Shown one piece after another: positions 1 to 64,000 of a stretch of 64,000 nt of DNA. Location of the stretch: the NCBI GenBank assembly GCA_030407085.1, contig CM059582.1, forward strand, positions 4,216,001-4,280,000, written 5' to 3'. The DNA is from Trichopria drosophilae. Taxonomy: Eukaryota; Arthropoda; Insecta; Hymenoptera; Diapriidae. Numbering within the stretch: position 1 is the first letter of the stretch; each line of letters begins with the position of its first letter. The notes under the pieces were generated by a model. It was not told the DNA's origin. It saw nothing but the letters and a program-made list of their open reading frames with translations, and did not search any database. The position numbers were made by a program, and so were the translations under genes.

Positions 1-119
1 AAACATCTGTCTACAGAAGAAATGAAGAATCAATTTAACAAATTCCTAACATATATACAAATTCTTTTGAAAGTTATGTTACTGTTTTCAACATGATCCC
101 CTCCATATTGTTTCTTTAA

Positions 120-330
120 CCCCTTAACTGTCGATGACGAAGATTTTGAAAAATTCGTCAAAACTGTCATTTTAAATATTTCAAATCTTCTATTTTAAAC
201 AATAAATTCAAAAACGGACACCTACATTTTATGTAGTATACCTCAGACTATCTAGAAATAATTTTGTTTTAAATTTTTATAAATTATTGACTTTGTTAGA
301 TTAATAAATATTTCGGCGTCAGTTAAGGGG
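120..330. mobile_element. piggyBac-type MITE (TTAA target duplication)
   Basis: The element starts CCCCTTAACTG and ends CAGTTAAGGGG, at least an 11-base perfect terminal inverted repeat. It is flanked on both sides by TTAA (116-119 and 331-334). A TTAA duplication and CCC-initiated ends are the hallmarks of the piggyBac superfamily. The 211-base body has no coding capacity, so it is a non-autonomous copy moved by a transposase made elsewhere. Confidence 0.75.
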
Positions 331-3300
331 TTAAGCGTTACGCTATTTCCTTGTAATATTCGGCAAAGATCGGCAAACCTCGAGAGTCATCAATAAGATA
401 TGTTACAGAAATGACGGAAATCCGAAAGTGGATGCAAGGGACTTAATAGGCTAACTTAGGACCAACTTCCTACAGTTTAAAAGTACAGGTTTTGAAATTA
501 GGACGGAAGCAAGTTTTGTTATAAAAATGTTACATAATTTTTATTTGTACCAATCAAAATCCGAGCCTATTCTGAAAATAGGTTATAATTAGTGCAAAAG
601 GCCTTTCAACCATCCAAATTAGATAAATAACGCCATAAACTATGATGTACGTAACTTTAGCGTGAATCGGAGAAAGAGGTCGAACCGATGAGGCGTCGTG
701 GAATTTCGAAAACGCTCGAATTTCATTGCATAAAATTGACTCCAATTCATAGGTCAAGAGAGTAAGATTCGTCCTTAATTCCGCGGCGTGTGTTAGTCGC
801 ATGTCTAGTCACGTGCGGATTAAAACCTTCGGTGCAACGAAAGTCGTCCGTCGATGTTCCGAATGACTAACAATGCCGTAAACATCAGCCGGAGGCGCAG
901 CTGCTTATCTAGATGTCTCGGAAACTTTTCGTTTAGGTGCGCCTAAGAACTCGAATTGCGAAAAAAATCATCCAACACGTGCCTGGATTACGGGAGGCGC
1001 GTTTTTGGTTGATGACTTTTGCCGGGTTCAAGGAGGTCTTGACCTCGACATCCTTACCGTGAGTACAGCGATGTATGATGCTTTTATTATCCTGGTCTGG
1101 TATTATTGTTACGTAAAGTGAAGAATGGTTTAAATTTTTGACTCAGTAAATCACAATAATTGGAGGTATTAAAGATGTATTCTCCATGCATTTGTACGTT
1201 TATAATTGGTGCCATCACAGCTGACTATCGTGCCAATCAACGAAATTAAGAGGTCCAAACGATATTTTACGCTGGTCCAGGAAAAAATGATGTTTTTAGT
1301 GAAAAGGTTCAGTGAAATCTCATCTGACTGAGATGTGACAGGCATGACTTTCCGTAAAACAAAAGATCGAGTAGGCGTCGTATAAAATAAACGCATCATC
1401 CTCATAATAGGTCGTCGATTTTGAAACTCGTTTTCTAAACACGTACCACCTACTCATTTCGATAGAAACGCGGGATGCAGCTACATTTTCTCCAATTTTT
1501 TTATAGGGCACGAAAAGAGGCAGTACCACGTCGTTTCGTCGTCACGTAGTTTCATTTTCGTACGGCAAAACGTGAGTACGTATATCGTAACTCGCTCGTT
1601 GCATGCCAAGTGCCAAGGAAAAAGAAACGAATACCTGTACGTCCGTCTCTGCATCGGATGATTCTTGTCACTTATTATAACAGTACCACTCGCTCGTCAG
1701 GGTTGAAATAAAAAAAAAGATGCATTTCTTTGGCTCGCCGTGAACGGTAACCATTTTCTATATTGCGCGATACTCTAGCCGGTTTCAGGCGCGAGATCGA
1801 AACGAATCCGTGGACGTGAGTTCGATGTGCGTCGGTAGTTATCGTGCCGTAATGCACTTTGCTGTACCGGTGCGAAATAGCCGAGAAATCATGTCAATTT
1901 TGTCGAGGAAATCTGAAAGTGTTCGAACGCAGGGTCCCTCGTCGTCATTTTTTACTGCCAAATCAAGTACAAAGTCAGAAGTAACTAAGATGACGACATT
2001 TTATTTTGTTGTCCAACTAATCAGATGGTGCATACTAAATTTTTAGTCAGGAAGGTTCTTTCAAAATTTCACGTTGAATAGAATTCAAATGGCATGAGAA
2101 TGAAAATTGGCCAATTAGAGCGCGTAGTTAGGAACACGTGATGTTGACCGTTACACTGCACTTTGACGCAATTGGTCGAACGTCAAATTACTCGCATTCA
2201 AATTCTATACATCGAATCAAAGTTTTGTACAGTACGTTTTTATTTAAAATTTAACAAAGAATTTGCTTCTTTGGTTAGTTTTTGAAATCTCTTCTCGGAG
2301 TAGAATGTCACTCTTTCATGGAGTGACTAAGTTTTGAGAGGCTGAAAGTTATCAGGATCGAAGCATAGTAACTTCCTCATGCCTCATTGCTACCATTGTC
2401 GTGTCTCTTCGCGTAATGGGGTTTAATGGGATCTTCTACAGGAGAATCTTGAGTCAAGGATTTTTTTCTTGCGTAACTTCGCACACCGGAAGTCTGTCAG
2501 TTGCGCACTCGTGCAGCTTTTCGCTTTCCGGGGCGAATTTGTTATTCAAAGTCGCATGACGTGACCAACGGAGCGATTTACGTCGTTATCTCGCTCGACG
2601 ACCTTATGAAATTAATTGCCTCACAAGAATCCGCATATTGACTTGACGATTTTTTTTTTCTTTCTAAGCCCGTGGTACAGTTTTTAGGACATTGCTGCCC
2701 CTGTCGTATAATTACTCTTCGAATAATTGCTAAGAGCGGGCAATAATGATAACGTTTTTGTCGACATAGTTATTAGTCGCGTCACAAAATCGGGGCTGAA
2801 GTAAATATTTATAAGATTGAATTTTGTTACAGGTGTGTCACTCAATACTTTCAGTCAAAGAGTGACACGCATGCCACATTTATTTCGGAATTTTTGCGCG
2901 AATGTATTTCGAAATCGACGGCAAGTAGACTGTCGCTTTCACGTATACCTGCGTATTTAGTTTCAGACATTGAATGTATCGGTTTTCTTGAAGAAAATGT
3001 CATTTATGTGTCAATATTCCGAAAAGTACGCTCTTAATATCCTCGTAGTGTTTTCGTGGAATGCAGTTTACGTGGAGGGAACTTTCAATCCTTAAAGTGG
3101 AACTTTACTCCTCGAAGAGTATTGTACTCTTTTATAAAAGAACTGAAGTATCTTAAACTATTGATTTTCATGCACCTTATAAGATCCGACATCATGGGCA
3201 CGCCTTCCTAAAGACACGCCTTCTTCCCCATGTTTTTAAGAATAGAAAATTTGGGTTTTATTACAAAAAAAATAGGAGTGCCTGCGATATACATTTCACA

Positions 3301-6300
3301 CACAAAATAAAAACCAATAAATTGATAGTATTACCATCGTACAATTATTTTTGTATCGTTGATCATATAGTAATCAATTTTATATAAAAATAAATGTAAA
3401 TGTTTCTGGATCAAATTTTCAGGGCTACATTAAATTTCATCGAAAAAAAATTCATCCCGACTAGGAACGTCATGAAGACAAAAAATTTATATTATCATAG
3501 AATTGTTTGTTTTTTTATAGATCTACCTTTAACAACAGTCTTTTAATGAAGATGACGGAATTTTTAAATATATACAATTTGACTGTGATAATTTATAATA
3601 AGCAATTAATTGTAAGCCATTTGTCTTTAAAAATCCCGAAAGTTTATTAACTAATACCTACATCAAACTAATATTTTTCCAAGAATACTTTCTATACATT
3701 TTTTATTTAATTTCAGAAAAATGATTACGTACATTCTAAAAAGGCATTTTCGAGACAGCAAATCCACTTGTCGGTGCTCAAAAAAAAATTCGTTTAACCA
3801 GATTTTCTGGTTACGCTCGATTGTACGATTATATAATGAATAGTTACAAAGTAGGAGAATAAATAATTCATAATATTATCTCGCCGTAGTGCAATATGAA
3901 AAAAATTCGGCGGTTGCGTAATTCATAAATATTTAAAGCGTGTATTTAGGAGTGCTATATAAATTTTGCGAGGATCGCGATTAAATAGTACGAATGTGTT
4001 TTATGCTAATTGTACACGACGAATCTACGTGTTCATTGGTTGTAAAGCCTAATTCCTATTTTTTCATTGTATTCAATTGTATGTCTATATTTGCATGGGG
4101 TCTGGTTCGTAATTAAGTGTCTAGGTGTCGTAATGACCAATCGCCTTTTGCGGTGGCGTATCTATTACCACGGCGTGTGTACGATTGATCACGTTTTGCT
4201 CGACCGAATCTCGTATACTAAAACAATTTTCTGACCAGAATGTAGACCGCTGTCCCGATCGTGATTAAATCATTGGCTTATTTAGTATCTGTATCGGCGA
4301 CTTTTTTTCTTTGTAACCAGCGCATTTTTGTTGTAAGATTTTCAGATATTAAATTTACGGCTAGTGCAATAGAGATTTCGATATTTTCTGATATATTGTG
4401 CATTATAGCAATGTTTTACGTGTGACTTATTTCAGTGAGATAACCATTGAATAATCGATTACGTTGCAAGTGGTTTTTGGATTACGATAATTAGGATCAG
4501 AGCTTGATCTCGCATGAAAACATCTATTTATATGTGATTACTTCAGACGTGATCTTTATTAGCTAGTATAGTATACATTCATGGATGCTTATGTATAATC
4601 GTGTATGCATCATATGTAATTTGTGTACACATTTTATACGAAACAGGTAATTCAATTGTTATAACACAGGAATAATATAATCTTTATTAAACGTGTAGTG
4701 TCCTGAACAATGAATATTTTTAATTTTTGCGCATGGATGAGAATACAAAGTAATCACAATTTTAGAAAAGATTTTTATTCTAAACATTAACAAGAAGTAA
4801 AGAAAATAAGAAAATTAATGTTATCATATCAGTATAGTACCAAACTTTTCCAGAATTTGAAATAGTACAATCTTAAAACGAAGAGCATACAAGGTTTAGT
4901 AATACTCTATTTTTTTACTTTCCTTATCTTGATATCTTTGTGTCCGGTGTTTAATGTAGGGTTTAAGTGAAAAGTTCTAATGTGCTATGTAACTATTTCA
5001 AATTAAGGCGAAGGTTGAATACATTCTATTTAACCGTAAAAGTCAGTCGTGAAGATAAAGATTAGGACTAGTCAAACACATCTCAAACTACCCTTAATCT
5101 ATCGACGATTCTATCAACGATAACGAACAACTTGAATTAAGTAAAAGGAATCACGAATAAGTAATTTAACACGTTGGAATTAACATATAAAATTACATTA
5201 TTCATAAGGTTCTCATAGATTAAGTTGTTGGTGTGCCGGTAGTCAATGCAATTAGAAAATACTACAGTAAACAATCTATTGAGTGCATATCTAATATAAT
5301 CATGAAAATGGAATGAGGTTAGGATATAATCCTTCGACAATGACTGAACTGCGGAAAATTGATTAGATTTGAGAATTATATATGACACAGAAAATCAATA
5401 ACTTGTAGAAAATATCACAGGACTTAGCAATATTGCTATTTTGACTAATCAAAATCTGATGTGTCGATATTGTAATTCGAAAATAATTTTATGAAGGAGA
5501 ATCTAAGAAATGAATGCAATCGAAAATTAGAATTAAATTTAAAACATTAACAGAGCTTAACCGACTGTCAATCAAACGTTTAATCTATATTTTGTAATTG
5601 AATAAAATATCGTCCAATAAAAGACAATCGATTAATTTATTGAATTTACAATTTGGAAAATTCATTCAAGAATACTTAAATTATGTACAGATGGAATTAG
5701 CAGACAAGAGATAGTTAACAAAATCGAAAGTGATTTAAATGAAGAATTGATTTTTAAAAAAGGGAGTATAATAATAATTGATTGAAAGTAAAAACTAAAA
5801 TTAATAAACATTAGTAAAACTGAAATTCCAGTCACTTCGATTACTTCTATAGAATTGAAAAACATTAAAATCAGGTGATTTAGAATCAAACATCAACATA
5901 AAATCGATAATATAAAGTAGTCGATGAAATCAATGACATTGATTAAGTTATCGATAAAAATATCGATGTAATCAAATGCTGATGGAACCAATGATTCGTT
6001 TTAGTTATGTCAATATGTAAATCAATTGAATCCGACACATAAATTTGTAAGAATCGTTGAAATAAAGGCTCTTGAACTTTTTATTTCATTTTTATTATAT
6101 TTATTGACATTTCAATCTCAAGTCAACTAATTTTCAATCCTCAAAACTAAAATGTGTTGTACTATTCAAAACACAACCAGTGTCGAAAAAGGTTTATCAA
6201 AGGTTCTTCATGATTCTAGATGATTGGCTTATTTGAAATAAAAACAAAATGAACTTTCTGAAAAAATAATTTATAAGAATATTGAAATTTCTAAGAATTT

Positions 6301-6529
6301 TTTTTGTGTAAAAATTTCATTTGGGATTTTTCGGCTTCAAGGAAAAAAGAAGCCTTTTTCAATCGTTTACAAACCTCTTTAAATCATTAATTTTCAACTA
6401 GAATAATATAAGTTAATACTTAATATGCCATTGTTGTTTGTCTCCATGATTAATATAATGCTTGTTCGTAATTTTATTTCTGTTGTATGAATTTATAACT
6501 TACAAAATCTACAATATGAGTATAGATAA

Positions 6530-6549
6530 ATAATAATAATAATAATAAT
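6530..6549. repeat. TAA microsatellite
   Basis: A run of TAA units, about six copies, in AT-rich DNA. Confidence 0.8.
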
Positions 6550-7849
6550 GTACTCAAATTGATTTTCATAAGATGATATAATGTTATTAGTAGTGAACTA
6601 ATGCATTAAAAATGCAAATAATTACCGGCATCGAAAATTTATGTAATTCGTGTATTTGTTCTAAAAAATCATAATTTTTCCTTTTTAAACAACTACAAAC
6701 TGCAAACGACATCTGATTTTCGGTTCCAACGTTGAACTGCAAATATGAATATTCCTAAATTTTAATAAGAGTTATTCATATTTTTTATTAAATTAGTTCT
6801 ATTTCATTATTACATCATAGAATTAATTATCGAAATGTAACCTAGATACACGTACAGAATTAAAAAAATGTGAAACAACTTTCTAGATATAACATATATG
6901 TACAACGATTTCAAAATCTAGTCAATAACTAATTTCGCAGGTTAAATATTCTGATAAGGATTAACTTTTGCGGAACCAATGATACACAAAAGTACACTAT
7001 TATTTATGTTAGTTATGAATACGATCTATCTATTCATGAACCACGAGTGTCGTTATAATCGTTACAACACAACTCATACTCGTTATACTTTTTTACAGAT
7101 AACACTTAAAAATATTGTATTGCCTTTATTGTCATCAAAATTTGATTTCTAAAAAGGAATATTTCTTTTCATATCAGTAAAGTACTAAGAATTTAATTCT
7201 CCGTATTTGCATTATAAATTTAACGATGATAACAAAAAAAGATACTACACTAGACTTCCCTAAAATATTCCCTATATTTGAAAGAAAGCATTGGTGACAT
7301 CATGTCAAAATATTTTCTTACATCAATTGTGGTATTCAGAATTCAGATGAGCTTATAATTTGATTAATTCTGAGCATTACAATCTGAAATTCACCACAAA
7401 AATAAGTTTTATTAATTTTTTACGCTTTTATTAAATTTTAGATACAAGAATTAAATTACTAATTATAAATCGTGGTTTTACTCTGTAGTACTTGAGACAT
7501 TTCGCTGTATTGTGCTATTTTTATAATTTCAGATTTATTTTTTGAAACATTCTTGCAAACGAATATGGAGCAAACATGATATATCTTCAAACAAATACGG
7601 CTCGTTGGATTTTCAAATGTCGAAAATTAATTAATAATAAATTTCCAAAATTTAAGATTATATTAAAAAAATCGTAGCATCTTTAACTTATTTCAGTCGA
7701 GTATCACTATTTTTTATTTTCAAAATTTGAATCAGTGACAGATAATCTTTGACTGAATTTCAACTGTAAAATTTAAAGTGCATAAAAATGTATGCTTTAG
7801 CGGAATTTGATTAAAATATCGCAATTTTACTAATTGCTGTTACCGAACA

Positions 7850-8950
7850 TCAACTACTGCGTAACGATTTTTATCGATCGCCACCGAAAATAATTAAGTC
7901 TCATTATTTACCAAGCAGTTACGCGCATTGGGTAGATATTTGCAGGACCCGGGCGTGATTGATGATCAAACGTCATGGCGGGAATGAAAAGGCCCAGACT
8001 GGCTTTCCAGTGCGGTTCCTGTAATTAAAATGTAATTACGATTACTTACGGGCGCCGGGAGAATCTAACCGCTGTCAATGCCGAAAGTTTCTACGGCTCG
8101 CGTGAACATCAATTACCGTTATTAATTTCGAGCAAAGGTCTCATTATCGCGCGTACGAGCATTTAAATCCATTTTCGAGCGCATCCGTGACTTTCGGGCG
8201 TTTTAAAGGCCCAAAATCAGGTCGCCCGGAGAGAAAATGGAGTGGGTCCCTACTCTGGTAACAGAGAAGGATGTCCCGAACGTACCCAGAAAAAGGACTA
8301 GAAAAAAAGAACCAAGGGGAACGAAAGAGAAAGCGAGAAATACAAGAGAAAGAAAGGCGAGCGACATTCGGCAAACACGACTATTCGATTGCGTATGCGA
8401 CTTTTTTTCGCAGGCTGCACTCTCTGCCCTTGCTTTGTAGAGGCGAAAGGAAACGAATGCATAAGTTTTAAATTTCAAGAGGACACTTTAAGCATTCGTA
8501 ACCTTACTTTAACTTCCTTATCATTCAAAAATTTAAGAAATTCTCGGATGATTGCGTAATTTTATGGGCGTCCGGTTTTTGGGGCGTATTCCTAGTCGAG
8601 TTTTCACGTGTCTACGTCACTGACTCGTATTCGAGTTCTTCTCTCCCGAGGGACGTGCGTAGCATTACGCATATGGCCAGGCGTTGAAGTCACCGGTGCA
8701 CAACGGTTCTCCAACCAGAGTTCCGCTTCCAGTTCGACCTATTGAAATTTCGAATATACATACATATGTATTTATGGGCCAAACGACTCTTTTCGGGCAT
8801 CTTCGGAACTTTTCGAGGTTCCGGAAACTTTCCCTCTTCGCTCGCGTGTATTTCATTTCCGACAGAAATAAGTCAAGGAAAAATTCAAACTCGACGTTTA
8901 AAAGATGATAAAGTGACTTTTAACAGGTGCAAATTGGCGAATAATTGATC
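7850..8950. other. GC-richer block, candidate conserved regulatory DNA
   Basis: Base composition changes sharply from the flanking AT-rich DNA, with many CpG-containing words and homeodomain-like TAATTA/ATTA cores mixed with E-box and GC words (for example at 7930-8130). Short open frames on both strands (8144-8478 and 8665-8908) overlap each other and lack convincing splice sites or a recognisable protein. A first exon or enhancer in the Shroom upstream intron is possible; neither is shown. Confidence 0.3.
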
Positions 8951-11900
8951 GATGTCCGATTTTTCAGGTTTTTTGCAATAATCCCAAAATTTCAACGAGA
9001 ATTTATGGCATGCTTTACAAATTACGGTATTGCCGTGTATTTTTGTATACTAATCAGAAATTTTTTAAAAATTTGAAATTTGTAAAATTTTAGATCAGGT
9101 TAACTTTGATTCAGATTAATCTCTTCATTTTTTTGAGAAAGTGAAAAATTACTTTTTAGTAGTACCTATTCAATATCCATTGAATGAATTTTGTCATATG
9201 TTCATTTGTATCATACATTTTGCTGTTCAATTCTTAGATTGAGTGAATCTCATGAAAGAACTCTTCTAGGTGATTTTAAAAAAAAATTTCTCCATAATTT
9301 TTAAGTGGAAAGATTAGCGACAAAGCACGCATAATATTTTCTAACAATGTTATTCCAATAAAACGGGTTTAAAACCACACCGTTCTTGATAATGTTTCAG
9401 AACAAAAAGCAATTAACTCTATTAATAGTACTCTATTAATAATAATTTTGAAACGTATCATCTTCTCAAATACCCAAAAAAAAAAAAGTTTATTGAGTGC
9501 ACTTTGAACTATAATTTTTTTTTTAAGATTACTAAATTGGAAGTTCACATAGACAAGAGGAACCGAATTTGCTTGCAAAATGAATGCTTCATATAAAACG
9601 GCGTAATAATTTAATTTTGATAAATCTTACAATGAATTTTTGTCGACCGCAGTAAAACTGCAGGACTGAAAAAGGCCCAAAGTGGCCAAAACGTAAAGAA
9701 ATATACGCAATACACTGAAAATTGGAATTTTACTGTACTTTCGTTCCAAAATAAATAACTGCTAAAAAGAAGTCCAGTTGAACATGTTTAGTAAATCCAT
9801 GGCTAGTATAGTATAATAATTTCTAAATAAATTTTATGTAATTAAAAAATTGAAAATATGAGACATTTTGTTGTATAAAAAATTGCTCTTCAGTGTATTA
9901 TCAAGTCATTTACTACGTTCAGAATATCCAGTTGCATTTTCAGCATCAGATTTGCTTTAACCTTGTTTTTTTTATAACTCCACATTTGTATTTCTTTTAT
10001 TGATTTCATCTTCCTAGTACCGAAATTGTTGATTTAAAATATTTTACAATCCGTAACGATTTAATGTTTGTTTTTTTTCGTTTATCTTTTTTCGTTGTTT
10101 TTTTTTCTCCTTCGTCTTATTTCTCGTGTTTTTAATGAATTTTCAAAATTACATTGTGAACGTTTTGTTATGATGAAGATAAAACCATCACATTTTATAC
10201 GCCTTCAGATAACAGTATACGCATTTAATGTTTTGATAGACAAAATTCTTCGATTAATCGAGAATTAGATCATTCATACCCTTGTAGAACCGCCAGACAA
10301 TAGACTGGGTATTGATGAAATAGAATATATACGTCGAATGGAAAATTTATCAAAATAATCAACAAAATATAGTATTGAGCATATAAGTTGTCGACAGAGA
10401 TTTGAATTATTAGATTCTAGATGAGATAATACAATATATGGATCTAACGAAAGAAAATTCATTAAGATTTACCAATCTCATTGAAATAGTCTTTGAATTA
10501 AATTATCAATGTTTAAAGTGAAACCATATTTTGTAAAGGTCGCTAAAGATATTAATTATTTCGCTGGAATCTATCGATAACATATAACCCAAAAGTTTAT
10601 AGTAGAAATAACTTCATAAAAAGTTGTAACAAACTTTTAATTTGTTGTTCGTTTATAATAAACGTTAATTATAAACGAAGGTAATTATAAAGGTTAAATA
10701 TAAAGGTTAATTAAATAATATTTTGTTGTCTGCAATGGTACGAAAGTTACTAATAATAAATAATCAAATTTCCATTTTGAAATATTAGTAACCAGAAAAA
10801 TTATTGTCTGGTTTACTATCTAGCTTTTAGTAAATTTAATTTCTTTTTGTTCTATTGTACATTTTTTCTTTTGTACTATAGTTTAAACGCTATTTTTCTC
10901 TATACATAATTTGAACAATAAAGAATACTCTCCGAATAATAATGAATACAAGATAAAACTTAAAGTGTGTGATAACGAAAATGTAAAATATTAATTATTT
11001 TGAAGTGTCGTGAGACAAAAAAGACACAAAATTACTTTAGAATTACGAATGCACGAAAAATAATGTTAAAGGTTGATATGCAAACGTAACAAATCTGAAT
11101 TTTTATTTCTTCACCGCCACTGATTAAATAATCATTCTGATGATTTAGGGACATGAAAACGATCACTAGGGTCCTCTTCAAAAATATATTATTATCTTAA
11201 AAAAAGATAAAAAAAAATGTAAAACATGAAATGTGCTAGTAATATATTACATAATCAATTAAACATGAGAAAAAAGATTCAAATTTAAAAATATGAATAT
11301 ATTTGTATATTGCGCCAAAGTAAAATGTCAACCTTTATGAAAAATTAGAAAACCAGTCAGTTGACATAATATTGAACATAAATTATTTAAACTGTCTTTC
11401 CAAATAATAAAACGGTAATTCGGAAAAACACTGGGATCACAAATGTTAAAGAACGCAAAGCACATGTTATAAATTAGCTAATATGAATTACATCAATTTT
11501 GTATGTAAAAAGTTATATTCTAATGCGAGTGTCAGAGTAGCAATAAACGTTAATTTATTATACAATATATCTGAGTTTCTATAAAAATACGAAAAAATAC
11601 ACCAATGCCATTCAGCATTATTAATTAATACCCTATATTTGTTGTTTTCTTTTTTGATTCAATACAGATATTTCGTAAGTAAAAGATTAATGAGTGCGAA
11701 ATTAATAACAGTTCTTAAAAAAAGGAGCAAAAATATTCCAAATACTCAATAAATGAGGTATAAAAAGCAAGTAATTTATGCGCATACAAAAAAAGAAAAA
11801 TTTTTAAAATTAATCTTTGTTATGTGTAACTAGGAATATTTGCCTGGCATTATTGCCATTATTGTACAATGAGTTATTTATGGCAAAATTTATGGTATGT

Positions 11901-11999
11901 TGACTCGATTATATCGATACACGTTATCAAATGATAAAAAGCTATAAAAACTGGGGCCTATAAATTAACATGCATCAAATATCCTTCGTAATTTTTAGT

Positions 12000-12710
12000 C
12001 CAACAGAGACATTCCTCTGTCGGTATAATTAAAACCAAGAAAAATGCAGTGCCATTTATGCATAACTAATCGAGGCACATGATTGCACCCCAAAAAACAT
12101 ACACCATTTTTGTGAAATACTGTGATTGTGTTATTTTTGCATCTTGTCACGTTGACGCTGGAGTCTGCTATTTATCCAAAATGCAACAGAATTAATTAAA
12201 CACGTGATCATATTAGTCTCCAGCAATATCGAGTCGAGCATTACAAAATGACCGCAACTACCGTACGATTTATTAAAGCGTAGGAGCAATAATTATTAAT
12301 CAGTGGACCGCGTTCGAGGTAGTTCGCCAGCAACTATGCACATGCACTAGCGTCAATATTAATCGACGTGGCGTTTGATAACAATTAGAGAGTAATAATC
12401 GACCACAGGGAAACGTGAGCTAATATGCAGATCAGTTCGACGACCTTAGGGCCATTTCGCCGTCGATTAATCAATGCCAATCAGCAATTAATCATCGTCT
12501 CGTAGCGAACTTGTCGAACAATGGCCCTTCTCCTACGCGTTTTGAAAAAACTTCTAGTCGGTGCTCATTATTCGTAAATCCCCGACGAGACGTGGTCCGC
12601 GACAAATCGCGCTTAAACACGTACTAACAGCTTATTGCGAGACTTTCTAATAAATCTGTCGTTGGGCGCGTCTGCGTCGATTCGTAACGAGCTGATGTAT
12701 TTTTAATGTT
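12000..12710. other. GC-richer block with TAAT-rich words, candidate enhancer
   Basis: Moderate GC, many ATTA/TAAT and AATTAATC-type cores, and no open frame. It lies about 0.6-1.3 kb upstream of the first visible Shroom exon. This is the usual look of insect conserved non-coding DNA; the regulatory role is inference. Confidence 0.3.
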
Positions 12711-13287
12711 TCGCTTTTTTTAATTTCCATTTTTTTTTGCACTGACAATGAAGACTCTCGAAAATGATTCGTCGTTTAGTAACAGGTTGTTTTAGATGAC
12801 ACATACGATTACATCGATACATAAGATATCTATGGCAAACTTTGCTCTGAGAAAGGTAGCGTCTAGATCCATAAAGAAATCACCCTTCTTATTACATTCA
12901 AAGTATGACGCATCATCGAAAGATAAAATGTAACGTCAGAGATAATTCGCGAATTGAATTTTTTTCTTACTATCTTTCACGATGATTACAGTCATCCTAT
13001 TATATTTATTGTCGGTATCCTTGGCGATTAGTGTCATCGAAATGAAGGAATACCAGATTACTTATCGGATAGCGCTAACGATGAAAGATAATAATAAAAT
13101 CTATTTTTAAGATTTTGTTGGGAACATTGCATGGATACGACATATTTATAGTGTCGTTAACAATTAGGTCGGGAAAATAGATCAGCCAATTTTTTCAGCG
13201 TTATGAGTCTTATCTTCTATGTACATACTTTTAAGGAGATCATTAAGAATTATTGTTTCACGTATCATTTTGCAAATCCTGTTTCAG

Positions 13288-14762
13288 AAGCCAGTCGAAA
13301 GCGTCCTATTTAGCGTATCGCCGTGAACGCGGTGCTCCAGACAGTGAAGGCAGCTACAAGAGGACGATGTCGCCTACTGCCCGTCTTGATGATTGGCCAC
13401 CAGCGAGAGAAAAAGATGATCCTGTTTTGCTAAAAGTGACTCCACATCATCCCCATCCAATACGAACAGTTAACCATCACCACAATCTACACCAAAACCA
13501 CCAGCTTTCAAAGTCGCATAGTGTCGACACCCTACATCAGAGAATGGAGGAACGATCCAGCAACAATCATACCGCCGATGTCATTAACAAACTCTCCCGT
13601 GATCTCGCCAAAAAGCTGCAATCCAGCGAAAATAGAATTCATAATGAGAATAACAATGTGGATCACTTGGAAGATCGATATCACATCGAAAAACGTGAGA
13701 GACTCTCCCCGCAAAGCGTGGAGGTTTTGAACGATCGCAATCGACAGCTGGAGAGGGAACGCCGGAAATTAGCCGCAAATTGTGAACCACAAACTCGACT
13801 TGAATCCTCCCTGATACCGCCAACAGATGACTGCTGTATAGAAAGGAGTGCTACTATCGAGATGACATCCCAGAATGTTGAAATGCTGAACCGAAAGAAC
13901 ACGAACGGTGTCGATAAAAGGTTGATGTCTCCAACATGTAATGCTTACGGAACGGAGAATACTTGGACAAAGAGCTGCTCCGAGGTAAACTTAATCGATA
14001 CTAGGCCAGTTCTAACCGAAAAACCACCACCGCCAACCACATCACCACCTAGTTCCCCGGATCGGCAAAGTCCCAGTTCCAAAACGAGAGGTGCGATTCC
14101 AAGAAGGAGTGGCAGTTGTTCCAGTTCCGGGTCGTCCAGGTCATCGGATCTCCGAATTTCACCAAGCAACTTGCAAGCCAGAATGTCACCCAAAGTACCA
14201 TCTCCCTTGGACTCCCCGACGAGAAACGGGATTGGATCACCCTCCGAACTATTTCCGGCGAGGAAAGTCTCGAGTCCTACGCAAACGGATAAAACGGGAT
14301 CTTCTTGGGAAAAAACGACGTCACCTGGCTGTAACAGAAAAGATTTTAAACGACGGTCCGCATCGTCTAGGTCCAGGATTAGCAACGTATCATCGGTTTC
14401 GTCAGGCTCAAGCATTTCCACAACCTCCAAAGCTTCATCATTATCCTCACCGAGGATATCTCCCAGTCAAGATGATAAGAGGTCGAGAAATACCTCACCT
14501 TGTGTCTCTCCTCAACCCGGAATTGAAGGGCTAATGTTAATGCAGAGGACGGAAGTCGTATTGAGGGTGAACGCAGCTACGATGGATGCGGCCTCGCAAA
14601 CCGAAGTTTTCGATGATTCTGATGATGAACAGAAAGAAAAGGAATGCAAGGAACCAGTTCCAGAACCGAGGAAGAAACATCCTGAGGAAATCGAGTATGA
14701 GGAACTGAGTAGAGACTTGGCTAGTCAGCTGAGTCCGAATGATAAACTCGTGCCTATATTAG
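13288..14762 (+). CDS. Shroom: Shroom exon a (large disordered exon)
   Basis: The acceptor follows a pyrimidine stretch ending in TTTCAG at 13287. The donor is AG|GTAAGT at 14762/14763. The exon enters with one base left to finish a codon and leaves after one base (G) of the next. It encodes residues 1-491: a His/Asn-rich stretch, a charged stretch near ADVINKLSRDLAKKL, then dense SP and RS motifs, and finally the start of ASD2 (HPEEIEYEELSRDLASQL). The frame is open a little upstream of the acceptor, but only from a TTG, so this is not an initiation site. Long open frames on the opposite strand and in other frames here are shadows of the Ser/Pro codon bias. Confidence 0.92.
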
Positions 14763-17700
14763 GTAAGTTATAATGCTTAATTATTCTGTCATCTTTTGAA
14801 CTGGTTCATAAAGGAAGAGGATATTACCAATTTTTCGACAGTTTTCCTCTACCCGAATGTAAATTGCAGCTGTCACCAAGAAAGATGACAAAGAAATGTT
14901 AATTAAATAAAAAGGCATTCGTAATTTATTTTGCGAAGGTTTGTCAATGTCTAGAAAGAGGGAGAAACTCCGAAGCTTTCGTTACTTATCCTATAAGGCT
15001 AATTGGCTTAGCCATAGGGGCTTTTCTTTGGCTTCGCTGTCGGCCTCATTTATAATATGCGTCTTCGCGTTTATCATGCGTCTACCAGGTATACATTCAG
15101 GATAAACCGCAATCGGATTTGAAAATTGTAGGGATATACATGACAACAGGAAGATGTAGCAAACATTTTTTCAAACATAACTCTATAAAAGCTCAAAATT
15201 AAGATTGAAATATCTTATTATAAACTAATTCGTGCGAAAGTAGACGATGGCATTCGATGTTTATTTTAAAACTGCAAGTTTCGCGACTATTTCTTCCGAA
15301 CATCCGTTTCTTTCTTCGTAATCACCTGTTATGTATACCTCGGTAATTGATACTGAGCTCAGAATTTCGCTGAAGGAGGGTCTCGTACATGTGCTCGTGG
15401 ATGATTGTGCGTCCGCGCGTGCATAATAATACAATCGCAAAGGAACGCATTGCGTACATGCAACTGCGACAAAAGTCAAAAGTCTACGACCTCGACTTGT
15501 TTCCAGCAATGCCTCTGGTTCGCGCAACTAATTTATCGACGAGCGCGTTAGAAGCGTATTGTCTTACAAGTGTAAACTTCCGTCAATTTGTCTGGTTACC
15601 CGAAGCACATTGTTTCGGGAAAATAAAATGCGACGAGCGCGATTTATCATTTTCTAGAATCGGCCTGTGGAATGCCTACAATTTATTGACGAGAACGCGA
15701 AGACAATTATCCGGAAAACACTTTGCGATTTATAGATTAACATCTTGAAGAATTCTTCCTTCGTCGAATCTAGCTACTTTTTTATTTTGTTGTTTGTTTA
15801 AGTAGTATTGATTACAACTGCGATTTTGCTAATTATCCTATCAATTCAATAAATAAAAGATATCGTTTTTGTTTTGCTTCATTTTTATTATAAATTTGTC
15901 AAAATATAAAACGCAAATATTTAATTTTTTTTATTGATCATTTTTCGAAATATATCTCATAGAAAACCACCTCATTATATGTTACTAATTTTATACTTTA
16001 AAGGTCAGTTTTCAAGTTTCAACGCATGAAAACATTTTTCTTTCATAATTTTTTAATATGATGCCAACATATTGTTCAATACGAAATTTGAGGAAGAACT
16101 CAATTGTAATAGAATAAATAGTACAATTGTTTAAGAAGCCATCAATTATTTTAACATCCTTTTAAAATATGTTACTTTTGGAGAACACTATAGACAGGAC
16201 GTTGACAAAATCACAATCGATTTTCATTAACTTTGTCTTTGTTGCTGTTTTTGGAATATCTATTGTTCACAAAATATACCGGTTTTTAAATTTTGATAAA
16301 ATTTAATCAATTAATAGACGGAGTCCGTTATTCCATTAAACGTCATTGTGAATCCCGGATGTCATGTTATAAGAGGGCCGCCCCAGTTTATGCGTCGTTG
16401 CGACTTCCTGGAGGATAAGCCATTTTTACGCACCAAACATCATTGAATAGTGTTGGAAAATTTAGTCAACAAAAGAAATGCGTACTGATATCGGAAAACG
16501 TTGTCTTCTTTATATTATTCTTACAATATATTAATTTGTAAACTAAAAAAATAACTTAGTGTCTAGGAAGATAAATATTTATTTCGCAGTTGTAACAGCT
16601 CAGAAAAAATATATTTAATTGATAGTTGACAGCTGCAATTATACATTCGACCAGATCATTCACAGATCGGGTTTTATTGACGTACAGAAGAAAATATATG
16701 AAAAGGTTAAGTTTTGTATTTAGCGGAACGTTTTTTACCGACGGCATAAACGTGATTAATGGACGGCCGTTTACGATATATCATGTTCAAAGCCTAAACG
16801 TGACTAGTATACTGTCATCGATCATGCATTATTATATCACGTAACCATTATCGTTATTATATGCAATTTTGTTAATAGTTCCAGTACCGGAACACAAAAA
16901 GTCGACGGACTACGTGTGTGGCTTATTCAGGGTAGAAGCGACGCTACAACCGCGACCACGACGTCGAATTTCATTGGAAGATTTGGCGCCAACGGAAAAT
17001 GGTACCGAGGAAGAGGCGAAGTAAGTTTTTCATTGTATCTTTTCAATAAGCTTAGAATCCTTTAAGCCTTATAAATTCATCTTATTCAAGTAATAAAGAT
17101 TTATTAAATAAGTTCAACTTGACTAAATAGCAAGTTGGGATGACTAGTCGAGATTCCATCAGTCTAAGTAAATCGAATTGGGTCTTTTTTTCTGGTGTAG
17201 GGAATGCGTTCACCATTTTAGTCATTCTGAACAATATTTAAGCAGGCCTCTTCACTTTATTTGCACACCACGTAACGAATCTTGAAGACTTCGACGGTCG
17301 AGTACTAGCGATCGTTATTTTTCGAATTTGTGTCTGGATAGGAATTCCGAATTCAGCCTTGGCTTGGCATCTGATTAAACGAAGGATTGCGATATAATAC
17401 CGCGCCCGTCGAGTCCCATAACAATGCGTTATTCTATACCTGAAGAATCGTCGCAGACATCGCGATGTCCTTGCAACCTGAAACATTTTTTATTCGGCAA
17501 CGACAAATGGAAAAGGGCGGCTTGCTCGCGGAATAATGTTTCTGACACGTAGTTGTGAATGCCGGCTTCAAATCAAGATCGATTTCAATCGATTCTTGCA
17601 GTTTACGAGTTAATACGGTATTGCGGCTCGAGATCTGGTACTGGTATTGTTATTTGTAGTCAAGTACTTGAGAGAGGAGTGACAAAGTGTTCAGCTTTAT

Positions 17701-20700
17701 ATCAGTTATAAATGTGAGTAATTAATATAATTGACGTTCGAAGTCTTTATGTTTTATGAAACAAGGTGTAGAAAGTGCACCGTCATCAAACAGATTGCTT
17801 TGTAATGTGAATCTGAATATTTTGATTTTCTAATCTAGTTTTAATTTTTTATTAATACCTTCGTTACTTTCATCTTTAACTTTTTGAGTCATTTACTTTT
17901 GTGTATCAGTAGGATATGTCTTCAATCAAAAAGAAGTTTTATTCTCAGCTAATCGTTTTGCAGTATTAATTGCAGTTTTTGAATTTTTGAACATTTTCAC
18001 TGTTTGCGACGTCAAGCTTAATGAATAAATTTTTGCAAAACGACTTATGATTTTCATAGTACTTTAAATCTATTTAGTTTTTGAGCATGACGTAAATAAC
18101 AATATACTAGATTACATATTTATTGTATAGGATGAATCGTAAACATATGATCAGCTTAATTTTTTAGTTTATGTATTATATAATAAACAGTTTTATTCAT
18201 GGCTATTATAACACATTACCGCAACAAAATTTGTTTATGCTGGGGCTTATACGAAACTGCAGTAAACAATAACAGTTGCTCATGATCTATAATAGTTCAT
18301 TTGTGGCATCATTTTTGAATGCTGTTGTTCGAGTCTTTATTACATATTATCAATAAATAAAAGTGAATAATGAATTTGCATTTCTAGTAAATAGTTTGAG
18401 TTGTGCCCAAAAGTAAACTTTAGGCATTCGCATATTTTTGTAAAAAATACGGTTTTCTATACGCGTCAAGTTTCAACCATCGCCGACTCATAGAATACTC
18501 TTGTAAAAGGAAAAGTACCACTTTACGCCCTAGTGCCATAATGCACCACTTTCTACATATGCATATTATAGAAGTCTGATTTGAACTACTTCTAACTTGA
18601 AATCATGATGTAGAGTGTTTTATTTGCAGCAAAGTTATAATGGATAAATTACAAAACGAAAATGGTAAAATGTTCTTTTTTTTAATATTCTTTATCAAAA
18701 TCGCCAGATAATATTTTAGGTAAAATGTAACTATAACTTTGTGTTTAAATCTATTTTATTTTAAATTCTAATTTGGTTATATTTTGATTTTTTGTGGTAC
18801 TTCCTGTTTCTTTTTGTACGATTGTATCTAATATCTTTTTATATTTCACATTTTGTATTTCGAGATATTGTTTTATACGTTAATAATTTTATTTTGTGTT
18901 TATAATTAATATTTGTAATGGTGCTTATATAATTCTTTTTTCTATTTACAATTTAATGTAAATATTTAATTTCATTAAGAAAATATTCTATTAAAGAAAT
19001 AACAAAAGAATTTAAATAAATGTGTTCGTAATAATCTTCCAAATATCTTCGTAATAAATTACACTTGGTTCAGGAAATTATTTTTGTGATACAAATAAAT
19101 ATTCTCTAGTATTTAAATAAATAAATACTTAAATAAAGTGCTTTTGTTGATCATAGGAAAGTTAAATTGACTTCAGATAAATAAAATTTATACCTAATAA
19201 ATACTTTAATAAAAACGACTAATTAGGACCGATTGCAAAATTTTTCAGTGAATTTATTTTCCAACGTTTTCATATTCATGTTTGTACACATTTTTTTCTT
19301 TTTATACAACTTTTAATTGTAATTAATAAAACACATTGTTAGTGTGAGCATTATGCTAATTTCAAAAAAGTAATACGAAAAAAGTTATTGCTAATTTCAT
19401 TTCAGTTCTATACAAGAGTTACATTAAAATATATAATTATATTATATAAAATTTGTGGGCAAAGTGTTTTAATAAACCTATATACCCGTAATGAGCTGGC
19501 AATTATTAATTTCCAATTATTAATTCTAAATTGTCAGAAAAAATCATCAACCTTTAATTTTAATATGTTTATAGTTTCTTCGATTTTCTTTTTCTATATT
19601 TAAGACTGTTCATAAATTACTACGTTCAATAACAAAATATTTCATACAAGAAAACTAATAAAGTAAAAAATATCTATCGAAGAATTTCAGATTGCGTGTA
19701 ATTCGCTAATTTCTCGCTGTAATTGTAATCATAAGTTTTTTAGTTGGGTTAAATTTTGTCTTACTGAAAAAGTATATTCGCTGTAAGAAAATGATATAAA
19801 TTTGCACGTATTCTCAGTCGCAATACTGCGAGAAGCTGATGTTAAAAAACGATCACATTCCTGACGCCGAGTCGCCGACTCGTAAGGAATCTCAATTTCG
19901 TCGACAGACGTTTTTTGTCTACTTGGGTTATCTATACAGTTGGACGTTTTCGGGTTCCTTTATCTCGAAATGTTTCGTGAAAGACAATGAGTGACACGAG
20001 TGCCCGAACGATGCGTCATTCAGGAACTGTCTGCCCTGCTCGATTTACACCATCGACAGCTTAGTGATTTCTAAAGTAACTCATATTTATCTTTTTTATT
20101 CCGTTTCCCCAAAAAAAGTATTAAAAATTAAGTGTTTACCATTTTTTATATAATAATTTTCACCCAATTAATTAAAATTATAAGAACTTACTTTCTAATT
20201 ATTTACTAAAGAAAACCAAAAAATTGGGTTCAAACAAGGAAACATTTACAGAAGTAACAATTCTTCATTTCATAAGAATGCCTTAATTATCACATATAAG
20301 AGAGTGAATTCTCACTCCAAAGAATTCGGAGTTGTTACAATGACGTGCAAATTGGCCAAGCAATCGTCAGGATCAAAATCGATGCGTGGGTCGCTTTCGA
20401 TGATTTTACGCAAAAATCGTAATTAATCGCCAGGGAACAGTTGTCTTTCGCGGGTTTAATTGTCACCTTTCATCGAACCCGGTTCCCATAATTATTGCTC
20501 GATGACCGATGTCTGGGTTGGAGCTTCACCCACGATACTTTCTCACTGGAGCAAAAGTTCGAAGGAGAACACACGTATACGGGATTTTTCACGGTAAACA
20601 TGGAACGCACCAACGATCGCTATCTTTGCGAATGGCTGGTTCGCGTAATTTATAAGCGCGACTTTTGCAAAACTGTTCAAACATCCACTTCCTCAGTTTG

Positions 20701-23700
20701 ATGTTTTCTATTTAATTCCTGTTTTTAGTTGCACCGATGGACAGGTTCACCATAACGCGACTGAATTAATGATTTACCATGTTTACATGGTATTGTATTA
20801 TTTGATAATTATTTTCTTTTCAAATTTTGATATATTACTTCGATATTAAGTACATCCCGAGTAGAAATTGCAACCGGGGTCTGATCGGAATTAATTCGGG
20901 TTACCCTGGTTGTATTCAGGATCTGGCCGGGCTTGTCACGTTTACCAGATTTCCATATTTGAGATACTGACCGGGCTATGATCGAATTCCGACCAGGTTA
21001 CCCTCGTTGTATTCAGAATTCGAAGGGATCGGACTAGCCCGGCTGGATTCCAGCCAGAACCCGAATCGAATTTTTAATCAGGTTAACCAGACCGTATCCC
21101 GGCTGGGGCCATGTTTCTATTGGGGTCAAATCTTCTTCTCATCAACATTATAAAAATTCTCACTTTTGCAAGTCTGGATTTCGATTCTGGTACCCGGAAT
21201 AAATTTGGCTCACGTGACTTAGTTTGCTAATTTCCACACCCTGCTTACGTTCGGCTACTTTTTTCCGCCTTAAACAAAACGCGGCATCGCGTGCCACGCA
21301 ACGTCTAATTTATCCGTCGATAGTTGGGCGATTACGCACAGGAGAAAGCGCAGGTGAGGCTAGTTGCGCAAGCCACGCTATAAATGATATTGTCAAGTTG
21401 CGTTCCCCCAACCATTGTTGTTGTATGCTAGGTCTACGGCCAGTAATCCTCCAGTAGCTCCAACTCGGCCATTCATACTGCACGCATCTGCATCGATCGA
21501 CAATCATGGAGTCGGCAGGCTTCAAAGAGTACGCTTTTCAATACCAAGGTTTCATTCGTGACTCAAAAATTCTAAACCGTACGTGATTGATCCGCGATTG
21601 CTCGCGCCCGAATCGCGACGACAGGATGTAATCGCTTCAGGCCATATATGGTTGCGTATAATTACACATCGATGGAAGTGAAAATCGGGGATGGATTTCC
21701 GGATCTGCATGTTTCCCTTGCCTTTGATTTTTTCCAATGATAAATTTCGAATTAGCTGGGTAGACACGTGACCTTCTGAGCTCCTGTGTTTCTAACTTCC
21801 TTTCTAGACGTGCGGTAGTTGGGTTCGTGGGTTTTGTAAGGTTAATGATGGTTGACTGAGTATTTTTTTACCTTTATCAATGTTTTATCAACTAAAACGT
21901 CATTTAAGTTTATCTGATTCCTTTCTCCTTTATGATGAGCGAAACGGAAAAAGGTTTCAATTGTCTATACCATATTCATAAAATAGGAAAACGAGATGTC
22001 CACGTACTCATTGTAGTAAAAATATCGACAATATTATTTCCCGTTACGTGGCACATCGTAACTTCGTCGATATAGCGCACTTTGGCTAGAGTTCAACTTC
22101 GTTGGTGATTGATTCACGCCTGTGACTCATTCGCCATTGACGTAAGCCTCGTAGCCCTCCACCTTTTACCGCAGGCAATGGTCGACGACTTCTTTTATTA
22201 CACCGTATATTATTGTCCAGCTAGCGTTCTTCAGTTCGTTGTATTAAAAACCAAATTTACGATCATTACACCTCCCTCATGTGAGCACTGCACGTTGGAA
22301 CGTCGTAAATTACGTAGATCGTTATTGTAAAATCGATTAAAATGGTTCATTGCACAGAAAACGAGCTAGAGCAATGATTCGTTTAATGATCGTCTCGTTT
22401 TTCATAGGGTAAACATTTATTTTGTGAAGAATTGAATTGGAACTTCTTTCCGTCAACATGACTGACCTATATTTTAATATCCAAAATAGTTCTTTTGGTG
22501 ATAACATTGATAAAACGCCGGAAAAGCACTATGTAAATATTTATGTATAATGTCAATAAGTGAGGCTTGTTAAAGCCTGCACGAAATCCGTTAATCCGGG
22601 GATTCCCATAAAACTAGTATAGTGAAAGGTTAGGTCCTCTGAAAACGACTGAACCTGGATTAATGGCCTGATGCACGTGTTCATTCGTAATGTTGCAACT
22701 TTGCTTTCAGGGTCGACTCGATACCGACCACGACGACGGATCCGAGTCCGCTATCGGCAACTTCCGCCTACTTCACGACCTCCGAGGGTAAAGCTCGCTT
22801 TCTCACGAGGTACTCGAGAGATGTTAGCGAAGAAGTCTCCACGGAGGAAACCGCGCCGGTCGTTACTACCAACAGTCTCGATCTCAGGGCGAAAAAGGTA
22901 AACATTTATTTAGACAAGAAATATCTTCGATATACGAGTTATCTTGTTTTATTCTTTCTTGAAATGAAATTTTGAATTTTTATTTGTATTTTGTGTTTTA
23001 GAAGGAACTGATGATCAGGTTGGATAAAAAACTGGCAGTACTCAGGGCAGAGCAGGATGCTGTGAAAGAGGAGACTGAAATAAATGAGGCCTTGGGTGCT
23101 CGCGTGGCTTCCCAGGTTTCCGCCGAGGCACGGTCTGCGGAAGCATCCAAGTACAGGTTGCATGTTGAAGAAGTTGGAAAAATTACCAGCCTTCTTCTTA
23201 GCCTTAGCGGGAGGCTCGCCCGCGCCGAAAATGCGTTGTATGGAATGGCTGCTGATCACGTGGAAAGGGTTAGTATCCATTTTCTATCATTTAAAAATTT
23301 TACTTACAATCTTCTGTGCTTATGGAACATTTAAGAATTAATTTAGAACAATAACGGGGGTATTTATTTCTTCATTATAGTTAGAATTTGTTCTTCTATT
23401 TTTTGGAGATTTTGTATGCTTTTTATATTTCTTCTGAAGGTACAAAAGCTTTTATCGTCGAAATAACCACTTCTTTACTATTCATTTCATAGTTTTTGGA
23501 ATTTCATACCTTAAAGACTGTCGGCTCTTTATTTTGTAGTTATCTTCTTCTTCATGCACTTCACTATCCAACTCCTACATGAGTTCTCCATCTTTCTCTT
23601 CCTAAATAATTTCTCATTGGCACTTTTACATCCTTACTGATCGCTTTTACTTTCGTTTTACTTTTATTTTTTCACTAACGTCTACTAAGTATCAATTTCG

Positions 23701-25957
23701 TTTCCTTATTATTTATCTAATATCTGTCGGTTTAGAACATTGACGCACGTTATGTTTCGTCTTAGCATACAAATTCTTTTGTACCTCATTGTTATCTTCT
23801 TCCCATCCTATCTTATAACACTCTTTTTTTTATATTTTCTTTCTTTTATTCTTGTTCAATTTCTTATGTATACATTGTCCGCTATTTATTTTTATTACTT
23901 CTTTCTCTTCATGTACATTAGTATCTAAAGCTTTCATATTCACCTTCTGGTAGATCATTTTGCTTTGCCTATTCATCTTCTTCTTTACAACTCATTTCTT
24001 CTTTGGCAATTTTGACGTCTCTACTTATTGCACTTCTTATATTTTTAGCATTTCTTTGTTTTCTCTAGCAACATGAACTTGGTCCCCTTCCTTTCCTTAT
24101 TATTTATCTAAAACTGTTGCTTGTCTACGACTGATGTTTTTTATATTTCTTCTTAAGGGGGTTCGAAAGTGCTCGTCCGATAAAGCAGGAATTTTCACCC
24201 AAAACCATAAATAGAAATGACTGAATTGATTTTTCAACATTTGGGATCTATAAGCTTTTAATTACTTTAGATAGTATCCTAGAAAATGTCGAGGAAGTTA
24301 ATATAGAATTGACGAAAATTCTCGATCGGTTCTAAATTAATATTTTTGGTATTTTCTAGTAAAGCTTAGAATTGCCCTTACTGAGCCCATATTTAAAAAA
24401 CGTTATTCAGTCATCTTTTATTTACGTTTTTAGTGGAATTTAGTACGTTACCAGCGGACCCCTTAAGATACAAATTCTTTTGTACCTTATGTAATTGGTC
24501 TCTTTTTTCCACCACATTTCATCACTTGAATATTTTTATTCTGTGGCCCTTTATTCTTTTCCAATTTATTATCTGTGCAATATTCTTTAATATTGTCTTC
24601 TTTTCTTTATATAAATCAGTCTCTATAGCTTACTCATCTATTGCAAGATAATTTGGAGCTACCTGTCCATCTTCTTCCAAATTTTGCCGTATTCTTTCTC
24701 ACAGATTTTTTCTTTTTTGGATTTTTTATTTTAGGCATCTACATAAATATCATAGCATTACTATTTCTTTTTTTTTCTCTGACAACATACACTTGGTCCT
24801 ATTTTCTATTCCTTGTTATTTATCTAAAAATTCTCTACGTCTACTAGTGACGCTTTTTACATTTCTTCTTAACATACAAATTAATTTTGTCTGTGCTTTC
24901 TTCCGTGTGTTCTTTTCTAGTTTCTTAGTCCACTCTTTAACTTCATCTCTTTTTTCTTCATATATTTTAGTATCTAATGCTCACTCATCTTCCGCGAGAT
25001 AATTTCTGGGTGCTTGAACATCTTGCTCTGAAGTTCTTCATCTTTCTCTTCATAGATAAATTTGGATACTTTTACGTCCTGACTGTTTTTTTTTAATTCT
25101 TTAGCCATTGAATAGGTTATTTGATAATAACGATACAACACAAGTTTTTTTTATATGATTACGTATTCTCCTCTGGTTTTTATTTCGCTAAATATATTAG
25201 CTTCTTTATTTTCTCCAACGCCTCTTTGTGAGTTTCCTAAATTAATATTAAGTTTTTAGAGGTATTAACTATTCAGTCATTCTAGCTTTTTAAATTCCAT
25301 TCGTTTAATGCGGAAGATGAGTTTTGACATTGGGCAACATTTAGGAAATCGGAAAAAATATGGAAGTAATCTGGATATGATAACTTATGACTTCTATTAT
25401 CATTTCTTCATTTCTTTTACCAACTTGCAACTTGTCCCAATTTTTGTTCCTTATTATTTACCCAAACCTTTTCATATTAATATTTACACATTCCTATTTA
25501 CTTCTGTCAATACTCACTTTTTTTCTCATTCTTCATAATATAATCTCTTCAACTCCTATTTCCTCTTTTAGTAACCCGACCGTTCAAACTATCAGCGAAT
25601 TTGTTTTCATCACTTCTATTAAGATGTTATTCCAAAAACCATTATAAACATCCAATATTTATTATGTAAAGAATCATTTGCTTCATATTAATCTTTTTTG
25701 TTTAGAAAATCCTGGAGTGCAAGAGAGACAAGCTTTTGGATCAGCTGGAAGAAGCGAAGGTCTTAAAAGGTAACATCGACAAGCGCAGCGTCAGCGTCGC
25801 AGCCATCATCTCGAAATACCTAACCGAAGAGGAGTTTGTCGATTACCAGCACTTCATTAATATGAAGGCGAAATTGATCGTGGACACCAGGGAGATCCAG
25901 GATAAAGTGAAGCTCGGTGAAGAGCAGCTCGCCGCCTTGAAGGAGGCGATTGACTGA
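13288..25957 (+). CDS. Shroom: Shroom, C-terminal part (5 exons, ASD2 domain)
   Basis: Joined exons 13288-14762, 16879-17020, 22711-22897, 23002-23268 and 25706-25957 keep one open frame and give 773 residues ending in TGA. The first base completes a codon from an unseen upstream exon. Residues 1 to about 460 are disordered: His-rich near 45-70, then Ser/Pro/Arg-rich with many SP sites. From about 470 (YEELSRDLASQL, DKLVPILVPVPEHKKSTDYV) to the end lies the Shroom-specific ASD2 region, with heptad-like coiled-coil sequence over about 602-773. In known Shroom proteins ASD2 binds Rho-associated kinase and recruits it to the apical cell cortex, activating myosin II for apical constriction. The recognition comes from family memory, not a search. 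The frame continuity across four introns with good splice sites is seen directly. N-terminal exons (actin-binding region, and any isoform-specific part) are not identified in this window. Confidence 0.93.
14763..16878 (+). other. Shroom intron between exons a and b
   Basis: The 2116-base intron runs from GTAAGT to TTAATAG. It is mostly AT-rich, with GC-richer patches at 15.25-15.75 and 16.32-16.45 kb. An open frame at 15389-15748 is on the sense strand but has no family resemblance and no splice support, so I do not call it an exon. Confidence 0.8.
16879..17020 (+). CDS. Shroom: Shroom exon b (ASD2 linker)
   Basis: The acceptor is TTAATAG at 16878 and the donor AA|GTAAGT at 17020/17021. The 142-base exon completes the split codon as Val and adds residues 492-538 plus two bases. 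It reads VPVPEHKKSTDYVCGLF then an Arg/Pro-rich stretch and EEEA. A second AG four bases downstream would break the frame, so the acceptor choice is determined by the reading frame. This segment matches my memory of the conserved PVPEHKK..DYV block of insect Shroom. Confidence 0.9.
17021..22710 (+). other. Shroom intron between exons b and c
   Basis: A 5690-base intron. 17.2-17.6 kb is GC-richer and 17.7-19.8 kb very AT-rich. 19.8-20.05 and 20.34-20.70 kb are GC-richer, a repeat sits at 20856-21125, and 21.2-22.33 kb is GC-richer again. No exon recognised. The GC patches are candidate intronic regulatory DNA or isoform-specific exons. Confidence 0.75.
20856..21125. mobile_element. Short non-autonomous repeat with CCCGAGTAGAAA-type ends
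   Basis: The left end CCCGAGTAGAAA and right end TTTCTATTGGGG form an imperfect 12-base terminal inverted repeat. Inside, a module around GGTTACCCT.GTTGTATTCAG is present twice (near 20900 and 20999), and words such as CCGGGCT, GACCAGG and CCGGCTGG recur. The repeated GATCAGG/CCTGATC-like words and CCCGAG ends resemble the larger element at 41119-41937. No clear target duplication and no coding sequence. Confidence 0.5.
22711..22897 (+). CDS. Shroom: Shroom exon c
   Basis: The acceptor is TTTGCTTTCAG at 22710 and the donor AAG|GTAAAC at 22897/22898. The 187-base exon first completes a Lys codon and then encodes residues 540-601, a Thr/Ser-rich linker (SIPTTTTDPSPLSATSAYFT, later FLTRYSRDVSEEV) ending RAKK at a codon boundary. 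It is followed by a very short 104-base intron, so exons c and d are probably recognised as a pair. High GC and third-position bias contrast with the AT-rich introns. Confidence 0.9.
23002..23268 (+). CDS. Shroom: Shroom exon d (ASD2 coiled coil, first half)
   Basis: The acceptor is TTTTAG at 23001 and the donor AGG|GTTAGT at 23268/23269. It contains exactly 89 codons, phase 0 at both ends (residues 602-690). The sequence is strongly helical: KKELMIRLDKKLAVLRAEQD, a second helix with EARSAEASKYRLHVEEV, and a Leu-rich stretch ending ALYGMAADHVER. In the family this forms the first long helix of the ASD2 three-segmented dimer that contacts Rho kinase. The phase-0 boundaries match the neighbouring exons exactly. 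Confidence 0.93.
23269..25705 (+). repeat. Shroom intron between exons d and e, decayed tandem array
   Basis: The 2437-base intron is T/C-rich on the + strand and repeats a diverged block at least three to four times. Anchors are CCTTATTATTTAT-like words near 23705, 24100, 24812 and 25450, usually preceded by ACTTGGTCC-like and followed by TACGTCTACTA-like words, with ACAAATTCTTTTGTACC near 23765 and 24471. Spacing varies (about 400-700 bases), so copies have suffered indels. Short hydrophobic open frames here come from the pyrimidine bias and are not genes. Confidence 0.5.
25706..25957 (+). CDS. Shroom: Shroom last coding exon (ASD2 coiled coil, end)
   Basis: The acceptor is TTTTTTGTTTAG at 25705. 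The exon encodes residues 691-773 and a TGA stop at 25955-25957. It reads KILECKRDKLLDQLEEAKVL, then RSVSVAAIISKYLTEEEFVD, and ends in a charged helix finishing EEQLAALKEAID. The ISKYLTEEEF..YQHFI..K block is the hallmark I remember from the C-terminus of all Shroom proteins, which normally end shortly after it, so the protein is complete at its C-terminus. Confidence 0.94.
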   Translation, partial: KILECKRDKLLDQLEEAKVLKGNIDKRSVSVAAIISKYLTEEEFVDYQHFINMKAKLIVDTREIQDKVKLGEEQLAALKEAID

Positions 25958-26190
25958 AAAACTTCTGTATCGTCTTCATTTTATACCCACTGCTAGAGAA
26001 AAAGGCGTCTAGTACGCTCCCCGCTTGCAAGGTCGTGAGAGCCTTGAGTGCCTAGTCCTTTATAAGAATGTACGTCGTTCCTCCCGTCTCGAGTTTTGCG
26101 AGAAAACGATCCGATTGGCCCGACGGTGAACGAGTGCGCATTGATCGCGTTGGAATCAAAATTTAGAAAATTAAAGTTTATACGTTTTTT
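25958..26190 (+). promoter_or_regulatory. Probable Shroom 3' UTR with poly(A) signal
   Basis: After the stop, ATTAAA at 26170-26175 is followed by a T/GT-rich stretch (TTTTTTGTTTTGTTTCG), the usual layout of an insect cleavage and polyadenylation site. The true end could lie further downstream. AATAAA occurs at 27096 and 27480, and a small hairpin (TTCCCTTAATCAAGGGAA) sits at 26408-26425. Confidence 0.45.
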
Positions 26191-26199
26191 GTTTTGTTT

Positions 26200-28400
26200 C
26201 GTTTCGGAATTTGTAAATTTGTAATTGACACGAAGCGGAAGTTTTGTACATTTGACCAGTGTCGGAAAAGTATGCCGGGATGGGATTTTTTTTTTTTTTG
26301 CATTTTGACGTAAGCAATGAAAACGTTGTATTTATCGAAGTATGCCAGAAATTATACTTTGCTGAAATTCAAATGGAACTGATTAAGTTTCCTTGGTCGA
26401 ACAAGATTTCCCTTAATCAAGGGAACTTCGGCAGTTACACGAATGTCAATTAGGGTGCCATTCCATGTCGTCGACTTTGAAAACATACAAGATTATGGAA
26501 TGTTAATGTATAATTTTATAAACTCTGCGACAACATGGAATTGCACCTTTCTTAAGCGGAATTAATAATTTAGTTGGTAATTATTACCAATAATGTGCTT
26601 GGAGTGTACTTGTGATAATGGATGTAGAATGTGAACTTTTGTACAATACGTGTAGAAAATGAAAGTAAATGAAATTCGTCAATAATAATCGTTCGCATTT
26701 GCTATTCTTAAACTGTAGTACTGAATTACTAAGGGTATAGAAGGATTTTCCTAACCTAAACTCTATTTTCTTAATCGAGTCGCCAAATTCATCTGCCACG
26801 AGCGAAGCGTACACCTACGCCCATCCCGGAATCTCGATCGGAATTTCCATGAGCCCCGTGCTGCGCAATCGCTCTAAATTTAGTGCAATTACTCGAAGGT
26901 ACGTAAATAATTCCAGCCTCACTGCGCAGCGTACGGTGCAATGTTGGTGCACACCACGAACTTCTTTACCGTGGTGCCTTCACGTGATGCAGGGTATCAT
27001 CGATGGAAAAAGCCACCTCATTTCTAGAAGAAAATAATTGCCAGTTCACCGGCTTTTTCCGACCCCGCATGTAATTGTGATACGAGCCTTAAAAGAATAA
27101 AAGAATGACGAGAAAATAGATAGATGGGGAAATAACGACGTTGTAAATATGCATAGGTAATAAGTTTTACATGCAGCCAAGAGTATGTTTTGCGTTTGAC
27201 ATAATCCGGAGATCGATGGAGATCCCCTAGACGCTTGTGATCTTATTTACTCCGTGACAAAATTCTATGCCTAGGTCTGGAAGTTGCTACTTTTTACGCT
27301 CATAGGTTTTCAGTGAAGAAAGTTGCAAATTTTGAGGTTAGCTTATATAGTTTTGATATTCTCAATTCAACCATAATCAACGTGCCAAATATTTGTACTC
27401 TTCAAAGTGAACGATTGACAGAAAAAAATTGAACTATACCCTGTAATGTCCAAGTGAATAATGTCTTCCAGTAAATGACAATAAAAGTTCATATCAAAAA
27501 TTAAACTTATCACGAAAGTACACTGCTTTCAAAATCCTAACCTCAAAATACGTCGCTAACTTCGTTGCAGTAAAATTATATTTGCTCTTAGCGACAACGT
27601 GCGGTGTCGACGAAGAGACTTTGAACCCTCGAAGTCCTCCGAGCTTTTGACTTCGGTAATGAGACATTTATCGATATTTCAAGAGTCTCGCGATGGAAAT
27701 CGACTTGTCGCGGAAGAAATTTATTCGACAATAATTTGATTCATTCGACAAATTTGGAATTTACAATTTTTCAATACTTTAAGAAAATGTATATTTTACA
27801 TTAGTGTTATCCAGTCACTGTAATTCGATAAAGCGTAAATTTTTAGTGGGATTACTTAAAGACTGAACGCCAGGCATACGATTTTGCGATATAAATAGTC
27901 AGTTACTCTGTTCCTCGTTTTCCGGTCCCTCCGAAGCCGATTGATCAATAAGTTTTTTTTTTTATCAGAAGTTGGCATCGCGTTCAAAGCGCAGTGGAAA
28001 GATGCTGTAAATATTACGAATCATGGCGCGGAACGAGAGAATAGAGAATATATGTACATGAATGTGCGTGAGAGAGAGAAAGAAGGAATGAAATTTTATT
28101 GGTCAAACGCCGTGCTAAATGTTGAGGGCTGTCGAGTATGTGACTCTTTTGTAAATACAAGATATCAGAATGTTCGTTATGCGGACAGTAACATTTACTT
28201 ACATGCTCTTACGTCGCATCCCGCCGGTGATGACGCTATGTTGTCTCTTAAGTGAGAATATTATATCTACGATGTATTATGAATCATTTCATTACGATAG
28301 CTACCTTCTTCAAGACCGCTTACAATAAATAACACCTTAGAAATTACTTGTGTCTTTTATTCCATGGTTACACCTATTGACTAAAATCAACATAAATATC
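26200..28400. other. Region after Shroom, no gene recognised
   Basis: Mixed composition with a GC-richer patch at 26.78-27.05 kb. The open frame at 27941-28255 begins only at TTG in a T-run and matches nothing I know. Several AATAAA words are present, so alternative Shroom 3' ends cannot be excluded. Confidence 0.5.
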
Positions 28401-28716
28401 GGCTTCGAAACTCAGGCGGTATCGCTCTGGACTACGAAGTCGTTCGTATAATGAATCACGTTGTTTTTTACGTTCCGAAAATATTGTTTGTCCGCCGAAA
28501 ATCAACAGACGACTGATGCTGAAATTCAATGCAGTTCCCTACATTTTCGATAAATGTGAGATCTGGTCGCAGATCTTGTGGATTATAACATGTCAAGTAT
28601 GAAATAGTACTTTTCGGTCCTAGGCCGTAAAGTTCAATTTTACGAACCGACTTCGCCAGTCTTTGCACAATCTCCAAACCGCGGTCGTAAAATTTTACGG
28701 CCAAGGAGCGGACATT

Positions 28717-28860
28717 ATTTTTTGATACACTGTTCGCAAAAGTACGCACTTTACCGACAGCTTTTAGGCGTACAGTGCAGAGATCAGTCTGTAAAATCAC
28801 AATTTACGGACTAAAAGCAGTCCGTAAAGTGCCTACTTTACGGACACGTGTATCAAAAAG
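28717..28860. repeat. Foldback repeat rich in TTTACGG words
   Basis: Left arm 28717-28767 and right arm 28812-28860 are imperfect reverse complements around TTTTGATACAC, GCACTTTAC and AGCTTTTA. The motif TTTACGG recurs in the right arm, and the left flank (28.6-28.7 kb) has more such words in both orientations. The overlapping 110-codon minus-strand open frame is an artefact of this repeat. Confidence 0.55.
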
Positions 28861-29561
28861 GGAGATTTCGCCCGTTGAATAAATAACAATAAAATAAATT
28901 TAATACAATGTTTTAGGATATGACTCTAATAGTATGAGAAGGTACTAGGAAGGTTACTGTCACCTTAAAAGTTACTAAGATTACCCGAAAGTTACAGAAT
29001 ATTACGTATAATACGTTAGTAATTATGCTGTATAATTTTTTTTTAGTTATCAGATTGCATTACAATGGATTAATAATTTTAACACTAATATTGGTTGACA
29101 AAGAAGATACGAAAGAAATGAAGATGAATACAAATGCATTAACATCGTCAGAAATATATCCGCATACATGAAAATAATTTAATGTATTCAAATCCAAGAA
29201 TTTATTTTCAAAATCATCGTCTTTTTCATTATAAGACTCAATTTGTGCTCGGTCATAAGAACTATTATTGAAAATATGATACGTCATGGTGAAACAATGT
29301 GTCGTCACGTTACGAAACGTGTTACATTTTCAATAAAAGTCCGTATTACGACAAATGTAATCTTTAATTCTTAAAATTTGTATATAGACGGTCGAAAAAT
29401 TGATTTTACAATTTATTGAATATTATTTTTTTGATCCAGATTTCTCAGAAAAATAAATTCTTCTATTCGACAATTTTGGATAGATACGCGTTAATAGTTT
29501 ACTTTTTTTAGAATTGTAGTCATGATACATCGACTAATTAAAATTTAATATAAACTATTGT

Positions 29562-29747
29562 TATTATATTGGTCAGTTTTAAACAAATTTTTAAGGATAA
29601 TAATACGTAAAAAAGAGTGTAATAAAATAAAATGGATAATAAAAGATTTATTTCGAAATTTTCTTTTATTATCCATTTTATTTTATTACACTCCTTTTTT
29701 GTACCTATTATCCAGAAATTTTTTTTTTAAAACTGACCAATATAATA
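29562..29747. mobile_element. Long near-perfect hairpin MITE
   Basis: The 186 bases fold almost completely. The ends TATTATATTGGTCAGTTTTA and their reverse complement enclose about 85-base arms that include GTGTAATAAAATAAAATGG in both orientations, around a loop of roughly 15 bases. TA dinucleotides flank an ATTGGTCAG inner end, compatible with a Tc1/mariner-type TA target, but the exact boundary is ambiguous because the palindrome runs into the flanks. No coding capacity. Confidence 0.7.
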
Positions 29748-30483
29748 CCAATACTTTATTAGTCATGAATTCAAACGGATTCCTAATTAAAGTTACAAAT
29801 TCGCAATAGCGCATAAGAATGCATTCTCCTCCTGCGTAAATCAGATACGATTTGCATGGATTAAAAATTTCAATCTCCAATGCATATAAATGAGTAGAAT
29901 GTATTGTGGATAAAAATGGATTAGTCCTTCCAAACGTACTAATTCAAAACGTTTCAAAATGAATTAAATTCAATTCTTTTTGTTCACTTCACATGGAGAT
30001 AGAAAACAACTTTTTACAGCGAACTTTAACTCACTCCGCCCAATATCACAAAAGTCAGCGATTTTTATAATTAGATAGATAGAGCCAATTTGAAATTCGC
30101 ACAAACAGTTTCTCCACCAAAACATATCGGATGTAAACAAATATCTGGCGAATAACGATTATCCTCCAGATTTTATAGAGAAACACTTTAAAAAACGTTT
30201 GTCAATTTTATTTAGTAAAAAGAATAGAATAAGTAAATAATGATACAGTAATAAAAAACCAAACAATTAAAGATACATTGAGACAAATGTTTGTTTACAG
30301 TTAATGTAATAGCTTCATAGTAAAGCTAACAAAATTTAGATTTTCATCTTAATGTAAGGTACTTTATCCTGAATTTACCATAATCTTAGATTAATTTAAA
30401 CGTGTTATGTTAATAGTTAATATAAGCATTTTAAATATCAATAATAGAATAAGGAGAATATTTTAATCACACGGTGGTATTTC

Positions 30484-30606
30484 AAATCCGAAAGCGAGTC
30501 TGAAAGTAGTAATATTATTCGATCATTCCGTGTCAGGTAGTAAAGTAAAGTAAAGTAAAAACTACCTGACACGGAATGATCGAACAATATTACTCCTTTC
30601 GGATTT
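30484..30606. repeat. Hairpin element with GTAAA-repeat loop
   Basis: Outer stem AAATCCGAAAG (30484-30494) pairs with CTTTCGGATTT (30596-30606). Inner arms 30511-30541 and 30561-30591 are reverse complements over about 31 bases with one mismatch (around CGATCATTCCGTGTCAGGTA). The loop is a short GTAAA tandem run. The left arm carries a 12-base insertion, CGAGTCTGAAAG, that partly copies the outer stem. Confidence 0.7.
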
Positions 30607-30875
30607 AAATATTAATGTTGGGATCGTTACATGCCATGTAGTTATATTAACGCACTTACAGTTTCATCGAAACGGAGATAAACAAACACGTTCGCAGTCG
30701 TTCAACTTTCTGCGAATTTTTCGGCGCATTGTTGACATGCGCAATTCAAACTATAGAATTTAATATAAGATTTATTAACAGCTAACGGGCGCTCATTGAA
30801 TGTTAAAATATACGATTTAATATACAATAACATTGCTGACATGCAGAAAAGTACTAGTATTTTCATCTGAAAGCT

Positions 30876-31020
30876 ACCTGTGCCTTTCTTCTGTAACTCG
30901 TTATTACGAATAACGTCGACGTTACTGTCGATAACGACAATATCCTGGACCGTGGTTGGTTGGAATTGTCATAACGTCGACGTTATTCGTAATACCGACT
31001 TACAGAATACGGGCACTGCC
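30876..31020. repeat. Foldback repeat with TAACGTCGACGTTA arms
   Basis: CTGTAACTCG near 30891 and CGACTTACAG ending at 31005 begin a stem that continues through TATTACGAATAACGTCGACG on the left and its reverse complement on the right. Each arm itself contains the palindrome TAACGTCGACGTTA. Outside this, TGTGCC and GGCACTG extend the pairing to about 30876 and 31020. The left arm has a roughly 10-base extra piece. No coding capacity. Confidence 0.65.
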
Positions 31021-32357
31021 GTTTTTGACATTACAGTTAGTGCCATAACATTACAGTTAATCTAAGATCCTTGAAATTAGCTTACATTATCTATTAGTAA
31101 ATAATTTCTCTCAGTGTACAATAAAATGGCCGTATATTAAGGGTTTTTATGAAAAAGTAACACCGTCTTTACAACGTCATAATCTTCGATTAGTGCCACA
31201 TACTTGACAACGAAACTTGACTCCTTTGATAGAACAAAACGACGACGTTTGAAAAATACAGTGTAAAAATTGTACAGCCTCTGATGTACGTGAAAAGGTT
31301 GCTAAAAACAAGAATTATGGAATACAAGAGTAACTTCGGCACTTCGACTACAGTTATCTTATCATTTTGATTGGAGATATGTTAAAATCTTAAATAAAGA
31401 TACTTCTTTATATCTTTTTCTTCTTCTCACGAAAAGGACAGTGACGCTGTCGAAACGTCAACTAAGTGAATGGATCAAAACTGCTGTTCTTGTTATATCT
31501 GACACGGATAATCGATCCAGCCACTTCTTTAAATTTCAGAAAAGAAGTTAAATATATTTTGATAATTATGGTTGGGCCTATTTTTAGACATACATATTAT
31601 ATAGTGGTATCTTAGATAGAAAAGGGTAAGTTTTTTCCAAACTATAATATATACTTTTGTTAGTTGTATAGTTAAACTAGTGATAAATCTGTTCATAGTT
31701 TGAATAGAATCTGGATAGTTTTAGCCACACCAGTTTTCACGTGAATCTAGGATCTGTATTTCTCGCCATCATTGCCCACTTATAGAAATGGCTTATCATT
31801 TGGTCATAAGACAAACAGTCGCTACTGTTATTGCATAAAGTCATATGCGTGTCAACTTTCTGCATAAATGCAAATTTGATACTCGTGTCCATATAATGGT
31901 ATTACACACAACTTTTTGATGAATCATTATGCTAGTAAGTTCATCCTCAATTTAAGAACTTCCTGAAATAAAAGGTAACCTCTTTTTCCGAAGTACATTA
32001 AATTATTATACGATTTGTATAATTATTTATTAAATATCATAGTTTCTGTACAGCATTTAAGTGACTACTGGATCACATCGTTACATTTAATAATACATAG
32101 TTCATTTACAGATTATCCATTTCGCGCCAGCATAATTATCTAGTACATCTTTACAGAATCGTTATAGCGCCACTATTATTTTCTACAAGGGAATTCGCCT
32201 ATTGACAGAGACATAATGCAAAGTCCCGGATGCGAATACTTTATGACTTTTTCGGCGTATATATAATTAAGATATATATACTTTACGAATACATACCTAT
32301 GTGAAATTCAGTAAATACTAATTTCACAAATAATAATGTTCCGCAATATTTTATATA

Positions 32358-33104
32358 CAGGGTGAGTCTGATAGAAGTGAACATAGGGAAACCCATGTTA
32401 AGGTTACGCGCCTCGTGATTGGTCGATTCCGGTGGAACGTTGCTTGCTCGCTGATTGGCTGTGTTAGAGCTACAAGAATGTAAACAAAATACTGTCTGTA
32501 TGTATCAAATATCTTGTGTGACATAACGGACATAACCACGTTTTGGGCTTATGTAAAATGTATCAAATCCATGAAATGTGTAACATAAACTCAAATTCAA
32601 GACTCAGTTCGTGAATCTTCTACTTTTGTTACAACCGGATGCAGCCGATAAGTTGAAGGGTTTTCAACAAATCAGTTGGCAAGAGTAAAATGTGCTATTC
32701 ATCAATGATGCAGAGATATTCTACCGTATTCTACTCCAAAAATGCTATCAGATAAGTTTTTCGTTTTAATAAAATCATTTCAATTTACAGCAAAGAATCT
32801 GGTACTTTGTGTCGTGTTATTACAGATACAACCGCTCAGATCATCATCGCTGAGTCTTGAATTTGAGTTTGTGTTACACATTTCATGGATTTCACACATT
32901 TTACATAAGCCCAAAACGTGGCTATATCCGTTATGTCACACAAGATATTTGATACATACAGTACAGACAGTATTTTGTTTACATTCTTGTGGCTCTAACA
33001 CAGCCAATCAGCGAGCAAGCAACGTTCCACCGGAATCGACCAATCACGAGGCGCGTAGTCTTAACATGGGTTTCCCTATGTTCACTTCTATCAGACTCAC
33101 CCTG
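32358..33104. mobile_element. Foldback element with ~250-base terminal inverted repeats
   Basis: Ends are CAGGGTGAGTC and GACTCACCCTG. Left arm 32358-32607 and right arm 32850-33104 are near-identical reverse complements, enclosing a 242-base unique centre. TATATA on both sides (32352-32357 and 33105-33110) could be a target duplication or more palindrome. The same peptide can be read from either arm on opposite strands, which shows that those open frames are repeat artefacts. No transposase is present, so this is a non-autonomous element of unassigned superfamily. Confidence 0.8.
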
Positions 33105-33119
33105 TATATATAGTTTTGT

Positions 33120-33314
33120 GGCCGGGGAACAAAGTTCCGAAAATCAACACACCGAAAGGCCAAAATTTCGATATAGCATGGCTCCAGCGTGATTTTCTTC
33201 ACTTTGTCTTTGAAAATGTGGCAAAAAGAAAGCAAATTAAAATACCTTGGACTCACCCAATATCGAAATTTTAACCTTTCGGGGTTTTGATTTTCGGAAC
33301 TTTGTTCCCCGGCC
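33120..33314. mobile_element. Foldback element with GGCCGGGGAACAAAG ends
   Basis: Left arm 33120-33174 starts GGCCGGGGAACAAAGTTCCG and right arm 33260-33314 is its reverse complement with a few mismatches. The 85-base centre is unpaired. It begins only 16 bases after the CAGGGTG element, suggesting neighbouring insertions at a favoured site. No coding capacity. Confidence 0.75.
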
Positions 33315-33319
33315 TGTTT

Positions 33320-35070
33320 TGTATGTACTTATTACAATATGTATGTCGAAAGTATGCAATTTTCGAATATATATTACCTATAATTGCAATTTGTTACATA
33401 CTCAGTCGATAAGGGTATGCTTGGAAGGTAAAGAATTTAAAGGAATTGTTTTCACCGATAAAATAGCAAAGTTATCCCACTGTCGGTAAGCACGTACGTA
33501 TTTTCTTACCGACTGACTGAGTATCGTAATACTTTTCAAGATTTCCGCTGGCGTGACAATCGAAAATGTTTGCAAATGTATTCAAATTTAAATTTAAAGC
33601 GAATTAAATAACGTAATTTACTATTGATCATTAGACATCTGTTTAATAATGAAATATTCGCTATCGGATGCAGAAATAATATATACTACATATTTTGAAA
33701 AACTTAATTTTATACAAAGATTATCGTTTTCTAATGTTATCGCTAATTTTTCAATTTTCGAATCACGTATATTATAACTAAAATTATTATGAAACTTGTG
33801 ATCATTTGAAGATTTTGTGAGTTAGCTCTAAATCTGATATCCTCAACAGATTAGAGGAACCCTTTGTTATTTTTAGGGGTACCTTTAGCACCTATTCGAA
33901 AAAATAGATATTACTAGATAGTTTTTAAATAGTTCAACCTTACTCAATACTTGTAATTCTTATGACGTTTTATGCTACATTTTTTTATTAGAAAATGTTG
34001 GATTTATTTATACGTATAAGTTTTTTAATTTTCTTCAAAATTGAAAAATGCTGAGGGATTAAATATTAATGATTGACGTTTTTTATTAAATCATATCATT
34101 GTATCATAAATTGGATAAGTAGCTTATTAATCCCTCATTTTAAAATGCTTACACAATGATGTTGATGTAGGAAATAGTGGTGAAAACTGAGATTGTACGA
34201 AGCAAACAATAATTCGAGAGCATTACAAGGATTGAGTTAGCTCATTATTCGCTTCGATAGACACTTCTCAAGGGTACCTGAAATGTAAGAAAATAAGAAA
34301 CTTGGTTTATTGTTTGTTTTAGCATCTCTCTGCCTGATTTATATTTCGTACCCACATAGACATATAAATATCCGATATTGAATTCGGTTTGTTATGGTTT
34401 TACAGTTATTGAAAATATTTGGAAAGGTGATAAGTAAATTGTTCAAAGTATTGCTTTATTCATAGAATCTTCCGCAAATTGCTTTAATTCTTTGGATACG
34501 TTTACTGTCAGTTTTTCTATATTCATTTAGGCCACAGACATGAGGAACTCCATGCATCATTTATTTTTAATATTCAATAATAAAAGCCTTAATATTCAGA
34601 AATAAAAGCTTTAATATTTTTGGCTAATACCGGGATTGTGACCCTGATAAAAAATAAAAATGTATCAACAAATTAAAAAAAAAATATTTTTTGTATTTCT
34701 GTATTTAGTAACTATTGATTGTATGAAAGTAATTTTTGTTCCGAATTTTATTGTCACATTCCCTTCGAAAACTTTAGGAAATAGGATATTATGTTCCTCT
34801 TTTAGAGACTTATGTAACGAATCCAAATCATGTTGGTTGGAGTGGCACAATCGTTAAAGTACATTTTCATGACTATCTTGTCATGAGGTGTAAAATGCCA
34901 TTGAATCGATTTTTTGTATTTCAGATGATGTAGTTGATTTAAAAGTTTGGTCCAAGTTGTATTTAAGTCAAGTGATAGAAACTAATCCCATCTGGGTTGA
35001 CATTTTTAAAACAAAATCCTTGCCTGGATTACAGCGGGTCCAATTAAACCAAAACGATCAAAGTTAATAT
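33320..35070. other. AT-rich spacer, no gene recognised
   Basis: AT-rich with scattered stops in all frames. The only structure is a 22-base tandem duplication (34567-34588, 34589-34610, plus a partial third copy) around TTAATATTCA.AATAAAAGC. Confidence 0.6.
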
Positions 35071-35079
35071 CTTTTTCTT

Positions 35080-35993
35080 TGAAGCGGGCATGAATTCATT
35101 TGAATCTTCGCGTTTGCACTGAAGTGCATCTTCTAGTGGGTTCCAGCAACCCAAATATTATGATGCATTTTCCTAAGGATAAAACTGTTTTCATAAACAA
35201 CTAATCGCTAGATATGATGAACTTGATAGACCATAAGTGACAGTGTTTAATTTGTAAGTACTCATTGGCTTCTTTGATCTTTACGCTATAAGGTAGTCTG
35301 CAAATTTTGCTGATCTTTATGGAGGTTGATTTAACGATACCACTTTATATCATATATCAGCACTAATTTCATATGGATGTTCCCTGAAGCGGAACATTTA
35401 TGCTGAACAAATCGGGTTCAATATAGATCCTACATTAAAATGAAAGAAAGTTTATCAATGGGTCATTTTCTTCAATAACTTCTGTCATATCTTAACGAGA
35501 TATACTCGTCCATGAAATATTGTCGTTTCGATTCAGAAGTTTCCTTTCCATCCAAAGCAATCTTCCAAAAGCTATGTTTTTTGAAGCACCAATTTGCGAA
35601 ATGCCCCCATTGATGAGCATTTCGATGTTCAACCGATTATCATGTGCACATAAAATATTCTTTACAAGCTTGTTCCACCTCTGAATGGTAAAGGGTGTCC
35701 TTGAATTCCTTGATATACCAAAATCGTTCTAGTTGATGGTGTATTTGTTCCTCAAAAGATAGTTCACAGAATAAACAAAATTTAATTATTCTTGTAACAT
35801 TGCGTTGGTGCAATAAGTCCCTTAATAATGCAGCAAGTCTAGTTGGTGGCAAAAATGGCATGTGATTGGTATGTTTGATTTCACCCGACAGAAAAGATCC
35901 CAAAATATTGTTTCTCCCAAGAGCAACGCCTCCGAGGGCAACTGAATTGGCTGAACGAATATCAAGGGGATTGCTCGATGTTGATAAATTCAT
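35080..35993 (-). pseudogene. Decayed BEL/Pao retrotransposon polyprotein fragment
   Basis: Read on the minus strand, 35993-35640 is open and ends with LERFWYIKEF, then EQACKEYF, the RFWE.EE...ECE..F signature that precedes reverse transcriptase in BEL/Pao polyproteins. Further downstream, with stops and frameshifts, come IAFGRLLWMERKLL (about 35.5 kb, like the LRRL..LER.L block) and LNTVTYGLSSSSYLAISCL (about 35.2 kb, like the VTYG....YLA.R block of the RT). The gag/protease part before it and integrase after it are not seen, nor are LTRs. The copy is truncated and inactive. Family recognition is from memory. Confidence 0.75.
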
Positions 35994-35999
35994 CTTTTT

Positions 36000-37870
36000 C
36001 GATGAAAGGGTATCAATGATTTTATCAATATTATTAAAAATGGCAAAACATACTGATATACATTCACTCTTGACTTGATAACTGCGTGCACTCGTCCGCG
36101 TGCATACTTAACAGAATGCATATATATTTATTTACTTAATTATTTATATAGATATTTCTAGAGATAATTAGCAAAAAATCGTAATTAGCCAACAGAAAAT
36201 GCCAGTTTTCAACCTGTACAAAAAAAAAAAATCGGTTTCGGGAAACATCCCCATATCCGGTCAGTCTGACCATGACATCGCCTTAAACTTTGACAGCAAC
36301 TATTAGAGAAAGAGAAAGTATTAGAGGATAGCAAAGTTGTCACAATATCGAAGTTTCCAAGCGAGGCACCACGTAAACTAGTTTCCGTGTTTGCAAAACT
36401 AGTGAAAAAAATGAACTGAAATATTCTACACTAAGCAGTATTTCCTGTATCAATGAAATACAAAAACAATGTTTAAACATGAAACAATATAAAATGAATG
36501 TACACAAACGGTAACGATAGAAGAGTTAAACCAATTCGATATACATTTAAAAAAAAAACAATTCAATGAAATGTCCAGAAATGTAAATACTGTATAGTGT
36601 ACATTGTTGACGATTGAAATAATGAAAAAATGTCTGAGGAATATTGCAGAGAATTAAGTATATCATACTGGACAGTTTTTAAGAAAAAAATTGATAAAAA
36701 TAATGTTCATTTTTAAAAAAATTTGTCTCATTAAAAAAGGAAAATATTAAACCTAAGTTATGAACGCTTGAGCGTCAATGAGTTATAATATACACATTTT
36801 TTGTTTTTAATTAGAATATTCCAAATGGTGTCTTTTATTCAGAAATTTTGTCCTTTATTCCAGGGCAGATGAAGAAAAATTATCATCGGAATTTCACTAT
36901 TCTAGCAGAATGAGAAAAATTGCCATTCTTAAATTCTGTTCAACATAACTATAAATTCTTAGACTATGCATTCGACAAGTATGTCCCAAAACAATCACCT
37001 GGTAATGTTTCTAGAGCACTAAGCGGTCAGTTTCTGCAATGTCTCCAAGGCCCTTTTTCCCCTTATAAATGAAAAGGAAATGTTTAAATACGTGATTGAA
37101 ATGTAATTCTTAAGCATATTGTAACTGCAGAATTTACAGTCGGCTTTGAAATCAGCGACCTAAAAATTAGTTTATATCTTTTATTATAATCCGTAAACAC
37201 TATGCAATACACATACGTGTCAATTTAAGCCTTATTGGACATGATGTGTGCTAAAGAATATCTAATGCCATGTAATATTATTAATTTAGCTATTCACTTT
37301 AGGTTTCACTTTAAGTTTTATTCACTTTCTAAGAGTTTCATACAAATGTTATTCTAGCGTAGAAAATATGGTTTTAAAAAATATGACTAAAAAGTAATGG
37401 GATATTTTATTTTTCACTAATTTTAACCATGGTTTTCTCCAGAAAATCCTTGGAAACGGTAAACAAAGTTATTTTCCAATTATTTCTCCAATCATTTCTC
37501 CTATGACTCGATGAGGTTTTACGGAATAGAATTTGCACCATTCAAATGCAACAAACTATCTTTGGATTTAGGATTCTTTCAAAATTGGACAACTGAAGCA
37601 TTAGGTCGTTTCATTGAATTCTGTCGAACAAATATATTTTGATATATTTCAGATTTTGGTATATGCTAATAGTTTACTTCAGAAATTACAGTAAACTACA
37701 GTTTATTGAGATATGAATATATTTTGGTTTATTCTACGAACAAATTAAATTTTGGCCAGTTTTATCACACGTTGAAAAATTACGTTTCCCTAAGAAACTT
37801 TAGAGTATAATTTAGTATTACTGTCCACACGTCATAAACTGATTCGGTGATTTAAGGGTATTTAGTTTCC
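36000..37870. other. AT-rich spacer, no gene recognised
   Basis: AT-rich DNA with homopolymer runs (A-run near 36220) and no open frame of interest. Confidence 0.6.
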
Positions 37871-37879
37871 TTTTGTTTC

Positions 37880-38530
37880 TCGCCATTAGGTATCTTTCTG
37901 GTCGAAATGATTTTGCGAAACGGCAGCGATTGTCGTTTCGGTGACTCCTTCCGGCCGCCGCAGCCTTTTGGCGTACTGGTAGCCGACGAAGCGGAAAAAA
38001 GAAACATGATCTTGAATTCCTCCAAGATCCAAGAAGAGGCCTGTCGGTTCGTTTCTTCGTTCGGACCAAGCAGCTCTTATACCGGAAGCTTATCCGGCGG
38101 TCTGACAATTCCAATAGAGTTTTCGAGCTTCCGCGTGTCACGGGCAAGAAAACGGGAAAATCCGTCTGGCGAATCCAGTCTGGAACGACCTCCCCACTCA
38201 TTTCTTCAGCGGGCAAAGTCGTCTTTTTGCCGGCAAGTTTGCGAGACTCTTTTTTCGAAGTCACGTCATTCAAACAAGCCTACTGCTACAAGTGGGATCT
38301 TAGAATCGAATTTCCTACCATGCCGAGGGATGGACATTATCTGCTACCTCGATCTAATTCAGGGTATGATCTTTGTTGAAAACAATGAACTAGAACGACC
38401 CTATACAGTTGCTTTTTTAATTTCGAAAATACCGACAGTGTTTGCCGACCTTATCGTTTTCGAGAAACGCTATGACCCTTACCCCGTTCAACGCGCCGCT
38501 GTTTACCCAGCGATATAATGTCATGACGAT
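37880..38530. other. GC-rich island with long overlapping open frames, unassigned
   Basis: Composition jumps from AT-rich to near-balanced. A + strand frame runs from an ATG at 37907 for 203 codons, and a minus-strand frame of 151 codons overlaps it (38273-37818). I recognise neither protein. A possible donor (CAGG|GTATGA) lies at 38364/38365 on the + strand and an AG acceptor-like site just before 37890. It could be an exon or 5' UTR of an unrecognised gene, or regulatory DNA. Transcript data would decide. Confidence 0.3.
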
Positions 38531-41110
38531 GGGGGTTTTGGACTATTTCTCAGGTTGTCATAATTCCATTTTATGTGATCAATTATACATGTCGTTAAAA
38601 TCATATAAACACTGTTATGCAGATAGAGTTATTTACTTAGCTGACCCAACGAAATTCGTTACCTATTCTAAAAGCCATTAACTTTCATAAAGAAAATTCC
38701 AACGAGATTCGCACAAAGCGGACAACTATAAACGGGAAATGTCGATAAAACCTCTCGCATCGCAGTTTCGATAATTTCCGCATAAATTTCGCATATCACA
38801 TACCATTCTTAAATCATCAAAAACCTTCCGGTTCTATGTCGAATACCACTTGCGTTACATCAAAAGCTATTACACGTAATTCCCAAAGCTAAATTTTGCT
38901 GGTGCTACTCCGGAGTAGATTGATCGAATTTCCCGTTGTCCCGGATGTTAAATCGACCGGTTAGTCGCGTCGCGCGTATTGCGTTGAGTGCATTTAATTT
39001 CGAATGCGCTTTCCGCCAATATCGATTGCGATAAAGAAAATTGCTTGATGCATTTTCCCCTATACGAATTTTGTGCTTGTTTTGGGTTGCCGACACACGA
39101 GCGACTCTTTTGTCAATGTAATTGTTGACAAAGCAGTCTTTCTAGTATCGTGAATCTTGTCAGGTCAACGCTGCTTTTCACTCATTGTTTCTTCAAATGT
39201 CGTGCATTTTTACCTTTTTTAATTGTTTTATTTTGAGTATAATTACAAACATTTCGTGTCTAATCGTTAGATTAGAATATTCATAATTTATAAGTCACTC
39301 GAATTAATCGCGTCAATCGATCAAAATCTGGCATTCAACATAATCTCTACATATATCCGATTAACACCCAATGAGACACTCTGTAATGATTGTTCGAATA
39401 TTGTATATATGGATACATGCATATGTACATAAATGCATACATATATAATTCGCAAGCTTTGAACGTGAGAAATACATTTCATTTACGCTTGTTACACGAT
39501 GCAGCGGTACGTTAATTTTTCAAAAGATAATTTCACGTGCATCGATCCACCTCTTACGGTTCGTTTGAACGGGTATTTACTTCATCGAGCTCGTATTACA
39601 CATTCGTTAATATGCACGACGTGAGTTAAAATTAAAAATTCTCCAAACATGTCACGCATTTGAGTGTATTCATTTCTATGCCAACAATTCGCTCTACTTC
39701 CGCAAACTGTTGGGTATTATTTGGTAAGCGAAACTTGAATTTGAAAAACAAGTATGTACGTCCTGGTAGGTCATTCGATAGACAATTTGCCGATTGCAAT
39801 GCGACATTTTTCAACGAATAACTAGTAATCCCTTTATTTTTTTCCAAAGTATGTCACAATCTGGGCCTACTCATAACTGGAGGATTTCCTTAAGTATTTG
39901 CATGTTCATTTTAAACAAACGACGGAATACATCTATTCCGAGTTGTGTCTTGGACTGATGTCACTGAACTGGAAGATCGGATGAATACCTGAAACTTGAT
40001 TTTGTTGAAGGTTAAAAAGTTTATGATCTTGAATAGTAATGATTGCCAGAAACTGACAAATGTGTTTAGTGTCTCACAGCAAACAGCAAACAGCAAACAG
40101 CAAAGTTGATGGAATTTTTAAATTTTTCGTAATTTGAAAAACATCAAAAAATTTTGGAATTTATGGAACAAGACGAATTTGTATCTTTAATCAAATTTTG
40201 GTCGATATTTTCGAAATTACTTCACCTCGAGTCTTTTTAAAAATATGCTTACCGGCTTAGTTTGCCGGTATTAGTGCGCCGAATACAAATATCATACAAT
40301 TAGGAAAAGTAGCATCAAGGTTAAATTCAAGGTCAAATCGAATAACAACCTGTTTCTTCTAATAATACCCAAAATGTGGATAAAAACTGTGTTTATCCTT
40401 CTTTTACGCGGTTACCGTTATTACGAAAAAAAGTAGTAAAGAATTTCACGATCTATATCTATAACCTAAAATATTTTTTCTATAAATTTATTTATATTTT
40501 TAAAAGCAACAGCAAAAAGCGGTAGAAAATCGGCGTTTTTACTTTTTGTCGTTGAATTTGACTTTTGGGCCATTTTCACAATGATGATATTCGCATTCAG
40601 CACAGCAAACTACGCCAGTAAATATATCGTTTCAAAGAGAGTGAAGGTATGGAATTTAGAAAATATTGTCCAACATTTTATTAAAAATACAAAAATGCTA
40701 CTTCTTCTTCAAATTCGGAACCGCTCATTTGATTGCTAATCGCAAAAAACGGTAAAGATTATTAAGGTTCTAATCGGAGCATGCTGATGGATCCGACATG
40801 ACTCCGAACTCTAGAACACTAAAATGAATTTTCTCGACTTTTAAATAGTTCCATAATAACTATTCGTTCAGTTCGGATTAGCGAAAATGAACATCCTGAT
40901 TGTCCCGGTCGAAGCATATAAACTAGAACGAAAATATTAGGTTTTCAATATTTTTTTTTAAACGTTGATTAATATTTTTACCCTGAAATGATTTTTTAAT
41001 TTTGTTTCTTAAAACCTCAGTAAAAAAAGGGTATGGATACCAATCTCAGAAATGCAAAAAAAAGCATTAAGTAATTATTTTTCTTTCTTAGGTTATTTCA
41101 CATCAAAAAT
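38530..41110. other. Spacer, no gene recognised
   Basis: Moderately AT-rich. It contains a perfect 14-base palindrome CTACTCCGGAGTAG at 38905-38918, a four-copy CAGCAAA tandem run at 40077-40104 and a small hairpin TACCGGC/GCCGGTA near 40251-40271. Nothing coding is supported. Confidence 0.55.
40077..40104. repeat. CAGCAAA tandem repeat, four copies
   Basis: Four perfect 7-base units in a row. Confidence 0.9.
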
Positions 41111-41118
41111 AGTACCAG

Positions 41119-41937
41119 CCCGAGCGGAAATTTATTCAGGCAGCCTAAATATGTACCAGGGCCTCACCAGACTACAGTAAGGCCTTCTTGATCAGGTACT
41201 ACTGAATGTACCTAGATCAGGAGATGATCAGGTTCCGGTAAGTTATCCTGATCAGGTTCGCCTGAATATGCCCCGATTAAACCCTGATTATATTAAAATA
41301 AAGTATAACTGCTATAGGGAAGCCTGTCTATTTCCATATCAAGACGAAACCATGAATTGATGAGGGTTGCCTTATTTTCAATTTCCGAGAATCGCTAACT
41401 GCTTTAGAAGTTTCAAATCAGGTACAGATAAGACGCCTGCTCAGAGCCTTATAAGGACGTCTCAATTTTTTAACTTCTGAATTTTATGTAATTCGTTCAG
41501 TCGCCACTAGGTGTGATCGCGCATCTACTTCATTCCTGTTTAGGAAATGTATTTCTATTTTATATATTAGCCTACTTGTAGGAACGTTTCGGCACATCAT
41601 ATTTTACACATTGTATGTGATAGATATTTATACGATTCGTATATATGTGTAATTAACATTTTTTTATTTTGCTGCCTTTTTACTTGTCAGATAGTAATAA
41701 ATCATTAAAAGTTAATTTGATGTTTCGTAAAACTATTGTAAATATTTTCACCATGCAGTATAGAAAGCATGCGAAATATTGGGCATTGTAAGGTCCTGAT
41801 CAGGTCCTGTACATTTGCCTGATCAGGGCCTTAACTGGAAAAGCGTTACACGATATGCCAGGGCTTGATAAGGGGACAAGACCTGATTTAGTTCACGATC
41901 AGGACCTGATTCCAGCCTGAATAATTTTACGCTCGGG
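41119..41937. mobile_element. Foldback element with CCCGAGCG ends and CCTGATCAGG words
   Basis: The left end CCCGAGCGGAAATTTATTCAG and right end CTGAATAATTTTACGCTCGG are terminal inverted repeats of about 23 bases with few mismatches. Just inside both ends the palindromic word CCTGATCAGG or close variants recurs many times (41190-41270 and 41790-41910). The centre, about 41.3-41.75 kb, is ordinary AT-rich DNA. Ends and internal words link it to the shorter repeat at 20856-21125. No coding capacity and no clear target duplication. Confidence 0.65.
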
Positions 41938-41976
41938 AGAATTCAAATATTAACTTTTTTGTTAATATGACCTAAT

Positions 41977-42547
41977 ATTTGTCAAAAATCAGATTCTTGG
42001 TATTACGGTTCTTTTACTACATTAAAATAAGATTATAAAGCTTAATTAAATTATTGGGTTGTTGCTGTCAACCACTAAACATGAAATTAGTGTGTTATAA
42101 CCTGTTTGCGTATTATTATCGCACCAATTAATGCGTACATATTCTTTCAATATTTTTAGCATTCCTCCTCTGCTAGAAATATTTAAAATCTTAATTTTTA
42201 AAATAAAAACCATAGACACGTCTAAGACAGGTCCTCTGTAGTCTTACTGATGAGTCCGCATAGGGGAACCGGGACAAAACGTGTATTTTAGCAATAGGCA
42301 TATAGTTCTAGATATTATCGCTAGAGGAATGCAGAATCTGATAGTGGTCGGGTCATTAATTTTTCATACATGCAGTTCCGAAGAAATGAAAAGTTCTGTT
42401 TGCAATAATAATACACAAACAGGTTATGACACACTTTTTTCATATTTAGTGGTTGACATCAACAACCCAATAATTTAATTAAGCTTTATAGTGTTATTTT
42501 AATGTAGTAAAAGAACCGTAATACCAAGAATCTGATTTTTGGCAAAT
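41977..42547 (+). mobile_element. Foldback element carrying a hammerhead ribozyme in its loop
   Basis: Left arm 41977-42123 and right arm 42401-42547 are each 147 bases and nearly perfect reverse complements (shared words include AATCAGATTCTTGGTATTAC, GTTGTTG..GTCAACCAC and CCTGTTTG). Weaker pairing (GCATTCCTC, TAGC and TTTTA words) continues inward toward the hammerhead at 42216-42284, close to the exact centre of the loop. There is no protein-coding capacity and no evident target duplication. It begins 39 bases after the end of the CCCGAGCG element. I do not recognise it as a described family. Confidence 0.75.
42216..42284 (+). ncRNA. Hammerhead ribozyme fold (type III layout, G12 changed to A)
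   Basis: Stem III pairs ACACGT (42216-42221) with ACGTGT (42279-42284), 6 bp. The cleavage base C17 is 42222. Stem I pairs TAAGAC (42223-42228) with GTCTTA (42241-42246), 6 bp, capped by a 12-base loop. The invariant core CTGATGA is 42247-42253. Stem II pairs GTCC (42254-42257) with GGAC (42272-42275). The second core strand should be GAA followed by the stem III A; here it reads AAA+A (42276-42279), so only G12, the catalytic general base, is changed. That change is what CpG decay of GGACGAAAC would give. Cleavage would fall between 42222 and 42223. This copy is expected to be inactive or very weak. Confidence 0.85.
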
Positions 42548-42689
42548 TTTAATTTCAAGCGGTTAAGAAAGTAGAAAACTTGATGACCTAATATAGCTGA
42601 AAATTCAGATATGGGTCCCCTTAGCTCAAAATTGGACAGAAACCCTGTAAAAATAGAATCTCCGTTTTGATGTATGCTATCAGTATTGA

Positions 42690-43460
42690 ATCAGAAGAAA
42701 ATTCTCCAAACCAGTCCAGCTGCAACAACAACAGCCATTAAATTTCGGTTAGAGGCGATAAAATTCCGCGTCGGAAAATTCGGAAAGCATAACGGTACAC
42801 ATTGTACCGCAGGAAAGTCGAAACACTTTCATGGAAGAGGACTTGATACCCGGTTTTCGGATGTTACCGCCTTCCTCCCGGTTGCATCCACCATCGTCGG
42901 GAGCAAAAGCAACCGAGTCTCGTTCCTTATATTCGCGCATACCCGGAAGAAGAAGAGAGACGGAGCGGTACGCAACCGCCTCTGGGTGAAACGATAAATT
43001 CCCCGGCTTTATCCTGGCAGCCGCGTTCTATTCTACAATACATCCAGAGGACGGGCCATGTACCGATTTTATATGCATGCTTGTTTACCGCGAGCTGGCG
43101 ACATATTTATGAGGGCCGGTCAACGATCCAATCCCCGATAGACCTCGGAGCCGAGTCCGCTCGCGTCATCCCTTGTACATAGGCAATTCGGCAACCCAGC
43201 CACCGAAGACTTAACCGAACGAGAAAAAAGACAAGCGGACAAATTGAGCGATTCGCTTTTAACGTGGCGTGTAACGTTATTGGTAAAACTTCTATTATGC
43301 CCGATCATTCATTTTTCACTTTCAACCGAACCCTTGAACGCCGTGATTGAACAAAGGAATTTTATAGACTCGATCATAAATTGCAATTGGCTACCCCATT
43401 ACCTCAGTTGCAGGTTCGTATTTGGTGACTGGGTTAGCAAAGATATGTTCTGATGTAAAA
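42690..43460. other. GC-richer block, candidate regulatory DNA
   Basis: Raised GC and CpG words between AT-rich flanks, with short overlapping open frames on both strands and no recognisable protein. Motif-like words (TGTTTAC, ATGCAT, TTTATGAGGGC) cluster at 43.06-43.12 kb. Enhancer or unrecognised exon are both possible. Confidence 0.3.
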
Positions 43461-43826
43461 GAAAATTCTAACAAATCGAGTCTAGCTTGTAAGGACGTAA
43501 GGTTAATGACGAATCTGGATTATCAATATCTACACTCTGTCACGCACAATCGCAAATTGATCTTTTGAAAAATTTTGCTGTTATAGGATAACTGTCTTAA
43601 GGCTGACGCTGATTTTTCATTCATCCCTTGCTTTTACATCAAACAAATTTTGTAGTGCAAATAGAATGTTGAGTTTCGAATAGCTAAGATTATTTCAGGT
43701 CAACAGTGAATCAACTTTCTCGATCTCTTTTATATGAACCCTGCTGGATATTTCCAACGATCAAGACGCGGTGGAAGAATTCTTCAATCTAAGAAAATAC
43801 CCTTTTGAAGAAAATAATGACTGATA

Positions 43827-44491
43827 ACACAGGTCTACAAAAAAGAGGATCTTCGATGTTGTTGGGAAGCTGTGGGCCATTTCAGACGTTATTGTATGCG
43901 TAAAATCCAAACTCGAAATCAGAATTGGTCCATCACGTCAGGTTTTTGAGATATTTGAGGTCATGTACTCGAAAAACTCGTTATTTTGCTATGTTTGAGG
44001 TTACGTACAGGACGCAACAATTTTATTTGGCCTTCTGTACTATTTGCATCTTTTAGTACTACCTTTATCCTTCAAATTGAGATTTTATTCAATCACCTAA
44101 GATATTTTCTTACAAAGTTACGGCCATTTTGATATTACGTGATATATTCCATTAACGTTATCAAAAAACAAACAGTCACAATACTGAAACGTGATTTTAG
44201 TTATTAGTATCCATATTTTATATAGTTGTTTATATTTATATAGGTTTCATGACATTGAATTTGACCTTGTGCTTGTTCTCCAAGAGGATTTCAAGGTAAA
44301 TTTGTTGCGCATCCCAAATTAAAGAAAAAGAGTAGTACCACGTGATCCAACGAAAGAAAAAACTCCTAAAAATGTTTTGTCTTCTGTACCTGATCTCAAA
44401 AATAGCAAAAAACGCATTTTTCGAGTAAATAACCTCAAATATCTCAAAATGACCCACAGCTTCCCAAGAACAAAACCATGTTGACCTGTGT
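43827..44491. mobile_element. Foldback element with ACACAGGTC ends
   Basis: Ends ACACAGGTC (43827-43835) and GACCTGTGT (44483-44491). Paired inner segments include TTGGGAAGCTGTGGG / CCCACAGCTTCCCAA and TTTGAGATATTTGAGGT with its reverse complement, reaching to about 44020 on the left and 44374 on the right. The left arm has about 64 extra bases, so arms are unequal. Minus-strand open frame 44457-44236 is a repeat artefact. Confidence 0.7.
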
Positions 44492-45192
44492 AATAGATAT
44501 TAGCGTTTTGAAGTGCTAGTCGTTCAATTGTTTTTGTCTTATATGAGTCATACGAAACATGAAGAATCCGTCCTCATAAAACTACCAATTACCAATAGCC
44601 CATGAAGTATGGAGTTACGATTTTGGCATGTAAATGAACCGAAACCTAAAAACTGAAGATAATATGCACTTTTCCTTCTATTATTATGTCCTTGTCTGAT
44701 TACTCTTGTCTAATGGTCAAACTGTAGATAAAGAATATTATCAGTTCTCTATCAAGTGAAAAGAAAATGAATCTTAAACTTAAGGTGTTCCTTTATTTCT
44801 GACTATGCTGTTGAGTTACTCCTTTTTCTAGGTGTTATAATCGATTGAGAGTTAAAATCAATAGTAGACCTATATGTTGACAACTGCGTTTTATGGTCAT
44901 GATGCAATCCTAATTAACTAATTATATACCGACTGGAAATACCAACTCGATCATATACATTAAGATCGTCTAAACGATAATTACATTGTTTTAACATATA
45001 ATATATAAATATTCGATGTATGATGTTGAGGAAATCATGATGTTTTTGTGATGCAAACTTTTAATTTTTCTATTTATTTCTATCGGATGACAGAAACTCG
45101 TCAGCACGATCATAAATAGAGATCTAAAATTGTGCTGGAAAAATCCACAATTTTTTTATGATGGCAAATGTTGGATCCTTTTGAGATTTTCG

Positions 45193-45299
45193 AAAAAAAA
45201 CCGAGGACTATTGACGTGGAAAGATTCGATTCACCAGGAGTTGAACCCGGGACCTATCGATTGCCGATCGAATTCTCTCCCAACTAAACTATGGCTCTA
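45193..45299 (-). ncRNA. tRNA-derived sequence with Pol III terminator (pseudo-tRNA or SINE head)
   Basis: On the minus strand, an A-box-like TAGTTTAGTTGG and a perfect B box GGTTCAACTCC are at tRNA spacing. The T arm pairs CCGGG with CCTGG, and the anticodon arm contains TCGAT/ATCGA. The acceptor stem (AGAGCCA against TGAATCG) has mismatches, and position 33 is not T if the loop is read as TCGGCAA, so it is not a good functional tRNA. Eight T residues (45200-45193) follow about 26 bases after the tRNA-like part, a Pol III stop. No SINE tail recognised. Confidence 0.55.
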
Positions 45300-47980
45300 A
45301 AGTAGCACATGACCTGATTAAAATTGGATTGTTTAGAACTCAAAATTAACGTTGCGAAGTGGTCAGAAGACGCGTAGCCATCATTAACATCAAAAAAATA
45401 AACAAAAAAAAATTTGATGAATTTTGCTAGCAAAATTTGTAATATTTTCTAACATCAGAAAAAAATAGCTAGAAAAATGAAAAGTATCCATCATAGAAAC
45501 ATCGATTTGCTCGTTAACACGCACATAAAATATATAGCATAAAAATACAAAACACATTCATTTGAATCGTTTTAATATATTCTGAATTTGAGCTAAGAAA
45601 TACCCATTTTCAGAAATAAAACTGTTACAGTAATAAAAAAACTTTATAGTGACGTGTCAGTAATGTAACACCTCTTACGTCTATTATTCTAAATAGTTTT
45701 GTTCTTGTTGTTTCGGATTTGGTTCGAAAGTATAGCAGCTATAAGTACAATAGTTGCGAAAAATTAACAAAATATGAATCAAGTAACAAAAATGGTAATG
45801 TGCTGGAGAGCACACCGTGTGGAAAGGAAACCGATTAAATTTAATGACATTGTCCATAGAATTTCATGTATGCCTCCAAAAAGGGATTCATGCCACCGCC
45901 TGGATTCACTATATTTAATGTACAGTAGCACCCTTAGGATATCTTGTCCAGCCAAGGAATATGTTGATTCCCAATTTTAACATCTTTCCTGTTTCTCACT
46001 ATCAGAAGTGTTAGAGAGAAAACGATACTGCTGTACACTTCTGCTAAATATATGTTTTACGTTTGTTGGAATTTCACGCATATGTAATTGAATATTTGGA
46101 AAAACGGATTAAAAGTCATATACACACACTTGAAATTTTCATTTCTGAATTCAACTCAAAGGTTGTCTGTACAGCATAATATTTTATTGAAGTGAGTGTC
46201 CTGAACTTTTGAATGAAAACTTTAGCGAAAATCTACCTCAAGCCGTACGTTCCTGCATATTAGGAGACAAAAATTCATTACATTTAATGTATCAGTGTGC
46301 ATTGATGTTACATTAATTTTCATGTTGTGTCTAGTAGTGTACTAGTTAACTATACATTTTAAAGAAAGTCTTGGTTATACATTCGGTAGACAAGAAGAAA
46401 AAAAAATTATTTTGTTATTTTTTTCTCATTCCGACAATAATGGAATTGTTAAAATACAATAAAAATAAAACTAAGAAACTCGGATGTAGGATTCCTCTGA
46501 GAATAATGATATCATTTCACCAACTTTCAAGTTACAAATTTTTCTAGTCAAATTTGTCGCAATAAGCAAACGGCATAAATTGCAGCTTTATTAATGATTC
46601 TTAGTACTGTCAAGGTTAAATAATTTCAAAATTCCTAAGAACTACACACCTGCTTCTTTGAACGTCACTTGTTAACATCGAATTGATAACAGTTGTCAAC
46701 GAAAAGAAGTGGGCGACGCTCAATCAACATACTACTATTCTCAAAGAAGATTTTACATTAAACTCGACGTATTTTAAATTTAATGACCATGTTTACAAAC
46801 AGGCTTCTTTATAGGATCTCCATTGTCACCGATAATTGGGAATAATAATCACATTAGAATACATAGAAACCTTTTTAATAAGAAAACTTACAATTTCGTT
46901 AGGATTTAATTTTAGACACGTTGATGACATTTAAATACCAACGAATAAAAAAGAAGACTACTTTAAAATATTGCAATGGCTTCAAACAAATATATGCTAT
47001 TGAAAATAGAATACAGTTCACCATAGAGTATGAAGAGAATAATATATAGTATTAGGTTATTGCTCTTCTCAATGTTTAGAACAGACTCCTTGATACTGAT
47101 TATTTTTATTAAAAAACGAGGTACTTACATTTTTCATATATTTATCCAATTAGTTACAAAATTGAAGTTGTATTAGGACTTGTATATCGTGTAATTAAAC
47201 TCTCTGTAATACGCTTTGAAGAAAAAGAACCTCGATCTTGTTAGAAATATTCGTCATAAAAATGTGTTGTTCCTAAAGATGTCTTTTGATTCGATGCATT
47301 GAATAGAGAGTTCATCATGTCTACAAGAGTCTAGACAACAATACTAATAACAATAACCATCAAATAATTAAAACTGTTTCATTACCATATGTTGAAGCAT
47401 TATCTGAAATATTATCAGAATGCTTGAAAAAATTAGAATTGTACACAAACCAATTAACACTAACATTGAAGGCATAAAACTGTTACAAAATAAACTTAAG
47501 TTAGAAAACATGTTAAAAAAGAACATCCATGTGCCGAAAGCTAGATATACTTGGTACCTATCAACATTTTAGTCGGGAAGAAACAGTATCAAAAGAAAGC
47601 AAATAGAAAATTACTCTATAAAAAACGTCCACAAATACCTGGAATTTAACGCAGGTCGAAATTATAACATTAACTAATTTAAATTTCGCTAATTTTTGTG
47701 TTGTAATGGTTATAAACAATTCGAAACCTTCTCCAAAGGAGTTTTATAAAGTGCAGTAAGCCTCGTAAATAGTGCTGCTAGAAACAAGAACTCAGTCACT
47801 CGATGTAAAATATACTGCAACAACGATAAAGTACTCTCCACGTGTAGAAGGTGTAAAAAGTGTAAGTAGCAAGATCAAACTCTTGGTATGGCTCTTGCGT
47901 TTTTTTTTCAGTTTCTGAAACATCACAGGAAACCTATCTTTTTAACCCTTTCAGTCACATATTTTTCTTTTCAACAAAAT
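45300..47980. other. AT-rich spacer, no gene recognised
   Basis: AT-rich DNA; nothing coding or clearly repetitive seen. Confidence 0.6.
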
Positions 47981-48003
47981 TGAAAGGTCGCTGTATACCA
48001 AAA

Positions 48004-48430
48004 GTCGCTGATTACGAATTTGAAATTCGTTTTCAAAAATTCAAAATGGCGGATCCAATATGGAGGACGACTTTTTCAAAAAATGATCTGATTCGCTTGA
48101 AAATCCCCATTTCTTTTCTGGGATATGCCTGGTTCCTGCAGCAAGGTGCTTATAAAATAATGAACAATCTATAAATTGTAATTCTTTATTCCAGATTTTG
48201 ACACAATAGCTAACATTTTTAAAATACAATGTAGTAAAATCTTATATTTTTTAAAATTATTTTCACATTATTGGATTCATTTTTAAATCCTAAAAGTTAA
48301 CTTTAAAATTAATAACCAGAGAACATATGAACCCTAAGATAAAAATCGAACAATCACAAAAATTACTCCGCCTTATTGGATCCAAAATTTTGATTATTGA
48401 AAATCTGACGTCATATTCGTAATCAGCGAC
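48004..48430. repeat. Foldback repeat of the GGCGGATCCAATATGG type
   Basis: GTCGCTGATTACGAAT (48004-48019) pairs with ATTCGTAATCAGCGAC (48415-48430), and the pairing continues less perfectly to AAAATGGCGGATCCAATATGG on the left and CCTTATTGGATCCAAAATTT on the right. Further copies of the CCGCCATATTGGAT word at 48490-48505 and a fragment near 56110-56145 show that the family is multicopy. No coding capacity. Confidence 0.6.
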
Positions 48431-48509
48431 CCCTAAAACCCACGAGTAACAAGTTTCAGTCGAATTGGATCGATTTTTAAAAATTTTGTCCGCCATATTG
48501 GATTCGCCA

Positions 48510-49480
48510 TCTCGAATTTACAAAATGTTATTACGCATATCAGTTCAGGTATTATAAAACAAACCCATATATTGTTTCATTAATTTTCATTTAATATTTC
48601 TTTTGAATTTTGTAAAAAAATGGATTTTTTACGTTTTGTAAGGATAAAATTTAATTTATTACAAAAAATATCGTGGAAAATTCTGAAATAATTTTGTTTA
48701 ATACTATTGAATGTACTGATTGTGAGTACATAAAAAATTGGCGCCTTGAATCTCTTTATCTACAAGTAAAGAATGCATTCTTTCTGAAAATAGTACCATT
48801 TTTAACTATTTGTGAATTAACAATAGTATTGTTATTAACACAACTGCTTTTTACACTGGCTTATGTCTACACAACCGTATAGAAACAAGAAATTATATAT
48901 TTAGTGATAAAAAATCAATTTAAAAAATATAAAACTGGTAAAATGTAAGTGGGTCTCTGATAGACTCATGATGAAACAGTTAAGTTAGAAGACTCAATAT
49001 AGGATTCATAGAATAATTGTGCATGTACACAATGGATTTCTTAGGTAAACGATAAAATATATTAAGACCCTACAATTGCTCATATAAATCCGGCATTTGA
49101 TATTTCCATCATGTCTAAAATAATTAGACGATCTTTACGAAATCCGGATTTTCAATGTGGTTCATGAAGTGCATTATCCAAAAACTGGTGTTTTAAAATT
49201 ATGGATCTTAAGGAAGATCGAAACTGTTACAAGTCTATATGGTGTTACAGGATTGGAACTCCTTATGTCCTAAAAACTTTTCATAATGTACAACAATGCC
49301 TAAAGTAATATAGTTATAAATACGTATTAGGTACTGATCGTCCACAAATAGTAATTACCATCCACGAACGTCGAATGTATTTTTTTCTGGCATCGCTACT
49401 GACTATTCCATACCATGGAAGAATCGAATATCTTGAGAGGTAATTGAAATCGAAATGGCTTATTTCTATCTTATTCTATC
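48510..49480. other. AT-rich spacer, no gene recognised
   Basis: No feature supported. Confidence 0.6.
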
Positions 49481-52400
49481 ATCCTCAGGAAAGAATGAAT
49501 CTCGGTCTTGGATAGATTCTCGACAAACTCTCTTATATCCGAAGGCAGGCCCTGTTGTACATTATCGATCATCGCCTTGGGTCGGTTACTATCTACCGCG
49601 TCCGAACTTTATTACGAGGTCGTAAATGGCATCGCAGCGGTATCTGTAACTTTGCTACTGTTCGTCGGAAAAAGCTGCGGATACGAGCGTTTTGCGAACT
49701 CTCTCACGAACTGACGTCCATTTCACCAGTTTCGCAGCTGCACAGAAATCTCCTCATCGCTTGTTATCTGATGAATCTGTGTGAAATAAATATTAGAAAT
49801 TTAATTCCCGGCATAATTTGAGAATTGTATATAAAATTTGGTATTTCGGTATTATCAGGAGATACTTCTTCTTTTCTGCATAGATCGCCATTGTCTCATG
49901 ATCATCAAATGCGGTTGTCCATATTGTCGTTCAAAGATGTTTACCATTTTATAGAATTTTCTTCGTCACTTTACGATGAGAGTGATGAAGAGATATATTT
50001 CAGTCCTTGAAATCTTGCGTGTCGCCTCATGCAATTTAGCATCGCGATACTCGATCCCCACACGGAGAATTGTATTCTGCATACGTAAGCTCCATAAAAT
50101 TGGATTATTATTTGTTGTCGATGACGACGTAATAGTATATTTCCTTTGAAAAGTTATTCCCGTTCTGGCGAAAAGAGTCTCTTCGATATTTCGATCAATA
50201 TCGAGGAGGCACGTGAAGAATCATCCTTTCGAACTACAAAATAGCCGTCGTCCTGGAGTGCCTGGCAGATTTTCTTCTGTAAATCCGTTTTCTGCGCGAT
50301 CATTATGCATTATGCATTCGAATCGAATCGAAATGTTGAAATTACAGAGTGTCGCGCCATGTCGCGAATGAAGGATTCGATGGGTGCTTATATCTTCGAT
50401 TCCGGCGCGAATATTGCCCGCTGTCTCATATGGTATGCATGAAAACGGCTTATTCGTCAATGAATTGATCGCGCGATGTCTCCTACGCCATATTTCTACA
50501 TATAGATCGCTTGGGAATATTCGAGATAGAGGCTCGTGCAGGTGCAGCCTGCATCGCTACGGCGCCCCTGTTATTTGAGTTATTTCACACACGGCGGTCG
50601 ATCGATGGGTGCGTTCCATTCGAAAACTCCCCGTATCCTACCCTGGGTCTCTTTAGTCACTCGATGGTGCAGGGATTCCTGCCGCCTACGAGGATGATGC
50701 CGTTCGGCGTATTTGTAGGGGCCGCGGATGCGAACGATTCTGATCCGCTGCATACGAGGAGCTGCATTGAACTCCGGACGAGATTTGGACGACGAGTATC
50801 GGATGCCAATCCAACCTTCTACTGGTTAGTAGAGTTGTATGCCGCTCTGATCATTGATTATTATCCTGCATTCTAATCGGGACATATATCTATCCACACA
50901 CGATACAGCAAAATAGAATTTCAAGTACACGCGTAAACAACAGCAGAGCTCGCACAAACCCCGATATTACTGACGTCCTTTTGTCTGCTGTTAAACGACG
51001 GCAGAGAACAAAAAGACGCAAAGTTCTCATGCGTATAGAGGGATGAACGATTACAGTAATTTCCAAACAAGGACAAAAACGAGGTTTTTGTCGCCCGCGC
51101 GTCCCGCCGCACCGTACGAGGAAATTATAAGCGGAAGGGAATGCAGTTAATGGTACCTTCGTACCGAGGTAACCAAACGCCGTTATTTGCCATGCATATA
51201 AATGCATCGGAAAAGGCCGCATAGTTGTACGGATCACGGCAATTATCGTTCCTGCCACTTCCCTCGGTCAGAGCTGGTAAAGGCCGCACCGCAGGAATTC
51301 GCGTGCACTTATCTCACTGTAGAATGGATCTACTTTTTGACGCATGGAGTAGGTGCTCATAAACGAAGTCTCTCTCAGTGGAAATTCCAAAACAAAAGAT
51401 CAATTCTGAAATTGTCTTTGATATCCCCTTTACAGGAATTTCCTAAATAAGGTGGGTACTCAAGGCAATCAACATATTAACGATCAAGCGAAAAAGTTTC
51501 ACGGATGTATTCCAGATATGAAAGGATCAGAATCTTGGAGGATTTAATGAATTTGGTGTCACCATATACTTAGGTTTACGTAGGATTAAAACGTATTTAT
51601 CAATTGAGCTATGTTCAAAGCATTCTGAATCCAACGAGCGGAAGCCGATTTGCATCGGGTATGTTTAGCAGTCTTGTAAGCGATTGGATAACTTGTAACG
51701 AACGCAACATTGTCTGCTTTATGGTTCTATTAATATCGCGTTAATGCGAGCGCGCTTAATGAAATAAACGCGGCGTACTTTCACGCTGCGCTGCCTGTTA
51801 GTACTAAAATCGTCTCGGTGTAATTTGGTATTAATTGCGAATGTAATTCGCGTATGGAATTCTGGGTACTGACACGGGATTCCGCATCAGTTGGGCGCTT
51901 CCTGTAATGTGCTTCCCTCGTTTGAGGATGATATTTCTATTTAGCGGACGTTAAATCGCATTTAATTAAATTTGCATTAAGGTCATGAGAATCTGAACTT
52001 TTTATGAGAATCTTACAAGAAAACATATTGGAGGTATGTGATGACTTCTTAGTACGGTCGGGTTACCAGGCATAATGTGCATTGCATGGAGGGAATATTT
52101 TATGATCATCATACATGAAGAAAAAAGATGTTTACCGTAAACTTTACGATGTTTTTCCTTTGAAATAGTAACGTTTGTGAATTTTTGTACAACTGACGAA
52201 TTTGTATGATATTCAAATATTATTGCATTCTACTTATAAAATGATACTTGGTAAACTAATAAAAACAACCTAGATCAATAATTATTCGTTCTAGTCGCAA
52301 TATTGAGCTAAAGTGAAAATTACTGATTTTGGGCATAATACATTCATAATTAATATATTATAATATAATTAAGACAAGACAATATGATCTGACGATGCAA

Positions 52401-52760
52401 AGAAATAATAAATAAATTTTATTCTCTTTAGATTCGAGAACGACTTGCTTTTTCGATGCACTGAGACGCACTTTCGCAGAAATCATGCGACTGAAGATTT
52501 AGAAGTTTTTTTTTGTACAGAACACGATGAAAGTTATGTAATTTATCGCGACGCGATCGTGTTAAGTCTAGCGTAAATGGCACTTTGAGGAACTCGAGAT
52601 GCGTTAATTAACTCGAAACGAGGGAAGTCTGTAGGAACGAACTTGGATATTGGCTTGTTGCTGATGAAAATAACGAGATGGCGACGCCGACGTCTCGCTG
52701 CAGAGTCACTTGATTTAACGTCCTCGAAGATGAAGGATTTTTAAGTTTCTTAAAGAGAAA
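49480..52760. other. Large GC-richer block, candidate regulatory domain
   Basis: The longest stretch of raised GC outside the Shroom exons, densest at 50.2-51.3 and 51.6-51.95 kb. Several open frames of 60-122 codons lie on both strands and overlap each other; none is recognisable, and codon usage does not single one out. Could hold an unrecognised exon of a neighbouring gene or a cluster of conserved non-coding elements. Confidence 0.3.
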
Positions 52761-55700
52761 TGAAACTGATCTAGTCAAATCTATACGCAGAAATCACTGC
52801 GAGTCATTAATCATCAAATAATCGACTACTTACAGTCGATTTGTATTAATTTGATAAAATGAGGATCTTTGAAAGTGATTGATTTTAAGTAATCTTTACT
52901 TATGAATGCTGATTCAACGAAAATAATGTTACTTAAATTTAAGTTCTGATTTCTTTCTAAAAAGTAACTACAACCATCTTTATTTTCGTATTTTTACAAA
53001 AGTCCAATGTTGAGAAATTTATAACCTATTTAAGTATAAAAAATGATTATCAAATAAGCATTTTTCATTTATATAGTTTAGATAAATATTTGATGTACAT
53101 GGATCGTCGTCAATCGAGTTCGGTTGACAAACATTTTCTGGATTTTGTTTCTGGTTTTCTGGATATTGATTTTTATGTTTGATTGCAAGACAAATATTTA
53201 CTATTTATTTATTGTTCACACTGCCGTATTAACTGAGAAAAATGAGGACTAGTAGATTCTTATGTTGTAAATTCGGTTGATCTCGAAATCTTATAACAGA
53301 AGAAACCAAAACATTTAGTCGCGTCCTTAATTCAAAAGTTACTGAATCTACACTTTGTAATTGCTAAATGGATATTCGAGACATTATCTACTACCACTGC
53401 AAAATGAAAATATTTGATGTTTTTAAATTGAGACACGGAAGATAGTCATACGATGTTTCTTATTTAAGAAATGTTTTTCTTTTTGAAAGATTTTACAAAT
53501 CTTACATGATGTAGTAAATTAACCAATTAAAACCGAGCATTCCACAAATACTTCAACCTCACATGGATGCGAATAATGCGAATGTTGACGAGTTTTCCAG
53601 ACAATTTCGTGGTAATCCTTTTCAAATTTTTAGTATATAATGTATGGATGTATGGATGTATTTTCTATCGCACTCCAATAAAATATTATAATAAATTGTA
53701 TAATTATATTGATTTTTAGAATCCAGCCATTTTTATTTTCGAAAATAATTATTTATTTCATATTTAATCATTTTTAGTTATATAAATTTAACTCGCATGG
53801 AAAACGTTTTTAAAAATTTATATCATTTATAGTAACTTAATTAATATTATTTGTTAGACATAAACATTTGCTTATGTTTATTAAAAAAAATGTTAAAATA
53901 TATCGCAATTAAAGTAATTATACTGTAAATTAATAAAAACAAATGTTAATTTCTAGAATTAATACTTGTACTTGTTACATTTATAATTTTTTCCTGGTTC
54001 CCAGTTCGACATTTCGACGGCAACTTTTAATACTTTGTACACACATTTTTAATTATTTTATCTCTCTTTTGAAATATGTTTTATAAAATATCTGGTTGTT
54101 TATTTCACAACAGTATATAATCTAGAAATTATGATCCTTATTTTTAAGTACCTCTATCTATTTTAAGTGCTATTAAAAAATATCCATTTGTGATAAGTTT
54201 TTGGTTTAACTGAAGGCCTTAGAAATTATGAACTTTTAAGTATGACGAGTTGCCTTTTGATCCACTTGACGATATTTGTTGAAAATTCATGAGGCTTCCG
54301 AATCCGCTAATGGTCCGGTCGGAATTTCGGGACGCCTGAAGGTTTTTGAGTTTTCGTAAGCGGATAATTTCAACGGAAACTCGAGCATTAATTGCATCAA
54401 AAACTATATTAAAACATAATTTTCTAATTAAGTAACAATATATAATTCGGTAAAAATAGAACAGAAACTTTAAGAGCATATTAAGATGAGGCAGTAGAAA
54501 TTTTTATCGTAAATAATGGCTCTTTTTACTTTCTGATATTTTTTTTTTTATTTATTATATCACTATTTAATTCCACTTAGAAATAAAATTTTTATTTACA
54601 AAAAAAAAACGATCGCAGACAATGCATGCCTGAAAATACTTTGTTGTTTCTTCTTCGTAATTTATTAATACAAGTTTTCGTACACGTTGAAAAATCGTTG
54701 GTTCACTAGTTAATATACGATTAACGTAAACGAAACCGGAATTGTTTATGATCTTTTAAAAACAGCGAAAGGTAGTTTATGCACTTCTTTTTTATAATAA
54801 GTTAAAAAATATATATCCATTTTTTAAAAATCCATCTAAATATCGGTCCACATTTAATTGTTTTATAAATATTCTAAAAATGTGATATCGTGTATTAAAC
54901 AAATCATAGATACTGGACGCATGTTTCATCTTTAAATAAGCAACGTGCTATCTATTTAATTTTGATTTTTCGGAAATTGGGAATAATGGTAAAAGTGAAT
55001 ACCGTCAAATTGAATACTCCGAATAAACTCTAGTGCCAGCAAAATTCGCGGCATGTGCTTTGATGAATTTTTAAATTATTTCTCTTGCATGTTTAATGAA
55101 AGCTTTTTTACCTCTAATTGTCTGTTTCTGGCAGAACTATTTTTGTTTGCTAATAGTAATACTAATTAAAATTTAAAGAAAAATACAGAAATATTCACCA
55201 TAGCTCTGACAGTTAAATAGTTAAACGATTTTTTAAAGACTATTCAGAAAAGTTAGGCAAGATAAATTTGTTTCAAAACTATTCTCTAATATTTTGCATT
55301 GCAGGCAAATCGTAGTTAAGATTGTTATTAAAGTAAGTCATGGAGATATAGTCATGGCGTGAAATAGCTATGCCATTAGATGGGAATGCTTTGTAATGCA
55401 TTTTTTTCTGACTACGCAGTTATGTTTTAGTAAACACTTGAGACTAAACTAGATTCAAAGCACATGAAGCAAATTTTGTGTACACTTCGTTGAAATTGCT
55501 TACATACTACAAATGAGCATACTCGGTAAATTGTCGTAAGTCATTTAAATACTTCACATGCTAATAACATTTCTTTAGAAGATTGTAGTGTTAGGGTAGA
55601 AGAGTGTTTTATTTTGAACAAGATTAGGCAACATTCCGATAACGTAGACGAAATTTTTACTTAAAGGTATTAGTATAACTGCATGAAGAGATATATTACT

Positions 55701-58130
55701 AAGAGAAGTCATTTTTTTTAAATTAGTCAGATTAACAAACCAGTTCTGACATTAGAGATCATTTGAAATATTTGAAATGCTACATAGACGGTAAGATTTA
55801 GATATAAGACGAATATTTTCGAAAATCGTCTGAAAAGGGTATATTATAGACAGTCGTAGGCGTGTTGACCAAGTCTCTGAAGCAGAAACAATTCTTATGA
55901 GAAACTCGCATTTCTTAGTGTACATTCTTTAGTGCACAACACGAAAGACATAACAAAGTAGCAATCGGAAATTCACAGGGATCTTAGTGTAAACTTTAAT
56001 CCATTCGAGAAGTGTTGACGCTTCCTGATGTTATTAATAAAACCACTAGCTATTGTTGCTATATAATTAGGAAAATACTGAAATTCCTGAGAATGAAAAT
56101 CGGTTTCATCCGCCATATTAAATCAGACATTTTGAATGTTTGAAAATTTACTTTATACAATCGTTTTATACTTCAAATACTACCTGAGAGTAAAATAATA
56201 ACACTTGTGAAATCTTAAATAATGTTTCCGTTAGAAATTTTGATTTTCTGTCAGATTATGAGTAATAGTTTGGACGCAATATTGACTTTCTGCAAAGACA
56301 CAGATTGAGTTGATGCGAAGATTGTAATTACATTTCAATCAGTTACATGTTTCAATTGATTCCTTAGATTTATCGGAAAAGATGTAGTGAGTGACGTGCA
56401 GATAAAATATTCAAATTAGTGATGATGGTCCTAACATAAAGGATTAAATTTCAGCTCTCCCTGTCAATTTTTATAAATATTTATATATAAATCTTTTGGA
56501 TCGTAGTTCAATCTGTTTTTTTAATACTCAGCTCAATAGGTATTCGTAAAATTCAATGGTCTATTAATACCTTCTGAAACATGTATACCTAGCTTTTTAA
56601 AAATTAATCTAACTAATCTAAAGAATTTTTTTCCTCCACTTGGAATCGTCGTTTGGAATTCGAAAAATCAAACAGAAAATGCATAATCGACTTGCCCTAA
56701 AACCCTCACAACACACAAAATATTACAAGTGTACATTAATGAATTGCCCGCTATATTAGCTCTGCTATTTTGTATTTCGAAAATTTAATAAGAGTTTGGT
56801 TATGAGGGACCCAAAATAAGTTAGAACATTTGTTATTTTCGTTATTTTCGGAAAAGTCGAAAGTTTTTTTTATTAAAAATTTCAATATATGGACTCTTTT
56901 ATTTCATATTACAAAGAAGGACTCATGTAGAAACATTTTTTCTTATTAAAACCCGGCATTTGTTTGAATAATCGACAGTAGAAATTTGAAGTCACAATTT
57001 TTTTACATTTTAATGTCAGATGCGTAAATTTCGGTCAATTTCCCGTGTTCCAGACAATATTTTTTTATACGACGGGCGTAGGGCTCGATAATTTGCGCCG
57101 GAATATTTTACTGCAGGGCGCAAAATCAAGTTCTACTCCCGGAGTGTTAATAAAATACTTTGAAATTGCTTTGGAAAATAACCCATTTGGTCTTGAATGG
57201 GTTAAGACACGATTTTGTATAGATTACGTTCTATCGATTGATTACATTGTGCGATCAAAAAAATGTCTGCACTTTTTTGTACTCCTAGCATTAATTGTAA
57301 GTCTAATATGAAAAACGGTATGATAGGATTTCTCCAAGCACTACAATAATTTTTATTTCTGAATACAATAACTTTGATCAAATTTGTAACTTTTTTTATT
57401 TTGATAGGTAAAAAGTAGACCTTTAGAACTGTACTTGGATTTTTTTTCGAAATAAAAGCTGATAAGGCTCTATTTGATAGTATTTGGTATTTTTGTTAAT
57501 TTTTTTTTAAATTTTAACAATGACTTCACGGTATTCTTCATTCCAATAGATTTTCTTCAGCCTGAAATTTCGAAAGTTAAGTTAATTCCGCTTTGAATGA
57601 GATTTCATTGAACGAAATGGGTTGAAAACTTACGTTTTAAAATTGTTCGCTAATTTTGCAAATACATACAATTTTTACTCGTTCGCTGCATACGACTAAA
57701 TTGTACTTGAGTTCAAAATATAAAAATTTCCATATTCGGTACATGGTGTATTCTATTATTTAACGTTTCGTTGTTCCATTTAAATTGGTGATAATATAAT
57801 GTGATAATCGTAATAGGCTTTGCTCTATACGACATCGTTTAAAATTAGAAAATAATAAAACTACGATTGATGGATACAACGATTTTTCAAGTTCCTCGAA
57901 GAATCGCCGGTACGAATTAGAATTTCCGTGCTTTGATTGCTCATCCAAATTAAAAAATTGGAAATCAAAAAGTTACCATAATATTCAAATTTCCTTTACT
58001 TCTTCTATGAAATGGCATCATCATCCTGATCATAAGTCTAACGGCTGTTATTTCTCTAAAATAGATGTACGTGGTCATCGTTATAAAACGCGAAAAAATA
58101 TAAACTATGCTGCTATTATTTCTATAACAA
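52760..58130. other. AT-rich spacer with one repeat fragment
   Basis: Long AT-rich region. The only recognisable piece is a short TCCGCCATATTAAATC-like fragment near 56110-56145 related to the repeat at 48 kb. No gene supported. Confidence 0.6.
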
Positions 58131-58137
58131 TGTCTAG

Positions 58138-58500
58138 AATTCGGAACGATCTCATAAATCGGAGAAGGTCGAACTCTTTGATTATTATCAAGCTGACATT
58201 CATGAAACCGTTGATGAAGATAATCTTCAAACTGATTATGAAGAATATGTTCCGTCTGCATCGACATCAAGAGGCCGGCATTCATTAAATATACACTGTC
58301 GAGATCTTACACGTGAAGTAAATCTATCAAGAAGAATGTCTGAGTTGCAAGGTTTTCTGCTGAAAAATGTAAATGTGATGTCGAAATTACAATTGTTAAG
58401 AACGATGATCGAATTTTGTTCCGGAAAATGTTTAAAGCTGATGTCCAGAATTCTACATTTCACCTTTCAAAATAAACAAAAAAGGTTGCAAATTAGATAA
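58138..58500 (+). pseudogene. Transposon-like coding remnant (uncharacterised insect repeat protein)
   Basis: A frame of 121 codons follows a TAG and ends at TAA (58498-58500). It reads an acidic Tyr-rich stretch (DEDNLQTDYEEYVPSAS), then HCRDLTREVNLSRRMSELQG. This resembles the RDL.RDLNLSK..AELLGSRL block of a multicopy uncharacterised protein that I remember from many arthropod genomes and associate with mobile elements. After that block the similarity moves to another frame, so it is frameshifted. No start codon context, terminal repeats or catalytic residues are visible. Confidence 0.45.
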
Positions 58501-58779
58501 AAGTTGGGGTGTTTATGACTGATTATTCACTTAAACTCACCATAAAACGAGATTTTAGCCATAAATTAAAATTTGTTGGGTGTCTAGAACAATTATTTAT
58601 ATTACAAGACCTACAACTTGTACTACACCTGCCTACAGGTGTTGGATCGCTGTCCCACTATGCTTTTTATCAAGATCCTTATTTTTATGCTTTATTTCTA
58701 AGTTTTTTTTTTAATATTATTTTACGTCGATTTTTCTATACCCACATGGGACTAAATCGCGGTATGACCTACAGTTTAT

Positions 58780-60740
58780 GAAGGTGGAATGAGAACCACC
58801 TGAGCTTTGGCGTTATTAAATACTTTATTTCAACATTTATATTGACGAAATGATTGGTATTCGTATATTTATAACTATTGTGCTAGTCTCCTGATTAGAA
58901 ATATTAACTAGAAAATTCTTGAAAGAACTCTCTTTCATTAAGTAACCGCAATATTTTGTAAGAACCATGACGAGTACTATCTACGTAGGCTATAAAAAAT
59001 AAGTAACTTTTTTACGTTCCCCTCTTGAACTTGGCGGTTACTAAAGTATAAATAGTCGGCAGGTTTTAACTCGTACGGATGAACCCCACTAAGAAAATTT
59101 AGAGCTCGCCGGAATTATCAAAAAAAGTTCGCTCGGAAATTTGTTCGCTGGTAACGCGCTTGCAGCAGTTTTTACGTCATACAAGGTAGCGATAAGGCAC
59201 GTAGGTATGTAACGCTTGTGCGGCCGAACGAACATGTTCACGGAGATTTACCGCGGGGACCGCGACTTACAATGGCACACGTCAGGAACGGTGATTCATA
59301 TACCTATCTCACAACTGGACGACGCTAGCCATAAAGACCAGTCCATAATGGCCGAGTTTCGTCGTCTTTGTCTCGCGTAAAGTCTGCTTTCCGTTATAAA
59401 CACACATGAAAATTAATTTCGTTGTTAATTGTACTCCTAAAACGCGTGCCAGAAAATCCAACATGAAAGACATATGTCTTTTGTGTTTTTTTGCGGTCGA
59501 AATGTGACGAATAGTTGCTGATTTGACTAGTATGACGGAAAATTGCCACCTATAACTCTGACGATTATACAAAATATGTGTAGTCCATCAGATCAGAGTA
59601 TAGAGATGATAGACGTTTCTTCTGGACTCTGCTAGGAGTATACTTCACCCCTTATGTTACAGATACTCAACCGACATTTAGTTTCAGATACCCAACAGTA
59701 TTTCCAAAAATCTGATAATAGATTATTTGAAATAAGAAACTAGAATAATGAGTTAATATTGTAGGATCAGTAGATCGGGTCCTAACATTGCGCTCAGTTA
59801 CATCAAATGGTCTTTTGCGTTCGGTCATGTTTGCAGCACTTAGACATCTGATTGACAATTGATAACATTTGAAGGCATATTAGAAATCTCCTAAACCGTT
59901 GTTTTACAATCACTTCATATTTGAAAAAATTCAGTTTTCCAACTCTTTCCAACTTCAGGTTTCTGACTTGTCTTTTTCACATGGTTGGCATAGTTGGCGA
60001 ATTTTTCGTGTCCTTATTGATATTATAGGCTTCATCCACTCAGTAACGCAAGTATCATCTGGGAGTCTCCCACTCCTCTTACAATTGGCCCCTTATAATA
60101 TCGCTCCTTTTACTTCAGATGCGAATAACGAAGAGGTGCACTTCAAAGGGTAACCAAAGGATACAAGCGTAATCATAAGATTACTTCGACCTCCCTTTTT
60201 AGGTTTAATGAGATTACACGAAATTTCAAATTGATTTGGCTCCAATTTGAGAGTGCTTTTTTTCGATGGACAAATCTGAAAGTATAGGGGTTGGTGAAAT
60301 TGGAAAATATCATTGGTTTACATTCGACTCTTCTAATGCATTCAGGTACCAACTCCTGGTATTTAAAAACCAGTGTCATTTTAAGATAAGAACAAGCAGG
60401 TCTGATATGATCCTATCGTTTATTTTCCTTCCTCATAGCCTTCCAGAGTGCTTCTAGGTTGTTAAAGGATCTTAAATAAGTAAAATACTTTTGGTCAAAA
60501 TGCAACCAAATTAAATTCCACTGGTACCCACCAAATCTTGATCTGCATTCGATGTAAAATGAAGACAACGAAGGTAAATTTCATAAAACTGCTTTTAGTG
60601 CTTTCAATAAAGTGTATAGCGAAGCTGCAAACGCTTATTTTCTCAGGACTACAGTTATTACAGCAGTTGCAGTAGAAAAGTGAGTGAACGAGCACTAAAT
60701 AAAATTTGTATTCAAGCTCCCCTTTTAAAGTTGTAAGTTT
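58780..60740. other. Spacer, no gene recognised
   Basis: Mixed composition. A slightly GC-richer patch at 59.0-59.3 kb contains TATAAATAG at 59047, but no initiator or downstream gene is evident. Confidence 0.5.
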
Positions 60741-60749
60741 CGGCCGTAG

Positions 60750-61350
60750 CTTCATTATTTCCGTTGGTTCGCCTACACGTAACGAATCAACCCCGTTAAA
60801 TCACGTTCCCCTTCGAGTTCCGATACGGCTGTTCCCTTCGGAAGGCTGGCGGCCACTTTAGCGCCGCGGAATTTTCAATTTCATGCAAATTTAAAAAGAA
60901 AAAAAAGAAAATACGTCGAGCGTGTTTCGGCGGATTACAGAGGTATATCCTCCGAAGCAGATACTACCGAGGCCCCTGAGCGAGTTGCAAGCTCCCGGAC
61001 GCGACGTTATCTTTTTCTCCATTTATTTTTATGCCCTGCCCACCCCCGCTTAGGGCCTCCTTATAAACGCTCGCGCGCCACGCCGGAACCCCTGATGCGT
61101 GTAATAATAAACGTTGGTTTTACGACGATAAAGTAGCGCTTTCCGCCCGCTCGCCCCCGCGTCCTAGAACGTGCACGCATCTTCTGGCGCGCACTTAAAT
61201 GAATGTTTACACTTTCATTTCCGCTTTTATAAAAAGATTTTTTTTTCGACGTCCCGGACGCACCGCACTATCGCGGATGCTGCGGGTGCAAGCGGCAGTT
61301 TGCATTCTCGTATTTTCATTTCATTTCCAGTCCTAAGGGCTATTTTTCAT
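60750..61350. other. GC-rich block, candidate conserved regulatory DNA or promoter
   Basis: Sharp rise in GC with many CpG words (for example around 60.83-60.87 and 61.05-61.16 kb), flanked by AT-rich DNA. It contains TTATAAACG and CACCCCCGC-type words but no supported coding frame. Confidence 0.35.
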
Positions 61351-61359
61351 CTTCTATGC

Positions 61360-64000
61360 ACTGCCTCGCACAGGTGGAATGTTACTTCCGAGGTTATTGT
61401 GTTTAAATTTTTGAGAGCTCGTTCAATGAATAAATTGGTCGTTTGTATTGCGTGCTTTTCCACTTTTTTCCACCCTTCTTACACAAATTTATACTCCAAT
61501 GCTTTCAAAATGACAGTGTTTTCACTTTATGAATTCTTTTAAATTTTATTTCTTTAATTTAGAGTTTTATATTCAATGAAATTGGCTCAATTTGATCAGG
61601 TCTGTTATAAAATATTGTAGAATTCATCATTTAATTTAATTGATGTCTGTTTCTCAAGTAATGTCTCGAAAATGATCGTGGCCTACAGAAAGCCAGAGCC
61701 ATGTAAATATAGGTGAAAGTTAAAATAGAAGATTTTTTAGGAAACCTTGAAAATTAATTTATTGAAAATTATAAATCGGATGTTTCGGCATTTAATTTGT
61801 TTACATTTAATAGGAAATTAATAATTATTATTTTTCTGTAAAATCTATTTGCCTTATAGTGTATGAGGAGCATATGGGCACCAAATATGTAAAATAATAG
61901 AAGGATTGTGTGGGTTAAATTGTAGAGAAATAATGGTTGGAAAAGTTTATATTAAAAATTATATAAAACAAATAGTGCGGATAATAGTATTGAGAATAAT
62001 AGATCATGTTTTGATTCCAAGAAACGATAGGCGATAAGCAAAAATTTAATTTTAATCACATTAAAAAATAAAAAACAGTTATGTCAGGCTGGTTATTTGT
62101 GAAATTTCTTGAAATGATTGTTTAAATGGTTTTAGATTACATGTCTTCTTGTTCTGTTTTGTTGCAATACAATCTTATTTATTCTTCTTCTATCATTTAT
62201 TTTTGTTGTTGTTTTGTTGTTATTTTTTAATGATTATTATTTATGTCGAAATATATATTGGTGTTTTCACTGATTTGAAAAATTGATAAATATTTGTAAT
62301 AATATTTTCACTGTATGTCTAGTCGGATTGAAGTTTAAATTTTGTATTAATAATAAGTGTATTCATTTTTAAATGTTGCGTACAAATTAAAGGTTACTAA
62401 TAGGAATCCTACTTCACAAACACAGTGAAAAACTTCATTTAAAAAACAATTTTATTTGGTCGTGTTTTAATCGTACGAATTCGAGGAAATATCCAATGAC
62501 AGTTATACAACATCTGATATATGGAGACTAAAAATGATTACTTCCTATGAAATATTCTAAAGTGCCCTATTAAACACTTTTATGCAATAGTCATTCATTA
62601 AAATCTTGAAATAAAAATGGAATCCGAGCAATTGTAACATTATTTAATTTTTATGGGGTTTTGAAAAGATTTTAAAAAATCGAGATCATTTCTACGTTAA
62701 ATCTCACAGATAAACATTCAACAAAGTTGAAAAACTTTGAAATGAAAATGAAAAATAATGGTAATGTAATTAAAAATTCATCGATATTCAAAAAAGGCAA
62801 TCCGTACTTTAGTGAGTAAGTCATACGGGAATCCTTATGTAAGTACAACTGTTTTCTCGCGCGATTATCGCTACAAGGACTTTGAGAACCCGACGCGTGC
62901 AAATCGCGAGGTCGTTACAAGCGCCGTCGACCCAAATCGTCTATACATGATATTTGCAATGACAATTTTTTCTCTTGCAGTTCCCACGCATTTCTCGTTA
63001 AGAATATTTCCCACAAATTAAGAATTTATTCTGGTCACTATCAATTTAGTGTCATTTGCACATCAATTAAATTAGACGCTGAGAATTGCAGCACATTACG
63101 TTGCAGGACAGCAACAAAAAACAGTGTCGAGTCAAAAGTCGGTAGTTTCAAGAAAAAAGAACTCTGGTTTACATCACAGAAATGCAAGTGAAAGTAACAC
63201 CAATACACTCAATTTAAGACATATTATGAATAATAACAAGTAATGTAACAGACAACAAACTTTACTTCAGGGTAATTTTTTAATAGGAAAACTATTGTAC
63301 GGCATGTTTTGAAAATTTTGGAGTGTATCTATATCTAATTGACCACCTTAGACAAACTTTTTGAATAAAAAATATACGATATTTGAAGAATTATGTGACA
63401 TGTTCGAAGTGGTCATAAATGAAGATTCCGCTGATATCTTAATATGGTCTTCAGAATACCTGAAAGAAAACAAAAAATCATTAAACTAGAGGAATTTTTG
63501 TATTTCTTTATTATTTGCATTGCTTAGTACTGCACTTACCCTTCAATAGTCATTAGTCGGTAACTTATTAAATTATGGCAATTTTAAATTAGGACATCAA
63601 GTATATATACATTTTGAACCGACGTTTTCTGACTTTATGCTCGTACACAAAGAACTCAGAAACTCCGGAGTACAAATTTTTAAAAGATTTTTATTAACTC
63701 ATTTGGTCCCTTACGATGGAAATGTTTTAGTGCGTTTCGGCTCTGTTCTTGCAGTTTATCAACGTTGAAAAAAATTCTTTTTGTTCAATTCTATATGGCT
63801 GTTTATATTTAGCTGAATTTTCTAGGTCGGTTAGATTCTTCTATTCGAATAATGAATAAATACCGCACCATCGTAGTAACTTCTAGTAAATATGCAATAA
63901 AATATTACAAATGTCCTTTGATGAAATCTGAATCTGGATTTCTAAATTTCCTATTTAGCTACTTCAAATTCTTGAGAAAGTTTTTGAAATTACCTTCTTT
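61360..64000. other. AT-rich spacer, no gene recognised
   Basis: AT-rich to the end of the window, apart from a roughly 100-base GC-richer patch at 62.85-62.95 kb. No gene supported. Confidence 0.55.

Follow-up and report, generated by a model that had tools for sequence, protein, structure and literature searches.

Does the sequence at positions 42216..42284 of the window (the whole 64,000-nucleotide stretch analyzed here, at 4.216-4.280 Mb of contig C1) encode a self-cleaving ribozyme, and by what route did it arrive at this site? The original prediction placed here a hammerhead with helices of 6, 4, and 6 bp, the core CTGATGA, a C at the cleavage site, and AA ahead of stem III, with A in place of G12 as the only mismatch to the core. 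We found each of these features on the forward strand where it had been claimed. Stem III (ACACGT/ACGTGT, 42216-42221/42279-42284) encloses C17 at 42222, stem I (TAAGAC/GTCTTA, 42223-42228/42241-42246), the core CTGATGA (42247-42253), and stem II (GTCC/GGAC, 42254-42257/42272-42275), after which position 12 is A at 42276 and AA at 42277-42278 precedes the stem III A. The three helices stand in hammerhead order with helix III open, which is the type III topology. Cleavage is predicted after C17, between 42222..42223, a site placed by alignment to the Rfam model, and GTC at 42220-42222 conforms to the cleavage-site rule RUH. The core rule (CTGANGA plus GAAA, with G12) is broken in the window copy by A12. 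By both the Rfam family RF00008 and a strict descriptor, positions 42216-42284 are a type III hammerhead motif with A12.

The full-length RF00008 (Hammerhead_3) model matched 42215-42285 at 35.0 bits, with an E value of 1.2e-5 in a 901-base search and of 8.6e-4 when the whole window was searched against all 4,227 Rfam families. Since 35.0 bits falls short of the gathering cut-off of this model, 48.5 bits, a default Rfam run is silent on the motif, and the covariance-model check that had been proposed for the window gives a match under the cut-off. A descriptor built on the constraints of the original prediction gave one match in the window and none in 300 dinucleotide shuffles, in agreement with its view that so close a resemblance is unlikely to arise by chance; a loosened descriptor (4/3/4 bp) gave 11 chance matches over 300 shuffles. 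Neither the Rfam search nor the descriptor scan found a second hammerhead on either strand of the window. The motif resembles RF00008 in its open stem III, CUGANGA ... GAAA core, C17, 6/4/6 stems, and full-length model match, and differs from it in A12 and in its loops, which measure 12 and 14 nt and can pair in Watson-Crick fashion over 8-12 bp. The original prediction had missed this loop-loop pairing, the insertion boundaries, the inverted arms, and the membership of a mobile family.

We found that A at position 12 sets the window copy apart from its relatives. When the window copy was aligned with 28 other family copies, position 12 was G in 27 of these, copies at L149 and L130 among them, and C in one. 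Across the genome, an exact pattern of core, stem II, and G12 gave 1,461 matches (730 and 731 by strand; none for the reversed control) compared with 43 in which position 12 was a different base and all other letters were exact (33 A, 6 C, and 4 T, window copy included), a ratio that applies to copies otherwise perfect in these letters. The consensus thus has G12, which is what the original prediction proposed to look for, and its suggestion that other genomic copies may be intact holds, most of the sisters keeping the stems and core. Of the 29 rows, 26 keep all seven of the core letters scored (42246-42252) and 25 have C at C17; by eye, the last core base is changed in row L140 as well. The attribution of A12 to decay of a methylated CpG was not supported, since observed/expected CpG reaches 1.34 over the window and 0.89 over the element and the region is thus not CpG-depleted, yet 33 of the 43 non-G copies carry A, as a G-to-A change would yield. 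CpG is in excess across the whole window.

G12 is the general base of the hammerhead. In the full-length hammerhead, A12 reacts at approximately 0.0001 per min at pH 7.4, whereas the rate with G12 is estimated at 50 per min (PMC2553840, excerpt), and from this comparison the window copy is predicted to be nearly inert, that is, nearly unable to self-cleave. Natural A12 copies correspond to the slow mutant used for crystal structures.

Loop 1 (AGGUCCUCUGUA, 42229..42240) and loop 2 (GCAUAGGGGAACCG, 42258..42271), both on the forward strand, are complementary to each other. Ten base pairs with one bulge are possible between them in the window copy, and the calculated duplex energy of -13.1 kcal/mol was matched by 92 of 20,000 letter-shuffled loop pairs and by 3 of 20,000 pairs of stretches drawn at random from the window. 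Most type III hammerheads have loops of 6-8 and 4 nt that make non-Watson-Crick contacts, according to the available part of PMC7936874. The MFE fold of a 71-base segment is not the hammerhead fold and is merely 1.4 standard deviations better than shuffles. For the 69-base motif, the hammerhead fold (-13.0 kcal/mol) falls 7.4 kcal/mol short of the MFE fold (-20.4 kcal/mol), because loops 1 and 2 pair into one long hairpin, and the folding model, which is without pseudoknots, cannot score the hammerhead stems and the loop-loop pairing jointly. Under this model, the long hairpin would count against the motif if it is the dominant fold in the cell and for the motif if the loops kiss.

We asked how far the predicted loop pairing is preserved among relatives. 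Across 27 distinct rows of the family to which the window copy belongs (repeating unit 517 bp), 93.0% of cells are paired overall and 93.8% in the loop-loop helix, and two-sided changes occur at four pairs versus 1.6 in shuffles, a level reached by 31 of 500; within the loop-loop helix, two of the 11 pairs are changed on both sides. In a pair-shuffle control on the close copies, 48 of 500 shuffles scored as high for covariation and 71 of 500 had as large a percentage paired. Given this weak control, covariation within the close family is no more than suggestive of pairing. A second family with different loop letters has the same loop pairing. At 11 of the 14 loci from the genome-wide Rfam search, loop pairing was equaled by no more than 48 of 2,000 shuffles, the exceptions being L150 (578 of 2,000) and L158 and L163, which the descriptor did not read. 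The first 30 pattern matches on C1 yielded 36 hammerheads, or 30 after duplicates in overlapping loci were removed. At least 9 of 10 tested stem I and stem III pairs are formed in 22 of these 30, and loop 1-loop 2 pairing was reached by no more than 15 of 300 shuffles in 26 of them (all except L174, L187, L190, and L191), with loop letters that differ by group. Judged by these comparisons, the evidence for the predicted loop pairing is stronger across families than inside the 517-bp-unit family. A long loop-loop helix offers a fresh way to study how hammerheads in nature attain their fast state.

How the motif came to lie at this site is indicated by its surroundings. The hammerhead is carried by a 604-bp insert (41979..42582, forward strand), defined by direct repeats at its ends and by its relatives in the genome, which is one head-to-head copy of the 517-bp-unit family. 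The insert is flanked by an exact 12-bp target-site duplication, ATGACCTAATAT, at 41967..41978 on the left and again (ATGACCTAATAT) at 42583..42594 on the right; an exact repeat of 12 bases or more was found in one of 2,000 random flank pairs and in none of 300 cases of a second control. The left arm (41979..42123, reverse strand) is an inverted partial copy of the unit running from approximately unit position 423 down to 279, and the direct part (42123..42582, forward strand), which bears the hammerhead, runs from the unit start to approximately 459. With outer ends at unit 423 on the left and 459 on the right, a tail of approximately 37 nt (42546..42582, forward strand) is present at the right end only. 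Arms of 151 bp (41973-42123 and 42401-42551) are 93% complementary, and their 11 mismatches comprise three G-U, three A-C, and five transversions, as expected of DNA decay and not of selection on an RNA rod. The insert is predicted to fold as a long rod. No coding capacity was found in the insert, in which the longest stop-free stretch is 74 codons (42254-42475) without a protein homologue, and the 517-bp unit contains no reverse transcriptase.

A search of the 936-Mb assembly with the insert region gave 146 matches (40 scored of 677 candidates), and the structure of the family was read from 20 stretches plus the window. One of these, L130, is mainly tandem, with approximately 3.9 contiguous units. 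A comparison of flanks between the 20 stretches and the window revealed no common internal region; similarity among them is scattered, at approximately 110-214 nt and 70-81% in five pairs of loci. Direct repeats of 10-16 bp with differing sequences lie near the ends of 10 of 22 elements (L131, L132a, L133, L135, L136, L138, L142, L147, L149, and the window copy), that of L147 being AT-rich and those of L131 and L133 lying 10-27 bases off the aligned unit ends; in the other 12 of the 22, any direct repeat is shorter than 10 bp. Ends were measured in the 17 elements with repeats of at least 8 bp. Eleven of these inserts are head-to-head and six are otherwise arranged. In eight of the 11 (L132a, L135, L136, L138, L139, L144, L149, and the window copy), the outer ends fall at unit 420-427 and 459-468, 36-44 nt apart, the exceptions being L133 (466/407), L132b (478/347), and L143 (467, then rearranged). 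L131, L146, and L147 each consist of one direct unit, beginning at 462-473 and running to 456-463. The extent of the arms varies from copy to copy, and so does the length of the direct repeats.

These ends resemble those of a described class of retroelement. According to the excerpt of PMC11167929, a Penelope-like element has an optional tail of 30-40 bp, two adjacent internal RT start sites, and extension of both target strands. The 517-bp-unit family likewise has a one-sided tail, here 36-44 nt, and tandem or partial-tandem (pLTR) units with many head-to-head pairs, and intact Penelope genes are present in the same genome. Head-to-head units, target repeats of 10-16 bp, and a one-sided tail of approximately 40 nt all agree with Penelope-type reverse transcription. 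Given two adjacent start sites and extension on both strands, the inverted arms in the window would be two cDNAs that met head to head. Against this stand the three of 11 head-to-head inserts that lack the two ends, the six of 17 measured inserts of other arrangement, the 12 of 22 elements in which a direct repeat of such length is missing, the offset repeats of L131 and L133, and the type of the ribozyme. Published Penelope hammerheads are type I and the window family is type III; its unit also lacks a reverse transcriptase.

Taken together, with a probability of roughly three in four, we favor the reading that the window holds an A12 hammerhead in a 604-bp copy, likely inserted by Penelope-type reverse transcription and predicted to be nearly inert, and that its G12 sisters would cut themselves. 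Under the mechanism that we propose, transcripts of tandem units would fold, and loops 1 and 2 would pair by 8-12 bp and clamp stems I and II. The RNA would be cut after C17 into unit-length pieces, which are perhaps circularized. A Penelope-type enzyme may then prime cDNA at either of two internal sites approximately 40 nt apart, and extension of both cut target strands would leave head-to-head cDNAs, one tailed and one tailless, within the target duplication. The window copy itself would have lost G12.

Our data indicate that genes of the required type exist in this genome. The GIY-YIG family gave 142 genome matches (150 scored of 1,521 candidates), some in triplets approximately 3.1 kb apart on C1 and C3, and control matches in 12 of 14 genomes. 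L202 (G000:C3:74905700-74909100), a tandem Penelope-like element that looks intact, repeats itself exactly over 299 nt with a period of 3,102 bp and contains an 831-codon stop-free frame in which the domains RVT_1 (E 4.2e-11) and GIY-YIG (E 1e-6) were recognized. Upstream of this frame, on the minus strand at 2670-2790, lies a stretch that we take to be a putative minimal hammerhead (CTGAAGAGGACC...GGTCGAAACGTC), which Rfam did not report at E values up to 1. L202 has no significant sequence in common with the 517-bp unit (best E 0.12) and no type III core, and it therefore represents no more than a candidate class of helper. The presence of Penelope genes raised our confidence in Penelope-type insertion slightly, from 0.72 to 0.75, and lowered by an equally small step the weight given to insertion by a LINE-type enzyme.

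Insertion by a LINE-type enzyme, in which the element is one of the non-LTR retrozymes published from animals, with RNA circles made by the ribozyme and copied by that enzyme and with an incidental tail, is the foremost competing account, although we consider it unlikely. Animal non-LTR retrozymes are short non-coding tandem units with one hammerhead each, which recalls the 517-bp tandem array of L130, the target repeats at 10 of 22 elements, and the non-coding insert with its single ribozyme of one polarity in the window; the lack of shared sequence between L202 and the unit also speaks for it. The published animal retrozymes are, however, type I and 170-400 nt long (PMC11722881, in part), whereas the window family is type III with a unit of 517 bp. 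Moreover, the one-sided tail of approximately 40 nt in eight of 11 head-to-head inserts is a described mark of Penelope, genes of which are in this genome.

A DNA fold-back element or MITE, with the 151-bp arms serving as terminal inverted repeats for a transposase and the hammerhead carried along, is very improbable. The arms are 93% complementary, and inverted repeats and palindromes are frequent elsewhere in the window, yet the right arm stops short of the duplication with the tail of approximately 37 nt between, the length of the direct repeats is variable, and the extent of the arms differs among copies. The single direct units L131, L146, and L147 and the mainly tandem L130 argue against fold-back as the general structure. 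Rated lower still is the copying into DNA of an infectious circular RNA of the rod-like sort, either delta-like or viroid-like, that bore a type III hammerhead such as those known from termites and toads. Delta-like RNAs and termite and fly genomes have type III hammerheads with loop pairing (PMC7936874, in part), and the insert folds as a long rod; the types of the arm mismatches, however, are those of decaying DNA, no opposite-strand ribozyme is present in the window to give the two polarities of a delta-like or viroid-like RNA, no stop-free stretch is longer than 74 codons and that one has no homologue, and the copies are dispersed in the genome (40 scored of 677 candidates), several with target repeats. 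We rejected the insert as a rod-like RNA or a MITE on the mismatch types, the single-unit and tandem sisters, and the tail. A chance look-alike, to which the score under the gathering cut-off and the missing G12 might point, is hardly credible given none in 300 shuffles, 28 related copies of which most have stems and core, and the independent loop pairing, and the intact sisters already refute it.

We also considered type III cores in the genome as a whole. By eye, at least 10 different loop 2 groups occur among the pattern matches listed. The Rfam search of the genome gave 14 matches of 27.7-44.5 bits, none above 48.5 (68 scored of 124,751 candidates), and the same search gave below-cut-off matches in 3 of 14 control genomes. 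Twelve loci searched with Rfam gave 12 hammerhead matches in eight loci, at 33.9-41.5 bits; the other four (L171, L173, L178, and L195) had no Rfam hammerhead at E values up to 0.01. These hammerheads escape detection since their long paired loops are unlike the Rfam model, and as all scored copies lie below the cut-off, routine annotation would miss them, which amounts to an annotation blind spot. Beyond this genome, neither a 23-base pattern from the arm nor a 20-base pattern from the motif occurred in viral contigs, and the latter was also absent from prokaryote contigs; one match to a 17-base pattern in a viral contig was discarded, as the remainder of the motif proved to be missing on reading. 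At least 120 stretches in IMG/VR viral contigs match a hammerhead-type core pattern. Two weak matches to other families were observed at loci of this genome, a type-P1 twister on the minus strand of L130 at 492-559 (39.1 bits, cut-off 67.2, E 3.8e-5 in a 49-kb search) and MIR8562 on the plus strand of the hammerhead-bearing locus L173 at 1100-1270 (43.7 bits, cut-off 211).

Type III hammerheads also occur in this genome inside LTRs with short target duplications. L194 has two repeats of 633-636 bp that are 98.7% identical, begin and end as TGTTCC...GTAACA, and carry a type III hammerhead each; GCGAC flanks the element on both sides, TGGTGCCGAAACCCGGGA follows the first LTR, a G-rich tract precedes the second, and the internal region measures 4.4 kb. 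We had considered this 5-kb spaced pair as a full Penelope element and rejected it, as it is an LTR element whose longest listed stop-free frame is 120 codons. Solo copies of the L194 LTR have perfect 5-bp duplications in four of five full-length cases, and three further matches are partial. L195 is arranged LTR-interior-LTR-interior-LTR with a period of 1,449 bp and 99.8% identity, and AGTT lies on both sides; its LTR has no full-length solo copy, with partial copies only at seven other loci. Open frames were observed to the left and right of L195 (1-4101), which suggests that it lies within a coding or element gene and points to a recent insertion. TGGTGCC/TGGCGCC immediately after the LTR in these relatives is a candidate primer-binding site, the candidate primer-binding sequences of these relatives being TGGCGCCCGACCGTAGGAC and TGGTGCCGAAACCCGGGA. 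The L195 site has 23 genome matches, and ARAGORN called no tRNA in the five of those loci submitted to it. The window copy, by comparison, has no LTR and a 12-bp duplication and so falls outside the plant pattern of LTRs with duplications of 4-6 bp.

L194 and L195, unlike the window copy, resemble the LTR retrozymes of plants in having type III hammerheads in their LTRs, target duplications, and a G-rich tract before the 3' LTR, and the 1,449 bp per unit of L195 is near the 1-1.5 kb of the plant elements (PMC11722881, excerpt). They differ from these in their animal host, long loop pairing, and the 4.4-kb interior of L194; the plant primer is tRNA-Met. Retrozymes are described as LTR elements bearing type III hammerheads in plants and as non-LTR elements bearing type I in animals (PMC11722881, PMC7761336, and PMC7229834, all in part), and the sections of reviews available place type III mainly in plants, phages or prokaryotes, and infectious circular RNAs, and mostly type I non-LTR elements in animals. 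The hammerheads of delta-like RNAs, termites, and flies share with ours their insect hosts, type III topology, and Watson-Crick pairing between loops 1 and 2, and differ in an extra helix I hairpin and a 4-nt loop pairing (GCCR/YGGC), the termite ones being isolated motifs; as far as the excerpt of that paper (PMC7936874) goes, its authors' structure search gave no such hammerheads in hymenopterans. Ant TRIM elements are short LTR elements in Hymenoptera, and the word ribozyme is absent from the accessible text (PMC3532108). Our literature search found no report of type III hammerheads in insect LTRs or in Penelope-type units. Insects are listed in the available part of PMC7761336 among organisms with type III elements, from work in preparation, and part of this finding may therefore already be known to that group.

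A likely hymenopteran genome with type III cores in both LTRs and Penelope-type units bridges the plant and animal retrozymes, and the origin of retrozymes and of type III viroid-like ribozymes becomes testable in insects. We regard it as evenly balanced whether these type III hammerheads represent one new build with kissing loops of 8-12 bp, a module that has crossed between two unrelated element classes, plant-style LTR retrozymes and Penelope-mobilized units, and has stayed hidden below the Rfam cut-off.

Elsewhere in the window, inverted repeats or palindromes of 76-94% complementarity lie at 32341-33121, 29550-29759, 33120-33314, 30499-30603, 30880-31016, 28719-28859, and 43944-44449; by sequence comparison, these seven have no similarity to the hammerhead insert or among themselves. 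A tRNA-like sequence on the minus strand at 45226-45298 scores 32.1 bits, above its Rfam cut-off, is not called by ARAGORN, and is perhaps a tRNA-derived SINE or a pseudogene. On the plus strand, 42 protein relatives were recovered for a 508-codon frame at 13247-14770; the top ones are unnamed and the best named ones hymenopteran (Monomorium, Ampulex, Trichomalopsis, and Microctonus), which makes a hymenopteran host likely. The Shroom domain ASD2 lies at 23002-23331; this exon-like frame and the ASD2 domain likely belong to one Shroom gene.
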